Below, piece after piece: positions 1-64,000 of a stretch of DNA of 64,000 nt. This DNA comes from Gloeomargarita sp. SRBZ-1_bins_9 (GTDB lineage: Bacteria > Cyanobacteriota > Cyanobacteriia > Gloeomargaritales > Gloeomargaritaceae), in contig JAUQVX010000011.1 of NCBI GenBank assembly GCA_039794565.1, positions 1 to 64,000 on the forward strand, in the 5' to 3' direction. The position numbers were made by a program, and so were the translations under genes. Each line of letters opens with the position of its first letter. The first letter of the stretch is position 1. A model generated the notes under the pieces. The model saw only the letters and a list, made by a program, of their open reading frames with translations, was not told where the DNA came from and made no database searches.

Positions 1-842
1 AAATCATGGCGGCCCTGGACCAGGCGGATTTGGTGTTTATCACGGCGGGGATGGGGGGGGGTACGGGCACGGGGGCAGCGCCGATCGTGGCGGAGGTGGC
101 TAAAGAATTGGGAGCTTTGACGGTGGCGATTGTCACCCGGCCTTTTACCTTTGAGGGCAGACGTCGAGCAGCCCAAGCCGAAGAAGGCATTGCCATGCTC
201 CAGGGGCGGGTGGATACGTTGATCGTCATTCCTAATGACCGCCTGCTGACCACCATTGGCGAATCCACACCGGTGCAAGAAGCCTTCCGGGTGGCGGATG
301 ACATTTTGCGCCAGGGGGTGCAGGGAATTTCCGACATCATTACCATTCCGGGGCTGGTGAATGTGGATTTTGCCGATGTGAAGGCGATCATGGCGGATGC
401 GGGGTCGGCATTGATGGGCATTGGCACGGGCACGGGGAAGGGACGGGCGGCGGAAGCGGCGAATATGGCCATTGCTTCACCGTTGCTGGAGTCTTCCATT
501 CACGGGGCCAAGGGGGTTTTGTTTAATATCACGGGGGGCAGCGATTTAAGCCTGCACGAGGTGAATACGGCGGCGGAAATTATCTACAACGTGGTGGACC
601 CGGAGGCCAATATCATTTTTGGGGCGGTACTGGATGACCGGTTGCAGGGGGAAGTGCGGATTACGGTGATTGCCACGGGCTTTCAACCAGCGGCTTCCCA
701 TCCCCAACCCTCGTTGCGACCGGTAACGCCGGGACCAACCAGCCCGCCAACGCCCCAGGTGGAGGTGCCGCCTAAACTGGAAGAGCCACCCCCAGAAATT
801 GATATTCCCGATTTCCTGAAACGGCGGCGGCCACGGCGTTGA
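1..842 (+). CDS. ftsZ: Cell division protein FtsZ, 3' part (5' end outside window)
   Basis: Tubulin-like GTPase that polymerises into the cytokinetic ring. The reading frame is open from the window edge, so the start codon and N-terminal GTP-binding part lie outside. The glycine-rich tubulin signature [10 protein letters not shown] follows the edge within about 20 residues, and the conserved IPNDRLL and [11 protein letters not shown] segments come after it. The C-terminus has a Pro-rich linker and then the conserved tail peptide [10 protein letters not shown], the usual docking site for FtsZ-binding membrane partners. The stop is intact. prs follows 72 bp downstream on the same strand. Family identity is certain. 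Confidence 0.97.
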
Positions 843-914
843 GAGCGGGGTGGCTACTAGATTCAGCCGGGAGAGGTGCTACGATGACAGGTAGGGTTGT
901 GCCGGGGTAAAACT

Positions 915-1904
915 GTGCTGCAAGCTTCCCGTCCCTTGTCGTTGCCGGTGCCGGTTCCCGCTGACCATGGTCGTCTGCGTTTACTGGCGGGTTCGGCCAA
1001 TGTGCCTTTGGCGGAGGAAATCGCCCGCTATCTTGGGGTGGATTTGGGGCCGATTGTGCGCAAGCGTTTTTCCGACGGTGAGTTGTATGTGCAGATCCAG
1101 GAGTCGGTACGGGGCTGTGATGTGTATCTCCTGCAACCGACGTGCCATCCGGTTAACGACCATTTGATGGAATTGCTGATTATGATTGATGCCTGTCGGC
1201 GGGCGTCGGCGCGGCAGATTACGGCGGTGATTCCCTACTATGGCTACGCGCGGGCGGACCGGAAAACGGCTGGCCGGGAGGCGATTACCGCTAAGCTGGT
1301 GGCCAATCTGATTACGGAGGCGGGGGCCAGCCGGATTCTGGCGATGGACTTGCACGTGGCCCAGATTCAGGCCTATTTCGACATTCCCTTTGACCATGTC
1401 TATGCCAGCAATGTTTTGCAGCAGTACATCCTCAGCAAGGGGTTGACGGATTTTGTGGTGGTTTCGCCGGATGTGGGGGGGGTAGCCCGCGCCCGGGCCT
1501 TTGCCAAAAAACTCAACGACGCCCCCTTGGCCATCATTGACAAACGCCGCCAGGGGCACAATGTGGCGGAGGTGCTCAATGTGATTGGTGATGTGCGGGG
1601 CAAGACGGCGATTATCGTGGACGATATGATCGACACAGGGGGTACGATGACGGAGGCGGCGCGGCTGTTGATGGAACAGGGGGCTAAGGCGGTCTATGCC
1701 TGTGCTACCCACCCGGTGTTTTCGGGACGGGCGCCCGAACTGTTGGCCAACAGCGCCTTTACGGAGGTGATCGTCACCAACACGATCCCGGTGCCACCAG
1801 AGAAACGGTTCCCCCAACTGAAGATTCTCTCGGTGGCGAATGTATTAGGGGAGGCCATCTGGCGGGTGCATGAGGACAGCTCCGTCAGCAGCATGTTCCG
1901 CTAG
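915..1904 (+). CDS. prs: Ribose-phosphate pyrophosphokinase (PRPP synthase)
   Basis: Makes PRPP from ribose 5-phosphate and ATP for purine, pyrimidine, histidine, tryptophan and NAD synthesis. Class I features are visible: RKRFSDGELYVQI near the N-terminus, the ATP-binding YYGYARADRK segment, the flexible-loop VVSPDVGGVARAR region, and the PRPP-binding loop DDMIDTGGT. Length from the chosen start is 329 aa, normal for cyanobacteria. I chose GTG at 915, which has GGGG seven bases upstream; a TTG six codons earlier (897) is also possible. No close operon partner is seen. Confidence 0.95.
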   Translation: MLQASRPLSLPVPVPADHGRLRLLAGSANVPLAEEIARYLGVDLGPIVRKRFSDGELYVQIQESVRGCDVYLLQPTCHPVNDHLMELLIMIDACRRASARQITAVIPYYGYARADRKTAGREAITAKLVANLITEAGASRILAMDLHVAQIQAYFDIPFDHVYASNVLQQYILSKGLTDFVVVSPDVGGVARARAFAKKLNDAPLAIIDKRRQGHNVAEVLNVIGDVRGKTAIIVDDMIDTGGTMTEAARLLMEQGAKAVYACATHPVFSGRAPELLANSAFTEVIVTNTIPVPPEKRFPQLKILSVANVLGEAIWRVHEDSSVSSMFR

Positions 1905-1970
1905 AGGCTTGCCGGAACGGTTCGTTCAGGGGTAAAGTCGCATCAAGCAGTGTTTACCGAGGTCGGTGTT

Positions 1971-2408
1971 ATGGAACCCGAGACCCATCCGTTTGAGAAT
2001 CAGGAGACGCCACCAACCGCTACTGCTCCTCAAGGGGCGGAGCCGACGGAGACTGCCGCCTATGGGACGGGGGCCAAAAGTAAGGCGGTGGCGGTGATGG
2101 AGTCCCTGCGTCATACCCTGGCGGACTCCCTGAGTGTCTTGGGACCGACGTGGGAGAAGGTCCAAACCTTTTTCAGCGAACAACGGCGAACCATCAGTCT
2201 GGTGGTGGTTATCGTCCTGGTGGTGTTGGTGCTGGCGCTGGTGTCGGGTGTGCTGGGGATTATCAATGCCATCCCGTTGTTGCCGGCGCTGCTGGAGCTA
2301 CTGGGGCTGTGGTACATCCTGCGCTATCTGCTGATGGCAGAGTCCCGTCAGGCGGTGTTCCGGGAGGTCAACGAATTCATCGGCAAAGTGGTCGGACAAC
2401 GTTCCTAG
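1971..2408 (+). CDS. CAAD/CURT1-type thylakoid membrane protein
   Basis: 145-residue protein. An acidic, Pro/Thr-rich N-terminal region is followed by a predicted amphipathic helix, two closely spaced hydrophobic segments (VVVIVLVVLVLALVSGVLG, then ALLELLGLWYILRYLL) and a C-terminal amphipathic helix. This is the layout of the CAAD/CURT1 family, which occurs in cyanobacteria as a stand-alone protein or appended to aminoacyl-tRNA synthetases; plant members bend thylakoid margins. ATG at 1971 has GAGGT seven bases upstream; an in-frame GTG lies at 1950. The next gene starts 2 bases after the stop, so the two are probably co-transcribed. Exact role unknown. Confidence 0.8.
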   Translation: MEPETHPFENQETPPTATAPQGAEPTETAAYGTGAKSKAVAVMESLRHTLADSLSVLGPTWEKVQTFFSEQRRTISLVVVIVLVVLVLALVSGVLGIINAIPLLPALLELLGLWYILRYLLMAESRQAVFREVNEFIGKVVGQRS

Positions 2409-2409
2409 G

Positions 2410-2925
2410 GTGTTGGGGGAGTTTCGCCAGAAATATCCACTGGGTTGCCTAACCAGTGAGTTGCTACAGATCCACCAGGGCCAGTACCTGGTACGCGTGG
2501 TGGTGCAGGTCGGCGGCATCACCCTGGCCACGGGGCTAGGCAGCGGCAACACGCTCGAGGGGGCGGAGGACCGGGCTAGGGAACGGGCGTTAATGGCATT
2601 GGGATTAACCCCCAAAGTGGCCGAGACGCCGCACCCAGTACTGCCCTCCACCGAACCCCAGCCTGCACCACCACCGGTAGCCACACCTGTTGCTGAGGCA
2701 ACCTCTCCCCCTGAATCCCCCAAGGTGGATATGCTCGACATCCTGGCCCAGACGACGGCGGAGATGAAACGGCTGGGTTGGACCAACGCTCAAGGGCGGG
2801 AATACTTACGGCGCACCTACGGTCGCAATAGCCGGCAGGAGTTAACCGACCAGGAATTGATCGATTTTTTGAATTACTTGCGCAGTCAACCTAGCGGCAA
2901 CGGTGCTTCGCCGACGATTAGTTAA
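2410..2925 (+). CDS. Conserved cyanobacterial protein with a C-terminal TYGRNSRQELTD-type domain, function unknown
   Basis: 171 residues. The N-terminal ~60 residues (GEFRQKYPLGCLTSELLQI, then an alternating strand-like segment and a helix rich in Arg/Ala) could be a small alpha-beta RNA-binding-like fold. A Pro-rich linker follows. The C-terminal ~55 residues contain a GWTNAQGREYLRRTYG segment and then SRQELTDQELIDFLNYL, a helical motif I recognise from several cyanobacterial proteins of unknown function. The start is a GTG two bases after the CAAD stop codon. The 3' end overlaps the next, convergent gene by 8 bp. I do not assign a function. Confidence 0.75.
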   Translation: MLGEFRQKYPLGCLTSELLQIHQGQYLVRVVVQVGGITLATGLGSGNTLEGAEDRARERALMALGLTPKVAETPHPVLPSTEPQPAPPPVATPVAEATSPPESPKVDMLDILAQTTAEMKRLGWTNAQGREYLRRTYGRNSRQELTDQELIDFLNYLRSQPSGNGASPTIS

Positions 2926-3553
2926 CCGTGGGACTGGGATGAGGGGTTGGTGGGGCGAGGTCGAGAGTAATATCTCGCAATTCGATAAAGGGAATGGTCT
3001 GGCCCACTTCCGTGAGTCCGATATGCACTTTGCCCAGGTGGATGGGCACCTTCACCCGCACGGCTGTGGCCTGATTGCCGGGCGCCAGTTGCACTGGTAG
3101 TCCCTCCACTTCCACCTGCAAAATTTCTCCCCAGTCGTTGCGGACGAAAAATTGGCGTTGCAGTTGCACGGCTGTTGCCCGTTCGTTTTGAATACGCAGG
3201 TGCAAGATGGCCTGGTCCCCTTCCCGCTCGATTTGCTCCAGGGCCATGTACACGCCCCCTTCCTGCAGGGCCAGCAAGGGTAATCGCAGGTTGGGGTCGG
3301 TGGCGGTAGGGGGCTGCCCTTGGCTGGTACCCATCAGCGCCTGCACCTGTTGGATGATGACCTCTTCAGCCAGGAGCGTGAAGGGTTGGGGGTCCTTATC
3401 TGGCGGCACCGGATTCAGGGTGGGTTGTCGAACTTTACTCAAGGCTTCCTGACCCAGACGATACCCCAGCCCGGCCGCCACCCCCCCGGTCAACAACGCC
3501 AGGAAGGTAAACATCAGCGTAGCTATGCCCATCCAGCGCCGCGCTTGGCCCAT
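2918..3553 (-). CDS. Membrane-anchored protein of unknown function
   Basis: 211 residues. A single N-terminal hydrophobic segment (about residues 8-33, ending in a Gly/Ala-rich GGVAAGLGYRLGQEAL) is followed by a soluble part, probably periplasmic or lumenal. The soluble part has a Pro-rich stretch (PTLNPVPPDKDPQP) and a beta-rich C-terminal half with RVKVPIHLGKVHIGL. No cysteine lipobox or enzyme motif is visible. The stop codon sits within the end of the convergent gene. The N-terminus faces a tRNA gene on the other strand. Probably restricted to cyanobacteria; function unknown. Confidence 0.7.
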   Translation of the reverse strand: MGQARRWMGIATLMFTFLALLTGGVAAGLGYRLGQEALSKVRQPTLNPVPPDKDPQPFTLLAEEVIIQQVQALMGTSQGQPPTATDPNLRLPLLALQEGGVYMALEQIEREGDQAILHLRIQNERATAVQLQRQFFVRNDWGEILQVEVEGLPVQLAPGNQATAVRVKVPIHLGKVHIGLTEVGQTIPFIELRDITLDLAPPTPHPSPTVN

Positions 3554-3591
3554 GGGTTTTGTTAAAATCGCCTATGCCATTGTATCAACCC

Positions 3592-3663
3592 GCACGAGTG
3601 GCCGACTGGTAGGGCAAGCGACTCATAATCGCCGGTATGTGGGTTCGAATCCCACCTCGTGCA
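3592..3663 (+). tRNA. trnI-CAT: tRNA with CAT anticodon, probably tRNA-Ile2 (lysidine type)
   Basis: Cloverleaf readable by eye: acceptor GCACGAG/CTCGTGC, T-arm GTGGG-TTCGAAT-CCCAC, anticodon stem with loop CTCATAA giving anticodon CAT, and a short D-arm closed by GCC/GGC. The genomic CCA is absent (TCT follows the discriminator A), so CCA must be added enzymatically. The 1-72 pair is G-C, which argues against initiator tRNA. The loop CTCATAA and the start GCA resemble plastid and cyanobacterial tRNA-Ile(CAU), whose C34 is converted to lysidine by TilS. Elongator tRNA-Met is the alternative. The gene ends one base before the stop codon of the antisense TPR gene. Confidence 0.9.
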
Positions 3664-3664
3664 T

Positions 3665-4108
3665 CTAGCCGGGACTCTCCCCTGGGGTTTCCTGATCGGC
3701 CTGCTGGCGGGCGGCGCAATTGGCCTGGACTTTGGCGTCTTTGGTGATGTCAGCAGCGCGGCACAAATCGGCATTGCCCTCGTTGGGCTTGCCCATGCCG
3801 AAGTAGGCAATCGCCCGGTGGCGCAACAACACTGGGTCATCCGGCTTGCCCTCCAGGGCCTTGGTTAAATCTTGTACTGCCTCCCGGTATTCCCCCAGCT
3901 TCAAATAGGCAATCCCCCGTTGTTCGTAAGCCTCCAGATAGTCCCGGCGCAGGCGAATCACCTCGTTCAGTTTGGCCACCGCCTCCTGGGGCCGACCCTG
4001 CCGCAGCGCCTGGACCCCCTGCTCATAGAGTTGGTTGGCATTGGGCGCGCAACTGCTGGCCATCAGCACCATGGCCGTCAAAATCCCCCCCATAGCCTCC
4101 CGTTGCAT
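3665..4108 (-). CDS. Small TPR lipoprotein
   Basis: 147-residue protein with a signal sequence and lipobox (LMASSCAP), so probably a lipid-anchored periplasmic or lumenal protein. The mature part holds about three TPR units with the typical spacing (for example GVQALRQGRPQEAVAKLNEVI and GIAYLKLGEYREAVQDLTKAL). The C-terminal tail is Gln/Glu/Pro-rich. ATG at 4108 has a strong GGAGGAGGTGG just upstream; the longer frame begins at a GTG at 4117. The start lies next to the chp stop codon (4110), so it is the third gene of an ndhD-chp operon and may act as a scaffold or assembly factor for that complex (inference). Confidence 0.78.
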   Translation of the reverse strand: MQREAMGGILTAMVLMASSCAPNANQLYEQGVQALRQGRPQEAVAKLNEVIRLRRDYLEAYEQRGIAYLKLGEYREAVQDLTKALEGKPDDPVLLRHRAIAYFGMGKPNEGNADLCRAADITKDAKVQANCAARQQADQETPGESPG

Positions 4109-4109
4109 T

Positions 4110-5231
4110 TCAACCACCTCCTCCCTGCACCGTCAATAGACGGGATTCCGCCAGCCGTTGTAACCAGGGAGCTAAATAGCGCTCGTTAGCTGCCCGTGCT
4201 TGGGGGTCCGAACTGGTCAACGGATAGGGCGCCAGGGCCTGGATCGCCGCCGTTGTCACGCAAAACATCGCCTTTTGGAAACTCACGCAAATCTTCACCC
4301 GTAGGTCCCCCAGCCCCCGTCCTGTCTGCCGGTAGCGCTCCAGCAGATAGTCCGGGAGAAAATGGCGCATATCCTGCATCAACAACGTAGGCGGAATCCC
4401 TGCTCCCCCAATCGGTAAGGGGTCAGCATAGAGCGCACCGTAGGTAAAGTCCGCTTGGTCCGCCGGAATTTGATAGGCCTGGGCGTTGTAGGACACCGTA
4501 CCCATGAAGGGAAAGGACCGGAAAAACACCGCCTCCACATAGGGCACTGCCGCCGCCGTCAAAAAAGTCAGCCCGCTGCTTTTCGGCACCAAAGGATACA
4601 CCTGCCCGCCAATTTCCACCTCATAGGTAATCGGTTGGGGAGCCGCTTGGACCAGTCCTGTGCGAATGTGGTCCACCACAGCGGCAATGCTGGTGATTTC
4701 CCCCCGGTCGTAGCGGTCAGACAGCTCCAGAAACAGGGGACTCATCACCCGCCAAAACTGCCCCAGCACGCTGGTGTAAACCATTTGTTTAACCTGTTCC
4801 GGCAAAAAGGTGGGAAACAGGGCGTGCAGGAGTTGCAGGAGAACATGCCCGCGAATTTTGGCTTGGATGGCCCGCGCGGCGTTTTGGGCAAATTCTGGCG
4901 AATCCAAGTAGGCATCCAGGGGGGGACTGCCATGCCACAACATGGCCCGCATGCAGTACTCGGCAAACTCGTAGTTAATCCGGTCGTGGTTCCAATGGTG
5001 CAGCAGCTTTTGCCAAGTAATTTCGCCGTTGAAGTATTTAAAAAAGGGGAAAATGACCAGGAATTGCTCCTGGGCCATGTAAATTAGGTTGCGCCAGTAG
5101 TAATCCAGCACCACGCCGTAGCTTTTCAGAATACCCACGACCTCCACCAGGTTATCCGGCGTATCCGGTAGGAGCGCTCCCCCCTGCAGCAGCCGTTCCT
5201 TCACCCGCTCTAATGGCGTTGCCAGCTTCAT
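4110..5231 (-). CDS. CO2 hydration protein of the NDH-1MS complexes (ChpX/ChpY, also called CupB/CupA)
   Basis: 373 residues. Matches the ChpX/ChpY family, which acts with NdhD3/F3 or NdhD4/F4 to convert CO2 to bicarbonate at the thylakoid using electron transfer energy. Recognisable segments include YYWRNLIYMAQEQFLVIFPF, a His/Asn-rich HHWNHDRINYEFAEYC region and FFRSFPFMGTVSYNAQAY. The ATG overlaps the ndhD stop as ATGA, and an SD-like GGAGG lies 6-10 bases upstream inside the longer frame that starts at 5243. I cannot decide between the inducible (ChpY) and constitutive (ChpX) branch by eye; a tree would settle it. Confidence 0.88.
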   Translation of the reverse strand: MKLATPLERVKERLLQGGALLPDTPDNLVEVVGILKSYGVVLDYYWRNLIYMAQEQFLVIFPFFKYFNGEITWQKLLHHWNHDRINYEFAEYCMRAMLWHGSPPLDAYLDSPEFAQNAARAIQAKIRGHVLLQLLHALFPTFLPEQVKQMVYTSVLGQFWRVMSPLFLELSDRYDRGEITSIAAVVDHIRTGLVQAAPQPITYEVEIGGQVYPLVPKSSGLTFLTAAAVPYVEAVFFRSFPFMGTVSYNAQAYQIPADQADFTYGALYADPLPIGGAGIPPTLLMQDMRHFLPDYLLERYRQTGRGLGDLRVKICVSFQKAMFCVTTAAIQALAPYPLTSSDPQARAANERYLAPWLQRLAESRLLTVQGGGG

Positions 5232-6691
5232 CCCAGCCTCCAATGGGTCACCGTTGCCTCACTCCAGCGCACCAACCAATGGGGTTGCAGCCCCAAGGTG
5301 AGCACCAAGGTTGCCAGCACCATCGCCGGTAGCCGTTGTCCCCAACTCACCGGAGGCAAGTCCGCCAGAGCCGGGGGCAAGCGCCCGAAAAACGCCCGGT
5401 TCACCAGCAGCAGAAAATACACCGACGTCAAAGCCGTACCCAGCATAGCCAGCACCGTCGGCAGGGGAAACACCGGGAAACTGCCGCGAAACACCATAAA
5501 TTCGCTGATAAACCCCACCATCCCCGGAATACCGCTGCTGGCCATCACCGCCAGGATCAGCAAGCTACCGATAACCGGTAGGCCCCGCTCCGGCGTCAGC
5601 AGCCCCTGCAATTTCGCCAAATCCCGCGTACCCGTCACCCGATAGACCACCCCCACCAGGAAAAACAACAGCGCCGCAATCAGCCCATGACTCACCATCT
5701 GGGCCACTGCCGCCACCAGGGACAAAGGGGTTGCCGCCGCTGCCGCCAGCAAGACGTAGCCCATGTGGCCAATGGAACTAAACGCCACCACCCGCTTCAT
5801 ATCCTGCTGTCCGATAGCCATCAGGGACCCATACAGCACGCTGACCACGGCCCAGACTGCCAACCCCGGCGCCAGCACCCGCCACCCTTCCGGCAACAAC
5901 TGCACCCCAAACCGCACCAGCCCATAGGTCCCCAACTTCAGCAGCACCCCCGCCAGCAACATGGACACCTCCGTCGAAGCCTCCACGTGGGCATCCGGCA
6001 ACCAGGTATGCAAAGGCACCAAGGGAATCTTGATACCCAGCCCCAGCAGCAACAGCACCAGCAGACCGACCTGGGCGGTCAAACCCAGCCGATGGGCGGC
6101 AACCACTTCATAATCAAACGACCCGGCGCCGCTGAGCACCACCAGCCCAAAAAAGGCCGCCAGCAACAGCAGCCCGGAAATGGCCGTATAGACCAAAAAT
6201 TTCAACGCTGCGTAGTCCCGCCGCGGTCCCCCCCAAATAGCAATCAGCAGATACAAAGGCAGCAATTCCAGCTCATAAAACAGGAAAAACAGCAGCAAAT
6301 TTTGCGCCACGAAGGCCCCTGCTACTGCCGCCCCCGCCAGCAACAACAACGTGTAATACAAACGGGGCCGCACGACCGGATGATGACTGGCCACCGCCAG
6401 GGTCAGGATCAAGCTGTTGAGGGCCAATAGGGGCATAGACAACCCATCCACCGCCAGCCGGTAGCTCAAGCCCAAGCTATCCAACCAGGGGAGCACCTGG
6501 ACCATTTGCCAGCCCGCGTGGTGGACATCGAACCGGGTCAGCAGCGCCCCTGTCCACCCCAGTAGCCCTAGCACCGTCACCAGAGCCACCGGACGCACCC
6601 AACGCTCCGGCCACAACCATAGCAGGAGCGCACCCACGACCGGCCCGACCACCAAGCCACTGAGCATAGGATGGGGGAAAGCAACACGCAT
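5228..6691 (-). CDS. ndhD: NAD(P)H-quinone oxidoreductase subunit 4 (NdhD3/D4 type)
   Basis: 487-residue polytopic antiporter-like subunit with about 14 hydrophobic segments. Family hallmarks are YELELLPLYLLIAIWGG, the broken-helix and charged-residue region KIPLVPLHTWLPDAHVEA, and SSIGHMGYVLL. It would carry protons in the membrane arm of NDH-1. Direct coupling to a chpX/Y gene points to one of the CO2-uptake forms (D3 or D4) rather than respiratory D1/D2. The ndhF partner normally found with it is not here: upstream lies the divergently transcribed nucleotidyltransferase gene, only 33 bp away. Confidence 0.92.
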   Translation of the reverse strand: MRVAFPHPMLSGLVVGPVVGALLLWLWPERWVRPVALVTVLGLLGWTGALLTRFDVHHAGWQMVQVLPWLDSLGLSYRLAVDGLSMPLLALNSLILTLAVASHHPVVRPRLYYTLLLLAGAAVAGAFVAQNLLLFFLFYELELLPLYLLIAIWGGPRRDYAALKFLVYTAISGLLLLAAFFGLVVLSGAGSFDYEVVAAHRLGLTAQVGLLVLLLLGLGIKIPLVPLHTWLPDAHVEASTEVSMLLAGVLLKLGTYGLVRFGVQLLPEGWRVLAPGLAVWAVVSVLYGSLMAIGQQDMKRVVAFSSIGHMGYVLLAAAAATPLSLVAAVAQMVSHGLIAALLFFLVGVVYRVTGTRDLAKLQGLLTPERGLPVIGSLLILAVMASSGIPGMVGFISEFMVFRGSFPVFPLPTVLAMLGTALTSVYFLLLVNRAFFGRLPPALADLPPVSWGQRLPAMVLATLVLTLGLQPHWLVRWSEATVTHWRLG

Positions 6692-6724
6692 AATTCATTC
6701 TAAGGAACTTTACTGCCGGCACGG

Positions 6725-8005
6725 ATGTTGCTTGCCTACTTGGACCCCCAACAACGGGACTTTCTCCAGCGCCTAGGCCAACAGGTGGCAGCCCTGGGGG
6801 GGCAGGCATATTTGGTGGGGGGTGGGGTGCGAGATTTACTCCTGGCCCAGCAAGACGGACAAACCATCACCCTAGCGGACCTGGACCTGGTGCTGGACCA
6901 CCTACCTCCTACCGCCATTGACGCCCTGGCCGAGCAAATTCGTCGCTGGCGACCCGGTGCCCTGGTGCAACCCCACCCCAAATTTTTCACCTGCGACATC
7001 CTCTGGCCGGACTTGGCCTTGGATTTAGCCTTAGCCCGCCGGGAAACCTATCCTCACCCGGCCGCCAACCCGGTGGTCACCCCCGCCGACATTCACCAGG
7101 ACCTCTACCGCCGCGATTTCACCATCAATGCCATGGCGCTGGGGTTGCATCCTGAAGGTGTGTTTCTTGATCCGTTTGATGGGCGGGGGGATTTGCAGCG
7201 GCGTCTGCTACGGGTGTTGCACGACCAGAGCTTCACCGATGACCCCACCCGGTTGTGGCGGGGCGTGCGCTATGGAGTGCGCTACGGGCTGCAATTGGCC
7301 CCGGAGACCCTGGCCCAGTGGCAAGACACCCTAGCTAGCGGCGTGCTGGAGTACTGGCGACGGCAACCAGGGCAAGCGCCGGCCTTGCAAACCCGCCTGC
7401 GGGCAGAGTTGCAGTATCTGTGGCAGATGGAGTCGTGGGTACGGGCGGGGCGTTGGTTAGAAGCGCTGGGCGCTTGGGCCTGTGTGCATCCCGATTTGCA
7501 CTGGACACCGGAGCTGGAGCAGTCTTTGCGCACCGCCAGCTACGTTCTGCGCCGACATCCCCAGCGCCACCGCTGTCTGACGGAGCTGTTGGTGAGCGAT
7601 GTCCCTGCCCACGACCGCTACGCAGTGGCCCATGGTTTGGATTTACCCTGGGCGGCCCAAAAACGCCTGGCGCGCCTGGCCCAACTGGAAGCCCAATTGC
7701 CGGCCCTACCGGGTTTGCCCGTCAGCCAGATTTGTCAAACCCTGGAGCCTTACGAACCCGAATTGCTCACCCTGGCCCTGTTTCGCCAGCGGGGGACCCT
7801 CCGGCAGCTTTTGCGGAATTATTTGCAGTATTGGTCCCATGAGCATCCCCCCTTAAACGGCAAGGACTTACAAGCACTAGGGTATGCACCCGGCCCCCAA
7901 TTCCGCCAGATTCTGAACCGTTTGCGTTCTGCCTACCTCGACCGGGAAATTACCGACCGGGCCGAAGCCATTGCCTACGTCCAGCGCCACTTTCCTAGGG
8001 CTTAA
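6725..8005 (+). CDS. Class II tRNA nucleotidyltransferase / poly(A) polymerase-type enzyme (copy 1)
   Basis: 426 residues. Class II nucleotidyltransferase head: GGGVRDLLL, the metal-binding DLDLV (DxD), a long insert of about 20 residues (ARRETYPHPAANPVV...) before RRDFTINAMAL, and then a degenerate template-type motif (TDDPTRLWRGVRYGVRYGL). The helical body and tail complete the protein. The family adds C, C and A to tRNA 3' ends, or only part of CCA. A second homologue lies 2.3 kb downstream and lacks the insert, which suggests division of labour (see findings). Its 3' end overlaps the convergent substrate-binding gene by 11 bp. Confidence 0.88.
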   Translation: MLLAYLDPQQRDFLQRLGQQVAALGGQAYLVGGGVRDLLLAQQDGQTITLADLDLVLDHLPPTAIDALAEQIRRWRPGALVQPHPKFFTCDILWPDLALDLALARRETYPHPAANPVVTPADIHQDLYRRDFTINAMALGLHPEGVFLDPFDGRGDLQRRLLRVLHDQSFTDDPTRLWRGVRYGVRYGLQLAPETLAQWQDTLASGVLEYWRRQPGQAPALQTRLRAELQYLWQMESWVRAGRWLEALGAWACVHPDLHWTPELEQSLRTASYVLRRHPQRHRCLTELLVSDVPAHDRYAVAHGLDLPWAAQKRLARLAQLEAQLPALPGLPVSQICQTLEPYEPELLTLALFRQRGTLRQLLRNYLQYWSHEHPPLNGKDLQALGYAPGPQFRQILNRLRSAYLDREITDRAEAIAYVQRHFPRA

Positions 8006-9218
8006 CCCGGTCAATGACCCGAATCCTGCCGTCGGGCGTCACTTGCCACACGTCGTAGCTGCCGATCACATCCCCCCATTCATCAAAGTCCACATTGCCG
8101 CTGGCGCCCTGGTAATCAATCGGTTGACCTTGGCGGAGCAATTCCAGGGCTTGGCAGACGTCCGTTACCGGTTGTCCCGGCGGCCCCCCCACCTCTCGAA
8201 TCTTCGGGGCAATGTCCACCCCCCGGTTACTCCCTGCTGCCTGCGCCGCCAGCACAATCACCGCTGCTGCATCCCAGGTTTGGGCCGCGTAAGGGGGCAA
8301 GGCCGTCCCTCGCCTTTGGCGCCAGAGGTTTTCCAGTGCCGCCAGTCCCGGTCCATCCGCCCCTGGCACCGTGCCGATGGCCCCCGCCATGATGAACTGC
8401 CCCTGGGGATTCCGGCCCACACTAGCGACAAACTGTTCCGACTGCACCGCGTCTGTCAGCAGCAATTGCACCCCCGGCAATAGCCCCTGTTCGTAGGCGG
8501 ATTTGAACAACAGCGCCCCCGTTTCGGCATACACCGCCGCCATGACCGCTTGGGGTCGGTTGGCAAAGGCGCTGCGGGCTTCACTTTCTAACGTGGTGGC
8601 GTTGGGGTCGTAGCGGGTGGGGCGGTTGACGATCTGGCCTCCCTTTTGGGTGAACGCCTGGGTGAATTCCCGTTCAAACCCCAGGCCGTAGCTATTGTTA
8701 ATCACCACCGTGCTGACCCGCGTCAGTCCCCGTTTCAAAGCCAATGCGGCCAAAGCTGCGCCCTGGTAGGTATCTGGCGGGGCCGTGCGATACCAAAAGC
8801 CCTTGTATTCCCCTTTCTTGGCCCGTTCCGTGAATTCGGGGCTAGTGCTTCCCGGCGACACCATCGGCACCTGATTGCGCACCGCCACATCCAACGCCGC
8901 CTGGGAGACGCTGCTAGCAAAGGAACCCACCACCCCACCGACCCGGTCGACTTCCGCCAATTTGGTCATGGCCGCCGCCCCCGCCGTTGGTTGGGTCTGG
9001 TCATCCTCCTTGACGACCGTTACCGGTTGGCCGTTGACCCCCCCACAGGCGTTCACCTGTTCCACCAGCAATTCCACCGCCGGGATCATTTCCTGACCCA
9101 GGGGCGCCAAATCCCCCGTCGCCGGCAGCAGCACCCCCAACTTCAACCCCTGGGTGCCCGGTTGGCAACCCGCCACCAACCCCATCAATGCCAGTCCCGC
9201 CATGGCCCAGCGCTTCAT
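7995..9218 (-). CDS. Branched-chain amino acid/amide-type ABC transporter substrate-binding lipoprotein
   Basis: 407 residues with a lipobox (GLVAGC) after a short hydrophobic signal, so a lipid-anchored periplasmic binding protein. The fold is type I periplasmic binding (LivJ/UrtA-like): KLGVLLPATGDLAPLGQ at the N-terminus, CGGVNGQPVTVVKEDDQ, VVGSFASSVSQAALDVA and PMVSPGSTSPEFTE. Ligands in this family include branched-chain amino acids, neutral amino acids, urea and short amides; the sequence alone does not tell me which. No permease or ATPase genes are next to it, so it must pair with components elsewhere or act as a sensor. Confidence 0.87.
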   Translation of the reverse strand: MKRWAMAGLALMGLVAGCQPGTQGLKLGVLLPATGDLAPLGQEMIPAVELLVEQVNACGGVNGQPVTVVKEDDQTQPTAGAAAMTKLAEVDRVGGVVGSFASSVSQAALDVAVRNQVPMVSPGSTSPEFTERAKKGEYKGFWYRTAPPDTYQGAALAALALKRGLTRVSTVVINNSYGLGFEREFTQAFTQKGGQIVNRPTRYDPNATTLESEARSAFANRPQAVMAAVYAETGALLFKSAYEQGLLPGVQLLLTDAVQSEQFVASVGRNPQGQFIMAGAIGTVPGADGPGLAALENLWRQRRGTALPPYAAQTWDAAAVIVLAAQAAGSNRGVDIAPKIREVGGPPGQPVTDVCQALELLRQGQPIDYQGASGNVDFDEWGDVIGSYDVWQVTPDGRIRVIDRVKP

Positions 9219-9263
9219 GGATTTCCCACACCTTTCCGTACGACTATAGCACTGGATTTTAGT

Positions 9264-10193
9264 TCAAGGGCTCAGGCGATGGTCCACAAAATAGGTCACC
9301 CGGCGAAAGCGCGGCCAATCCAGCGCCCGCATATCCTGTTCCATGCGCTGTCGGCTCGCCGTTACATCCCGACAAACGGGGTCTAGGGTGTGTAGTGGAA
9401 CATAGCCAACCTGACAAATGGGAACTTGACCATAAAACGCCGCCCAATTGCTGTAGGTGCTCGGTGGAGCAATCAGGTAATCGCAGCGGGCCAAGGTGTA
9501 TAAATCGGTGACCGGATGCCCCGGACCAAAGTACACGGCAAAGTCCCGAAAGACATGGGCCTGGTCGCGGAAGTTTTCATCGGAGCACAGGACAAAGGCC
9601 AGTCTTTTTCCGGGCAGTAGATCTGTCATGCGTTCCATCGCTAGCCGCCACATCTCCAAGCCATGAAATCCCCCATAGCATCGGTAATCCCCTGCCCGAA
9701 TATGCAGGCCAATGAGCACATCGTACCTATCCCGCAAGGGTTGGATAAAATCGGCAACTTGCTGCTGATAAACGGGTATAGGTGTGAACCACTCCCGAAT
9801 GGTTTGTTGGTGTTTCACAAAGCAACGGGGCGCCCGCACGTACCAGGCCCGGACAAATAAGGCTTTTTTCACCACCAGGTCATCCAGGATGAGGGGATTG
9901 CCCCAGTGTTTACCCGGATCCGGTAGAACGTGGATGTGGGACTTTAACGCCGGATAACGATGCACCAATTTACGCAGGGCGCGAACGCCAGTGTAAATCA
10001 GCTTTGGTACCCAAGGACGGGGGGGAAAGCGGAAAATATCAGGATGGGATGCGGTACCGACAAAATAGGGTGTATATTCGGCAAACCCCCAATCTATCAA
10101 CGCATGTCCTGTCTCCAGGGCATAGGCCAGGAGGTGGGCACTGATGAGTAAACGATTGCCCAGGCGGCCAAAACGGTGGGTCAGTACAATCAT
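9264..10193 (-). CDS. Fucosyltransferase-like glycosyltransferase (GT11/O-FucT superfamily)
   Basis: 309 residues. The N-terminal GRLGNRLLISAHL, the HIRAGDY motif in the middle (HxRxxDY type) and VLCSDENF plus TDLYTLARCDYLIAPPSTYSNWAAFYG in the second half are the pattern of alpha-1,2/1,6-fucosyltransferase-related enzymes of the GT-B type. The likely job is transfer of a GDP-sugar, probably fucose, onto a surface glycan. It lies between the binding-protein gene (45 bp) and the divergent second nucleotidyltransferase gene. No other polysaccharide genes are adjacent; GT2 and GT61 genes lie about 3-4 kb away. Confidence 0.72.
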   Translation of the reverse strand: MIVLTHRFGRLGNRLLISAHLLAYALETGHALIDWGFAEYTPYFVGTASHPDIFRFPPRPWVPKLIYTGVRALRKLVHRYPALKSHIHVLPDPGKHWGNPLILDDLVVKKALFVRAWYVRAPRCFVKHQQTIREWFTPIPVYQQQVADFIQPLRDRYDVLIGLHIRAGDYRCYGGFHGLEMWRLAMERMTDLLPGKRLAFVLCSDENFRDQAHVFRDFAVYFGPGHPVTDLYTLARCDYLIAPPSTYSNWAAFYGQVPICQVGYVPLHTLDPVCRDVTASRQRMEQDMRALDWPRFRRVTYFVDHRLSP

Positions 10194-10274
10194 GGGCTAG
10201 ACTTAACCTTTCAGGGATAATCTTACAGGGCTGCGACTGGCACCGATGGCTCTGTACCCAAAAGAGGGCCTTGC

Positions 10275-11501
10275 ATGCTCAACCCCTTTGACCCCCAAAC
10301 CTGGCCCCTATCCCTAGATGACTTACCCCCGGGCGGTTATCTGGTGGGGGGTGCGGTGCGGGATGGTCTCCTGGGGCGCGCCAAGGCATCCTGGGATTTG
10401 GACCTGGTCTGCCCCACGGACGTCATTCGCCTGGGTAAGCGCTTAGCCCGCCAATATCGCACCGGTTTTGTGGTGCTCGATGCCGACCGGCAAATTGCCC
10501 GTCTCATCTTCCCTGGCGTCACGGTGGATTTGAGCGCGCTGCAGGGGGATGACATCCACAGCGATTTGCGCCAGCGGGATTTCACCGTCAATGCCATGGC
10601 CTGGAACTACACCACCCGGGAGTTACAGGACCCCTACCACGGCCAGGCCGATTTGCACTGGAAAACCCTGCGCATGGTACATCCGGAAAATTTGCGCCAG
10701 GACCCCTTGCGGGTCTTACGGGCCTATCGGTTAGCCGCCCAATTGCACTTTGAGATCGAAGCCAGCACCCAACAAACCCTACGGGATTGCGCGCCCTATT
10801 TGGCTCAAGTGGCTCCCGAGCGGGTGCAAACCGAAATCAGTCTATTACTGGCAGAAGGGAATGGTCCCCCGTGGGTCATCCGCGCCCAAGAAGATGGCGT
10901 TCTGCAACCCTGGTTCCCCGATGTTCAACAGACCTGGCTAACCTTACTGCCCCGCTGGGAGGACGTTCTGAGCCTTTACCCCCCCTTGACCCCCTACCTG
11001 ACCCGGGAGCTGCGGGCGGACCGTTCGGTGATCCAGACCTTGAAGCTGCGCTGCTTACTGGGCGATGACCCTGCCGCTGTCGAACAAACCCTGACCCATT
11101 TACGTTACAGCCGCGCCGAAATCGCATACCTGGTGAAGCTAGTGCATCTGTGGCCCCGGTTTGTGGTCCTGCTGGAGCAATCGTCCGTGCCGATTCCCGA
11201 CCAATTTGCCCTGTTTCAACAGGCGGGGGACGTGCTGCCGGGGTTAGTGGCGCTGGCGCTGGTGCAGGGGTATCCTGTCACCCAGGTGGGCCCTTGGCTA
11301 GAACACTACGCCGACCCCCAGGACCCCGTCGCCCATGCTTTGCCCCTGGTGACCGGTCACGACCTCATGCAGCACCTGGGACTCACCCCCGGCCCCCACA
11401 TCGGTGAATTGCTGCGTGCCCTAGCGCTAGCCCATGCCCAAGGGGAGATCCGCAACCGGCAAGACGCCCTGGCCCTGGCACAAAAACTAGCCTTCCCGTA
11501 G
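10275..11501 (+). CDS. Class II tRNA nucleotidyltransferase / poly(A) polymerase-type enzyme (copy 2)
   Basis: 408 residues. Motifs: GGAVRDGLLG, metal-binding WDLDLV, QRDFTVNAMAW, and a well-preserved QDPLRVLRAYRLAAQLHFEIE (motif C/D region), followed by ERVQTEISLLL and a helical tail. Between DxD and RRDF-type motifs only about ten residues (SALQGDDIHSDL) replace the long insert of copy 1. CC-adding enzymes are known to lack a flexible loop in this region that CCA- and A-adding enzymes have. I therefore infer CC-addition for this copy, without proof. The 3' end overlaps gatC by 15 bp tail to tail. Confidence 0.88.
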   Translation: MLNPFDPQTWPLSLDDLPPGGYLVGGAVRDGLLGRAKASWDLDLVCPTDVIRLGKRLARQYRTGFVVLDADRQIARLIFPGVTVDLSALQGDDIHSDLRQRDFTVNAMAWNYTTRELQDPYHGQADLHWKTLRMVHPENLRQDPLRVLRAYRLAAQLHFEIEASTQQTLRDCAPYLAQVAPERVQTEISLLLAEGNGPPWVIRAQEDGVLQPWFPDVQQTWLTLLPRWEDVLSLYPPLTPYLTRELRADRSVIQTLKLRCLLGDDPAAVEQTLTHLRYSRAEIAYLVKLVHLWPRFVVLLEQSSVPIPDQFALFQQAGDVLPGLVALALVQGYPVTQVGPWLEHYADPQDPVAHALPLVTGHDLMQHLGLTPGPHIGELLRALALAHAQGEIRNRQDALALAQKLAFP

Positions 11502-11780
11502 GATTTGGGGGACTTGGAAAAAGCGGTCCTCGGGCGCCGGCGCCGCCTGCAGCAGCAAATCCGTCAATGTTGAAGGCACCGGTTCATCGGGGCGCAACAC
11601 ATTAGCCGTATCCACCGCGTGCAGCGTTGGCGGCACATCCTGCAGGTCCAACTGCTGAATCTGGGCCATGTAATCCAAAATGGACCCCAACTGCTGGCTG
11701 AAGGTGGCAATTTCTTCCGGGGTCAAAGCCAGCCGCGCCAGGTAGGCCAACCGCGCCGTTTCTTCGGGAGTAATCGCCAT
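11487..11780 (-). CDS. gatC: Aspartyl/glutamyl-tRNA amidotransferase subunit C
   Basis: 97 residues. GatC stabilises the GatCAB complex that converts Glu-tRNA(Gln), and in some species Asp-tRNA(Asn), to the amide form. The family pattern is clear: ITPEETARLAYLARLALTPEE at the N-terminus, LDYMAQIQQLDLQDVPPTLHA, and LRPDEPVPSTL near the C-terminus. I start at ATG 11780, one base after the ycf3 stop; a longer frame begins at 11795 inside ycf3. gatA and gatB are not in this window. Confidence 0.93.
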   Translation of the reverse strand: MAITPEETARLAYLARLALTPEEIATFSQQLGSILDYMAQIQQLDLQDVPPTLHAVDTANVLRPDEPVPSTLTDLLLQAAPAPEDRFFQVPQILREG

Positions 11781-11781
11781 T

Positions 11782-12300
11782 TCAAAACACCTCAATCTGA
11801 CCGCGTCCGGTGGTTTTCAACCAATTTTGCGCTTCGATGTAGTTGTTGGGGGCCAAGCGGATCGCCTCCTGCCAGTACTGGGCCGCCTTGTCAAACAATT
11901 CTTCGGCCAATTCCGGTTGGTTCGCCGCCTTGGCCTGCTCACCCTGGTAGTGATAAATGACGGCGATATTGTTGAGCGCCTGGGGCATGCGGGGATTCAA
12001 AGCCAAGGCTTGGTGGTAGTACTCCAGGGCCTTTTCATGGTCACCGTTACTGGTGTGGATCAGGCCAATGTTGTACAGGATAAAACTGCGGTCGTAGGGG
12101 TCATCCTCCAACGCCAGCGCCTCTTCGTAATTTTTCAGTGCTTCAGCGTATTCTCCTTCTGCTTGGGCGCTCATGCCATCCCGGTAGTAGGCAAATGCCG
12201 CTTTCTCCTTGGGGCTGGCCGGCAACAACTTCAACAACAAATCCGCCAGCACCGTGAAGGTCTTATCAATAAAATTATCGTTGCGCTGGGAGCGGGGCAT
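11782..12300 (-). CDS. ycf3: Photosystem I assembly protein Ycf3
   Basis: 172 residues, the usual Ycf3 length. Starts [17 protein letters not shown], which is diagnostic. Three TPR units follow ([36 protein letters not shown], and an [16 protein letters not shown] unit). Ycf3 binds PsaA/PsaD on the stromal/cytoplasmic side of thylakoids during photosystem I assembly. I chose ATG 12300 rather than the open frame to 12348 because the conserved N-terminus begins there. It lies 5 bp downstream of the GT2 gene and 1 bp upstream of gatC, so a GT2-ycf3-gatC operon is likely. Confidence 0.97.
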
Positions 12301-12305
12301 AGGCG

Positions 12306-13649
12306 TCAGGGTTCCACCGTGTACTGCACATGCACCGTTTTCACCCATTTTAACCGCTTAGGCCGGACCGCCACCCGCACCATCATCGTCGCCACCACCG
12401 GCAGCCAGTGCAGCATATACACCATCATCCGCAAAGACGCCCCCAGCAACCGCCAGCGGGAGTAGGTTTTTCCCTCCAGTTGCGCCAAGCCCCGCCAGGT
12501 AGACCCGCAAAACAGCAGCAGCATCACCCCCGTCAAGGGCCACAGCAACGGCGGATGTTTCGTCCACAGGGCCATTAACCCATCCGGGATCGTGGCTGCC
12601 GGCAACAAGTATTGGCTCAGGTAGGACACGCCCGTATCCCAGCGTTTCACTCCCCCCCAGGGCCAAAACAGCCAGGGCCGCCAGTAGTCCAAATAACGTT
12701 GGTACCCCCCTTCCGCCCAGCGATTGCGTTGATGCCACAGCGCCCGGAAATTGGTCACCCCCTCCTCCAGAACGCTGGGTGTGAACAAAAACTCGATATC
12801 CCAGGCGTCCAGATGCAACCGGAAGGTCAAATCCAGGTCATCCGTGAGCGTGCCTTCGTTCCAGCCCCCCACCCGCAGCAGGGCCGAGCGCCGCACAAAC
12901 TGACCATTGCCCCGCAGTTCCGCCACGCCTCCCAGCCGCCGCCGCTGTTGTTGCAAAAACGCATCCAGCACCATTTCAATTTGCTGGCCCCGCAGCCACC
13001 AGTTTTTCGGTCCTGGAGCAATCGCCTTGCGCACCTGCACCGCACCGATGTGGGGTTGGCGAAACAGGGGTACAATCCAGCGCAGCAAATCCGGCGGCAC
13101 CTGGGCATCCGCATCAAACACCCCAATAATTTCTCCCCGACTCAGCCGCAGGCCATCGTTGAGTGCCCCGGACTTACCGCCCCCTGCCCCTGCCGGTCGG
13201 TGCAGCACCCGCAGTTGGGGATATTCGGCGCACAGTTGGTCCAAAATCCGCCCCGTGCCATCCGTACTGCCGTCATCGATCACCCACAGCTCGTAATCCG
13301 GGTAATCCAACTGACCCAGGGAGCGCACCAGCCGTTCGATCACCGCCTCTTCGTTTTTGGCCGCCACCAGCAGACTCACCCGGGGCAAGTCAGCATCCTC
13401 CTCAAGCGTTGGTGGGGGAGCAGGAGACCCCTTGGCCCACAACAGGCGCAAAGCTTGCAGACCCATCACCGTCGTCAACAGCCACACCACCCAGGGACCC
13501 CAGGACACCCAGTGCAACGCAATCGTCCCCCCCCAGACTAGGGAGAGCACCACCACCGCCTTGCGCCGCCGTCCCTGGCCGTAGCGGTTGAAATCCCGGG
13601 GGGCAGGGTCATAACATTCCGGCTGTTCCCAGACCTGTTCGATGGCCAT
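12306..13649 (-). CDS. GT2 glycosyltransferase, probably the monoglucosyldiacylglycerol synthase type
   Basis: 447 residues. Two N-terminal membrane helices, then a processive-type GT2 domain: [29 protein letters not shown], the FDADAQ metal site, acceptor-site [11 protein letters not shown], and the [17 protein letters not shown] (QxxRW) motif, followed by C-terminal membrane helices. The [13 protein letters not shown] layout fits cyanobacterial MgdA, which makes glucosyl-diacylglycerol, the first step of galactolipid synthesis in cyanobacteria. Another GT2 glycan synthase cannot be excluded. Forms a cluster with ycf3 and gatC. Confidence 0.75.
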
Positions 13650-13674
13650 GTCCCCTCCTGTGCCTTTGCCCTCA

Positions 13675-14859
13675 CTATACCGCGTCTGCTTCTAGCCACG
13701 CCAGCGCCTGGGTTAAGTGCCGTCGATCAATCCATATCTCCTGTTGCCGCTGGTCCGGATGCGTCAACACCCCTTGCCCGACCACACACCCGTAATCCAC
13801 CCCCACTTGCCGCGCTATCCTCCAATAACATATCGGTTGATAGTTGGAGGAGAAAAACTCCAGTACCCGCGCCCCCGGCTGGCACCAGACCAAATTCGTC
13901 AAACCGGCACCGTGGGGGGCGACGATCCGTTGCGCCTGCTGAAACAACCCCACCTGCTGGGCGAAGCTTAAATCCTCCAGCCACACTGGTTGATAACCCC
14001 AAGTACGAAGTATTTCCAATACCTCTGGTTCATTCAGGACCCGCCGGAAACTTGCCCGCGAACGACTGATATAAATCCGGGGCTGGGTTTTCTCTGGGGG
14101 TTGGGCTAGGGATAGAAAAGTTTCCCGCAAAAACGTAAAGACCCAACCGGGTTTGAAGTAGGACATCCCCGGTAAACCCGTCAATGATGTCGCCACCACC
14201 GCTCGTGCTTGGATATGGCTATAGGCATCGGCCCAAAAGAGTTTTTTGCCCTCTAGACCCACCAGGTGCAACAGGGGTTGCAGTTTCTGGAGAGCAGGGA
14301 CAAACCGGTTCACATAAATCGTGTCAATTTGCGACCAAAACTGAGACTGTTTAAGCAAGTAAAGCCGGGGCAAAACATCCACCAGCAAATGATAATAATT
14401 GCTGCCCCCCCTCACACTGGCAATGGTCCCCACCGTCTGGTTGAGAAGTTTCGCTGGGGGAAAAGGCAATGTACAAACTGTGCACTCTTGGGGTCGTCGC
14501 CCCGGTTCATCCCAACCGTCGTAAATCAGGCGTCCATCAGGAGCAATGACATCCCCATACTGACTGGCCACCCGCCCCTGGTTGATCCGGTAACAAAACG
14601 CCGCAGGTACAGCAAATTCCCTTTGGTAAAAACTGGGGGGCAGGGTGGTATCTGGCCCTATCCAAGAAGGGGGGTCGAGGGTTTCCCCATGGGCCGGCAT
14701 AAGCACCTGATAGGCAGCCTGGTCAGGATGATGACGCCAGTAGCTTTCTGCGGATTCCCAATATCCCTGGGCCGGAACCCGCCCCCAAACCCTCAGCGCC
14801 ATTCGGGTCCCATAGCGTCGCAGGGGTCGCCATACCCACCGCTTCCATTGACCAATCAT
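13675..14859 (-). CDS. GT61-family glycosyltransferase (DUF563)
   Basis: 394 residues. The C-terminal half carries the family signature: PRIYISRSRASFRRVLNE, the E-V-L-E-I-L helix, and IVAPHGAGLTNLVWC. An N-terminal GGSNYYHLLVDVLPRLYLL precedes it. GT61 enzymes act on O-linked or capsular glycans; the sugar donor here is unknown. The start codon overlaps the stop of citrate synthase by four bases (ATGA), so translation is probably coupled although the functions look unrelated. Confidence 0.82.
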   Translation of the reverse strand: MIGQWKRWVWRPLRRYGTRMALRVWGRVPAQGYWESAESYWRHHPDQAAYQVLMPAHGETLDPPSWIGPDTTLPPSFYQREFAVPAAFCYRINQGRVASQYGDVIAPDGRLIYDGWDEPGRRPQECTVCTLPFPPAKLLNQTVGTIASVRGGSNYYHLLVDVLPRLYLLKQSQFWSQIDTIYVNRFVPALQKLQPLLHLVGLEGKKLFWADAYSHIQARAVVATSLTGLPGMSYFKPGWVFTFLRETFLSLAQPPEKTQPRIYISRSRASFRRVLNEPEVLEILRTWGYQPVWLEDLSFAQQVGLFQQAQRIVAPHGAGLTNLVWCQPGARVLEFFSSNYQPICYWRIARQVGVDYGCVVGQGVLTHPDQRQQEIWIDRRHLTQALAWLEADAV

Positions 14860-16004
14860 GCCGTGCGTTCCTGGATGGGGACATAAGGGCGGTTGTGTTC
14901 CCCCACATAGATTTGCGTCGGCCGGAAGATGCGGTTGTGATTCAGTTGTTCCTTCCAGTGAGCCAACCAGCCAGCCACTCGGGCAATGGCAAACACCGGC
15001 GTGAATAAATCGTTGGGAATCCCTAGCTTGCGATACACCAAACCGGAGTAGAAATCCACATTGGGATAAATCCCCTTGTGGCCCAGGCGCTCCACCACCA
15101 CCCGCTCGATTTCCAGGGCAATGTCGTAGTACTCGTCCGCCCCAAATTCATCAAACAGTTGTTTGGCCAAGTTCTGCAGGATAGTGGCCCGGGGGTCTTT
15201 CACTTTGTACACCCGATGGCCAAACCCAGGAATCCGGGCCTTTTTCTCCAGCAACCGGTCAATGTAGGGTTCCACGTTTTTCACCGAGCCAATTTCCTCA
15301 ATCATCTGCATCACATCCTCGTTGGCCCCCCCGTGCAACGGCCCGGCCAGGGTGCCCACTGCCGACGCCACCACGCCGTAGGGGTCGGTCAACGTCGAAG
15401 CCGTCACCATCGCCGCAAAGGTGGAGGCATTAATGGTGTGCTCCGCATGGAGAATCAAGCAGGTATCTAACACCCGGGCTTCTAAAGGATGGGGCACCTG
15501 TTCCCGCAGCATGTAGAGAAAGTTGGCGGCGTAGTCCTGGTCATCGCGGGGTTGCACGGGGTCATTCCCCTTGCGGATATGTTCAAAGGCCGCCACCATG
15601 GTAGGGATTTTGGCCAGCAAACGCACCACCGCCGCGCGGATATAGGCCGGGTCATCCAACGTACGCCGGGAGTAAAACAGCCCCAAGGCCGCTGCCGACG
15701 CCTGGAGCGCATCCATCGGGTGACCGCTTTCGGGAAAACACTTCATCATGTCCCGGATGCGGTATTTGACGCGGCGATGGTAGGTAATTTCCCGTTCAAA
15801 CGCTTGCAGTTCACTGGCGGTGGGCAGCTGACCCCAGATTAGCAAATAGGCCACCTCCAAAAAGCTGCTTTTGGCCGCCAATTCTTCGATGGGAATCCCC
15901 CGATACTCCAAAATGCCCCTTTGCCCATCCACATAACTGATGCTGGATTGGGTCACCGGTACTCCTTCCAATCCCGGGTAGTAATCGCAGGCCAAGGTGG
16001 TCAT
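14856..16004 (-). CDS. gltA: Citrate synthase
   Basis: 382 residues, type II-like short form. Condenses acetyl-CoA and oxaloacetate; in a diazotroph it feeds 2-oxoglutarate supply for ammonium assimilation. Visible landmarks: YVDGQRGILEYRGIPIEEL, the ESGHPMDAL loop, HAEHTINASTFAA with the active-site His, GPLHGGANEDVMQM, and PGFGHRVYKVKDPRA with the binding His and Arg residues. The downstream GT61 gene overlaps it by 4 bp. rsmH lies 42 bp upstream on the same strand. Confidence 0.97.
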   Translation of the reverse strand: MTTLACDYYPGLEGVPVTQSSISYVDGQRGILEYRGIPIEELAAKSSFLEVAYLLIWGQLPTASELQAFEREITYHRRVKYRIRDMMKCFPESGHPMDALQASAAALGLFYSRRTLDDPAYIRAAVVRLLAKIPTMVAAFEHIRKGNDPVQPRDDQDYAANFLYMLREQVPHPLEARVLDTCLILHAEHTINASTFAAMVTASTLTDPYGVVASAVGTLAGPLHGGANEDVMQMIEEIGSVKNVEPYIDRLLEKKARIPGFGHRVYKVKDPRATILQNLAKQLFDEFGADEYYDIALEIERVVVERLGHKGIYPNVDFYSGLVYRKLGIPNDLFTPVFAIARVAGWLAHWKEQLNHNRIFRPTQIYVGEHNRPYVPIQERTA

Positions 16005-16046
16005 GGGCAGTGGTCGTATCCCGCTGTGAGTTATCCGCTCATTATA

Positions 16047-18781
<2,735 letters not shown>

Positions 18782-18785
<4 letters not shown>

Positions 18786-20284
18786 ATCCCCAAGCGCCGC
18801 AGCAGCGCCCGTCCCTTCTGCTCGAACTGGGTCACCTGCTCCTGCAGAAACTGGCGATTCTCCTGCGGCGTTTCCAGCACCTGGCCGTCTTTAGTGAGTT
18901 TAAGACCCCGCCGCTCCAAAATCCCCCACACAAAGTCAAACGAGGGTTGCTGGCGTCGTTCTGCCAACAAAAACAGCAACTCCAAGTGGGACACCTTCAC
19001 CCCGTTGCCAATAACCGGACTGGCCAAAAACTGTATTTCACCGTCTAGTTCTGCCCGCTGGATCACCGCCCGATTAAAGCCCTCCGTAGGGTTCCCCTGG
19101 CCGACGACCGGATGGGCATACCCCAGCCCCGTCAGCACAACCAACGCCTGGCCAATCTGCTGTAGGGTGATCCCCTGGGGCGACAAACGCTCTACTAGTT
19201 CCGCTACCGTGACCGGTCCCTGCGCCAATTGTGCCACCAGCGGTTCATACAGACTCGGTTGCAACTGCACCTGACCCGCCGTCGTTTGGTGCTCCAGCTT
19301 GACCGCCTCCGGCAACACCGTCAGGACAAAAGGCAGGGGTTGAAAATAGCGCACCTGCATGTCCCCGCTGATGGTCACCGGCCCCCGCACATACACATCC
19401 CGGCGAAATTGACCATTCAAGTAGAAATCCCGCACCAGCTCCCGCATCGCCACGTCATTGATTTGGGCCAGATGGTTAATCGCCTGGGTCGGCAAATTAA
19501 AGGCATCTATGTGGTCTAGGACATGGGCTGAGCCAACGTAGCTCAATTTCGCCGTGCTCATTTCGGCCATCACCTCATCCACCCACAAGGGATGCCAGTG
19601 CTGGTTGAAAAACTCATGTACCAGGTAGTGCACATTTTGGTTCTTAAACTGTTCCAGGCGGGGAGCCAGCCAGGGGTGTTGCAGATAAATCGCCTGGTTG
19701 TTTTTCAGCAGTTCAATCAACTCCAGCGCTGTTTTTAAGCGTTCGATCAAAGTACCGCTGGAGCGCTCCCGATGGGCTTGCATCAGTTTTTGTATCGGCG
19801 CCATAACACCCCACCCCGGCAGGGTATTGTAGGAGACATAGACCACCCCACCCACCTTCAATTTGCGGCGGATAAATTCCCGAATAACCCGGCGATTTTC
19901 CTCGCTAATCCAGCTATAGATGCCGTGGAGGCAAATGAAATCAAACTCCGGCAAATCCTCTTCCAGATACTCCTGAAAACTGGCATCGCTGAAGGTCACA
20001 TTGGTTAAACCAGCGTCCGCCGCCAACTGGCGCGCCTGAGCAATATGGGTAGCATTGAAATCATTGGCGTAAAAACGACCCTGGGGATAGGCCGCCGCCA
20101 GTACATTCGTGGTCAGGCCGTAGCCGCAGGCCAACTCGCAGTAGGTAAAGGGCTGGTCCAACGGCCGAGGTTGCACCTGCTTGGTCAACAGGGAGAGATA
20201 GAGATTCGCCGGACTCAAATGGTGATAAAAGCCCTGGGTATAGGGAATTTCCGTTACGTAACCGTCCTGCCAGGTCGCCGCCAT
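18782..20284 (-). CDS. SAM-dependent methyltransferase with methyltransferase regulatory domain
   Basis: 500 residues. The N-terminal class I methyltransferase domain starts with PYTQGFYHHLSPANL and has SAM-binding motif I as YCELACGYGLTTNVLAA, acidic motif II as FYANDFN, and FICLHGIYSWI. The middle part (about residues 220-330) matches the methyltransferase regulatory domain type, with HEFFNQHWHPLWVDE. The C-terminal region looks like a winged-helix module (TVAELVERLSPQGITL). Substrate unknown. Same strand as the kinase gene upstream, with 26 bp between them. Confidence 0.82.
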
Positions 20285-20310
20285 CGCCTGCCCCCACCCA
20301 CGGGAACATT

Positions 20311-23300
20311 TTAACCCAGCAAAACCCGAAACTCCGTGACCCAGTTTTCGCTAACCAAATAAACCTCCCCGTGCAAGCGCTCCACCAATCTTTTCACCAG
20401 CGCCAAGCCCAGGCCCGTCCCGCCATATTGCCAGGGGTCATGGCTAGGAATGCGATAGAAATTGTCGAACACCCGTGCCTGTTCTTCCGGGGGAATGTCA
20501 ACGCCGGTGTTGATCACCCGAAAGGCCCAATGACCCTCCCATCGTTGTATAGCCAAGGTGATGGTTTCCCCGGCGGGGGTGTACTTACAGGCGTTGTGCA
20601 GTAACTCCTGTAGGATGCGACTCAAGGAAGCACCATGGGTTTCCAGATGACAGGGCTGCTCGGGCAATTGCAGCACAAACGTTTGCTGGTGGGCGGCCAT
20701 GCGCTCCCGCAACGGTGGCAACAGTTCATCGAGGATTTGTTGCACATCCACAGGTTCCTTGGGTAATTCCGTAGGGTCAGCATTCAACCGCGCCAGGTCC
20801 AACAGGTCGTTAATGAGTGCCGTTTCCCGCTGGGTGGCGGTTTTCAGAATAGTCAAATAGCGACGGATACCCGCTTGGTCATCTGCTAAAATGCCGACCT
20901 GCTGCAGGCGCAACTCCAACATTTTCAAAGCCAGGCCAATGTTGTGCATCGGCGAGCGTAATTCATGGGAGACAGTGCTGAGAAATTCATCCTTGAGTCT
21001 GTTGAGTTTTTGCAGCTCCACCACCTGGGCCTGGGCCGCCTTGTACAACTGGGACTGGCGTAGGGCAATGGCCAAATGCAACCCGACATGCTGAAGAATT
21101 TCAATTTCATTGGTCTGCCAGATGCGCGGGCCGCTGTTTTGATAGGCCGCCAATAGCCCCCACAACTGGTCGTTTAAAAAAATAGGAATCACGATCTGGG
21201 CACGGGCCTGAAATTGCTCCAACAGACGAATATGACATTCGCTAAAGCCGGAACGGTAAATGTCATTGCTCACCAGGATGTAGTGCTGCCGAAACCGTCC
21301 CCCCTGGGTTTCTTGCAAACAGGAGTCGGCCAAGGGGGTTTGCGGCCCGGTGATCACCTTTTGCCAACCAGCACCCACGGATTCCGCTAAAAAATAACCA
21401 CTCCAGTCCGGGTTGAACTGATAAACCAAAACCCGGTCGCAGGCTAGAGTTCGCCGCGTTTCCTCTAAAACCACATTGAGGGTTTGATGAATGTCTAAGG
21501 ATTCATGGATCGTTTCAATGATGATGCGCAGGAGGCCTTCTGCCTGGGCCTGTTGCTGCAACTGAATGGTGCGTTCCCGGACCCGTTGCTCCAGTTGTTC
21601 GTTAAAGCGCCGCAGTTGCCAATCCGCTTCCTTCTGGCCGGTGATGTCTGTAAAGACCGAATCCCAGATGGTGCTGCCGTCAGGTTGCCGCTCCGGTTGG
21701 CCCTGTCCCCGGATCCATTTGCACGTTCCCTGGGGGGTAACGATGCGAAATTCACAGTGACACGCGGTGAGCTGCTGCTGAGAAACGGCCAGGGAGGTTT
21801 GAACGGTGGGCCGGTCCTGGGGAACAATCAGTTGCCAGAAGGCCTGGGGATGTTGCTGGATCTGTTCGGCGGTGACGCCGTAGAGCTTTTCACAACCAGG
21901 GCTGACGTATAAAAAGGCTTCCCGCCCGTCCGGCCAGCGTTGATAGCGCCATATCGCCACCGGTAAGTTGTCTAGGATGTGTTGCAACAGGCGTCGGTTA
22001 TCCGCCAGGGCCTGCTGGGTGTGTTTCAGTTCGGTAATGTCCACGGCAATGCCCAGTACCTGTTGGGGTTCGCCCTGCTCGTTGCGTTTGAAAATCCGGT
22101 CGCGACTAAGGAGCCATCGCCATTCCCCGGCTTTGGTGCGCATGCGATATTCCACCCGGACTTCGCCGGTCAGTTGGGGATCGAGTAAACGGGCGATGTT
22201 GGCTTGAATGATGGGTAAATCTTCAGGATGCACCAAGCGAGTAAATAATTCGCTCCCTAAAGCTTGGATTTCAGCCGGTGTATAGCCCAAAACCAGTTCG
22301 ATTTCCGGGTTGATAAAGACGTTCCGTTGCTGCTCGAGGTCATAGACATAAATAATGGCCTTGGTAGCGGTGACAACGCGCTCCAAAAATTCCTTGTTTC
22401 TTTCCAGCTCTAACTTGGCCGTTTCGGCGGCGGTAATATCCAAAATAATGCCATCCCAAAAACGCTCATTACCTCGCCGCCGCATCTGGGAGCGACCCTC
22501 TAGCCATTTCACCTTCCCCGACGGGGTGATCACCCGCCATTGACAATGCCAGGGAGTTTCCTCCTGGATGGCCGCCTGCACGGAAGCCCAAAGCTTGTCT
22601 AGGTCGTCGGGGTGGGTGTATTTCTGCCAGAGGGTGTGGGGGTCGGCCATGATGGTGGCAACGGGCAGCTCAAAAATCTCCTCGGCATAGTCGCTGACAT
22701 AGCTCAAGTGGGCGGGACGGTCGGCGCTGGCCGGATGGTAGCGGTACACTACCCCTGGCAGATTCTGGATGAGGGTGGCAAGAAATTCCCGGCTCTCCCG
22801 CAGCTCCTGTTCGGCCCGCCGCAGTTCGGTGACATCCCGCCCCACCGTCTGGAGCGCCAAAAGCTGTCCCTGCTCGTCAAATAGACCCAGGGTGATGCAT
22901 TCAACGTAAATGATTTGCCCCTGTTTGGCGCGCACCGGTTTCGTAAACGAAAAGATGGGATGGTCAGGGGTCAGGGCTTGGATTTTTTGTTCGAGAAAGA
23001 TCAAGTCTTGCGGATCGGCGATAAAGGCGTCCCACTTTTGCCCGACCAGTTCCTCTAAGGTGTAACCCAGGGCCTGGCATAAAGCTAGATTGGCAAAGGT
23101 GATGGTGGTGTCCGCCAGGGAATACACCAGTAAGTCGGTTTGATACTCCACCAAATTGCGATATTTTTGTTCGCTCTCGATGAGCATTTTTTCTAGGGTT
23201 TTGGTGGGGGTAATATCGGCCGTGGCACTCAGAAAACCCACCACTTGCCCCTGGTCACTACGCAGTACGGTGAGATAGGAGCGCACCCAAATGGTGTCCC

Positions 23301-23955
23301 CCTGAGGTCCCTGGAGGCGGTATTCCCATTCCTGGTCCCTAGGCGACTGAAGTGTATCCCGCCAGGCCGCCTGTAACCATTCCCGGTCCTCCGGGTGAAT
23401 CCGGTTGACCCACCGCTCCCCTAGCAACTCCTGCAGGGGTGCTTGAAGCATTCTCACCAGGGTATCATTGACATAAATGCATTCCCCTTTAGCATTGGCC
23501 AAACCGACACCAATGGGTAGGGAGTTGAGTAGGAAGTAATAGGGTTGGTCTTCCAAGTCCGGTTGCCGGAATTGCCCATCGGTGGCCTGAAGCATTAACC
23601 CCAAATGGGCTGCCAGAGCTTCAGCCTGCTGATCAATCCTTTCTCCCGGCGCCTGATTCCAGCAAATCACCAACCAGCCCCACCCCTTTTGCCGCACCAG
23701 CACGGGGAAAAACCAGGTTTCCCTGGTACCTTCGTGGACTTTTTGGGGTTGCCAGGTGGCCGGTAGGACCAAGTTTGCCAGCAGCTCCCCGGCCTGTAGC
23801 ACCAACTGTTGCTCCCGATAGAGGGCGATTTGCCGCGCTCCCCACTCCCCCTGTAGCCTTGTCAGGACAGAATGAATGACCTCGCCGATGGATATCCCTG
23901 CCTGCAGTTGCTGGGTGGCTCCCTGTAAAACCAGCGCAAATTCCCCGGAATGCAT
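20311..23955 (-). CDS. Multi-PAS/GAF sensor histidine kinase, possible cyanobacteriochrome
   Basis: 1214 residues, no membrane segments seen. Residues 1-130 may be a degenerate GAF-like region. Five PAS (PAS-PAC) domains follow at about 136-255, 260-385, 390-512, 520-645 and 655-775. A coiled segment leads to a GAF domain at about 805-970. The GAF has DRVLVYQFNPDWSGYFLAESV and a Cys907-His908 pair in GFSECHIRLLEQFQ, the place where cyanobacteriochromes attach bilin. HisKA has phospho-acceptor His997 (VSHELRSPMHNIG). The ATPase domain has LLHNACKYTP and GGTGLGLALVKRL. There is no receiver domain. No response regulator gene is adjacent. Confidence 0.92.
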   Translation of the reverse strand: MHSGEFALVLQGATQQLQAGISIGEVIHSVLTRLQGEWGARQIALYREQQLVLQAGELLANLVLPATWQPQKVHEGTRETWFFPVLVRQKGWGWLVICWNQAPGERIDQQAEALAAHLGLMLQATDGQFRQPDLEDQPYYFLLNSLPIGVGLANAKGECIYVNDTLVRMLQAPLQELLGERWVNRIHPEDREWLQAAWRDTLQSPRDQEWEYRLQGPQGDTIWVRSYLTVLRSDQGQVVGFLSATADITPTKTLEKMLIESEQKYRNLVEYQTDLLVYSLADTTITFANLALCQALGYTLEELVGQKWDAFIADPQDLIFLEQKIQALTPDHPIFSFTKPVRAKQGQIIYVECITLGLFDEQGQLLALQTVGRDVTELRRAEQELRESREFLATLIQNLPGVVYRYHPASADRPAHLSYVSDYAEEIFELPVATIMADPHTLWQKYTHPDDLDKLWASVQAAIQEETPWHCQWRVITPSGKVKWLEGRSQMRRRGNERFWDGIILDITAAETAKLELERNKEFLERVVTATKAIIYVYDLEQQRNVFINPEIELVLGYTPAEIQALGSELFTRLVHPEDLPIIQANIARLLDPQLTGEVRVEYRMRTKAGEWRWLLSRDRIFKRNEQGEPQQVLGIAVDITELKHTQQALADNRRLLQHILDNLPVAIWRYQRWPDGREAFLYVSPGCEKLYGVTAEQIQQHPQAFWQLIVPQDRPTVQTSLAVSQQQLTACHCEFRIVTPQGTCKWIRGQGQPERQPDGSTIWDSVFTDITGQKEADWQLRRFNEQLEQRVRERTIQLQQQAQAEGLLRIIIETIHESLDIHQTLNVVLEETRRTLACDRVLVYQFNPDWSGYFLAESVGAGWQKVITGPQTPLADSCLQETQGGRFRQHYILVSNDIYRSGFSECHIRLLEQFQARAQIVIPIFLNDQLWGLLAAYQNSGPRIWQTNEIEILQHVGLHLAIALRQSQLYKAAQAQVVELQKLNRLKDEFLSTVSHELRSPMHNIGLALKMLELRLQQVGILADDQAGIRRYLTILKTATQRETALINDLLDLARLNADPTELPKEPVDVQQILDELLPPLRERMAAHQQTFVLQLPEQPCHLETHGASLSRILQELLHNACKYTPAGETITLAIQRWEGHWAFRVINTGVDIPPEEQARVFDNFYRIPSHDPWQYGGTGLGLALVKRLVERLHGEVYLVSENWVTEFRVLLG

Positions 23956-24002
23956 TCGATTGCTTGGTCGCTTGCTAAACCGCGTTTATTTTATCTGTTC
24001 AA

Positions 24003-24031
24003 GTATAATAAAAACTTTGCCAAAATTACAA
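24003..24031 (-). promoter_or_regulatory. Sigma70-type promoter for the PAS/GAF kinase
   Basis: On the minus strand TTGTAA and TTATAC are separated by exactly 17 bases inside a clearly A+T-rich island (about 23985-24060), unlike the G+C-rich surroundings. The -10 element lies about 48 bases upstream of the kinase ATG at 23955. Predicted from sequence only. Confidence 0.5.
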
Positions 24032-24120
24032 GTACGAACAAATAGTTATATGGTTATGATTTGCCTTAGCGGGGAGGGGCGTTGAATTCCGTATTTTTTC
24101 GGATGTGACGGGCTGAGGGG

Positions 24121-24729
24121 CTACAGGTAGTCGGTGACGCCTGCTTTGATCAGTTGCCAGCCGGTGGGGGTTTGTCGGATTTCCACCAGGGCGCCAAAGT
24201 CGCATTGAATTGGGGGCTGGTCGGGTAGAAGTCCCCATGTCGCTCCCCAAACGGAGGCGCCGTGACCGACGAGCAGTAGGTTGCCGGGAAATTGCTGCAC
24301 CAACGCCAGGGTCACCTGACCAGCGCGGGCGATGGCGGCTAACCCGTCTTCAGGATAGGTGGGGGTGTATAGGGAGGTATAGCTGGGGTCAATTTCGGGA
24401 AACTGTTGCCGGCGGGTGTCCGGGTCCCGTAATCGGGGAGCAGCGGCAAACAATTCGCAGGTCAAGGATTCGCTCAAACCGTCTTCGACATAAATCGGCA
24501 GTCCTTTGCTGTGGGCGACGGGTTGGGCTGTACGCAGGGCGCGCCAGAAGGGGGAGCTGAAGATGTAATCCAGGGGCCGGTCGGCAAAAAAACGGGCCAG
24601 TTGGTGCGCCTGCGCCTGACCCAGGGGCGATAAATCCGGATCGTCGGGGTAGGGGGCTTGGCGGCGCCAGTGGGGGTTGTCGGCATCCTCCCGGTGCATG
24701 TGGCGCACGATCCAGATGGTTCGCATCAT
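24121..24729 (-). CDS. Histidine phosphatase family protein
   Basis: 202 residues. Begins MMRTIWIVRHMHRED; the phosphohistidine motif normally read as RHG is RHM here. The remaining acid/base and phosphate-binding residues look present: DPDLSPLGQAQAHQLARF, FSSPFWRALRTAQP, and VGHGASVWGATWG near the C-terminus. The WRRQ...DPDLSPLG spacing resembles the UBASH3/Sts-like branch rather than phosphoglycerate mutase. Substrate unknown. The start is one of two adjacent ATG codons (24729 or 24726); the open frame continues upstream to 24996 but antisense to the next gene, so I ignore that part. Confidence 0.85.
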   Translation of the reverse strand: MMRTIWIVRHMHREDADNPHWRRQAPYPDDPDLSPLGQAQAHQLARFFADRPLDYIFSSPFWRALRTAQPVAHSKGLPIYVEDGLSESLTCELFAAAPRLRDPDTRRQQFPEIDPSYTSLYTPTYPEDGLAAIARAGQVTLALVQQFPGNLLLVGHGASVWGATWGLLPDQPPIQCDFGALVEIRQTPTGWQLIKAGVTDYL

Positions 24730-24802
24730 GTCCACTCTAAATTGCCAGGAAAAGCGCGATCCCCTATATTGGGCCCTAGGATGCGGCGTGAGATCAACTC
24801 CT

Positions 24803-25030
24803 ATGGCCATGATGGAAATCGGTAAGGTTCTCATGCTGATGGGTGCGGTGATGTTTGGGGTGGGTTTGCTTTTGTTTTTCAGTGGCCGGTTTTCCTGGTT
24901 GGGCCGCCTGCCGGGAGACGTCACCATCAGCAACGGTGATTTCACCTTGATTGCCCCCTTCGGAACGATGCTCCTGCTCAGTCTCCTGTTTACCATTGTT
25001 CTGAATGTCCTCGTTCGGCTGGGGCGCTAG
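24803..25030 (+). CDS. Small two-helix membrane protein, DUF2905 family
   Basis: 75 residues. Two hydrophobic helices flank a short conserved loop, GRFSWLGRLPGDVTI, which is the DUF2905 signature. Three in-frame ATG codons (24803, 24809, 24812) are possible starts; I chose the first. It is divergent from the phosphatase gene and 80 bp upstream of the antiporter gene on the same strand. Function unknown. Confidence 0.8.
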   Translation: MAMMEIGKVLMLMGAVMFGVGLLLFFSGRFSWLGRLPGDVTISNGDFTLIAPFGTMLLLSLLFTIVLNVLVRLGR

Positions 25031-25110
25031 CTCGGTAAATTAGGTGCGTTGTGATCTGGTACTCGCCGGGGCGGATAGGTTAAACTCTCACCCAGTGACG
25101 TGTTTCAGGT

Positions 25111-26445
25111 GTGGACATGCCGGTAGCTGCTGACCCCACGGGCGTTTTGTTGATGGTCCTGCTAAGCCTGATGGTGATTTATGGGGCCAGCCGACTGGGG
25201 GGAGAACTCTGCGCCCGGTTTGACCTGCCGCCGGTGCTGGGGGAATTGTTGGCCGGGGCGGTGATCGGTGTGTCGGTGCTGCACCTGCTGGTTTTCCCGG
25301 AACATGGCCTCACGGGACAGGATTCCCTGCTGATGCGGGGGGTGCAGTCGTTCCTGCATCTGTCGCCGGAGGTGCAGGAGGCCACCTTTGCCGCCCAGGG
25401 GGAAGTGGTTAGCCTGTTGGCGGAATTAGGTGTCATTATTTTGTTGTTTGAAATTGGCCTGGAATCTAACTTGCAGGAATTGCTGCGGGTGGGGGTGCAG
25501 GCGGCCCTGGTGGCGGTGGTGGGGGTCACGGTGCCCTTTGTGGCAGGGACGGTGGGGTTAATCACCCTCTTTCATGTACCCACGGTGCCGGCTATTTTTG
25601 CCGGAGCGGCGCTGACGGCCACCAGCATCGGTATTACCGCGAAGGTGCTGGCGGAGTTGCAGCAACTGAGTTCGCCGGAGGGGCAGGTGATCCTGGGGGC
25701 GGCGGTGATGGATGACGTGTTAGGCATCATCATCCTGGCGGTAGTGGCCAGTTTGGCTAAAAACGGTGAGGTGGAACTGGGGCGGGTGCTGTATTTGATC
25801 GTGGGGGCGGCGGTGTTTTTGGTGGGGTCGGTGGTATTGGGCCGCTGGTTGAGTCCCCTGTTCGTCACTCTGGTCAATAACATGAAAACCCGCGGCAGCT
25901 TGCTCATCATGGCCTTGATTTTGATGGTCCTGCTGGCGGTGATTGGGGCGGCAATTCAGTTGGAGGCGATTTTGGGGTCCTTCACGGCGGGGCTCATTCT
26001 TTCGGAAACGGAGCGGCAACAGGACCTGGAGGAACAGGTGCTGCCCCTGGCGGACTTTTTTGTGCCCATCTTCTTTGTGTGTGTGGGGGCGCGCACGGAT
26101 TTCGGTGTATTCAACCCAGCGATTCCGGCTAACCGGGAGGGACTGGTACTGGCGGCGTTTTTGGTGGTGGTGGCGATCTTGGGCAAGGTGGCCAGTGGCA
26201 TCGGCGCCGGCTGGGGGGAAACCAAACTCAATCGCCTGGCGGTGGGGGTGGGCATGATCCCGCGGGGGGAGGTGGGGTTGGTGTTTGCCGCCGCCGGGTC
26301 CAGCAGCGGGGTGTTGAACGATGCCCTGGATGCGGGTATTGTGGTGATGGTGATTCTCACCACGTTTCTGGCGCCGCCCCTGTTGCGTCTGGTGTTCCCC
26401 AGCCAACCGGCTACCCCCGTGCCGACCGCGGAACCCCATGTCTAG
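25111..26445 (+). CDS. CPA2-family cation:proton antiporter (NapA/KefB-like)
   Basis: 444 residues with about 12-13 hydrophobic segments. Landmarks: LPPVLGELLAGAVIG near the N-terminus, LLFEIGLESNLQELL in the middle of the first half, ATSIGITAKVLAEL, and VMDDVLGIIILAVV, in which the two consecutive Asp residues are the ion-binding pair of electrogenic NapA-type antiporters. C-terminal RGEVGLVFAAAG is typical. No RCK/TrkA-N domain follows. The start is GTG at 25111; an ATG two codons later is an alternative. The stop overlaps the next start by 8 bp. Likely exchanges Na+ or K+ for H+. Confidence 0.9.
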   Translation: MDMPVAADPTGVLLMVLLSLMVIYGASRLGGELCARFDLPPVLGELLAGAVIGVSVLHLLVFPEHGLTGQDSLLMRGVQSFLHLSPEVQEATFAAQGEVVSLLAELGVIILLFEIGLESNLQELLRVGVQAALVAVVGVTVPFVAGTVGLITLFHVPTVPAIFAGAALTATSIGITAKVLAELQQLSSPEGQVILGAAVMDDVLGIIILAVVASLAKNGEVELGRVLYLIVGAAVFLVGSVVLGRWLSPLFVTLVNNMKTRGSLLIMALILMVLLAVIGAAIQLEAILGSFTAGLILSETERQQDLEEQVLPLADFFVPIFFVCVGARTDFGVFNPAIPANREGLVLAAFLVVVAILGKVASGIGAGWGETKLNRLAVGVGMIPRGEVGLVFAAAGSSSGVLNDALDAGIVVMVILTTFLAPPLLRLVFPSQPATPVPTAEPHV

Positions 26446-26938
26446 CCCCGAGTATGCCCAACTCCAGCGCTGGTTGCTCCAGACGACCGCGGTCCTGGGA
26501 GGTATAGTTTTTGCCCTTTGCTGGGGGGTTTACGGCCTGGATACCGGGCTCAGCTATCTGCTGGGGACGGTGGTCGGCCTGATGTACCTGCGTCTGCTAG
26601 CCCGGAGTGTGGCGACCCTGGGCTTGACGTCAACTCGGTTTTCCCCTCTGCCTGCGGCCCGTCTGCTGCTGGTGGTAGCCCTGTTTATCCTGGTGGTGCG
26701 CCGCCCCCATTTGCATCTGCTGCCGGCGATCCTGGGTTTTCTGACCTACAAGCTGGCCATTTTGCTCTACACGATGCAGGTGGTGCTAACGGGGAGCCAG
26801 GACCAGGTTCGCCCCACTGCTGCTGAGCGCCCATTGCCGCAGCCACCGAGTCAGGAACCGCTCCCCCACCCGTCGCGCCACGTACTGGGCGAACTGGCTC
26901 GTCTCCGGGCGGAGCAACAGGCGGGAGATCAGGGGTAA
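26438..26938 (+). CDS. ATP synthase subunit I (Atp1)-like membrane protein with antisense tail
   Basis: 166 residues. The first ~117 residues resemble cyanobacterial Atp1 (ATP synthase protein I), an assembly factor for the rotor c-ring: short N-terminal helix, four hydrophobic segments, the YLLGTVVGLMYLRLLARSV loop and LPAILGFLTYKLAILLYTMQ. Atp1 normally ends about here. The final ~50 residues are hydrophilic, rich in Pro, Gln and Arg, and lie opposite the end of the ABC1 kinase gene (153-bp overlap). The gene is not beside atp operon genes. It overlaps the antiporter stop by 8 bp, so the two are probably co-expressed. Confidence 0.75.
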   Translation: MSSPEYAQLQRWLLQTTAVLGGIVFALCWGVYGLDTGLSYLLGTVVGLMYLRLLARSVATLGLTSTRFSPLPAARLLLVVALFILVVRRPHLHLLPAILGFLTYKLAILLYTMQVVLTGSQDQVRPTAAERPLPQPPSQEPLPHPSRHVLGELARLRAEQQAGDQG

Positions 26939-28648
26939 CAAACGCCGGGGTTCAAAGCCGGGACTGCTTTGCAGGATTTGCCACAGGGACCGCAGGTGCT
27001 CCCAGGCGGTTGGCGTCACAGCAGGAGTCGGCGGCGCCGGTTGACCGTTGGTGAGCAACTGTCGCCACAGGTGTTGGCCCCACTGGTCGAGCCCGACCGC
27101 CAGTTCCTCCGCCAATTTCTCCCGGATAAAGTGCCCCCGTTCCGAAAACAGGAAATCCCCCACCTGCAGGAGCACTCTTTCCAAGTCGAAGTCCTCGCTG
27201 TTGGCCGCATTTTTCAGCAGATTCTCCAGGCGATTCCAGCGGAAGGTGCCGTCTTTGAACAACAAATCCCGCAGGGACTGGCGCAATTCCGGGGCCGGGT
27301 CGGTGAGCAAACGCTTGGCCACGTAGGGATAGGCTACACTCAGCACCTTGAACTCCGGGTCGATCGTGATGGCAATCCCCTCCAGGGTCACCAACGACCG
27401 GATGATCAGGGCATAGTAGGCCGGCACCTGAAAAGGGTATTCATACATCAGTCGTGAAAGCCGGTCGGTGATGCTTTTGATATTGAGCTGGGAAACGCTA
27501 GCGCCCAGTGCCCCCGCCGGCCCCAAAATTTCGGTAAAGGCTTGGCTCAAGGCTGGTTTGATGGGGGTCAAATCCGTGTCGGGCGTCAAAAACCCGAGGT
27601 TCACGTAGTCCTGCGCCAGAGCCTCGTAATCCCGGTTGACCATGTGGACGATGGCGGTGATCAACCCATAGCGCTGCTGGGGACTGACATAGCTCATCAT
27701 GCCGAAGTCCAGGTAGGCCAATTGGCCGTTGGGCATGGCCAGCAGGTTGCCGGGGTGGGGGTCGGCGTGGAAAAAGCCGTGTTCCAACAGTTGCCGCAGG
27801 GAACACTGCACCCCAATCGCCACCATGCGTTTGGTATCCAAACCGACCGCCCGCATTTGCTCGATATCGGTCAATTTGATGCCGTCAATCCACTCCATGG
27901 TCAGCACCCGCCGCCGGGTCAAATGCCAGTAGATTTTGGGCACGTAAATATCGGCCAAATGACCGTACAGGCGGGCAAACTTTTCCGCGTTCAGTCCCTC
28001 CTGGGTGTAGTCCATTTCCTCGTACAAGCGGGTGGCAAATTCATCCAAGATGGCCACCAGGTCGCTGCGGATGCGTTTGACCCGCTTTTTCACCCAGGCC
28101 AACAGATGGCGCAGGATGTAAAGGTCTAGGCTAATTTGGTCCACCAGACCCGGTCGCTGGACTTTGACGGCTACCCATTCGCCGCTAGGCAACCGGCCTT
28201 TGTACACCTGCCCCAGGGACGCTGCCGCCACCGGTTGGGGGGACAACTCAGCAAACAGTAATTCCGGTTTTTGGCCCAGTTCCTCCTCAATAAACCGGTA
28301 GGCCACCTCATTGGGAAAGGGGGGTAATTGGTCCTGGAGAAGCGTCAATTCCTCCAAGTAAACCGGGGGCACCAAATCGGGCCGGGTGGACAGGGCTTGT
28401 CCAATCTTAATCGCCGCCGGTCCCAAGGACGTCAACAACTCCCGGAACTGCTGCGCCCGCTGGGCTTCCCGCCGCTGGAGCTGCCCCGTCAGCCGGTCCC
28501 ATCCCAATTGCAGGGCAAACCACAACAGTGGCCCCACCACCGCCAACGCCCGTCGCCACACCCGCCAGCGCTGGGCATCATACACCTGGGCAATTCGTTG
28601 GGGGTCGTACCGTTGCGCCGCTGCTTCCGGTAACAAGGCCACCACCAT
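26786..28648 (-). CDS. ABC1/UbiB-type atypical kinase-like protein
   Basis: 620 residues from the chosen start. Landmarks of the family: the invariant AIKIGQALSTRPDLVP (KxGQ motif), ASLGQVYKGRLPSGEWVAVKVQRP, catalytic FFHADPHPGNLL, and metal-binding YLDFGMMS. Members regulate prenyl-lipid (plastoquinone, tocopherol, ubiquinone) metabolism; several cyanobacterial paralogues exist and I cannot tell which this is. ATG 28648 is preferred because GGAGGAGG lies just upstream of it; ATG 28663 is in frame but contains that SD. Its last 153 bp are antisense to the Atp1-like gene. Confidence 0.92.
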   Translation of the reverse strand: MVVALLPEAAAQRYDPQRIAQVYDAQRWRVWRRALAVVGPLLWFALQLGWDRLTGQLQRREAQRAQQFRELLTSLGPAAIKIGQALSTRPDLVPPVYLEELTLLQDQLPPFPNEVAYRFIEEELGQKPELLFAELSPQPVAAASLGQVYKGRLPSGEWVAVKVQRPGLVDQISLDLYILRHLLAWVKKRVKRIRSDLVAILDEFATRLYEEMDYTQEGLNAEKFARLYGHLADIYVPKIYWHLTRRRVLTMEWIDGIKLTDIEQMRAVGLDTKRMVAIGVQCSLRQLLEHGFFHADPHPGNLLAMPNGQLAYLDFGMMSYVSPQQRYGLITAIVHMVNRDYEALAQDYVNLGFLTPDTDLTPIKPALSQAFTEILGPAGALGASVSQLNIKSITDRLSRLMYEYPFQVPAYYALIIRSLVTLEGIAITIDPEFKVLSVAYPYVAKRLLTDPAPELRQSLRDLLFKDGTFRWNRLENLLKNAANSEDFDLERVLLQVGDFLFSERGHFIREKLAEELAVGLDQWGQHLWRQLLTNGQPAPPTPAVTPTAWEHLRSLWQILQSSPGFEPRRLLPLISRLLLRPETSQFAQYVARRVGERFLTRWLRQWALSSSGANLVLAPR

Positions 28649-28703
28649 CCCTGCCTCCTCCATTTGTAACGGATTGTAACAATCATATCCTGTCTTGGGG
28701 AGA

Positions 28704-28733
28704 TTCGGTAAAAGGGCTGCCTAGCGGTACAAT
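28704..28733 (+). promoter_or_regulatory. efp: Probable promoter of efp-accB
   Basis: TTCGGT and TACAAT with 18 bases between them, 27 bases upstream of the efp ATG. The -10 match is good and the -35 match weak. It lies in the 111-bp divergent gap between the ABC1 kinase and efp. The gap also holds ATTGTAACAAT, a short near-palindrome closer to the kinase start. Confidence 0.4.
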
Positions 28734-28759
28734 AAAACCCGTTACCCGACGTAGGCGCT

Positions 28760-29317
28760 ATGATTTCCAGCAATGATTTTCGACCTGGTGTCACCATTGA
28801 GCTTGACGGTTCGGTGTGGCGGGTGGTGGAGTTTCTGCACGTCAAACCGGGAAAAGGCTCGGCCTTTGTGCGCACCACCCTGAAGAATGTGCAAACGGGT
28901 AAGGTGCTCGAGCGGACCTTCCGGGCCGGGGAAATGGTGCCCCAAGCCATTTTGGAAAAACGCACCATGCAGCACACCTACCGGGAGGGGGACCAGTATA
29001 TTTTTATGGACATGGAAACCTACGAGGAGCGGCGGTGTTCTCCCCAAGAGCTGGGCGACCGGGCCAAGTACCTCAAGGAAGAAATGGAAGTCACCATCGT
29101 CACCTGGAACGACCAGATTCTGGAAATTGAGTTGCCCAACACGGTGGTCCTGACGGTGGTGGAAACGGACCCGGGCGTGCGGGGGGATACGGCCACCGGC
29201 GGCACCAAACCGGCCACCTTAGAAACCGGCGCCCAAATCCAAGTGCCCCTGTTTATCAATGTGGGGGACCGTATCCGGGTAGATACCCGCACCGATACCT
29301 ACTTGGGACGGGAATGA
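28760..29317 (+). CDS. efp: Translation elongation factor P
   Basis: 185 residues, standard length. EF-P relieves ribosome stalling at polyproline. Landmarks: [16 protein letters not shown] at the N-terminus, [17 protein letters not shown] with the modifiable tip residue region (KPGKGSA), [19 protein letters not shown], and C-terminal [16 protein letters not shown]. The tip Lys is the residue that is beta-lysylated in some bacteria. The stop overlaps the accB start (ATGA), the usual cyanobacterial efp-accB arrangement. Confidence 0.98.
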
Positions 29318-29766
29318 GCGTGGAATTGACCTTTCAGCAACTCCAGGAGCTGCTGTTGACGCTGCATCGCACCAATATCACCACCTTTAGTCTCAAGAGC
29401 AATGGCTTTGAACTGACCATCGAGCAGGGCCAGCCAGGGATGTCTGCACCCAGCCCCACTCCTGTCTCCGTAGCGTCACCGGCCCCCTCTGACAAACCCA
29501 CCGCCGAACCCAAGGAAATCAAGCGGGGCGTTGACGTCACCTCCATGATGGTGGGGACCTTCTATGCTGCCCCGGCGCCCGGGGAACCCCCTTTTGTGCA
29601 AGTGGGCGACCGGGTGCGGGCCGGACAGACCCTGGGCATCATCGAGGCCATGAAAACCATGAACGAGCTAGAGGCCCCGGTCAGCGGGGAAATCCTCGAA
29701 ATCTTGGTGGAAAACGGTCAACCCGTGGAATTCGGTCAAGTGCTTATGCGGTTGCGGCCAGAATAG
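29314..29766 (+). CDS. accB: Biotin carboxyl carrier protein of acetyl-CoA carboxylase
   Basis: 150 residues. Carries biotin between the biotin carboxylase and carboxyltransferase parts of acetyl-CoA carboxylase, the first step of fatty acid synthesis. An N-terminal helical region is followed by a Pro/Ala/Ser-rich linker and the lipoyl-like biotinyl domain. The biotin Lys is in [17 protein letters not shown]; Thr replaces the common Met/Leu after the Lys. The start overlaps efp by 4 bp; the end overlaps the phosphopantetheinyl transferase gene by 23 bp. Confidence 0.97.
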
Positions 29767-30439
29767 GTCCCCAGCACAGGGCGCCCACGTAGTCTGGTCC
29801 CAACGCCAAGGGTTGCCATTGCGCCGGCCATCCCCCCCCAAGACCCAAGGAGGTGCCGAGGGTTGTTTCTAACCCAGAAAAATGTCGCAAAAGTCCCGCC
29901 AGTCCTGTTCCCCAGCCTTTGGCATAGGCTTCTTTCGCCGTCCATGTCTGTAGAAAAAACCGCGTCTGCTGGCTGGGGGGCAATGTCTGCCACAGGTGTT
30001 GCTCTCGCCGGGTGCAATAGCGCTTGACCAGACGATCCAGACAGGCCAACGGGCGCACCTGCTCCAGGTCAATGCCCACTCTATACAGGCGACTGACCGC
30101 CACGACCAGCTTGGTGCCGCTATGACTCAGATTGAAGTGCAGGGAATCGTCCGGCAAAACCAACTTGCCCCAGCGGTTACGAACCAAACATAAATCCTGT
30201 GGGGAAACCCCCAAGTAACGCCCCAGCAACCACCGCAGGATGCCCCGGCTGAGGGAAAACCTGTGGCGTTTTTGGGGGCAGGACAATCCAGCCATTTCCG
30301 CGTAGTCTGCAGGGGTCAGCAGCGCCGCCAACGCCCTAGTCCCCTCTGCCCCAAGACCTTGGACCTCCAGGTGATATACCTCAATCCCAGCGACCCCGAC
30401 ATCAGGCAGTGCCGATACAAGGGGTTGTTCAGCCAGCAT
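29744..30439 (-). CDS. 4'-phosphopantetheinyl transferase (Sfp/Sll0495 type)
   Basis: 231 residues. Transfers phosphopantetheine from CoA to acyl carrier protein (and other carrier proteins), turning the apo form to holo. Landmarks: LHFNLSHSGTKLVVAV, VGIDLEQVRP with the metal-binding Asp, and FLQTWTAKEAYAKGWG with the catalytic Lys. I place the start at ATG 30439, which shares its A with the pxcA stop (TGATG), implying coupled translation; the open frame runs further upstream through pxcA. It lies tail to tail with accB, another fatty acid synthesis gene. Confidence 0.88.
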   Translation of the reverse strand: MLAEQPLVSALPDVGVAGIEVYHLEVQGLGAEGTRALAALLTPADYAEMAGLSCPQKRHRFSLSRGILRWLLGRYLGVSPQDLCLVRNRWGKLVLPDDSLHFNLSHSGTKLVVAVSRLYRVGIDLEQVRPLACLDRLVKRYCTRREQHLWQTLPPSQQTRFFLQTWTAKEAYAKGWGTGLAGLLRHFSGLETTLGTSLGLGGGWPAQWQPLALGPDYVGALCWGPILAATA

Positions 30440-31626
30440 CACTGGTTCATCTTTTCCAGGACAGCCACCGCCGACGGGGACGACCGGTTCAGGTAGTTGA
30501 AAATCCAGAACTTGATCATGGCATCCAGCACCACCGGCACCGTGGCAATAAAGGCGTAAATAAACCGGCGGTTGGGCGTCATGCCGAAGTGTTCCGATAC
30601 CGTCTCCAGCAACACCTCCCACCCTTCCACCGAGTGAAAGCCCACAAACAGGTCCGTCACCAGAATGAAAATCAAGACCTTGGTGGGGTCGTTCAGATTG
30701 CGGAAAAAGCGGTCAATAAAGCCCCAGAGCACCGGGAACTGGTCTTGCCCCAAACGCGCCACCACCAGGAAAACCGCCACCCCCGTCAAATCCGCCAACA
30801 AATTGGCCAGGCCGTCCACCGCCCGGTAGGCATTCTTACGAAAAATTTCCAGCGCTTTTTCCTGCAAGGCTTCTTCCCGGCGGGTGGAAAAGTCTGCATT
30901 CAACCCCAGTAAGTGGGTAAACTCCATCGTTTCTTTATAGCGCACAAATTCCTCAATCATTTCCTCCCGGATTTCCTCCCGGAAAAAGGGCCGGACACTG
31001 GTGGGGTGCACATCAATAAATTTGTCCAGCAGAGGAGCATAGACAAGATTTTTCGTCAGGATTTGTGTCAGTAATGGCAAGAGCAACAACAGGCACAAAA
31101 ACCGGATCGCCATCTGCCCTTGACGCCGGAACGCCCGAATCTCCTCCACCACCTTCTCCTCATAGCCGGGTTGCAGTTCTTGGGTAAATTCCTGCAGGGT
31201 GGTTAGGAAGGAGCCACTCTCTTTTTTCAGCCGGCGATTCAAGGGAGATTCCTCATCCTCAGTTCCGGTTTTGTGCGCTTTAGCCCGTTGGCGGTAGGGC
31301 GCCGTCACCTGCTCGATGAAATTCAGTTTTTGCAAAACCTCCTGCTCCAGCTCCAGAGGCAACTCGTCGTGGTTCACCAAAAAATTGAGGGCGTGGAACT
31401 GGGTCAGATGCAGCCGGATCGTCAACAACTGCCGGTCGAGAATACCTTGCAGGTAACGCGCTTGTGCCGGGTCCGGGAATTGGGTCGGTGTTAAAGCCCG
31501 TCCATAGCGCTCCTGTAGGGTCTGGATCCGTTGGGCCGCCCGATAGGCTCGTTCCAGGTTGCGATGGGCCTGCTTGAGAAGCCAACTATTCCAACCGCCC
31601 GCCACCCGTCCCCAATCCGTGGTCAT
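30439..31626 (-). CDS. pxcA: Proton extrusion protein PxcA (CotA/CemA homologue)
   Basis: 395 residues. Homologue of chloroplast CemA/Ycf10, required for light-induced proton extrusion and helping CO2 and nitrate uptake. A long hydrophilic, charged N-terminal part is followed by four hydrophobic segments: MAIRFLCLLLLLPLLTQIL, a DLTGVAVFLVVARL region, VLIFILVTDLFVGFHSVEGWE and the C-terminal FIYAFIATVPVVLDAMIKFWIFNYLNR-like helix. The FVGFHSVEGWE and KFWIFNYLNR stretches are conserved throughout the family. The start is 13 bp downstream of the carotenoid oxygenase gene, so the genes may be co-transcribed. Confidence 0.95.
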   Translation of the reverse strand: MTTDWGRVAGGWNSWLLKQAHRNLERAYRAAQRIQTLQERYGRALTPTQFPDPAQARYLQGILDRQLLTIRLHLTQFHALNFLVNHDELPLELEQEVLQKLNFIEQVTAPYRQRAKAHKTGTEDEESPLNRRLKKESGSFLTTLQEFTQELQPGYEEKVVEEIRAFRRQGQMAIRFLCLLLLLPLLTQILTKNLVYAPLLDKFIDVHPTSVRPFFREEIREEMIEEFVRYKETMEFTHLLGLNADFSTRREEALQEKALEIFRKNAYRAVDGLANLLADLTGVAVFLVVARLGQDQFPVLWGFIDRFFRNLNDPTKVLIFILVTDLFVGFHSVEGWEVLLETVSEHFGMTPNRRFIYAFIATVPVVLDAMIKFWIFNYLNRSSPSAVAVLEKMNQ

Positions 31627-31639
31627 GAACCCAGGGCAC

Positions 31640-33064
31640 TCACTCCGCCGCTATTGTAGATCGGGCATCAGCCCACTTGCCGTGAAACCCCAAAGGGACC
31701 ACCACCGGCAATGCTAGACGACAACAGGGACCGTCGCTAAAGTGGCGCGCCGGGAAAATCCACAATTCACTGCGCCGGTCATGACTGTTGAAAATCAGGT
31801 TGAGCAAATAATCCCCCGTTTCCCCTGGCGCATACACCGGTTCCATACAGTAATAGCCCACACCGCAATCCCACTCCCGCCAGGTTTCCGTTTGCCGGTC
31901 GTAACAGCCGATGACGCTGTCCATTTCCGTCACAATGTTGGCGTCGGCCCGCTTCATCGAGCAGTAGGTGTAACGCCAGGGCTGGCCCACCACCGCCTCC
32001 GGCACCACCGGAAATTCGCAATTGCGGTCCGTCAAGGGCGTGGCCCGTTGCAGTTTGCCGGTGCTCACCGCCAATTCCATTTCCCAGAGTTGACTGGGAG
32101 CCGGCGTCACCGGATCGCCCCTGCTGACTTCCCGCAGATATTCATTGGTGGCAAAGTCCCCATAGCGCACCAACTGCACCCGAATCACCCCCTCCTGAAC
32201 GAGGCACCCATTAGCGAAATGCCATTGAAACCAGGGCGGCGCTTCCGCACGGGTGACCACACGGAAACACTCGCGGTCAATGATCAGAATCTGCGTTCCC
32301 CATTCAGGCTGCCATTCCAACGCTTCGCTGTAGCTTTTTTGGTTCAGGATCAAGGGCAAAAAGTTCAGGCGCACCGGTGGAATGAAAAAGACCAGATAGG
32401 GGCCGGCCAACACAAAGTCATGGATCAAGGGAAATCCGGACAAGGGGATGGCAGCGCGCTGACGAATCCGGCCATCCGGCCCACTGCGATAGAGATGTAG
32501 GGTGCCCTGCCAGCCCAAACTCACCCCAAAGTTGTAGATGTCTCCCGTCAAGGGATCCCGTTTAGGGTGGGCGGCATAGGGGGTGGTGGGCGTTAAACTC
32601 CCTAGCAAATCCAACCCCCAAGTCGCCAGGGATTGCCGGTCCAACTGATGGGGCGCCCCGCCTTCCCACAGGGCCAGCAGCCGGTCTGGCAAAGGTAGCA
32701 CCGACGTATTGGCGCAATTTTTCACATTTTTGCCGAAAATGCGCTCCCACAAGGACCCCGGCGCCGTCATGCCGTAGTTGGCAAATAGATACCGCCCGCT
32801 TTTTTCCTCCGCCTGGTAGCCCTCCGTCTGCACATAGCGCAACAAACCCGTCGCCCGTCCCCCGGTGAAATGCACCGCCAGAATCGCCCCATCCCCATCG
32901 AACCAGTGACCCACCCGCTGGTGGCCCCGCGTCAATCGCCCCGGCCCATTCCGGTAAAACGTTCCCCGCAGGTCCGGTGGGATATGCCCCTCCAGCACCG
33001 GTAAAGCTACGGGACCGAACTCAACCGCCGGCGTCAAGATAGCCGCTTGCCAGGGATGGGCCAT
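31640..33064 (-). CDS. Carotenoid cleavage dioxygenase (apocarotenoid oxygenase type)
   Basis: 474 residues. Iron-dependent beta-propeller enzyme. The four His ligands appear in order in AHPKRDPLTGDIYNFG, PLIHDFVLAGPY, FQWHFANGC and the C-terminal LGFHGKW. N-terminal PPDLRGTFYRNGPGR and HWFDGDGAILAVHF are family-typical. Closest in pattern to cyanobacterial apocarotenoid-15,15'-oxygenase (Diox1), which makes retinal from apocarotenals. No retinal-binding rhodopsin gene is in the window. Upstream is the divergent CHAT gene, 120 bp away. Confidence 0.9.
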   Translation of the reverse strand: MAHPWQAAILTPAVEFGPVALPVLEGHIPPDLRGTFYRNGPGRLTRGHQRVGHWFDGDGAILAVHFTGGRATGLLRYVQTEGYQAEEKSGRYLFANYGMTAPGSLWERIFGKNVKNCANTSVLPLPDRLLALWEGGAPHQLDRQSLATWGLDLLGSLTPTTPYAAHPKRDPLTGDIYNFGVSLGWQGTLHLYRSGPDGRIRQRAAIPLSGFPLIHDFVLAGPYLVFFIPPVRLNFLPLILNQKSYSEALEWQPEWGTQILIIDRECFRVVTRAEAPPWFQWHFANGCLVQEGVIRVQLVRYGDFATNEYLREVSRGDPVTPAPSQLWEMELAVSTGKLQRATPLTDRNCEFPVVPEAVVGQPWRYTYCSMKRADANIVTEMDSVIGCYDRQTETWREWDCGVGYYCMEPVYAPGETGDYLLNLIFNSHDRRSELWIFPARHFSDGPCCRLALPVVVPLGFHGKWADARSTIAAE

Positions 33065-33153
33065 GGTTCCCTCCAGAGGCCAAGGTTGCTGCTACAGACT
33101 ATAGCAGCGATGACTCGGCGGGGCTCACCCCGGTCAGCTCTCGGGCAAGGGCC

Positions 33154-33159
33154 TATGAT
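33154..33159 (+). promoter_or_regulatory. Candidate -10 element upstream of the TPR-CHAT gene
   Basis: TATGAT sits 25 bases upstream of the ATG at 33185 in the 120-bp gap between two divergent genes. The sequence 17 bases upstream of it (CGGTCA) is a poor -35 element, so this may depend on an activator or may be chance. Confidence 0.3.
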
Positions 33160-33184
33160 TTAAGTCAACCAGGGGTCGAGCAGT

Positions 33185-35770
33185 ATGCTGAGCGGACCAT
33201 GGCTGCGTTTAGCGGTCGTTTCCCTGCTGGGTAGTGGGGTTTGGGTCTGGTGTCCTGTCAGCTTGGGCCAACCCCCAGCTACACCTCCTTCCCAGGGACA
33301 ACCCCGCGCAGAGTTGGTGGAACACCTGGCCGAGCAGATTTACCAGCAAATCTCCCAACTGGAAGAACAAGGCAACTTAGCGGCTGCTATTTCCCTGGCA
33401 GAGTACTTGGCAGTCTTGCTCTATCGTAACCTTGGCGGCAGTCACCCCCTACTGGCGGATGCCCTCAACCTCATAGGCAGACTCCAGACGGAGCAGGGGA
33501 ACTATGCAGCCGCTTTGCCGCTCTACCAGCGAGCATTGGCCATTCGTGAAGAGATACTGGGCCCCGAGCATCCTGAGGTGGCCTTCACCCTCAATAACCT
33601 GGCCAATCTCTACCGGATCCAGGGCAACCACCAAGCGGCATTGCCCCTTTTACAGCGGGCCTTAGCCATTGCCGAAAAGAGCTTGGGGCCCCGCCATCCT
33701 GAGGTGGCCATCACCCTCAACAACCTGGCACTTCTCCAAGCCGAGCAACAAAACTACCCACAGGCGTTGTCCTTGTATCAGCGCGCTTTAACCATCCTGA
33801 CCCAGGCATTTGGGGAAAGCGATCCCTATGTCGCCACCGTGCTGACCAATTTGGGGACATTGCATCAGGCGCGCCGGGATACTGCAACGGCCTTGGCCCT
33901 TCTGCAGCGGGCCCTAGCCATTCGCCTACAAATTCTCCCCTCCGACCATCTCGACATTGCCAATAGCCTGAATAACTTAGCAGCCCTCTATTATGACCAG
34001 CGGGATTACTCGGCGGCCCTCCCCCTGTACCAGCAAAGCCTAGCCCTGGTTCAATCCCGGCTGGGGACAACCCACCCCATCGTGGCAACGGTCCTCACTA
34101 ACCTGGCTTTGGTCTACTGGCAGCAGGGCGACCTGAACCAAACCCTGGCCTTACTGAAGCAGGTCCAAGACATCGAAGAACACAATCTCCGTCAAAACCT
34201 GGTGGTTGGTTCTGAAGCGTACAAGCGCAACTATATGACCACCTTTCGCGACACCACCGACGCTGTGATCTCGCTCCATTTGCAGGTTCTGCCTGCCAGT
34301 GCTGAGGCCACCCACCTGGCCCTGACAACGATTTTACGGCGTAAGGGACGGCTGCTGGATTTCCTTAGCCAGAACCAGGCGCGCCTACAACGGCAACTAG
34401 CGGCTGCGGAGCAGGCCAAACTGCAACAGCTCAGCCAACTGCGCACCAGAATTGCTCGCTTGGTGTTTGACCCCGTGACCGCCCCAGACCCTTCGCTGGT
34501 GTCCCAATTGCGCCAGGAAGCGGACCAACTGGAGGCGGAACTCAGTTTGCGCAGTGCTGCCTTCCGGGAACTGACCCAGCCGGTCATAGTCAGGGACGTC
34601 CAACGGTGGATTCCGACCGATGCCGCCCTAGTGGAATTTATCCGTTATCGCCCCTACAACCTGCAGACCAACCGCTTTGATGAACCCCGCTATGGGGTAT
34701 ATGTACTGCGGGCAACCGGCCAACCCCAGGGAAAGGACCTCGGTCTAGCGGTTGATATTGACGCCCAAGTCCGTCAGGCCTACCTACGCCTGGCCGACCC
34801 CCGTTCCCCCAAGGAAGCATTGCAACAGGCAGCCCAAGCGCTCGCGGCACGGTTAATCACCCCTATTCGGTCGTGGCTGGGCCAGGCGACCCACCTACTG
34901 ATTAGCCCCGATGGCGAACTCAACAGGATTCCGTTTCCGGCCCTGGTGGATAGCAAGGGGCAATATTTGCTGGAGTCCTACCTAATTACCCTACTGACCT
35001 CCGGGCGAGAACTCCTGCGGATGACATCGCCACCGGGAGCCGCCACTGCCCCGTTGATCGTAGCTGATCCCAGCTTTGGTGACCCCCCCCAGCAGTCTTT
35101 CGCGTCCCCATCCTGGGCCAACATAGGTCTGCCGGATGGATTCCATCTCACCTTTACCCCCTTGCCAGGTACGGCCCAGGAGGCCCAGGCTATTAAAGCG
35201 CTCCTACCCACAGCTCGCCTATTGACCCGGACAGCAGCGACAGAATCAGTGGTCAAAGCTGCCACAGCACCCCAAGTTCTCCATTTGGCAACCCATGGCT
35301 TTTTCCTGGCCAACTGGTCCTCAAAAGGACCCTGGGAAAACCCACTTTTGCGGTCGGGATTGGCCTTGGCCGGGGTCAATCAACGACACAGCACTTCGCC
35401 AGCAGATGATGATGGAGTGCTTACAGCCCTAGAGGTAACCAGCATGCATCTGCACGGTACAGCGTTGGTGGTTCTATCGGCCTGTGACACGGGGCGGGGG
35501 GAGGTGGTCAACGGCGAAGGGGTCTACGGGTTACGGCGAGCCTTCACATTGGCAGGGGCGCGGTCCCAGGTGAGTACCCTGTGGAAGGTGGATGACCAAG
35601 CCACTCGAGACATTATGGTGGCGTTTTACCAGAACTTACGCCGGGGCCTGGGAATTACCGAAGCCCTCCGACAGGTGCAACGAGAGCGGTCAAAGCGGGA
35701 ATCGCCCTACTACTGGGCAGCCTTTGTGGCTAGCGGCGATTGGTCTCCCCTACCCTGGCGACGGCCATGA
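33185..35770 (+). CDS. Exported TPR-CHAT domain protein
   Basis: 861 residues. An N-terminal signal-like hydrophobic segment (about residues 6-27) precedes a Pro-rich spacer, so the protein is probably exported. About seven 42-residue kinesin-light-chain-type TPR units occupy roughly residues 40-340 (for example LGPEHPEVAFTLNNLANLY). A Gln/Leu-rich, helical, probably coiled region follows to about 475. The C-terminal CHAT domain spans about 560-860: His704 in HLATHGFF and Cys767 in VVLSACDTGRG form the caspase-like dyad. TPR-CHAT proteins are known as separase/caspase-like proteases. Its target is unknown. Confidence 0.9.
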   Translation: MLSGPWLRLAVVSLLGSGVWVWCPVSLGQPPATPPSQGQPRAELVEHLAEQIYQQISQLEEQGNLAAAISLAEYLAVLLYRNLGGSHPLLADALNLIGRLQTEQGNYAAALPLYQRALAIREEILGPEHPEVAFTLNNLANLYRIQGNHQAALPLLQRALAIAEKSLGPRHPEVAITLNNLALLQAEQQNYPQALSLYQRALTILTQAFGESDPYVATVLTNLGTLHQARRDTATALALLQRALAIRLQILPSDHLDIANSLNNLAALYYDQRDYSAALPLYQQSLALVQSRLGTTHPIVATVLTNLALVYWQQGDLNQTLALLKQVQDIEEHNLRQNLVVGSEAYKRNYMTTFRDTTDAVISLHLQVLPASAEATHLALTTILRRKGRLLDFLSQNQARLQRQLAAAEQAKLQQLSQLRTRIARLVFDPVTAPDPSLVSQLRQEADQLEAELSLRSAAFRELTQPVIVRDVQRWIPTDAALVEFIRYRPYNLQTNRFDEPRYGVYVLRATGQPQGKDLGLAVDIDAQVRQAYLRLADPRSPKEALQQAAQALAARLITPIRSWLGQATHLLISPDGELNRIPFPALVDSKGQYLLESYLITLLTSGRELLRMTSPPGAATAPLIVADPSFGDPPQQSFASPSWANIGLPDGFHLTFTPLPGTAQEAQAIKALLPTARLLTRTAATESVVKAATAPQVLHLATHGFFLANWSSKGPWENPLLRSGLALAGVNQRHSTSPADDDGVLTALEVTSMHLHGTALVVLSACDTGRGEVVNGEGVYGLRRAFTLAGARSQVSTLWKVDDQATRDIMVAFYQNLRRGLGITEALRQVQRERSKRESPYYWAAFVASGDWSPLPWRRP

Positions 35771-35809
35771 CGCCGCACCCCCCAGATAACCCCTAGCTAG
35801 GAGAGGACC

Positions 35810-35815
35810 TATAAT
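35810..35815 (+). promoter_or_regulatory. Candidate -10 element of the GT4 operon
   Basis: A perfect TATAAT, about 67 bases upstream of the chosen ATG of the first glycosyltransferase gene (35882). No convincing -35 box lies 16-18 bases upstream. The surrounding gap is only 111 bp long. Confidence 0.4.
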
Positions 35816-35881
35816 GGGGGGTGGCCATGCCAGCCCGGTTTGGCGTGGGTCAGCCGTCGCGACCAGGTATCTACCTGTCCC

Positions 35882-37054
35882 ATGGTCTCCCCCCTTTACC
35901 GCATCTGCTTTGTCGGCGGCAGTCGCTACCAGCGTCCCTTGAATCCGACCCAGCGCAAGAAGTTTGTGCTGCTTAGCCGGCTGGGGCCAGTCCATGTCAT
36001 TGGCTTTTCCCGGGATTGGCAGCCCCGATTTTTTCAAGAAGAAGCCTATTTTTACCTCCTACCCAATTGGCCCTGGCCACCCCTTCGCTACATACAGTTT
36101 CTGCTGGTGGTACCCCCCATCTTGCTGTGGCTTGTCTGGCGACAGCGGATTCAGGTGGTGATTGCCCAGAGTCCCTATGAAGCCCTGGCGGTTTTGCCGG
36201 TCAAAAAACTGGCCCAACTAGCCCATCACCGACTGTGTTTAGTGGTGGAAAGTCACAACGATTTTGAAAATTATCTGTTTTTACAGCGGCGGGTTTGGTG
36301 GCCTGGGCTTTACAAGGGATGGATGCGTTGGGTTGCCCGGTTAACCCTCGGTCAAGCTGACGTATTACGGGCGGTTTCCCGCGCCACCGCTGACCAACTC
36401 CAGGCTTATGCCCCAGGCCGACCGATGGTTACCTTTATCGCCTGGACAGACTTGGAGAGTTTTTATGCAGCCGGCGATGCGGTGGGGGAAACGGCGAAGG
36501 AATTAACGGTGGTTTATGCCGGTGTGTTGATTCCCTGTAAGGGCTTGCATCACCTGGTGGCAGCTTTTGGGCAAGTGGTTCAGCAGGTACCCTCGGCCCG
36601 CCTAACAATCATTGGCCGTCCTGAAAATAGGGCATATGCCCAGGGGCTGACGCAACAGGTTAGGCAGGCTCATTTGCAGGAGCATGTCGCTTTTCTACCG
36701 GAGATGCCCCAGCAGCAATTGGCCGCGGAAATGGCTAGGAGTACGGTTTTGGTTTTGCCGTCGTTGGCGGAAGCTTTGGGGCGAGTTTTGCTGGAGGCCA
36801 TGGCTACGGGTACACCGGTGGTGGCCAGTGCAGTCGGGGGTATCCCGGATGTGGTGCGGGACGGGGTCAACGGTTTCTTGGTCCCACCCGGCGATGAGGC
36901 AGCCCTGGCTAGACGCCTGGTGTATTTACTGCGGCATCCTGAGGCGGCCCACACCATGGGACAACGGGGTCGGCAAATGGTCAAAACCTTCTTTAGCCCC
37001 GAACGCTACTACCAGGGCTACGCAGACCTCTGTCGGCTATGTTTAGGGCGATGA
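35882..37054 (+). CDS. GT4-family glycosyltransferase (first of three)
   Basis: 390 residues from ATG 35882; the open frame begins at 35840. GT-B fold of GT4: N-terminal acceptor half with conserved VVESHNDFEN, donor half with VVYAGVLIPCKGLHHLVAAF, LTIIGRPENRAYAQGL and the nucleotide-sugar motif LPSLAEALGRVLLEAMATGTPV, containing the E-x7-E pattern, followed by AVGGIPDVVRDGVNGFLV. Likely adds a sugar to an exopolysaccharide or lipid-linked glycan. The stop overlaps the next glycosyltransferase start (ATGA); with the third gene it makes a small polysaccharide operon. Confidence 0.88.
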   Translation: MVSPLYRICFVGGSRYQRPLNPTQRKKFVLLSRLGPVHVIGFSRDWQPRFFQEEAYFYLLPNWPWPPLRYIQFLLVVPPILLWLVWRQRIQVVIAQSPYEALAVLPVKKLAQLAHHRLCLVVESHNDFENYLFLQRRVWWPGLYKGWMRWVARLTLGQADVLRAVSRATADQLQAYAPGRPMVTFIAWTDLESFYAAGDAVGETAKELTVVYAGVLIPCKGLHHLVAAFGQVVQQVPSARLTIIGRPENRAYAQGLTQQVRQAHLQEHVAFLPEMPQQQLAAEMARSTVLVLPSLAEALGRVLLEAMATGTPVVASAVGGIPDVVRDGVNGFLVPPGDEAALARRLVYLLRHPEAAHTMGQRGRQMVKTFFSPERYYQGYADLCRLCLGR

Positions 37055-38130
37055 ATCTCCTGGTGTTTAACTTGGCCACGGATGCCCATCATCCCCTGCT
37101 TGGGTTCACCACCCTGTGGTTGAACAAACTAGCAGAACGGGTGGCGGCTATCCATGTCATCACCATGCGGGCCGGTGTACTGCAGTTGCCAAAGAATGTC
37201 CAGGTTTATTCCTTGGGCAAAGAACGGGGCTATAGTGAACCCCGGCGGGCTGTGCGCTTCTATAGATTTCTCTCTCACATCCTACGTCATCACCGGATTG
37301 ATCTGTGTTTTTCCCACATGACGCCCCTGTTGACCAACCTGGCGGCCCCGCTCCTGAAACTGCACCGGATTCCGATTGTTACGTGGTACGCCCACCCCAG
37401 CCTCACCCGCCAATTGAAACTGGCCCATTTTTGGTCGGACCGGATGGTGAGCAGTCTCCCCACCGCCTACCCCTATCGCCAGGACAAATTGGTGGTCGTC
37501 GGCCAGGGCATTGACACGGATGTATTCCAACCGGCTGCCGGGGAGAAGGAGTGCCCTGATCAACCCCTCATCTTGGCGGTGGGGCGGCTGTCGCCGGTGA
37601 AGGATTACGGGACGTTGATTGCGGCGGTGGCCCGACTGGTGTATCAGGAGCAGCGTCCGGTTACGGTGCGCATTGTCGGTAATCCTGCCCATCCTGGCGA
37701 TGAAGACTATGCAGCGTCTTTACGCCGTCAGGTTCAGGCGCTAGGTCTAGAAACCCGTGTGCATTTCCGACCGGCGGTGGCCCTGTATGAACTGCCCGCT
37801 ATTTATCGGCAATGCACGGTGTATGTGAATCTCACCCCCACCGGTTTTGGTGATAAGGTGGCCCTGGAGGCGATGGCCTGCGGAAAGGTGTGTTTGGCCG
37901 CTAACCAGGGGTTTCGGGAAACGTTGGGGGTTTACGCCGACCAATTGCTGTTTGCCCATGGCGATCCGGAGGATTTGGCCGGCAAACTGGCTAACCTGTT
38001 GTCTTTGTCTGAGGCGCAAAGGCAGGTGATGGGAAGTTATCTGCGCCAACAGGTTATTCGCTATCACAGCCTGGACCGGTTGATGGAGCGTTTGGTGAAC
38101 CTGTTTACCGAACTCACGGCTAAGGGATGA
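37051..38130 (+). CDS. GT4-family glycosyltransferase (second of three)
   Basis: 359 residues from ATG 37051, which overlaps the previous stop by 4 bp. The N-terminal half has TTLWLNKLAERV and a WYAHPSLTRQLKLAHFWSD acceptor-domain segment. The donor half shows VVGQGIDTDVFQPA, ILAVGRLSPVKDYGTLIAAV, RIVGNPAHPGDEDYAASL and NLTPTGFGDKVALEAMACGK with the E-x7-E-like region partly replaced by GDKVALEAMACG. Donor and acceptor unknown. Six bases separate it from the next gene. Confidence 0.86.
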   Translation: MNLLVFNLATDAHHPLLGFTTLWLNKLAERVAAIHVITMRAGVLQLPKNVQVYSLGKERGYSEPRRAVRFYRFLSHILRHHRIDLCFSHMTPLLTNLAAPLLKLHRIPIVTWYAHPSLTRQLKLAHFWSDRMVSSLPTAYPYRQDKLVVVGQGIDTDVFQPAAGEKECPDQPLILAVGRLSPVKDYGTLIAAVARLVYQEQRPVTVRIVGNPAHPGDEDYAASLRRQVQALGLETRVHFRPAVALYELPAIYRQCTVYVNLTPTGFGDKVALEAMACGKVCLAANQGFRETLGVYADQLLFAHGDPEDLAGKLANLLSLSEAQRQVMGSYLRQQVIRYHSLDRLMERLVNLFTELTAKG

Positions 38131-38136
38131 ACGCTG

Positions 38137-39225
38137 ATGGTCAAAGTTGCCCTGATTTGTCCCTTTGATGTGGACCGTCTTTCGGGAACGCCGGTGCGCG
38201 CCCATTTGACGGCCCAGGTGCTCCACCGCTGTTGCCGGTTGCGGGTCTATGCCACAGGGGGTTCGGCGCCCTACGTGGAAGTGGTGCCCCGGGCTTGGGT
38301 AACCCGTTTTCGCTGGGATCGTTTCACCCGCTATGTGACCCGGGCGCTGTACCGCTTTCAACCGGATGTGATTCATCTGATTCAACCTGCCGGTATCCTG
38401 GCGGCCTTGGCCTATCGGTTGTCTGCCCCCCGGGTGAAGATCATCTTGGAAATTCACGGGTTAACCCGCTACGAAATGACCCAGGCCCGGCCCTGGTCGT
38501 GCACAACGTTTCAGTTCCTGGAATGGCTAAGCCTCAGGTCAGCCGACCGGATTATCGCCATGAGCCACAGCCAAAAGGACCTGATAGGGCAAGAATTTGG
38601 CGACCATCTGGCGACCAAAATAGATGTTATCTGGGGGCCGGTGGAGGTTCGCTCCATTCCCTATGTCCCGCCGCCAGTCGGCCCAAAGTTCATCGTTGGC
38701 TATCTGGGCAACGGCAGCTTTTGGCAGGGCATTGATTTGATCTTGTATGCAGTGGCGCGTCTGAGCCATCATCCAGATATTCACTTTTTGTTGGGGGGGA
38801 TTCAACCGGAACTTTACCGTATTGACCTACCCCAACCCCTGCCCCTGAATCTGACCGTGCTCCCGACGGTTCCCCGAGGCGAAGAAGGTGCTTTTCTCAG
38901 CCAGTGCCATGCCCTTATTTCCAGCCGCGTGAGGGGGCCGGTTTCCCAGAGTCAATACCCCTATAAGTTGTCCTATTACCTGGCGGCGGGACGCCCCGTC
39001 ATTGCTTCGGCCGTCAGTGACCAAGCCTTAATTCTGCAGCAGGGGCAGTGTGGCCTGATTTTTGACCCGGATCAACCGGAGACCCTGGTGCAACGGATTC
39101 TGGAGCTGTACCACATGCCCGCCGAGCAGCGTCAACACCTGGGTGAACAGGGCCGCCGTTTTGCCGAAAACCATCTCGCTGCCGACCACCTCGGCCCGAA
39201 GTTGCTGGCTATTTACCAGGTTTAG
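38137..39225 (+). CDS. GT4-family glycosyltransferase (third of three)
   Basis: 362 residues. N-terminal region PFDVDRLSGTPVRAHL, then HGLTRYEMTQARPW and a helical YAVARLSHHP unit; donor half with GYLGNGSFWQGIDLILYAV, HFLLGGIQPELY and YPYKLSYYLAAGRPVIASAVSD. The last segment replaces the classical E-x7-E motif with K-L-S-Y-Y-L-A-A-G-R-P, as seen in many GT4 members. Gene ends in TTAG shared with the convergent J-domain gene (4-bp overlap). Confidence 0.85.
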   Translation: MVKVALICPFDVDRLSGTPVRAHLTAQVLHRCCRLRVYATGGSAPYVEVVPRAWVTRFRWDRFTRYVTRALYRFQPDVIHLIQPAGILAALAYRLSAPRVKIILEIHGLTRYEMTQARPWSCTTFQFLEWLSLRSADRIIAMSHSQKDLIGQEFGDHLATKIDVIWGPVEVRSIPYVPPPVGPKFIVGYLGNGSFWQGIDLILYAVARLSHHPDIHFLLGGIQPELYRIDLPQPLPLNLTVLPTVPRGEEGAFLSQCHALISSRVRGPVSQSQYPYKLSYYLAAGRPVIASAVSDQALILQQGQCGLIFDPDQPETLVQRILELYHMPAEQRQHLGEQGRRFAENHLAADHLGPKLLAIYQV

Positions 39226-39641
39226 GTGCTGACGGTTCCCGAACGCACCAGCCCGAGAATCACCACCAGAAACAGACAGCCCACAAAGGTCAATCCCAAT
39301 AGACAAAGGGCAAAGAGTTCGCCGGGGGACAGGGGACGGTCGGTGGGGTCGAGATAGGCAGAGTAGGCATAAGCGGGACGACGGGGTTGGGGGCGCGGGG
39401 GTGCAAGGGCCTGTCGTCGCAAGAGTTGGTCATAGGCGGCCCGCTGCTGGGGGCAGATTAAGACCGTATAGGCGGTGTTGATCTCCCGGAACTTTTCTTG
39501 GGCGATGTCGAGGGGGAGGCTGGTGGTGTCGGGGTGGTAGCGTTTGCTGAGTTCCCGGTAGGCCCGGCGAATGGTCTCCCCGTTGGCAAAGGGAGGGACC
39601 CCCAAAATCTCGTAATACGTGGGCCGTGAAATCCCCAGCAT
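39222..39641 (-). CDS. J-domain protein with C-terminal membrane anchor
   Basis: 139 residues. N-terminal J domain (about residues 5-72) with intact HPD in RYHPDTTSLP and YYEILGVPPFANGETIRRAYREL. A basic, Pro-rich linker follows, then one hydrophobic C-terminal segment (LFALCLLGLTFVGCLFLVVIL). J domains recruit and stimulate DnaK/Hsp70; the tail suggests membrane-localised chaperone recruitment. No zinc-finger or C-terminal substrate domain is present, so it is a type III J protein. 91 bp separate it from the divergent next gene. Confidence 0.9.
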   Translation of the reverse strand: MLGISRPTYYEILGVPPFANGETIRRAYRELSKRYHPDTTSLPLDIAQEKFREINTAYTVLICPQQRAAYDQLLRRQALAPPRPQPRRPAYAYSAYLDPTDRPLSPGELFALCLLGLTFVGCLFLVVILGLVRSGTVST

Positions 39642-39732
39642 TCCCGTCGGCGACGCTTCCGTTTACTAATTTATTGCATCCCCAGGGCGGCTGTGGGTCA
39701 ATATAGAAAGGAACCGGCGCCGAGAGTTCGCC

Positions 39733-40272
39733 ATGACTACGTTGGAGTACGAGGAACTGTTGGCCCAAGCCAGCCAGGTGCAGGGTGCCATGGCCATCCT
39801 CAAGGGTCATCGCGCCTACCTGGAATTGCTCCCCAGCCTACGCCGCCCAGAAGCCAGCTTGATCCCCATCGTGTTGCCCTTGGTGCGCCAGGGGGGCTGC
39901 TTGGTGCAATTGCCCTGTGAGTTGGCGCTGCTACCTTGTGACCCGGTGTGGCGGGTGAAAACCGACCGGGAAGTGCTGGTGTTTTTCCATCGTCAGGGGG
40001 AGGACTTTTCCCAGTTGTTGCAACGGTGGCGGCAGACGCAAATATATCTGAGTCAACCCTACGAGTGGGTGATGCCCCCCCGCTATAGCCAGATTTACAA
40101 CGAGGGCGCCGAAAAGGTTTATCCCCTGTTTGTCCTCTGGCCCAGTAGCCCCCGGCGCATCCACCAGGGCCTACAGGGGGAAGGGTTGCCGTTTTTGGTG
40201 TACACCGCACCCCTGCCGACGCCCCGACCGGATGACCACCCGGACCCGCTGCCCAATCGTGACCCCGTTTGA
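39733..40272 (+). CDS. Conserved protein of unknown function
   Basis: 179 residues, soluble, no signal peptide. It has strand-like segments around LVQLPCELALLPCDPVWRV, a Pro/Tyr-rich YEWVMPPRYSQIYNEGAEKVYPLFVLWP segment (given here in part) and a Pro/Asp-rich tail. I recognise no catalytic motif. It lies between the divergent J-domain gene and rpsB (109 bp upstream of it). Probably cyanobacterial; function unknown. Confidence 0.65.
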   Translation: MTTLEYEELLAQASQVQGAMAILKGHRAYLELLPSLRRPEASLIPIVLPLVRQGGCLVQLPCELALLPCDPVWRVKTDREVLVFFHRQGEDFSQLLQRWRQTQIYLSQPYEWVMPPRYSQIYNEGAEKVYPLFVLWPSSPRRIHQGLQGEGLPFLVYTAPLPTPRPDDHPDPLPNRDPV

Positions 40273-40333
40273 CTTTTTTGCTAAGCTAAAAAATTGTTTG
40301 TTTTGTAAACTTACCCATCTGGTGGCTACGGGT

Positions 40334-40347
40334 GTTCCCTAGGGAAC
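40334..40347 (+). other. Perfect 14-bp palindrome in the rpsB leader
   Basis: GTTCCCTAGGGAAC equals its own reverse complement. It lies 35 bases upstream of the rpsB ATG, in a leader that begins with an A+T-rich stretch (about 40265-40315). As RNA it gives a six-pair stem with a tiny loop, extendable by G-C pairs around a bulge. It could be an autoregulatory leader element for ribosomal protein S2 or an operator; there is no direct evidence. Confidence 0.45.
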
Positions 40348-40381
40348 CCAGCCGGATGGTTTGAACCCGTAGGAGTAGTCC

Positions 40382-41173
40382 ATGGCAGTCACACTGGCGC
40401 AACTGTTGGAAGCAGGGGTGCATTTCGGTCACCAGGCCCGGCGGTGGAACCCCAAAATGGCCCCCTATATCTACGCTGAGCGCAATGGCGTACATATTAT
40501 TGACCTGGTGCAGACGGCGGAATTACTCGAGGAAGCCTGTGACTATGTGCGGCGGGCCGCCGAGGCCAACAAAAAGTTTTTGTTTGTAGGCACCAAGCGA
40601 CAGGCGGCTGGGATTGTGGCCCAGGAGGCTTTGCGCTGTGAATCCTACTACGTCAACCAGCGCTGGCTGGGGGGGATGCTCACCAACTGGACGACGATCA
40701 AATCCCGGGTGGAACGGCTGAAGGAACTGGAGCGGCAGGAGGAAACGGGGGCCTTTGATCTGTTGCCCAAAAAGGAGGCGGCCACCCTGCGGCGGGAGTT
40801 GGAACGACTGCGTAAGTACCTGGGGGGCATTAAAATGATGCGCCGCCTGCCCGATGTGGTGATTATCGTGGACCAGAAACGGGAATATAACGCGGTGCAG
40901 GAGTGTCTGAAGTTGAATATCCCCATTGTGTCGTTGCTGGATACCAACTGCGACCCGGATTTGGTGGATGTGCCCATCCCAGCTAATGATGACGCCATCC
41001 GTTCCATCAAACTCATCCTGGGGGAATTGGTGGACGCCATTTGCGAGGGCCGCAGCGGCCAGGAGAAAGAGGGTCTCCTGGAGGAGGAAGAGGAAACAGA
41101 AGTGACGGATTGGGCAGAGGAGTCCTTCCTGGAGGAGGAAGGGGAGGAACTCCCTGAGGAAGCCGATGGCTGA
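40382..41173 (+). CDS. rpsB: 30S ribosomal protein S2
   Basis: 263 residues. Conserved core: [49 protein letters not shown], and [18 protein letters not shown] near the C-terminus. The core is followed by a strongly acidic 35-40-residue tail (LLEEEEETE ... [15 protein letters not shown]). tsf follows 36 bp downstream, the standard bacterial order. Ribosomal S2 is required for S1 binding in bacteria. See the leader palindrome for possible autoregulation. Confidence 0.98.
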
Positions 41174-41209
41174 AAGGGGTTACAATAGAGCCAGTCCATA
41201 GGAGTTGTT

Positions 41210-41941
41210 ATGGCTGAAGTTTCCGCCCAGTTGGTCAAAACTCTCCGCGAACGCACCGGCGCCGGGATGCTCGATTGCAAAAAAGCGCTCCAGCACAGCG
41301 GCGGTGACCTGGAAAAGGCTGTGGAATACCTGCGGCAAAAGGGCTTGGCTTCGGCGGAGAAAAAAGCGGGTCGCAGCACCACCGAGGGCCTGATTTACAG
41401 CTACATTCACACTGGCGGTAAGTTGGGGGTGTTGCTGGAAATTAACTGCGAAACGGATTTTGTGGCCCGGGGTGAGGTGTTTCAGAATCTGGCCCACAAT
41501 ATCGCCCTGCAAATTGCCGCGACGGAGAACGTGGAATACGTGGACATGAGCGAGGTGCCGCCGGCGGTGATCGAACGGGAGCGGGCGATTGAAATGGGCC
41601 GGGAGGACCTGGCCAATAAGCCGGAGGCGGTGCGGGAAAAGATTGTCCAGGGCCGCTTGGAGAAAATCTTTCGGGAGCGCTGCCTGCTGGACCAGCCCTA
41701 CATCAAGGACCCCAGTATTACGGTGGGGGATTTGATCAAGCAAACCATTGCCCTGGTGGGGGAAAATATCCGGGTGCGACGCTTTACCCGCTATCGGCTG
41801 GGGGAAGAGCTAACCACACCGGCCACGACCAGCACTGAACTGGCTGCCCCAGCGCCAACCCCGCCGGCAGCAGAAGTCCCACCAGAACCGGCAGCGGAGG
41901 CTACGGAAAAGAAAAAATCGAGTTCTCGCAAGAAGAAGTAA
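41210..41941 (+). CDS. tsf: Translation elongation factor Ts
   Basis: 243 residues. Nucleotide exchange factor for EF-Tu. N-terminal [19 protein letters not shown] and the core [25 protein letters not shown] are canonical. This is the short bacterial form: the core ends near YRLGEEL and then there is an Ala/Pro/Thr-rich linker of about 35 residues and a basic tail ([11 protein letters not shown]). The next gene starts one base after the stop. Confidence 0.98.
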
Positions 41942-41942
41942 G

Positions 41943-42542
41943 GTGCTGACGCCGGAGCAGTACCGCCGGAAGATGCAACGGCGCCAACGGCAACAGGCGG
42001 CTTACCTGGAGCGCTGCACCCAAAAGGGTTTGGTGATCGTCTTTACGGGGGACGGCAAGGGAAAGACCACGGCGGCTCTGGGGATGGTGCTGCGCTCTTT
42101 GGGTCATGGCTACCGGGTGGCGGTGGTGCAGTTTATTAAGGGGGCCTGGGAACCGGCAGAGCGGCGGGTTCTGGCGCAATGGTCGGACCAAATTCGCTGG
42201 CATGCTTTGGGGGAGGGGTTCACTTGGGATACCCAGGATTGGCAACGGGACCGGCAGTGCGCCCAGACGGCCTGGCAATTGGCCTGTGAGTACATTTGCA
42301 ACCCGGATTACTACCTCACGGTCCTGGATGAGGTGAATGTGGCCCTGCGTTTGGGTTACCTGGCGGTGGATCAGGTGTTGCAGGGATTGCAGCAAAAACC
42401 CCCCCACACCCATGTGGTCTTGACCGGACGCGGTGCACCTCCGGCCCTCATCGAATATGCGGATTTGGTCACGGAAATGACCCTGCGCAAACATCCCTTT
42501 CGCTCCCAGGGCATCAAGGCCCAACCGGGTATTGAGTACTAG
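41943..42542 (+). CDS. cobO: Cob(I)yrinic acid a,c-diamide adenosyltransferase
   Basis: 199 residues. Adds the adenosyl group in (pseudo)cobalamin synthesis or salvage (CobO/BtuR/CobA type). P-loop GDGKGKTTAALGMVLRSLGHG, VVQFIKG, and YLTVLDEVNVALRLGYL and the C-terminal LTGRGAPPALIEYADLVTEM are diagnostic. GTG start one base after the tsf stop. Other cobalamin genes are not in the window; the location behind tsf probably reflects operon packing. Confidence 0.95.
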   Translation: MLTPEQYRRKMQRRQRQQAAYLERCTQKGLVIVFTGDGKGKTTAALGMVLRSLGHGYRVAVVQFIKGAWEPAERRVLAQWSDQIRWHALGEGFTWDTQDWQRDRQCAQTAWQLACEYICNPDYYLTVLDEVNVALRLGYLAVDQVLQGLQQKPPHTHVVLTGRGAPPALIEYADLVTEMTLRKHPFRSQGIKAQPGIEY

Positions 42543-42603
42543 AGGACTTTCCCACGAGGCTAACCATTTGCTAGAGTCAAAACCGACCGGTGAGCGGTGA
42601 CCC

Positions 42604-43926
42604 ATGGGGAAGCAGGCACCTTGGCGGTTGCGGCAATGGCTTAAGTGGTTGCGACCGGGTCTGTTTGTTAAGCGCTGGCTGCTGCTGACGTTTATCGGCT
42701 CTGTGTTGGTGGTGTTGGGGTTGTCCATTTCCCTGCGCCTGACGCCCATCAATAGTCTGTTACAGCTCATCGAGGGCCTGGTGCGGGGATTGGCGACGGT
42801 GATCCCCAACTATATCTCGGGCCCCCTGGCGGTGCTGCTGGGCTTGGGGCTGATCATCTGGAGCCAAACCCGGTCGGTGGGAACTCTGACGGAGGCCCTG
42901 CGTCCGGAGGGGGAACAGGATGTGGTGGACGTCCTCCTGGCCCAGCGCCAACGCAATCGGGGGCCGAAGATTGTGGCTTTGGGGGGAGGAACGGGCCTTT
43001 CACGCCTGCTGCGGGGACTGAAGCACTACAGCAGCAATATCACCGCCATCGTCACGGTGGCCGATGATGGGGGGTCGTCGGGACGGTTGCGCCGGGAGGT
43101 GGGGGTCCTGCCGCCGGGGGATATTCGCAATTGTTTGACGGCCCTGGCCAATGAAGAGCAACTGCTGACGGCCCTGTTTCAGTACCGCTTTGAAGCGGGA
43201 GAAGGGTTGAGCGGCCATAGTTTCGGCAATTTGTACCTGACGGCCTTGACCCACATCACTGGCAGCTTGGAGCAGGCGATTGCGGCCAGTTCCCGGGTGC
43301 TGGCGGTGCGAGGACAAGTGTTGCCGGCGACGATGGCGGATGTGCATCTGTGGGCGGAATTGGCTGATGGACGGCGCATCGAAGGGGAGTCGCAAATTCC
43401 CCAGGCCCGGGGCCGCATTGTGCGCATCGGCTGTACCCCCCCCAATCCCCCGGCGTTGCCCAAGGCCATTGAAGCCCTTGAAGACGCGGACTTGATCCTG
43501 GTGGGGCCGGGCAGTCTCTACACCAGTGTCATCCCCAACTTGCTGGTGCCGGAAATTACGGCGGCGATTGCCCAGGCAACCGTACCCCGGGTGTATATTT
43601 GCAACGCCATGACGGAGCCGGGGGAAACAGAGGGATACCGGGTTTCGGACCACCTGCGGGCGATTGAGCAGGTCACCGGCGGGCGCATCTTTGACGTGGT
43701 GCTGGTGCAAAAAAGACCGCCATCGCCCCAGGCTGTCGAACGGTATGCCCAGGTGGGGTCAGCCTTTGTGGAATTGGACCGGGAGGAGGTCTTGCGCATG
43801 GGCTACCGGTTGCTCTTGGCGGATGTGATTCAGGAGGACCCGCAAAAAGGCTATGTGCAGCACCATCCCCAGCGTTTGGCCCGGGTTTTGATGCGGTGGT
43901 ACCAGCGGGTGCAGCCATGGTGGTAG
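42604..43926 (+). CDS. yvcK: YvcK/CofD-like gluconeogenesis factor family protein
   Basis: 440 residues. Two N-terminal membrane segments (about 22-44 and 65-88) precede a cytoplasmic YvcK domain beginning [18 protein letters not shown], with [28 protein letters not shown], and the [21 protein letters not shown] region. YvcK of Bacillus binds UDP-sugars and affects cell wall and carbon metabolism; the N-terminal anchor is an addition that places this copy at the membrane. The downstream tsaE start lies inside its last 10 bases. Confidence 0.92.
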
Positions 43927-44396
43927 AACTCCCGGATGCGGCGGCGACCCAGCGGTTGGGGGAGGCTTTAGGTCAGGTGTTGCCCGCCGGAGCGGTGGTG
44001 TTGTTGCAGGGGGAGCTGGGCAGCGGCAAGACTACTCTGGTGCAGGGCCTGGCCCAAGAACTGGGGATTACCGAACCGGTCACCAGTCCCACCTTTGCCC
44101 TGGTGCAGGAGTACCCGGAGGGCCGCATTCCCCTGTATCACCTGGATTTGTATCGCCTGAGTCCGGCGGAGGTGCAGCAGTTGCAACCGGAGTACTACTG
44201 GCAGGAAGCGCCGCCGGGGATCGTAGCTATTGAATGGCCGGAGCGCTTACCAGTGTGGCCCCCCCATTACGTGCACGTACGCTGGCACAGGGATGAGACC
44301 ATCGGCCGGCGGGTGACCCTCAAGGCTCAAGGTGCCCAAGCTCAGCAGTGGCTCTCCCAGCTCCAGCAACAGCAGGCCTGCGGGAAATTGCTCTAG
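43917..44396 (+). CDS. tsaE: tRNA threonylcarbamoyladenosine biosynthesis ATPase TsaE
   Basis: 159 residues. Walker [20 protein letters not shown], then [26 protein letters not shown] and [11 protein letters not shown]. TsaE drives t6A formation with TsaB/TsaD/TsaC. I start at ATG 43917, which overlaps the yvcK stop by 10 bases, rather than the frame start at 43896. ccs1 follows 30 bp later, on the same strand. Confidence 0.93.
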
Positions 44397-44426
44397 CATG
44401 GGAATCGCAACAACGGACGACAGCCC

Positions 44427-45809
44427 ATGACCCCATTGGCCCGTTGGCGTGCAGTGCAAGTCTGGTGGCGCGCCCTGGTGCAGGTGGTAGCGGATTTGCG
44501 CCTGGCCATTGGGTTGCTTTTGGGAATAGCCCTGGCCAGCGTAGCCGGTACGGTAATCGAACAGGGGGAATCGCCGGCCTTTTACCAGACCCATTACCCG
44601 GCACATCCCGCCCTGTTTGGCTTTCTCACCTGGAAAGTCATCCTGGCCTTGGGGTTGGACCACGTCTACCAAACCTGGTGGTACTTGAGCCTGCTGATGC
44701 TGTTTGGGGCGAGTTTGCTGGCTTGTACTAGCCTGCGGCAGTGGCCGGCGTTGCGGGTGGCCCAGAAATGGCATTACTACCAACGCCCGGAGCAAATCGC
44801 CCGCCTCAGCCTCAGCCAAACCTGCCCCCCTATCCCTATCGAAACCGTCAGCCAAACCCTCCGCCAAAAGGGCTATTGGGTAGTTACGGCAGGAGACAAA
44901 CTCTACGCCCGCAGGGGTCTGGTCGGCAAGGTGGGTCCCATCGTCGTCCATGCCAGTTTGGTGGTGGTGCTTCTCGGGGGGATGGTCAGTTCCCTCACCG
45001 GTTTTCTGGTGCAGGAAATGGTGCCCAGCGGTCAGGATTTTGCCCTACAGCATGTGGTGAGAGCCGGGGCGTTGGTACGCCATCTGCCTAACCTGCGGGG
45101 GCGCGTGCACCGCTTCTGGATCGAATACACCCCCAGCGGTGACATTGACCAGTTCTATACCGACTTGGGCTTGGTAGACGAGCAGGGCAACGAAGTGACG
45201 CGCCAAACCATTTATGTCAATCACCCCCTGCGCTGGCACGGCCTCACCTTTTACCAGACCAGTTGGGGGGTTCACAGCGTGCGCCTGCGCTACAACAACA
45301 GCCCTGTTTTCGACGTTCCCGTCACCGCCTTTACGGCAGAAAACGGGCGCCGACTGTGGGGAACCTGGTTGCCCTTGCAACCGGATTTGCGTGTGGGCGT
45401 GTCCCTGGTCATTCCCGATTTGCAGGGGTTGTTTTTGCTCTACGATCAGCAGGGGCAATTGCTGGCGACCGGGCGGGTCGGGACACCGGTGCAACTGGGG
45501 CAAATTACGCTGCAGGTGACGGACATCATCGGCAGTACGGGTTTGCAGGTCAAATCGGACCCCGGTGTGCCCATTCTCTATGCCGGTTTTGCCGGTTTGA
45601 TGCTGGGTGTGCTCATGAGCTATGTCTCCTATAGCCAGATTTGGGGGTTGTGGGCCGATGACCGGCTGTATATCGGCGGCAAAACTAATCGCGCCCAGGT
45701 GACCTTCGCCCGGGAATTTCAGGACCTGGTGCAGGGCTTAGTTAACCCGCCGGCGTCCCCGCCAAGTTCGGTAAAACCGTCTGCAGCAGAGCCACGTCCT
45801 TCGGTTTAA
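44427..45809 (+). CDS. ccs1: Cytochrome c biogenesis protein Ccs1 (ResB/CcsB)
   Basis: 460 residues. System II cytochrome c maturation: works with CcsA to deliver heme to apocytochromes in the thylakoid lumen. Three N-terminal hydrophobic segments (LRLAIGLLLGIALASVAGTV, the KVILALGLDHVYQTWWYLSLLMLFGASLLA stretch, and IVVHASLVVVLLGGMVSSLTG) precede a large lumenal domain, with a fourth near the C-terminus (YAGFAGLMLGVLMSYVSYSQIW). NHPLRWHGLTFYQTSWG is conserved. The C-terminal 23 codons overlap the convergent XRE gene by 68 bp. Confidence 0.95.
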   Translation: MTPLARWRAVQVWWRALVQVVADLRLAIGLLLGIALASVAGTVIEQGESPAFYQTHYPAHPALFGFLTWKVILALGLDHVYQTWWYLSLLMLFGASLLACTSLRQWPALRVAQKWHYYQRPEQIARLSLSQTCPPIPIETVSQTLRQKGYWVVTAGDKLYARRGLVGKVGPIVVHASLVVVLLGGMVSSLTGFLVQEMVPSGQDFALQHVVRAGALVRHLPNLRGRVHRFWIEYTPSGDIDQFYTDLGLVDEQGNEVTRQTIYVNHPLRWHGLTFYQTSWGVHSVRLRYNNSPVFDVPVTAFTAENGRRLWGTWLPLQPDLRVGVSLVIPDLQGLFLLYDQQGQLLATGRVGTPVQLGQITLQVTDIIGSTGLQVKSDPGVPILYAGFAGLMLGVLMSYVSYSQIWGLWADDRLYIGGKTNRAQVTFAREFQDLVQGLVNPPASPPSSVKPSAAEPRPSV

Positions 45810-47223
45810 GGCTGTAGCGGCCCGCTTCAATATCCCGCAACCAGCTTTGACTTTTGTGCAGCAGGGCGGCCAGTTGGCGTTGACTTAGGTGTTGTTGCAG
45901 CCGCGCTTGCCTCACCAGGGCGCCGGTAATCGGATGGCCCACCGCCGGTCTAGACCTGGGTTTGGCTGGGGTCTTTTTCCACTTGGGGCGAAAGTTCATC
46001 GGCCAATCGGCGGGGAATTCCTCCAGGCAAATGGCGGCATTGAACAACTGTAACCATTTTTGTTTTGAGTTCATCTTTGCCTCTGGTGGTCTGTTAACCC
46101 AGTAGTGAAAGGCCTCTTCCGGGTCGTCGGGTAGCTCTTGGGCCGTAAACCAATCGGGTTGGATAGCGCGCGGGTAGCAGTCCTCCCGAAACAGGGGCCG
46201 GAAACCATAGTCAAACAAGGGATACAAATCCAACTCCCAGGTGGTGATTAACTTGCGCCGCAACTCCGCCTGATGCCACGCCTGCTGCACCGCCTGGTCA
46301 CCGTAAATCAGCTTGAGTAAGGTCGCCACCTTGGTCAGGGGTTCCTGGCGCACCCGGGACTGAAAAAGCAAATGTAACAGCAATACGACACTACCCGGAT
46401 AGCGTTTCCACAGTTGCATGATCTTGGCCGGCAACGACCGGGGCAGCCAACCGTACTGATAGTAAGCGGTTTTGGGGCGCGCCTGATGCCGTTGGAGAAA
46501 GTAAGTTGCCCAGGGACCCGCCCGCACCTGGAACGACAACCCACTCAAGTAGGTGGAGCCGTCCTTGGCCGTAGCGACATGGTACGTCGGCCTCACCAAC
46601 CACAGGGGCGCAAAGGGCAAATGCACCGCCGGAATTGGGCCCCGTTGTTGCCAAAAGACCTCCACCTCCAGGTAACTGGCCTGACGCATCCACGCCTCCA
46701 GCAGCAGCAACTTTTGCAAACGATTCAGGTCCTTGCGCTGGTGCCATCCCAAAAACTCGGCGATGAGCTGGTCGTTGATGACGACATCCTCCTCCCAGGG
46801 ACGGTCCCTTTGGGTCACACAGGCGGCTAACAGCAGGTGCATGACAATCACGCGCATATCCCATCCGCCATCCCCCAGGGCCTGAGGCAGCCGGTAACGC
46901 AACCGTCCCGAGGACCCCTGATATTCCCACACCCGAAACTCCCCCGCCGTTTGCCAGACCTGATAGGGTCGCTGGGTCATCCCCTGACAGGCCTGCCAGA
47001 TAACCAAACAGGAGGCAAAGGGAGTATTTTGGCCATTGGCAAACAGGGTGATGTTGGGTAAAGGCACGGCCGTTGTCGCAGGACGACCAGGGGGCAAGCC
47101 CAACACTTGACTCAAACAACGGTAAGTTTGATGACAGGTAATCTCTGCTTCCTGGGACGGACGGTCGCAGGGGATACGCAACTTTAACTCGCCCAAATTG
47201 GATACAGGACACGTATTCAACAT
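45742..47223 (-). CDS. Cyanobacterial Rep-like/XRE helix-turn-helix protein, function unknown
   Basis: 493 residues from ATG 47223. The C-terminal ~65 residues are a Cro/C1-type helix-turn-helix with GALVRQARLQQHLSQRQLAALL and SWLRDIEAGRYSLKPKD. The long N-terminal part has WEEDVVINDQLIAEFLG, the RLQKLLLLEAWMRQASYLEVEV region and YQYGWLPRSLPAKIMQLW, a pattern I recall from a conserved cyanobacterial family of unknown role; its winged-helix-like helices recall plasmid replication initiators (weak). An SD-like AAGGGTGG precedes ATG 47223; the frame extends to 47292. The end overlaps ccs1 by 68 bp. It lies 137 bp downstream of the nif-linked transporter. Confidence 0.75.
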   Translation of the reverse strand: MLNTCPVSNLGELKLRIPCDRPSQEAEITCHQTYRCLSQVLGLPPGRPATTAVPLPNITLFANGQNTPFASCLVIWQACQGMTQRPYQVWQTAGEFRVWEYQGSSGRLRYRLPQALGDGGWDMRVIVMHLLLAACVTQRDRPWEEDVVINDQLIAEFLGWHQRKDLNRLQKLLLLEAWMRQASYLEVEVFWQQRGPIPAVHLPFAPLWLVRPTYHVATAKDGSTYLSGLSFQVRAGPWATYFLQRHQARPKTAYYQYGWLPRSLPAKIMQLWKRYPGSVVLLLHLLFQSRVRQEPLTKVATLLKLIYGDQAVQQAWHQAELRRKLITTWELDLYPLFDYGFRPLFREDCYPRAIQPDWFTAQELPDDPEEAFHYWVNRPPEAKMNSKQKWLQLFNAAICLEEFPADWPMNFRPKWKKTPAKPRSRPAVGHPITGALVRQARLQQHLSQRQLAALLHKSQSWLRDIEAGRYSLKPKDVALLQTVLPNLAGTPAG

Positions 47224-47360
47224 GGACCCACCCTTGACCATGACCGGTCTCCTAAACGGCCCAACCCATGGATGACTGATTTTACTATTCAAAAATTAAC
47301 CCCGCATAGCCGTCTGATTCTGTAACTTGTCCGACCAGCCATAGGGATTTTTATGGTTTT

Positions 47361-48596
47361 TTAACCTTTTAACAGGCTGGTATGAACTGGGGGTTTCAAC
47401 CCGGTCCAAGCCAGTCCCATGCCCCCCATAGCCAACCCTGCCATGACCCCAAAAACAGCTTGATACGACCCTAACCAATCCCGAATTTGACCGGTCAGCA
47501 ATGTACCTAAAAGCGCCCCTGCACCGTAGGCCGTAAACACCCAACCGTAGTTTTGGGCATAGCGGTCGGGGTGGAAAAAACGCAGAGTAACCGTGGGAGC
47601 CATGGCCAGCCACCCCCCCAAACAGAACCAAAATAGGCTAAACGCCAGCAGGTAATGGCCTACTTGGCCTGCCCGCGCCGAACCCATTACCAGCGCAGCG
47701 ACAAACATTAGGGCATAGGAAAACATCGCTACGTAGCGGGGAGGAAACCGGTCGCTCAACCAACCAAACAGGGGACGACTGACCCCATTGCCCACAGCAA
47801 ACCAAGCGACACTGGCTGCTGCCAGGTCAGCAGTGATGCCAATGACCTCCTGACCGACGGGACTAGCAATCCCAATCGCGCTCAGCCCAATGAAAGTTCC
47901 TAGGGCATAGCACAGCCATAACCCGTAGAAGGAGCGGCTGCGCCACAGAGTCACCGGATAGACCCCATTTGTTTGCATCCCAGACGAGTCCGTTGGGGGG
48001 CGCCAATCCGGCGGCGGCAACCGCATCCATCCCGCCAGGGCCAGGATCACCGTCATCAACAGCAACCCCATCAGCCGCAGCGCCACCCGCACCCCGTAGG
48101 TTTGAATCCACAAGTTGGCCAGGGGCGCCGTGACCAAGGGAGACAATCCAAACCCCACCACTGTTAGCCCCACAGCCAGCCCCTTGCGGTCAGGAAACCA
48201 GCGGGCCGCTACCAGCAGTGGGACACCATACGTCATACCAATCCCTGATCCCCCCAGCACCCCATACCCCACCACCAGTAAAGGCAACCCCTTTGCTAGA
48301 CTGGCCAAGAGATAACCCAGCCCCACCAGCAGTCCTCCCATCACCGTCACCCGACGTGTGCCCAGGTGTGGCAAACCAAAGCCGGCAATCGGCATCAGCA
48401 AGGCATAAAACAGCAATGCCAGGGTATAGGGAAGTAGGCTGGCGGTAGCGCTTAAGCCCAGGTGTTCTTCCAGGGGCAGGCGAAAAATGCTCCAGGAGTA
48501 AACCGTCCCCAGGCACAGCAAAATGGCCATGCCTAAAGGCAGCAGGAACCAACGTCCCCGCCGCGCCGGTTGCCCAAATAGGGTTAGAGGAGTCAT
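47361..48596 (-). CDS. MFS transporter, oxalate:formate antiporter (OFA) family
   Basis: 411 residues, about 12 hydrophobic segments. N-terminal LLPLGMAILLCLGTVYSWSIFRLPL, SGIGMTYGVPLLVAARWFPDRKGLAVGL, and late NYGWVFTAYGAGALLGTLL fit the OFA branch of the major facilitator superfamily, whose members exchange small organic anions. The start lies 12 bp after the nifZ stop on the same strand, so it is probably the last gene of the asr1405-nifV-nifZ operon. Substrate unknown: organic acids tied to homocitrate or oxalate are only an inference from context. Confidence 0.8.
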   Translation of the reverse strand: MTPLTLFGQPARRGRWFLLPLGMAILLCLGTVYSWSIFRLPLEEHLGLSATASLLPYTLALLFYALLMPIAGFGLPHLGTRRVTVMGGLLVGLGYLLASLAKGLPLLVVGYGVLGGSGIGMTYGVPLLVAARWFPDRKGLAVGLTVVGFGLSPLVTAPLANLWIQTYGVRVALRLMGLLLMTVILALAGWMRLPPPDWRPPTDSSGMQTNGVYPVTLWRSRSFYGLWLCYALGTFIGLSAIGIASPVGQEVIGITADLAAASVAWFAVGNGVSRPLFGWLSDRFPPRYVAMFSYALMFVAALVMGSARAGQVGHYLLAFSLFWFCLGGWLAMAPTVTLRFFHPDRYAQNYGWVFTAYGAGALLGTLLTGQIRDWLGSYQAVFGVMAGLAMGGMGLAWTGLKPPVHTSLLKG

Positions 48597-48608
48597 AGGG
48601 AGTAGCTG

Positions 48609-48860
48609 TTACTCGATGTCCGCCGGTGGCTCCAAGCTTTCCAGTTCTGTCCCCCGGCACCCCACCACTATACCCAACGCCAAAAAATGCACGCTGTAGA
48701 TATAGAACATCTGCAGAAACGTGCCGATGCCCACCACGTAGCCCACCTCCCCCTTGCCGGCCAAAACCTCCCTCGGCCCCCGTCCGATGAACGTACCGTC
48801 GTTGCGAATCGTCCGGGTGAGCCGCACCTTTTCCCCCAGGGCAAATTGGGGAGGACCCAT
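48609..48860 (-). CDS. nifZ: Nitrogen fixation protein NifZ
   Basis: 83 residues. FALGEKVRLTRTIRNDGTFIG, GKGEVGYVVGIGTFLQMFYIYSVHFLALGIVVGCRGTELE (given in pieces: GEVGYVVGIGTFLQ, YSVHFL, VVGCRGTEL) matches NifZ, which assists formation of the second P-cluster in the NifDK protein. I start at ATG 48860, whose A is shared with the nifV stop (TGATG); a start at 48884 inside nifV is possible. nifT, which often follows nifZ, is absent: an MFS gene follows instead. Confidence 0.93.
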   Translation of the reverse strand: MGPPQFALGEKVRLTRTIRNDGTFIGRGPREVLAGKGEVGYVVGIGTFLQMFYIYSVHFLALGIVVGCRGTELESLEPPADIE

Positions 48861-50008
48861 CAACTCGCTTGGAGTTCCGTCCATGACGCTTGGACCCTCT
48901 GGGCGATTGTTCTCAATTCCGACAGGGGCAACCCCCCTTTGTGACGAGTAGCCCGTCGGCGCACAAGGGCCAAAATTGCCTGAGCTTGGGCGGGCGTGAC
49001 CTGCACCCCCATCTGCTGTAAAACGTGAGTGATGGCGTGGGTACCCGAATGTTTGCCAATCACCAGTTGCCGCTGTCGTCCCACCCGCTCCGGGGGATAG
49101 GGTTCATAGGTCAAGGGGTCAGTCAGTACGCCGTGGGCATGGATACCCGCCTCATGGGCAAAGGTGTTGATGCCAACAACCGCCTTGCACAAGGGTGGAC
49201 GACAATTAGCCGCCTGGGCCACCCGTTGGGACAGTTCCCAGAAACGGCTGGTGTCTATGGGCAACCGACAGCCATAAATCTCCTGCAAGGCCAGCACCAC
49301 CTCCTCCAAGGCCGCATTCCCAGCCCGTTCCCCTAAACCGTTGACCGTCGTGTTCACCGCACGGGCGCCGGCGCGAATTCCCGCCAGGGCGTTGGCCGTG
49401 GCCATACCGAAATCGTCGTGGGTGTGCATCTCCACCGGAATCGCCAGCGCCTCGGTCAAATGCCGTACCTGATCATAGGTTGTAAAAGGGTCAAGACAGC
49501 CGACTGTATCGCAAAACCGGAACCGTTCCGCCCCCCACGCCTGGGCTGCCGTGGCCACCTCCAATAGAAACCTAGGGTCAGCGCGGGAACTATCCTCTCC
49601 CCCGACGGCCACAAATAACCCCTGGTCCTTGGCGAATTGGATACAGGCCCGTAACTGCTGGAGCATCGCCTGCCGATCGCCTTGGAACTTCACCCCGATT
49701 TGCACCTCTGACACCGGCACCGAGATATGCACCCGGCGTAGCCCACAGGCCAGAGAAGCCCGCAGGTCCTCCAGGCGGCAACGATTCCAGCCAATCAACT
49801 GGGCCTTGAGACCCGCCCGAACGATGCGCCGGATGGCTTTTGCTTCCTCCCCCCCCATGGCCGGGATACCCACTTCCAATTCCGGAATGCCGATGGCGTC
49901 CAGCAAGCGGGCAATGGCCAGTTTTTCCTCAGGGGTAAACGCTACGCCTGCCGCCTGTTCCCCATCCCGCAGGGTTGTATCGTTGATCCAAACCATCTCC
50001 AGCATCAT
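48860..50008 (-). CDS. nifV: Homocitrate synthase NifV
   Basis: 382 residues. Condenses acetyl-CoA and 2-oxoglutarate to (R)-homocitrate, the organic ligand of FeMo-cofactor. DRE-TIM motif INDTTLRDGEQ at the N-terminus, VHISVPVSEVQIGVKF, FRFCDTVGC, metal ligands in EMHTHDDFGMATANALAG, NTTVNGLGERAGNAALEEV, and the C-terminal INTFAHEAGIHAHGV. No LeuA-type regulatory domain is present. I chose ATG 50008 with AGAGG just upstream; ATG at 49996 or 50041 are alternatives. Reads toward nifZ. Confidence 0.95.
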   Translation of the reverse strand: MMLEMVWINDTTLRDGEQAAGVAFTPEEKLAIARLLDAIGIPELEVGIPAMGGEEAKAIRRIVRAGLKAQLIGWNRCRLEDLRASLACGLRRVHISVPVSEVQIGVKFQGDRQAMLQQLRACIQFAKDQGLFVAVGGEDSSRADPRFLLEVATAAQAWGAERFRFCDTVGCLDPFTTYDQVRHLTEALAIPVEMHTHDDFGMATANALAGIRAGARAVNTTVNGLGERAGNAALEEVVLALQEIYGCRLPIDTSRFWELSQRVAQAANCRPPLCKAVVGINTFAHEAGIHAHGVLTDPLTYEPYPPERVGRQRQLVIGKHSGTHAITHVLQQMGVQVTPAQAQAILALVRRRATRHKGGLPLSELRTIAQRVQASWTELQAS

Positions 50009-50087
50009 GGCCTCTAACCAAACAGGAATGGCCTGAACCACCTGGCGGTATAAAGACGAATAAACACCACAAACCTGATCCCATCCA

Positions 50088-50339
50088 TTACCCGCCGGGT
50101 ACCGCTAAACTCTGCCAACAACGCTCTAACCAATCCACCTGCTGCTGGCGGGAGCTATTAAACCGGAACAGGATCATGGCCACCAGAATCGCCTGATGGC
50201 AATTTTTGATTTCTACGGCCAGGGAACCATCTGCCAAACATTCACAAGCAATTGCCAATTCCTGGAGACGCGCGCGGATATTCCACCGCTCTCCCACCGG
50301 TAAGGTTTCGATATGGTCTGTCAAAATAGCCTCCCACAT
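50088..50339 (-). CDS. Small Asr1405/Asl0597-type protein of the nif region
   Basis: 83 residues. Begins MWEAILTDHIETLPVGERWNI; internal CLADGSLAVEIKNCHQAILVAM and a C-terminal QQVDWLERCWQ are conserved elements of a small cyanobacterial family named after Anabaena Asr1405 and Asl0597. In Anabaena asr1405 lies beside nifV, as here. It may be a small nitrogenase-related accessory or regulator, but its function is unknown. 79 bp separate it from nifV; it reads away from the nif control region and could be the first gene of that operon. Confidence 0.7.
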   Translation of the reverse strand: MWEAILTDHIETLPVGERWNIRARLQELAIACECLADGSLAVEIKNCHQAILVAMILFRFNSSRQQQVDWLERCWQSLAVPGG

Positions 50340-50656
50340 AAGCCTGATCCCCTATTTCCTGTTCCTTTCGTTATAACAAGCCCCTGTCTTGCCCTCGCCT
50401 GGTACCCCTGGATCCCTGATTGTTTAGTTAGGTTGTACTCAGCCCCCACCGGCGACCTGTGTCCCCGTTAACGGCTGGCTTGACAGCTCTAGACCCATGC
50501 CGACTCCTGGAATGAACTGGAATTTTTCTCCCTAGGCCGTTCTATTTTTGTCCGGTGCAACAAGGATTTTGGGGGATTTGGAAATTCCTCTGCCTCTGTA
50601 CCCCCCCTTCTCTCGCCTGGCTAACCGACGATAGGCGAAATTTTACATCAATTTTG

Positions 50657-50701
50657 GTATTATATGTAACGGTCTAAATATGCTAGTGTTATGATTGATA
50701 C
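50657..50701. promoter_or_regulatory. Imperfect dyad of two GTAT-N6-TAAC elements (NtcA- or CnfR-like candidate)
   Basis: GTATTATATGTAAC (50657-50670, plus strand) and GTATCAATCATAAC (minus strand, reading 50701-50688) share GTAT-N6-TAAC and face each other across 17 bp. Each half differs from the NtcA consensus GTAN8TAC by one base in the right half. Symmetry suits a divergent control region. The distance to the nifB start (256 bp) is long for a class II NtcA site. Confidence 0.4.
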
Positions 50702-50899
50702 AAAAGATGCGATCGATGGGTGTCAATCGAGGCTGGAGTTGAGTAGATTTTAAGGCTGTTTCCCCTGTCGAAAGGGTTTCCTCTGGGGGGAAAAATACCC
50801 GATTCTTGATGTCCTTAAAAGTGCTATGTCCCATGGGTAGGGTTGTGGGGGATTGAGTACCTACCTAACCAATTTAATGAGGGGATTTGAGGGGTATCA

Positions 50900-50928
50900 T
50901 TGGGGCGCAAAAACGGCAGTGATATAAC
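50900..50928 (+). promoter_or_regulatory. nifB: Candidate nifB promoter
   Basis: TTGGGG and TATAAC separated by exactly 17 bases, with the -10 ending 29 bases upstream of the nifB ATG. The -10 is good; the -35 is weak, as expected for an activated promoter. Confidence 0.45.
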
Positions 50929-50957
50929 GATGGCATCGGATAGGGAGGCCTCAAAAA

Positions 50958-52385
50958 ATGGCAACCGATGCCCCAACCCACTGCCGTTGTACCCAAAACG
51001 GGCTGGCTGACGCTCTGGTGGAACGGGATGCCCGTTTACAGGCGCGGATTGCCCGGCACCCTTGCTACAGCGAGGAGGCCCATCACCACTACGCCCGCAT
51101 GCATGTGGCAGTGGCCCCCGCCTGTAACATCCAGTGCCACTACTGCAACCGCAAGTACGACTGTGCCAACGAAAGCCGACCAGGGGTGGTCAGCGAAGTC
51201 CTCACACCCGAAGAGGCCCTGCGCAAGGTGTTGGTGATCGCCGGGAAAATTCCCCAGTTGACGGTGGTGGGGATTGCCGGGCCAGGGGACCCTTTAGCCA
51301 ATCCCCAGCAGACCTTTCGCACCTTTGAACTCCTGGCTGAGCACGCGCCCGACCTGAAGCTGTGTCTTTCCACCAACGGTTTGAACTTGCCGGACTACAT
51401 TGACCGGATCAAGGCCCTGGGTATTGACCACGTGACGGTCACCATCAACGCCATTGACCCGGAGATTGCCGCACAAATCTACCCTTGGATTCGCTGGCAA
51501 CGCAAGCGTATCTACGGAAAAGAAGCAGTCAAAATCCTGCTAGAGCGGCAAAAAGAAGGGCTGGAGGCTTTACAAAAAGCTGATATTCTCTGCAAGGTGA
51601 ATTCGGTGATGATTCCGGGGATCAACGACCGGCACTTGCTGGAGGTCAATCAGTTTATCCGGGAGAAGGGGGCCTTTATTCACAACATCATGCCCCTGAT
51701 TTCCGACCCCGCCCACGGCACCTACTTTGGTCTCCACGGGCAACGGGGACCCACACCCCAGGAACTGAAAGCCCTACAGGACCAATGTGCAGGGAATATG
51801 CGCATCATGCGCCACTGTCGCCAGTGCCGGGCTGATGCCATTGGTCTGCTGGGGGAGGACCGCTCCCAGGAGTTTCCCAAGGCCAAAGTGATGACCATGC
51901 CGGTGACCTATGACCCTGAGCAACGCCGCCGGGTGCAGGAGCAGGTCGAACGCCAGCGCCGGGAATTGGCTGCCCTGAAAGCCCAACTGACGACTGCTCC
52001 CGCAGCCCCCACCCCCAAAATCTTGGTGGCCGTGGCCAGCAAAGGCGGCGGTTTGGTCAATCAACACTTTGGTCACGCCAAGGAATTTCTCATCTACGAG
52101 GTGGACGGGGCCAGTGTCAATTTCGTTGGCCATCGCAAGGTGGCCCAGTACTGCCAGGGGGGCTACGGCGAGGAGGCCACCATGGAACACATCCTGGCGG
52201 CGATTGCCGATTGTCAAGGGGTGCTCTGTAGCAAGATTGGCGCCTGCCCCCAAGAAAAACTGCGCCAGCGGGGCATCGAACCCTTTGAGGATTACGACGC
52301 GATTGACGTCGTGGCCCGCAAGTTCTACAGCAAATTTCTGCAAACCCAACCGGAGGTGTGCCATGCCTTACAAAACGCCGAATGA
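50958..52385 (+). CDS. nifB: FeMo-cofactor biosynthesis protein NifB
   Basis: 475 residues. Radical SAM enzyme making the 8Fe carbide precursor NifB-co. The radical SAM cysteines are at 56, 60 and 63 (CNIQCHYC), followed by NRKYDC, and [29 protein letters not shown] and [15 protein letters not shown] are NifB-specific, and the CRQC motif holds further cluster ligands. The C-terminal ~120 residues are the NifX-like domain ([21 protein letters not shown]). AGGGAGG lies upstream of the ATG. The end overlaps the fdxN-like gene by 23 bp. Confidence 0.98.
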
Positions 52386-52641
52386 GTACATGAGTTGGGG
52401 GGAGTGTTGCAGTCGTTGTCCCCAGGGGGCTATCCAGCGCATCGGGCACCACTACTGCTGGGACCCGCGCCGGTGCAACCGTTGCCGCGACCTGGGGGAA
52501 TACCGCTGCGGGGGTATTTTTGAGGACAACTCTCCTGACCAACTGGAGGACATCAGCAGCTACTGGCGCCAGTGGTTTGCTACCTACCAGCAACACCTGG
52601 CCCGTTTACAGACCCAGCAGGGGGTGGGAGGTCGCCCATGA
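52363..52641 (+). CDS. Degenerate FdxN-like ferredoxin in the nifB-nifS slot
   Basis: 92 residues, start ATG 52363 with GGAGG upstream, inside the end of nifB. The position is that of fdxN, a 2[4Fe-4S] ferredoxin that serves NifB. It keeps the tell-tale CPQGAI, Y-x-W-D, CNRC and NSP segments. It has seven cysteines (15, 16, 19, 32, 38, 41, 49), but the eight-ligand pattern is broken: positions 9 and 12 (Tyr, Trp) replace the first two ligands and Phe53-Glu54 replaces the last CP. A Gln/Tyr-rich helical tail of about 35 residues follows. The nifS start overlaps its stop (ATGA). Role uncertain. Confidence 0.75.
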
Positions 52642-53840
52642 CCGTCGTTTACCTGGATAACAACGCCACTACTGCCGTCGCGCCGGAAGTCCTGGAGGCC
52701 ATGTTACCCTACCTGACCACCGCCTACGGCAATCCGTCGAGCATGCACCGCTTTGGCGGTCAAGTAGCGCAGGCCATCCAGACCGCTCGGGAACAGGTAG
52801 CTGACCTGCTGGGGGCCACACCGACAGAAATCGTGTTTACCAGCGGCGGTACGGAAGGCAACAATACAGCCATTCGCTCGGCACTGGCTAGCTTCCCCAA
52901 CCGGCGCCATATCGTCACCACCCAGGTGGAACACGCCTGCGTGCGCAATCTCTGCCGACACTTGGAAAAGCAGGGCTACCAGGTGACTTACCTGTCGGTG
53001 GACCGGCGGGGACAACTGGACCTACTGGAACTGGAGGCGGCCTTGACCGGTGATACGGCCCTGGTGTCGGTGATGTGGGCCAACAACGAAACAGGCGTCC
53101 TGTTTCCCATTGACCAAATCGGCGCACTGGTGAAGTCCCGGGGGGTGTTGTTCCACGTGGATGCCGTACAAGCGGTGGGGAAGATTCCTATCCATCTGCA
53201 GGACAGCCCCATTGACTTGCTCACCCTGTCCGGGCACAAATTCCATGCCCCCAAGGGGATTGGTGCGCTGTATGTGCGGCGGGGTGTGCCGTTTCGCCCC
53301 TTGCTCCTTGGCGGTCACCAGGAGCGGAACCGCCGGGCGGGTACGGAAAACGTGGCGGGGAGCGTGGGCCTAGGCCGGGCGGCGGTTTTGGCCAAGCAAC
53401 ACCTGGCGGACATGGCGCGGGTGCAAGCCCTGCGGGACCACCTGGAGCAGTCCATTCTCAGGGCCATCCCCGAAACCGTGGTCAACGGCCAGGGCAGCCC
53501 CCGTCTACCTAACACCAGCAACCTCGGTTTCAAGTACATCGAAGGGGAAGCCATCCTGCTGCTGCTGGACCGGGAGGGCATCTGCGCGTCGTCCGGGTCG
53601 GCCTGCACGTCGGCTTCCCTGGAACCGTCCCATGTGTTGCAGGCGATGGGACTGCCCTATAGCGTCCTGCACGGCTCCATTCGCTTGAGTCTCTCGCGCT
53701 ATACCACCCCGGCCGACATTGAACGGGTGCTGGCGGTGCTGCCGGGGATTGTCGCCCAACTGCGCGCTCTCTCCCCCTTTAGCGATGACGAGAGCGATTG
53801 GCTGACTGAGCGCACCCACGCCCTGCTGGCAACTGGTTAG
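52638..53840 (+). CDS. nifS: Nitrogenase-associated cysteine desulfurase NifS
   Basis: 400 residues. PLP enzyme that supplies sulfur for nitrogenase iron-sulfur clusters. Landmarks: [27 protein letters not shown], the PLP Lys in [28 protein letters not shown], and catalytic Cys in [22 protein letters not shown] 52638 overlaps the fdxN-like stop (ATGA). nifU follows 10 bp downstream, and the pair forms the dedicated NifUS assembly system. Confidence 0.97.
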
Positions 53841-53850
53841 GAGGTCAGCC

Positions 53851-54681
53851 ATGTGGAACTACAGCGACAAGGTTTTGGACCACTTCTATCACCCCCGCAA
53901 CCAGGGAGCCATCGAAGACAAGGGGGAGTCAGGGATAGCGGTGGTGCGGGGCGAGGTAGGAAGCCTGGCCTGTGGCGATGCCCTGCGCCTGTATCTCAAG
54001 ATTGACCGGGCCAGCGACCGCATTCTGGATGCGAAGTTCCAAACCTTTGGTTGCACCAGTGCCATTGCTGCGTCATCAGCCCTGACGGAAATGGTCAAGG
54101 GACGCACCGTGGACGAGGCGCTGGCTATTAGCAACCAGGACATTGCCGACTACTTGGATGGCTTGCCGCCCCAGAAAATGCACTGCTCAGTCATGGGGCA
54201 AGAGGCGCTGGAGCAGGCCATTGCCCAGTACCGGGGGTGGCCGATAGCACAACCCACGGCAGACCACAGCCCCCTGGTGTGTACCTGCTTCGGGGTGAGT
54301 GAGGAGCGCATCCGCAAAGTCGTCCGGGAAAACCGCCTGACCACGGTAGAGGAGGTGACCCACTACCTGAAGGCAGGGGGGGGTTGCGGCACTTGTCGGG
54401 AGGCGATTGCCGACATCCTGGCCCGTACCATTGCTCCCCCCCGCTTGACCACCCTGCAAAAAATCCAGCGGATTCAGGCGGTACTGGCGGAGCTGCGCCC
54501 CCTGCTCCAGCAAGACGGCGGCGATGTGGAACTGGTGGACCTGGAGGGGGACTGCGTCTGGGTGCAACTCCAAGGGGCCTGCGGTGATTGCCCCAGCCGC
54601 CTGGTCACCGTGAAAGACCTGATCCAAGTCCGCCTGCAACGGGTCCTAGGTCCAGCGGTGGTTGTCGAAGCTCTGGCGTAA
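53851..54681 (+). CDS. nifU: Iron-sulfur cluster assembly scaffold NifU
   Basis: 276 residues in three domains. N-terminal IscU-like domain with cluster cysteines 41, 68 and 112 (SLACGD, FGCTSA, KMHCSV). Middle BFD-like [2Fe-2S] domain with [10 protein letters not shown] and GGGCGTC. C-terminal Nfu domain with [15 protein letters not shown]. Assembles clusters with NifS and passes them to NifH and others. GAGGTCAGCC with a GGAGG-like SD precedes the ATG. Followed by the 140-bp nifU-nifH gap. Confidence 0.97.
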
Positions 54682-54701
54682 AGGAGATTAAGGAGGTTGC
54701 C

Positions 54702-54767
54702 ATGTGGGTTCTGACTACACCGGGTAAACGCTCACCCCCACGGGTTGATGGCCCTTCCCTGGGCTAA
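54702..54767 (+). CDS. Possible 21-residue leader peptide upstream of nifH
   Basis: ATG at 54702 to TAA at 54767, 21 codons before the stop, starting M-W-V-L-T-T-P-G-K. A strong AAGGAGG lies 6 bases before the ATG, just after the nifU stop. No similarity recognised. It may be an uncoupling leader or a chance frame behind a strong SD; the SD is the only real evidence. Confidence 0.3.
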   Translation: MWVLTTPGKRSPPRVDGPSLG

Positions 54768-54783
54768 TTCTGCGGTTGCATGC

Positions 54784-54810
54784 GTGGTTGTTGGTTGTTT
54801 GGTTTGTTTT
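54784..54810 (+). other. G/T-only tract upstream of nifH
   Basis: After TGC, the stretch GTGGTTGTTGGTTGTTTGG and on to GTTTGTTTT contains only G and T, directly before the nifH SD (AGGAGG). As RNA it would be unstructured G/U sequence. It could set mRNA processing or ribosome access for nifH; no known motif was matched. Confidence 0.35.
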
Positions 54811-54812
54811 AG

Positions 54813-55703
<891 letters not shown>

Positions 55704-55782
55704 CCCCTATGGGCGTGCAACGCTTGCTCGCTTGGGGGTGTTGGACGCCCTATCCCTTACCCATCCATCTGGAGGAACCACC

Positions 55783-57237
55783 ATGAGCAGCGTGTACCAA
55801 GAGCGCAAAGAAATCATCCAGGAGGTGCTGGCGGCTTACCCCGAAAAGACCCGCAAGAAACGACAGAAGCATCTCAACGTCCTGGCCGCAGGGGCTACAG
55901 ACTGTGGCGTGAAGTCCAATATCAAGTCCATCCCTGGAGTGATGACCACCCGCGGTTGCGCCTATGCCGGTTCCAAGGGGGTGGTCTGGGGACCTGTCAA
56001 GGACGTCATCCATCTCAGCCATGGTCCCGTGGGCTGCGGATATTACTCCTGGTCAGGGCGCCGCAATTACTACGTGGGCACCACTGGTGTGGACAGCTTT
56101 GTCACCATGCAGTTCACTACCGATTTCCAGGAGCGGGATATTGTCTTTGGGGGGGATAAGAAGCTGGCCCAGGCCATTGACGAAATGGCTACCCTGTTTC
56201 CCTTGGCCAAGGGCATCACGATCGAATCCGAGTGTCCTATCGGGCTGATTGGGGATGACATCGAAGCCGTTGCCCGCCACAAGAGCAAAGACATCGGCAA
56301 GCTCGTGGTGCCGGTGCGGTGCGAAGGTTTCCGGGGGGTTTCCCAATCCCTGGGGCACCACATCGCCAACGACACCATCCGCGACTGGGTGTTCCCCACC
56401 TATGACAAGGTGAGCGACGCCGAGCTGGGCTTTAGCCCGTCTCCCTACGACGTGGCTATCATCGGCGATTACAACATCGGGGGTGATGCCTGGGCTTCGC
56501 GCATCCTGCTGGAGGAAATGGGGCTACGGGTGGTCTGCCAATTCTCCGGTGATTGCACCCTGCAGGAGATGAAACTGGCCCCCCGGGTCAAGCTGAATCT
56601 CATCCACTGCTACCGCTCCATGAATTACCTGTGCCGGCACATGGAAGAAAAGTACGGTATTCCTTGGGTGGAGTACAACTTCTTCGGCCCCACGGAAATT
56701 GCCAACTCCCTGCGCAAAATCGCCGCCTTTTTTGACGAAACCATCCAGCAAAAAGCCGAGGCCGTCATTGCCAAGCACCAACCCCAGGCCGAGGCAGTGA
56801 TCGCCAAATACCGGCCCCGCCTCGAGGGCAAGCGGGTGATGGTGATGGTGGGAGGATTGCGGCCCCGCCACGTGATTCCCGCTTTCCGGGACTTGGGTAT
56901 GGAGGTGATCGGCACCGGTTACGAATTTGGTCATAGCGATGATTACCAACGCACGGTCCACTACGCTGACCCCGGCACGGTAATTTACGACGATGTGACG
57001 GCCTACGAGTTTGAAGAGCTGGTTCGCCGACTGCGCCCCGACCTAATCGCCTCGGGCATCAAAGAAAAATACGTCTTCCAGAAGATGGCCTTGCCCTTCC
57101 GCCAGATGCACTCGTGGGATTATTCGGGTCCCTACCACGGCTACGATGGCTTTGCCGTCTTTGCCCGGGATATGGACCTGGCCCTCAACAGTCCCACCTG
57201 GACATTGGTCAAGGCCCCCTGGCACACCAACCCGTAA
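55783..57237 (+). CDS. nifD: Nitrogenase molybdenum-iron protein alpha chain NifD
   Basis: 484 residues. Holds FeMo-co and half of the P-cluster. P-cluster cysteines in [27 protein letters not shown] and [10 protein letters not shown]. FeMo-co Cys is in the [12 protein letters not shown] segment, His is in [20 protein letters not shown], and Gln and His in SQSLGHH line the cofactor. [12 protein letters not shown] is the cofactor loop. ATG 55783 follows TGGAGG; the open frame to 55732 is not needed. nifK starts 22 bp after. Confidence 0.99.
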
Positions 57238-57259
57238 ACCGTTTAGGGAGGACTGCACC

Positions 57260-58789
57260 ATGTCGCAACAGGTTGACGCGATCCGAGACCATAGCCAGTT
57301 ATTTCAGCAGCCGGAGTACCAGGAACTCCTAGCCCGCAAGCGCCAGTGGGAAAACTGCCCCAGTCCTGAAGAGGTGCAGCGGGTGGCCGAGTGGACCAAG
57401 ACCTGGGACTACCGGGAAAAAAACTTTGCCCGCCAAGCCATTACCATCAACCCAGCGAAGGCCTGCCAACCCCTAGGAGCCATCTTTGCCGCTTCCGGGT
57501 TTGAGGGGACACTGCCGTTTGTGCACGGGTCCCAGGGCTGCGTGGCCTACTTTCGCACCCACCTGACCCGCAACTACAAAGAACCCTTTGCGGCGGTGTC
57601 TACTTCCATGACCGAGGATGCGGCGGTCTTCGGGGGACTGCAAAACATGATTGAGGGGTTGATGAATGCCTACACCCTCTATAAACCCAAGATGATTGCC
57701 GTCTGCACCACCTGCATGGCGGAAGTGATCGGGGATGACTTGGGGGCGTTCATCACCACGGCCAAAAGCGAGGGGGCCATCCCAGCAGAGGTACCGGTAC
57801 CCTTTGCCCACACCCCTAGCTTTGTCGGCTCCCACATCGATGGCTACGACAACATGCTCAAGGCCATCCTACAGACCCTAGAGGGGAAAAAGCAAGGCAG
57901 CAACGGCAAGCTGAATTTCATCCCCGGCTTTGACCCCTACGTAACCAACTTGCGCGAGTTACGGCGCATCTTGACCCTGATGGATATTCCCCATACCATC
58001 CTGGCGGACAACGCCGATACCTTTGATTCCCCCAACACCGGGGAATACGTGCTGTACCATGGGCGCACGACTCTGGCGGAGACCCGCGACGCGATTAACG
58101 CCGAGGCCACCATTGCCCTGCAGGCCTATGCCACGGAAAAAACCCGGGATTTCATCCAGACGGTCTGGCAACAGCCCACCTGCGTCCTGCGCCCCTTTGG
58201 CATTCGGGGGACCGATACCTTCCTGATGAAGCTGGCCAAGCTCACCGGTAAACCCATCCCCCCTGAACTGGAAGTGGAGCGGGGCCGCGCCGTGGATGCC
58301 ATGACCGATTCCCAGGCCTGGTTGCACGGCAAGCGGTTTGCCATTTACGGCGACCCGGACCTGGTGTTGTCCCTGCTAGGCTTCACCCTGGAGATGGGCA
58401 TGGAGCCGGTGCACATTGTGGTCACCAACAGCAACGAGGCCTTTGAGCAGGAGGCCAAGGAACTGCTGGCCCAGTACCCCCATGGCCAGGGCGCCACCCT
58501 GTGGGGCGGCAAGGACCTGTGGCATTTGCGGTCGCTGCTGTTTACCGAACCGGTGGACCTGCTGATTGGCAATTCCTACGGCAAGTACCTGTGGCGGGAC
58601 ACACAAACGCCTCTAGTGCGCATTGGTTATCCCATCTTCGACCGGCATCACCTGCACCGCTATCCCACCCTGGGCTACCAAGGGGCCATCAACCTACTCA
58701 ACTGGCTGGTGAATACGGTGCTGGATGAGGTGGACCGTCAGACCTTGATTCCTGGTAAGACGGACATCTCCTTTGATTTGATCCGCTAG
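57260..58789 (+). CDS. nifK: Nitrogenase molybdenum-iron protein beta chain NifK
   Basis: 509 residues. Forms half of the P-cluster. Cysteines in NPAKACQPLGAIFAA, HGSQGCVAYFRTHL and VCTTCMAEVIGDDL, and Ser in AVSTSMTEDAAVFGG, are the P-cluster ligands and gating Ser. N-terminal CPSPEEVQRVAEWTKTWDYRE is typical. ATG 57260 has an AGGGAGG SD. nifE starts 10 bp after the stop. Confidence 0.99.
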   Translation: MSQQVDAIRDHSQLFQQPEYQELLARKRQWENCPSPEEVQRVAEWTKTWDYREKNFARQAITINPAKACQPLGAIFAASGFEGTLPFVHGSQGCVAYFRTHLTRNYKEPFAAVSTSMTEDAAVFGGLQNMIEGLMNAYTLYKPKMIAVCTTCMAEVIGDDLGAFITTAKSEGAIPAEVPVPFAHTPSFVGSHIDGYDNMLKAILQTLEGKKQGSNGKLNFIPGFDPYVTNLRELRRILTLMDIPHTILADNADTFDSPNTGEYVLYHGRTTLAETRDAINAEATIALQAYATEKTRDFIQTVWQQPTCVLRPFGIRGTDTFLMKLAKLTGKPIPPELEVERGRAVDAMTDSQAWLHGKRFAIYGDPDLVLSLLGFTLEMGMEPVHIVVTNSNEAFEQEAKELLAQYPHGQGATLWGGKDLWHLRSLLFTEPVDLLIGNSYGKYLWRDTQTPLVRIGYPIFDRHHLHRYPTLGYQGAINLLNWLVNTVLDEVDRQTLIPGKTDISFDLIR

Positions 58790-58799
58790 GGGGTGCGCT

Positions 58800-60191
58800 A
58801 TGTGGCAGAGCCAGGTCAACCAACTGTTGCGGGAACCGGCCTGTCCCCATAACCACCACCAGCACGGGGATAGGCGAAACCGCAGTTGCCGACAACAAGC
58901 TAAACCTGGTAGTGCCCAGGGGGGATGTGCCTTCGATGGTGCCAGCATTACCCTGGTGCCTATTACGGATGCTGCCCATTTGGTGCATGGCCCCACGGCC
59001 TGTGCCAGCAACGCCTGGGGAACGCGGGGGAGTCTGTCGTCGGGGCCGCTGCTATTTCGCACTGGCTTCACCACCGACCTGAGCGAGCAGGACATCATCT
59101 TCGGCGGGGAAAAACGGCTCTACCAAGCCATCCGGGTGATTGCCCAGCGCTATCGGCCTGCTGCCATTTTTGTCTACTGCACCTGTGTGCCGGCGCTGAC
59201 GGGGGAAGACGTGGTAGCGGTCTGCCGGGCGGCTCAAGCTCAGGTGGGATTGCCCGTGATTCCCGTGCTGGCGCCGGGGTTTGTGGGGGGCAAAAATTTG
59301 GGCAATCGCCTGGCGGGGGAGGCCCTGCTGAAGTACGTCATTGGTACGGGGGAACCACCGGCAGTAGGGTGTTTTGCCCTGAATCTCATCGGCGAGTACA
59401 ACATTGCCGGGGAGCTGTGGGACGTATTACCCCTGTTCGAGCAGCTAGGGATTCAGGTGCTGGCAAAAATAACCGGTGATGCTCGCTATCGGGAAATCAC
59501 CTACGCCCACCGCGCCCATTTGAACCTGGTGATCTGCGCCAAGGCTCTGCTCAATGTCGCCCGCCAGATGCAGGAGCGTTACGGTATCCCCTACATCGAA
59601 TGCTCCTTCTACGGTCTGCGGGAGATGAATCGCTGTCTGCATCAGGTGGCCCAGCACTTTGGCGACCCGGCACTGCAGCGACGGGTGGAAGCCCTGATGG
59701 CCCAGGAAACGCAACGATTGGAACAGGAACTGGCCCCCTACCGGCCCCGGCTGCAGGGGAAACGGGTGGTGCTCTACACCGGCGGCGTCAAAAGCTGGTC
59801 TATCGTGGCGGCGCTCCAGGATTTGGGCATGCAGGTGGTAGCAACCAGCACCCGCAAAAGCACCGCCGAGGACAAAGCCCGCATTCGTGCGCTGTTGGGG
59901 TCTGAGGGCATCCTTTTAGAGGGAGAAGGCGCCCAGGAATTGCTGGCCGTTATCCGCCGTACCCAAGCCGACATGCTCATTGCCGGAGGACGCAACCAGT
60001 ACACGGCCCTGAAAGCGGGTATTCCTTTCCTGGACATTAACCAGGAGCGGCACTACGGCTATGCCGGTTACCGGGGTCTGGTGCGTTTAGCCCGGGAACT
60101 CACCCATGCCCTCGACAGCCCGATTTGGACCCAGATTCGTCAACCAGCCCCCTGGGAGGTGATGCACCATGGCTCAGGTTTTGACCTCTAA
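58800..60191 (+). CDS. nifE: FeMo-cofactor scaffold subunit NifE
   Basis: 463 residues. With NifN forms the scaffold where NifB-co matures to FeMo-co. Landmarks: GGCAFDGASITLVPITDAAHLVHGP with ligand Cys in GPTACASNAWGTRG, YCTCVPALTGEDV, LIGEYNIAGELWDVLPL, CSFYGLREMNRCL and AGGRNQYTALKAGIPFLD. The N-terminal stretch (about residues 14-40) is short and rich in His, Arg and Cys. The stop overlaps nifN by 23 bp, so the two subunits are translationally coupled. Confidence 0.97.
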   Translation: MWQSQVNQLLREPACPHNHHQHGDRRNRSCRQQAKPGSAQGGCAFDGASITLVPITDAAHLVHGPTACASNAWGTRGSLSSGPLLFRTGFTTDLSEQDIIFGGEKRLYQAIRVIAQRYRPAAIFVYCTCVPALTGEDVVAVCRAAQAQVGLPVIPVLAPGFVGGKNLGNRLAGEALLKYVIGTGEPPAVGCFALNLIGEYNIAGELWDVLPLFEQLGIQVLAKITGDARYREITYAHRAHLNLVICAKALLNVARQMQERYGIPYIECSFYGLREMNRCLHQVAQHFGDPALQRRVEALMAQETQRLEQELAPYRPRLQGKRVVLYTGGVKSWSIVAALQDLGMQVVATSTRKSTAEDKARIRALLGSEGILLEGEGAQELLAVIRRTQADMLIAGGRNQYTALKAGIPFLDINQERHYGYAGYRGLVRLARELTHALDSPIWTQIRQPAPWEVMHHGSGFDL

Positions 60192-61443
60192 CCGCCCCGT
60201 GGTTATTAATCCCTTGAAACTCAGCCCGGCCTTGGGGGGGGCGCTGGCGTTTTTGGGCATCCAGGGGGCCATCCCCTTAATTCACGGTGCCCAGGGCTGC
60301 GCATCCTTTGCCAAGGTGCTGCTGGTGCGCCATTTTCGCGAGGCCATTCCCCTGGCTACCACCGCCTTGACCGAAGTCGGTGTCATCCTCGGGGGCGAAG
60401 AAGCCATCCAGACCAGTCTCGAGACTCTGTTGGCCAAGGCCCAACCCCGGTTGATTGGCCTATGCTCCACGGCCCTGGCGGAAACCCGGGGTGAGGACAT
60501 CGCCGGCATCCTGCGGGAATTGGACCTGCCCATACCGGTGATTTATGCCTATACCCCTGACTTTGGAGGTTCCTTGAGCGACGGCTACGTCCAAGCAGTG
60601 GCCGCCCTAGTACGGGGGTTGCCCCAACCGGGGCCATTGATACCGGATCAGGTCACGGTACTGGCTGGTCCTGATTTAACCCCTGGCGAGGTGGCTGACC
60701 TCAAGGCTCTGATCCAGGCCTTTGGACTGACCCCCCTGGTGATTCCCGACCTGTCCACGGCCCTGGATGGTCACTTTACGGGGGACTATGCCAGCGTCAG
60801 CCCAGGTGGAATCACGATGGCCGAGTTGCGCCAGGCGGGGCGATCAGTCCACGTACTGGTCATCGGCGAGGCCCTGCGACCGGTGGCGGAACTTTGGCGG
60901 GAGCGGTTTCAGCGGCCCTATACCCTCTTGCCGGGGGTGACGGGTTTAGCGGCAACCGATGCCCTGGTGCACTGCCTGATGACCTGGAGCCAGCGCCAGG
61001 TCCCCCAACACTATCAATGCCAACGCCAGCAGCTGCTCGATGCCATGCTCGATACCCACTTTTACCTGGGGGGCAAGCGGGTAGCCCTGGCTTTAGAACC
61101 CAACCAACTGGCGGTTATGACCCATTTTCTGGTGAGCATGGGGGCGGAAATTCAGGTGGCGGTGTCCCCGACTCCAGCACCCTGGCTGGCGGACCTGCCC
61201 TGTGAGACCGTGATTGTGGGGGACCTAGGGGATTGGGAACAAGGGGCAGCCGGCGCCGATGTGCTGATTGCTAACTCCCGCGGGGCGGCCATCGCCCAGG
61301 CCTTGGGCATTCCCCTGCTGCGGATGGGCTGGCCCATTTTTGACCGGTTGGGGTATCACCTGCGGTCCTATGTGGGCTATCGCGGCACCGCCCAGTTGCT
61401 TTTTGACCTCGGCAATCTCCTACTGGCAACCCACGCACCCTGA
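60169..61443 (+). CDS. nifN: FeMo-cofactor scaffold subunit NifN
   Basis: 424 residues. Beta-type partner of NifE. NPLKLSPALGGALAFLGIQG, HGAQGCASFAKVLLVRHF with the ligand Cys, EEAIQTSLETLL, GLCSTALAETRGEDI, YAYTPDFGGSLSDGY and C-terminal MGWPIFDRLGYHLRSYVGYRG match the family. The GC/CxxC pattern of the P-cluster-like [4Fe-4S] site is retained. Shares a 23-bp overlap with nifE. Twenty bases to nifX, which has a separate SD. Confidence 0.96.
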   Translation: MAQVLTSNRPVVINPLKLSPALGGALAFLGIQGAIPLIHGAQGCASFAKVLLVRHFREAIPLATTALTEVGVILGGEEAIQTSLETLLAKAQPRLIGLCSTALAETRGEDIAGILRELDLPIPVIYAYTPDFGGSLSDGYVQAVAALVRGLPQPGPLIPDQVTVLAGPDLTPGEVADLKALIQAFGLTPLVIPDLSTALDGHFTGDYASVSPGGITMAELRQAGRSVHVLVIGEALRPVAELWRERFQRPYTLLPGVTGLAATDALVHCLMTWSQRQVPQHYQCQRQQLLDAMLDTHFYLGGKRVALALEPNQLAVMTHFLVSMGAEIQVAVSPTPAPWLADLPCETVIVGDLGDWEQGAAGADVLIANSRGAAIAQALGIPLLRMGWPIFDRLGYHLRSYVGYRGTAQLLFDLGNLLLATHAP

Positions 61444-61463
61444 CGTTTTTGGAGGTAAAAGCC

Positions 61464-61862
61464 ATGAAAGTTGCCTTTGCCACTACTGACGGCGAGCACA
61501 TCAATGCCCACTTTGGCTGGGCGCGGCTGTTGGCCGTTTACGAGGTGTCCCCGGCGGGCTACCACCTGGTCGAGCAGCATTCTTTCCCCACCGGCACTGA
61601 GGACGGGAATGAAGACAAGCTGGTGCCCAAGCTGGAATTCCTCAAGGCTCGCCCCGACTGCAAGATTGTTTACGTTTCTGCCATTGGGGGCAACGCCGCC
61701 GCCCGTTTGATCAACCAGGGTGTGATGCCGGTCAAGTCCCGTTCGGAAACCGACCAAATCGTCACCATCCTAGAACAATTGGTGAAAACTCTGCAAGGGA
61801 GTCCACCACCCTGGCTGCGCAAAGCCCTAGGGGTTGCTCGACCGACCTGGACGGAGGAGTAA
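61464..61862 (+). CDS. nifX: Nitrogenase cofactor carrier NifX
   Basis: 132 residues. NifX/NifY/VnfG-type carrier that binds NifB-co and VK-cluster. Landmarks: KVAFATTDGEHINAHFGWARLLAVYEV, PTGTEDGNEDKLVPKLEFL, and YVSAIGGNAAARLINQGVMPVK. GGAGGT precedes ATG 61464; the frame start at 61449 is two codons into a GTG/ATG alternative and is not used. DUF269 gene follows 4 bp later. Confidence 0.95.
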   Translation: MKVAFATTDGEHINAHFGWARLLAVYEVSPAGYHLVEQHSFPTGTEDGNEDKLVPKLEFLKARPDCKIVYVSAIGGNAAARLINQGVMPVKSRSETDQIVTILEQLVKTLQGSPPPWLRKALGVARPTWTEE

Positions 61863-61866
61863 ACCG

Positions 61867-62310
61867 ATGACTGTCGTTACCACTTCCCCTTTTTGGCAAA
61901 CCCTAGTGGCCCAGCACCGGTCCCAGGACCCCTATGGGATTTATGCCACCTGGAGCGACGAGCGCCTGTTGCAGTCCTACCTGTTGACCAAAGCGCAAAA
62001 ACGCCAAATTCCCCTGGACCAACCGGTGCCACCGGCCACCCGTGAACGCATCACCCATTTTTACAGCGCCGTTGCCCAGCAAATTGAACGGCACACTGGC
62101 AAACTCACCCAGGTGGTGATTGCCCTTAACGCGGAGGGGTTTGGCTGGGCTATTGTTTTCAGCGGCAGGTTGCTACTGGTGGTGCGCCCCCTACGGGATG
62201 CCCAGCGCTTTGGTTTTGCTTCCTTCGACCAACTGGTCCAGGCTGGGGAAAAGGAGGTCCAAGATGCCCTCGCCTGGTGGAGTCGTTTCCCCGCCGTTGT
62301 GGAGGTTTGA
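61867..62310 (+). CDS. NifX-associated nitrogen fixation protein (DUF269)
   Basis: 147 residues. SPFWQTLVAQHRSQDPYGIYATW, ERITHFYSAVAQQIERHTG and LVVRPLRDAQRFGFASFDQL belong to the DUF269 family that always accompanies nifX in cyanobacteria and many proteobacteria. Its biochemical role is unsettled (proposed cofactor or electron-donor support). nifW starts 2 bp after the stop. In most cyanobacteria a DUF683 gene lies between them; it is missing here. Confidence 0.92.
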   Translation: MTVVTTSPFWQTLVAQHRSQDPYGIYATWSDERLLQSYLLTKAQKRQIPLDQPVPPATRERITHFYSAVAQQIERHTGKLTQVVIALNAEGFGWAIVFSGRLLLVVRPLRDAQRFGFASFDQLVQAGEKEVQDALAWWSRFPAVVEV

Positions 62311-62312
62311 CC

Positions 62313-62627
62313 ATGGAAAAAACCTTAGCGGCCTTTGCCCGCTTGACCAACGCCGAGGACTACTTCCACTTTTTGGAGGTGCCCTTTGACCCGCAGGTGG
62401 TCAATGTCTATCGGCTCCACATCCTGCGCCAATTCGCCCTGTTCAAGGAGAGCATTGACCAGGAGACCGAGGACCCCCAAATCCGGCTAGCCCGTTATCG
62501 CCAAGCCCTGGAGAGGGCCTATAGGGTCTTTCTCACCTCCTGCGCCCAGGAGCAAAAACTCTTTAAGGTGTTCCAAACGCCGCCGCCTAACGTGGTGCTG
62601 CTGTCGGATTTGCTGGAGGAGAGCTAG
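62313..62627 (+). CDS. nifW: Nitrogenase-stabilising protein NifW
   Basis: 104 residues. FARLTNAEDYFHFLEVPFDPQVVNVYRLHILRQFALF (given in parts: TNAEDYFHFLEVPFDP, YRLHILRQFALF) and ALERAYRVFLTSCAQEQKLFKVFQ are the NifW pattern. NifW protects NifDK from oxygen damage or aids its maturation. GGAGG precedes ATG 62313 inside the end of the DUF269 gene. hesA follows 4 bp after the stop. Confidence 0.95.
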   Translation: MEKTLAAFARLTNAEDYFHFLEVPFDPQVVNVYRLHILRQFALFKESIDQETEDPQIRLARYRQALERAYRVFLTSCAQEQKLFKVFQTPPPNVVLLSDLLEES

Positions 62628-62631
62628 GCCC

Positions 62632-63372
62632 ATGGTGACCCTATCACCCCAGGAACGGGAGCGCTACCGCCGACAAATGCAACTGCCCGGCTTTGGGGAG
62701 GCAGCCCAACTGGCCCTGAAACGCACCTGCGTTCTCATCACTGGCGTGGGGGGGTTGGGGGGTACAGTGGCCCTGTACTTAGCGGCGGCAGGCATTGGTC
62801 AACTGATTCTGGTGCGGGAGGGGGACCTGCGGCGTGATGACTTGAACCGCCAGGTGCTGATGACCGACGATTGGGTGGGTCAGCCTCGGGTGTGGAAGGC
62901 TAAGGATACCCTACAGGCCTTTAACCCCCACGTGGTGATTGAGGCCATTCCCGCACCCCTGAACGACGCCAACCGGCAAGCCATCGTGGCCCGCTGTGAC
63001 CTAGCGATTGACGGTGCCCCTAACTTTGCCGAGCGGGACCGGTTGAACCAAACCTGTGTGGAACAGGGCAAACCCTTGGTGGAGGCGGCCATGGACGGCA
63101 TGATGGCCTACTTGACCATCCTGGTGCCCGGACAAACCCCCTGCCTGCGCTGCTTGTTTCCCGAGCTACCCGCCTGGGACTGCTGGGGATTTGGGGTGCT
63201 GGGGGCCGTCGCCGGTACGTTAGCTTGTCTCACGGCCCTGGAGGCCATCAAATACATCACCGGCCTGGCCCCTGCCCTGGTGGGGGAACTCCTGGTGATG
63301 CAACTGGGGGGGTTGACCTTCCGCAAGTACCGCTTGCATCGTCATCCCCATTGCCCCGTGTGTGGTCATTAA
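62632..63372 (+). CDS. hesA: HesA (ThiF/MoeB-type E1-like protein) of the nif cluster
   Basis: 246 residues. E1-like adenylating fold: VLITGVGGLGGTVALYLAAAGIGQLILVREGDLRRDDLNRQVL at the N-terminus (given in parts), and zinc-binding CLRC ... CPVCGH near the end. HesA is the ThiF/MoeB relative found in nif and heterocyst clusters, thought to act in Mo-cofactor or Fe-S/Mo delivery. The start lies 4 bp after nifW; hesB starts 14 bp after the stop. Confidence 0.92.
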   Translation: MVTLSPQERERYRRQMQLPGFGEAAQLALKRTCVLITGVGGLGGTVALYLAAAGIGQLILVREGDLRRDDLNRQVLMTDDWVGQPRVWKAKDTLQAFNPHVVIEAIPAPLNDANRQAIVARCDLAIDGAPNFAERDRLNQTCVEQGKPLVEAAMDGMMAYLTILVPGQTPCLRCLFPELPAWDCWGFGVLGAVAGTLACLTALEAIKYITGLAPALVGELLVMQLGGLTFRKYRLHRHPHCPVCGH

Positions 63373-63386
63373 AGGGGGAAACCGCC

Positions 63387-63749
63387 ATGGAAATCACTCC
63401 TGCTGCTTGGCAGCAACTCCGCCAACTTCTGACCCGCTCTCACCGCCATCTGCGGCTCCACCTTGTCCCCAGTGGTTGTCAGGGCTATCGCTTCCGGCTC
63501 CAGCTTGTCGGGCAACCCAAACCCACTGACATCCCCCAATCCCACAACGGCCTCACACTGTACGTGGAGCACCAGAGTTTACCTTACCTCGCTGATGTCG
63601 TTTTGGACTACGTTGAAGGGTCAATCCAGGGCGGCTTTATCTTTCACCATCCCCACGCCTGTGCCTGCGGTTCATCCCGGGCCAGCTGTTTGTTCCACCG
63701 CCACCAGCACATCCGTTGCCTTGATCAGGGCGTAGGCCTCCTTTCCTAA
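63387..63749 (+). CDS. hesB: HesB/IscA-type protein of the nif cluster
   Basis: 120 residues. A-type Fe-S carrier. Ligand cysteines are in PSGCQGYRFRLQL and CACGSS (C-x-C near the C-terminus), and ADVVLDYVEGSIQGGFIFHHPHA (in part) is typical. After CACGSS, where most HesB/IscA proteins stop, about 22 more residues continue (SCLFHRHQHIRCLDQGVGLLS in part); these lie opposite the end of the molbindin gene (78-bp overlap). GGGGGAAACC SD region precedes ATG 63387. Confidence 0.88.
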   Translation: MEITPAAWQQLRQLLTRSHRHLRLHLVPSGCQGYRFRLQLVGQPKPTDIPQSHNGLTLYVEHQSLPYLADVVLDYVEGSIQGGFIFHHPHACACGSSRASCLFHRHQHIRCLDQGVGLLS

Positions 63750-63899
63750 AGTAAGACCCAACCGCTCACAGGAGGTTTTGGTAATCAGCGCCGTCACCTC
63801 GATACCCGGTGCTATCTCCAAAGTCACCTCAGCAACAACCATACCCGTCACAACATTTTTAACCTTGCCCTTCAGAACGTTCCGCGCACTGAGGTCCAT
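63672..63899 (-). CDS. mop: Molybdenum-binding protein, molbindin (Mop) type
   Basis: 75 residues from ATG 63899. Single Mop/TOBE domain: LSARNVLKGKVKNVVTGMVVAEVTL, VTALITKTSCERLGL, GKEAYALIKATDVLVAV. Molbindins form oligomers that store or buffer molybdate for FeMo-co. Reads against the nif operon, tail to tail with hesB (78-bp overlap), 58 bp from the divergent next gene. Placement inside the nif cluster supports a role in Mo supply to nitrogenase. Longer frame begins at 63959; ATG 63911 also possible. Confidence 0.9.
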   Translation of the reverse strand: MDLSARNVLKGKVKNVVTGMVVAEVTLEIAPGIEVTALITKTSCERLGLTLGKEAYALIKATDVLVAVEQTAGPG

Positions 63900-63957
63900 C
63901 CCATCCTCCATTTGACCCTGTCCGACCCTACCACCTACTCCCCAGGAGGGCGGTATC

Positions 63958-64000
63958 ATGGCTTACCTTACCAGCTACACCCGGGGCGGACACCCTTGGA
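63958..64000 (+). CDS. fdxB: Start of a nif-specific ferredoxin (FdxB-like), truncated by window end
   Basis: First 14 codons (MAYLTSYTRGGHPW) with AGGAGG before the ATG. The MxYLTxxTRGGxxW opening matches nif-linked ferredoxin III (FdxB), whose 4Fe-4S motifs would follow outside the window. Only the start is visible, so the call rests on this N-terminal pattern and the nif context. Confidence 0.6.
   Translation, partial: MAYLTSYTRGGHPW

Follow-up and report, generated by a model that had tools for sequence, protein, structure and literature searches.

The window analysed here, a 64,000-bp stretch of a contig from Gloeomargarita, an early-branching cyanobacterial lineage, contains a divergent nif locus in which a rightward nif cluster is faced by a leftward arm made up of asr1405, nifV, nifZ, an MFS transporter gene and a gene for a homologue of the regulator CnfR (Table 1). 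The gene names nifB and nifV, the latter standing for homocitrate synthase, follow the initial annotation. Seven Gloeomargarita genomes were searched (the genus set), of which six bear nifB and one, G004, does not. In all six nifB-bearing genomes asr1405, nifV, nifZ and the cnfR homologue are divergent from nifB, and an MFS relative at the corresponding place was found in none of the five genomes other than that of the window. No CnfR homologue was found in the nifB-less congener.

Table 1 Genes and predicted control elements of the asr1405-nifB locus (window coordinates)
Feature	Coordinates	Strand	Remarks
CnfR homologue, 516 aa	45742..47292	-	XRE helix-turn-helix present; 2x[4Fe-4S] ferredoxin motif absent
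MFS transporter	47361..48596	-	Between nifZ and the cnfR homologue; Pfam MFS_1, E 2e-32
nifZ	48609..48884	-	Pfam NifZ, E 6e-29; in 5/5 other genus genomes
nifV (presumed)	48860..50041	-	ORF; relatives at the same place in 5/5 other genus genomes
Asr1405/Asl0597 family gene	50088..50339	-	NCBIfam NF045598, E 1.3e-23; first divergent gene
Extended -10 of asr1405-nifV promoter, TGTTATAAC	50370..50378	-	Predicted start near 50363
Divergent-promoter box, TGAGTACA	50434..50441	-	TGAGTRCA-type
Left arm of dyad	50657..50670	-	GTATTATATGTAAC on +, GTTACATATAATAC on -; putative inverted, diverged distal-box copy; faces asr1405-nifV
Right arm of dyad with distal box, TGTTATGATTGATACA	50687..50702	+	Faces nifB; top window match to the non-genus matrix
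TGAGTRCA-type box, intermediate, TGAGTAGA	50740..50747	+	114 bp before the proximal copy
TGAGTRCA-type box, promoter-proximal, TGAGTACC	50854..50861	+	One mismatch; 66 bp before the extended -10
Extended -10 of nifB promoter, TGATATAAC	50920..50928	+	Predicted start near 50935
nifB (presumed)	50958..52385	+	First gene of the rightward nif cluster; relatives identified by sequence

Between asr1405 and nifB, the initial annotation had described a dyad of two opposed 14-bp GTAT-N6-TAAC arms, 17 bp apart, set in an A+T-rich island 256 bp from nifB, with each arm a single base away from the NtcA consensus GTAN8TAC. This description proved accurate throughout. The only GTATN6TAAC matches in the window are GTATTATATGTAAC (50657-50670, plus strand) and GTATCAATCATAAC (50688-50701, minus strand), the gap and the opposed orientation are as described, the distance to the nifB ATG at 50958 is correct, and the GC content falls to 26.7% at 50650-50709 against 48% for the whole intergenic region. 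The number of matches alone is weak evidence, since 9 of 100 shuffled versions of the window gave at least two (0.56 expected per window), as would suit a chance inverted repeat.

Comparison of the nifB-upstream regions of relatives, as the initial annotation had proposed, showed that the dyad is kept in all six nifB-bearing genus genomes, with one mismatch in the left arm of G002 (GTGAC). The centre-to-centre spacing of the arms is 30 bp in the genus and 31 bp in the window genome, and the distance from the dyad to the first matched nifB codon is 244-356 bp. It forms the best-conserved 45-column stretch of the aligned asr1405-nifB intergenic region, with 21 of 45 columns invariant compared with 96 of 782 elsewhere in the alignment (Fisher p = 6e-8). 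Because G002 and G003 are 97% identical in the dyad region (653/676 columns), the six genomes amount to about five independent lines. Across 388 cyanobacterial genomes, the exact palindromic pattern was found in five, all of this genus, at one place each and always in the asr1405-nifB region; the same pattern read backward, used as a control, occurred at four places in three genomes.

The dyad sits between two outward promoters, each composed of a TGAGTRCA box about 65 bp before an extended -10, one facing nifB and the other facing asr1405-nifV-nifZ-cnfR. With two mismatches allowed, the window holds only two such promoters, 50854->50920 (nifB) and 50441->50378 (asr1405). The earlier observation that the arms are opposed in the same way as the nifB and asr1405-nifV sides of the locus is thereby extended by an outward promoter of the same type on each side; the left promoter is complete in five of the six genus genomes, and G002 lacks the proximal left box TGAGTACA. 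Throughout the genus, TGAGTRCA lies 64-67 bp before the extended -10. A GAGTR box precedes the proximal box by 114-115 bp in all six genomes, about 179-181 bp before the extended -10, and a further one is present at 241-242 bp in three. TGNTATAAC occurs on the nifB side in all six genomes and on the divergent side in five; L003 has TGGTATAGT.

The starts predicted near 50935 and 50363 place the dyad outside both predicted transcripts, which head away from it. Neither a lack of conservation nor a position within predicted transcribed sequence, the two outcomes that the initial annotation had named as arguing against it, was thus encountered. Origin of the dyad by chance is contradicted by its conservation across the genus, and together with its uniqueness among the genomes searched and the direction of the transcripts this makes a chance inverted repeat, an RNA hairpin or a terminator highly improbable. 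An RNA hairpin was rejected as well on folding, which was no better than for shuffled sequences in the three of six genus sequences examined (z = -0.75, 0.46 and 0.26). That the dyad forms part of a conserved bidirectional nif control region we regard as secure.

The two-promoter layout was compared with 82 nifB loci outside the genus, comprising L007-L017 (11 loci) and L033-L104 without L089 (71 loci). The latter series was drawn from the best 80 matches, and L089 was omitted as too short; L018 and L019 were left out, as were L031 and L032, whose contigs are those of L003 and L004. The set is still somewhat redundant, L015 and L103 apparently being one contig. TGAGTRCA was found 65-69 bp before an extended -10, TGNTATAA, in 73 of the 82 loci, and many loci carry extra copies at 180-199 and 250-279 bp. 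The exact pattern TGAGTRCA-N54-61-TGNTATAAY occurred at 20 places in 17 of 59 genomes, compared with one place for the backward control. All nine matches in the genus fell in the asr1405-nifB region and coincided with its two promoters. Among 39 genomes searched for both, the promoter was present in 15 of 19 with nifB and in none of 20 without it; the nifB-bearing genomes in which the exact pattern was not found are G012, G013, G028 and G030. Matrix and TGAGTRCA scans showed that the upstream boxes are common to the genus region and other cyanobacterial nifB promoters, and TGAGTRCA and the distal box described below were both absent from the six non-cyanobacterial nifB upstream regions, which were kept separate as controls (L105-L110). 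Mirror-image promoters were considered as a genus-only trait, an idea that was rejected on finding reverse-facing TGAGTRCA/extended -10 combinations in 23 of the 82 non-genus loci. At L265 (G028), where nifB shows 47% identity, a divergent nif region without the distal box, TGAGTRCA or extended -10 pattern was observed.

Upstream of nifB in other cyanobacteria we recognized a block of the type TGATATGTTRGATACAGAATTG, referred to here as the distal box. A matrix built from non-genus loci only (63 of the 82 nifB upstream regions gave a site, 46 of them distinct) gave the right arm of the dyad the highest score of any position on either strand of the window (16-column core: 12.7, runner-up 4.2). 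Over the full 30 columns of this matrix the right arm still came first, narrowly (-7.4 vs -8.7), and it was the top match in each of the six genus nifB upstream regions. The left arm ranked 172nd in the window; in the upstream regions it came second in L003 and L006, third in L002, and outside the best four in L001, L004 and L005. We read the right arm as the putative ancestral box and the left arm as an inverted, more diverged copy of it. With up to one mismatch allowed, a left arm 27-33 bp before the box was found in none of the 73 non-genus loci with a distal box and in six of six genus genomes. By these comparisons, what is specific to the genus is the left arm at this spacing alone. The TGAGTRCA boxes are more constant than the distal box, of which 9 of the 82 non-genus loci have no good copy. 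L046 and L075 each carry two tandem distal boxes, spaced by 30-31 bp as are the arms of the dyad. Some Nostocales loci, for example L040 and L045, have a terminator-like palindrome within the nifB control region: downstream of the distal box stands CTGGAGTAG...CTACTCCAG with Ts after it.

The resemblance of the arms to GTAN8TAC raises the question of whether they are opposed degenerate NtcA sites bringing nitrogen control to both arms of the locus. The genus does have NtcA, split into two pieces in G006, and in Anabaena PCC 7120 an NtcA ChIP signal has been reported hundreds of bases upstream of nifB (PMC4284476). In the non-genus locus L009, moreover, GTATTATAAGGTAC starts 25 bp before the distal box. 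A TAN3T motif follows both arms at 23 bp towards asr1405 in the window genome; in L005 and L006 one follows the right arm at 22 bp. In all, three of the six genomes (L001, L005 and L006) have TAN3T 22-23 bp from an arm on the asr1405 side, none of the six has it on the nifB side, and L002, L003 and L004 have it on neither. As yardsticks for NtcA sites we used ntcA (seven genomes), the first and second amt genes and glnA, of which only glnA was a clean positive, with a canonical GTATCYCARGATAC (GTAN8TAC) and TAN3T 22-23 bp on in all seven genus genomes. The second amt gene has GTAN8TAC in four of four loci, with no TAN3T at 19-25 bp. For genus ntcA and for the first amt gene, no GTAN8TAC was found within 700 bp, and NtcA in this lineage therefore need not use only canonical sites.

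The arms resemble NtcA sites in length, and each has the GTA half. The TAC half, kept by genus glnA, is missing from all 12 arms, 11 of which end in AAC and one in GAC, and no conserved -10 lies at NtcA spacing. In addition, the distal-box consensus, which is not NtcA-like, accounts for the arms. From these comparisons the dyad is probably not an NtcA site, and we consider the opposed-NtcA reading improbable. Elsewhere in the window, a gene with a TOBE domain (63678-63962, minus strand) that we take to be mop-like is preceded by GTAAGCCATGATAC (63953-63966), an NtcA-type site of canonical form with TAN3T at +22. Its NtcA-type site is in line with a report that mop responds to nitrogen without CnfR (PMC5943405, as far as the available text goes).

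The CnfR homologue of the leftward arm was identified through CnfR-like proteins of other genomes; scans of the window and the nifB loci for ferredoxin-type regulator motifs found nothing, the homologue having been missed because the motif is lost. A search of the genus with Fer4_7 likewise led to small ferredoxins and a protein that is presumably GlcF-like instead of the CnfR homologue. The CnfR-like proteins used as yardsticks were named by their layout of ferredoxin and XRE helix-turn-helix, as described in PMC8510180, together with their nif linkage. Against the CnfR-like protein of G012 the window homologue shows 36% identity across 462 aa, and against 15 ferredoxin-type homologues from outside the genus it shows 33-41%. 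Pfam matches to HTH_31 and HTH_3 are present in the window protein, and helix-turn-helix matches in four of the five other genus homologues; the scanned G002 piece ends before this domain. The middle region and the XRE helix-turn-helix of the CnfR/PatB family are thus shared by the genus homologue, which in contrast to the family lacks the pair of CxxCxxCxxxC motifs (0/6 genus proteins versus 15/15 non-genus homologues, L188-L202). Fer4 domains were not detected in the genus homologues by Pfam at E up to 0.1. About four N-terminal cysteines are left; their arrangement is CxxCP plus CxxxxxC in four genus genomes and CP and others in the remaining two.

Nine more distant homologues (L203-L211) also lack CxxCxxCxxxC motifs (0/9), and in a quick tree with midpoint rooting the genus is placed beside one of them, L206 (G028), within the ferredoxin-type proteins. 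The CnfR-like frame of G028 was observed to stop before the helix-turn-helix match. In G002 (L260, 6816-9429), a genome that bears nifB, the cnfR homologue is split by a DDE transposase gene. This genome combines the split cnfR with the lost proximal left box and the left-arm mismatch, and this single case suggests joint decay of the regulator gene and its putative boxes.

Taken together, these comparisons favour CnfR, which the initial annotation had mentioned as an alternative, as a better candidate than NtcA. We propose, with a probability of about 0.6, that the dyad represents a doubled, lineage-specific version of the distal box within a bidirectional nif control region of the CnfR type, the binding of CnfR being predicted from sequence. 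When oxygen is low and nitrogen in short supply, the boxes would be bound by the CnfR homologue that the divergent arm encodes. The arms lie about three helical turns apart, which would put two units on one face of the DNA. The bound protein would then activate both promoters and in doing so raise its own expression. More tentatively, a CnfR with about four N-terminal cysteines might sense redox or oxygen in a way unlike that of ferredoxin-type CnfR.

A different division of labour, in which a factor other than CnfR, or a nucleoid protein, occupies the dyad and the distal box while CnfR acts only at TGAGTRCA, would be consistent with the lower constancy of the distal box and its greater distance from the promoter, and with the absence of an obvious common consensus between the distal box and TGAGTRCA. 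The published accounts of nif promoters, in their available text, give no binding data for the distal box. We nevertheless find this arrangement less likely: the two motifs co-occur upstream of most cyanobacterial nifB genes examined, neither is present in the 19.5 kb surrounding the divergent nifB of G028, whose CnfR-like frame stops short of the helix-turn-helix match, and, asr1405 left aside, no recognized second regulator is encoded in the conserved asr1405-nifV-nifZ-cnfR arm.

The proposed control by CnfR of two divergent transcripts from one intergenic region has a parallel in Leptolyngbya boryana, where CnfR activates divergent transcription from the nifB-nifP region (PMC5943405). Compared with that system as described in the available text, the left arm here consists of asr1405-nifV-nifZ-cnfR and includes cnfR itself, the distal box is doubled in inverted orientation, and the ferredoxin motif is missing from the activator homologue. 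Since cnfR of L. boryana is reported to be CnfR-independent, the proposed feedback loop would have no precedent there (PMC5943405). In the same organism, nifB is no longer expressed once CnfR is deprived of its iron-sulphur region or of its DNA-binding domain, and in Anabaena variabilis one region between nifZT2 and nifB2 serves both nif2 operons (PMC8510180). The nifB1 and nifB2 promoters of A. variabilis are described as containing the conserved sites CS1-CS3, the TGAGTATA motif and an extended -10 (PMC8510180, PMC4284476); by this description they resemble the present promoters in their extended -10 and TGAGTA-type motif, whereas a dyad is not mentioned in the available text of either paper. 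A search of open-licence literature by title and the start of the abstract gave no treatment of the Gloeomargarita cnfR/nif region among the matches listed, and the available parts of PMC5745016, PMC7699953 and PMC9600594 contain nothing decisive for the nif control region.

The double ferredoxin is thought to make CnfR answer to oxygen, and its absence from the genus homologue allows a more far-reaching scenario, which we put forward with some scepticism: the Gloeomargarita nif activator may have lost this module and been rewired, coming to lie in the divergent arm of the region that it targets, with positive feedback, and acquiring a new palindromic operator through an added inverted distal box. 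The position of the boxes relative to the start can also be set beside earlier work, Tsujimoto reportedly having placed a CnfR element about 76 bp upstream of the start in 2016; the proximal TGAGTRCA box would fit this position. Gloeomargarita offers a natural relative of CnfR that lacks the double ferredoxin motif, together with an altered upstream element and one genome whose gene is broken, and so a direct route to the role of the domain and to the DNA boxes that CnfR reads. In addition, the distal box, the fixed-step TGAGTRCA boxes and the extended -10 together provide a compact description of cyanobacterial nif promoters that could be useful for transferring nif clusters between hosts.

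Two further observations concern ferredoxin-like frames in the rightward cluster and beyond. At about 52380-52571 of the window (plus strand), between nifB and nifS, lies a small frame with an incomplete cysteine pattern that we assume to be FdxN-like; the same cysteine-pattern test revealed no such small frame in the other five genus genomes. Just past the window, at L116 (G000:C11:64147-64200), a ferredoxin reading frame that is presumably fdxB-like contains a TAG; other genomes of the genus have open nif-linked ferredoxin frames, 112-168 aa long.
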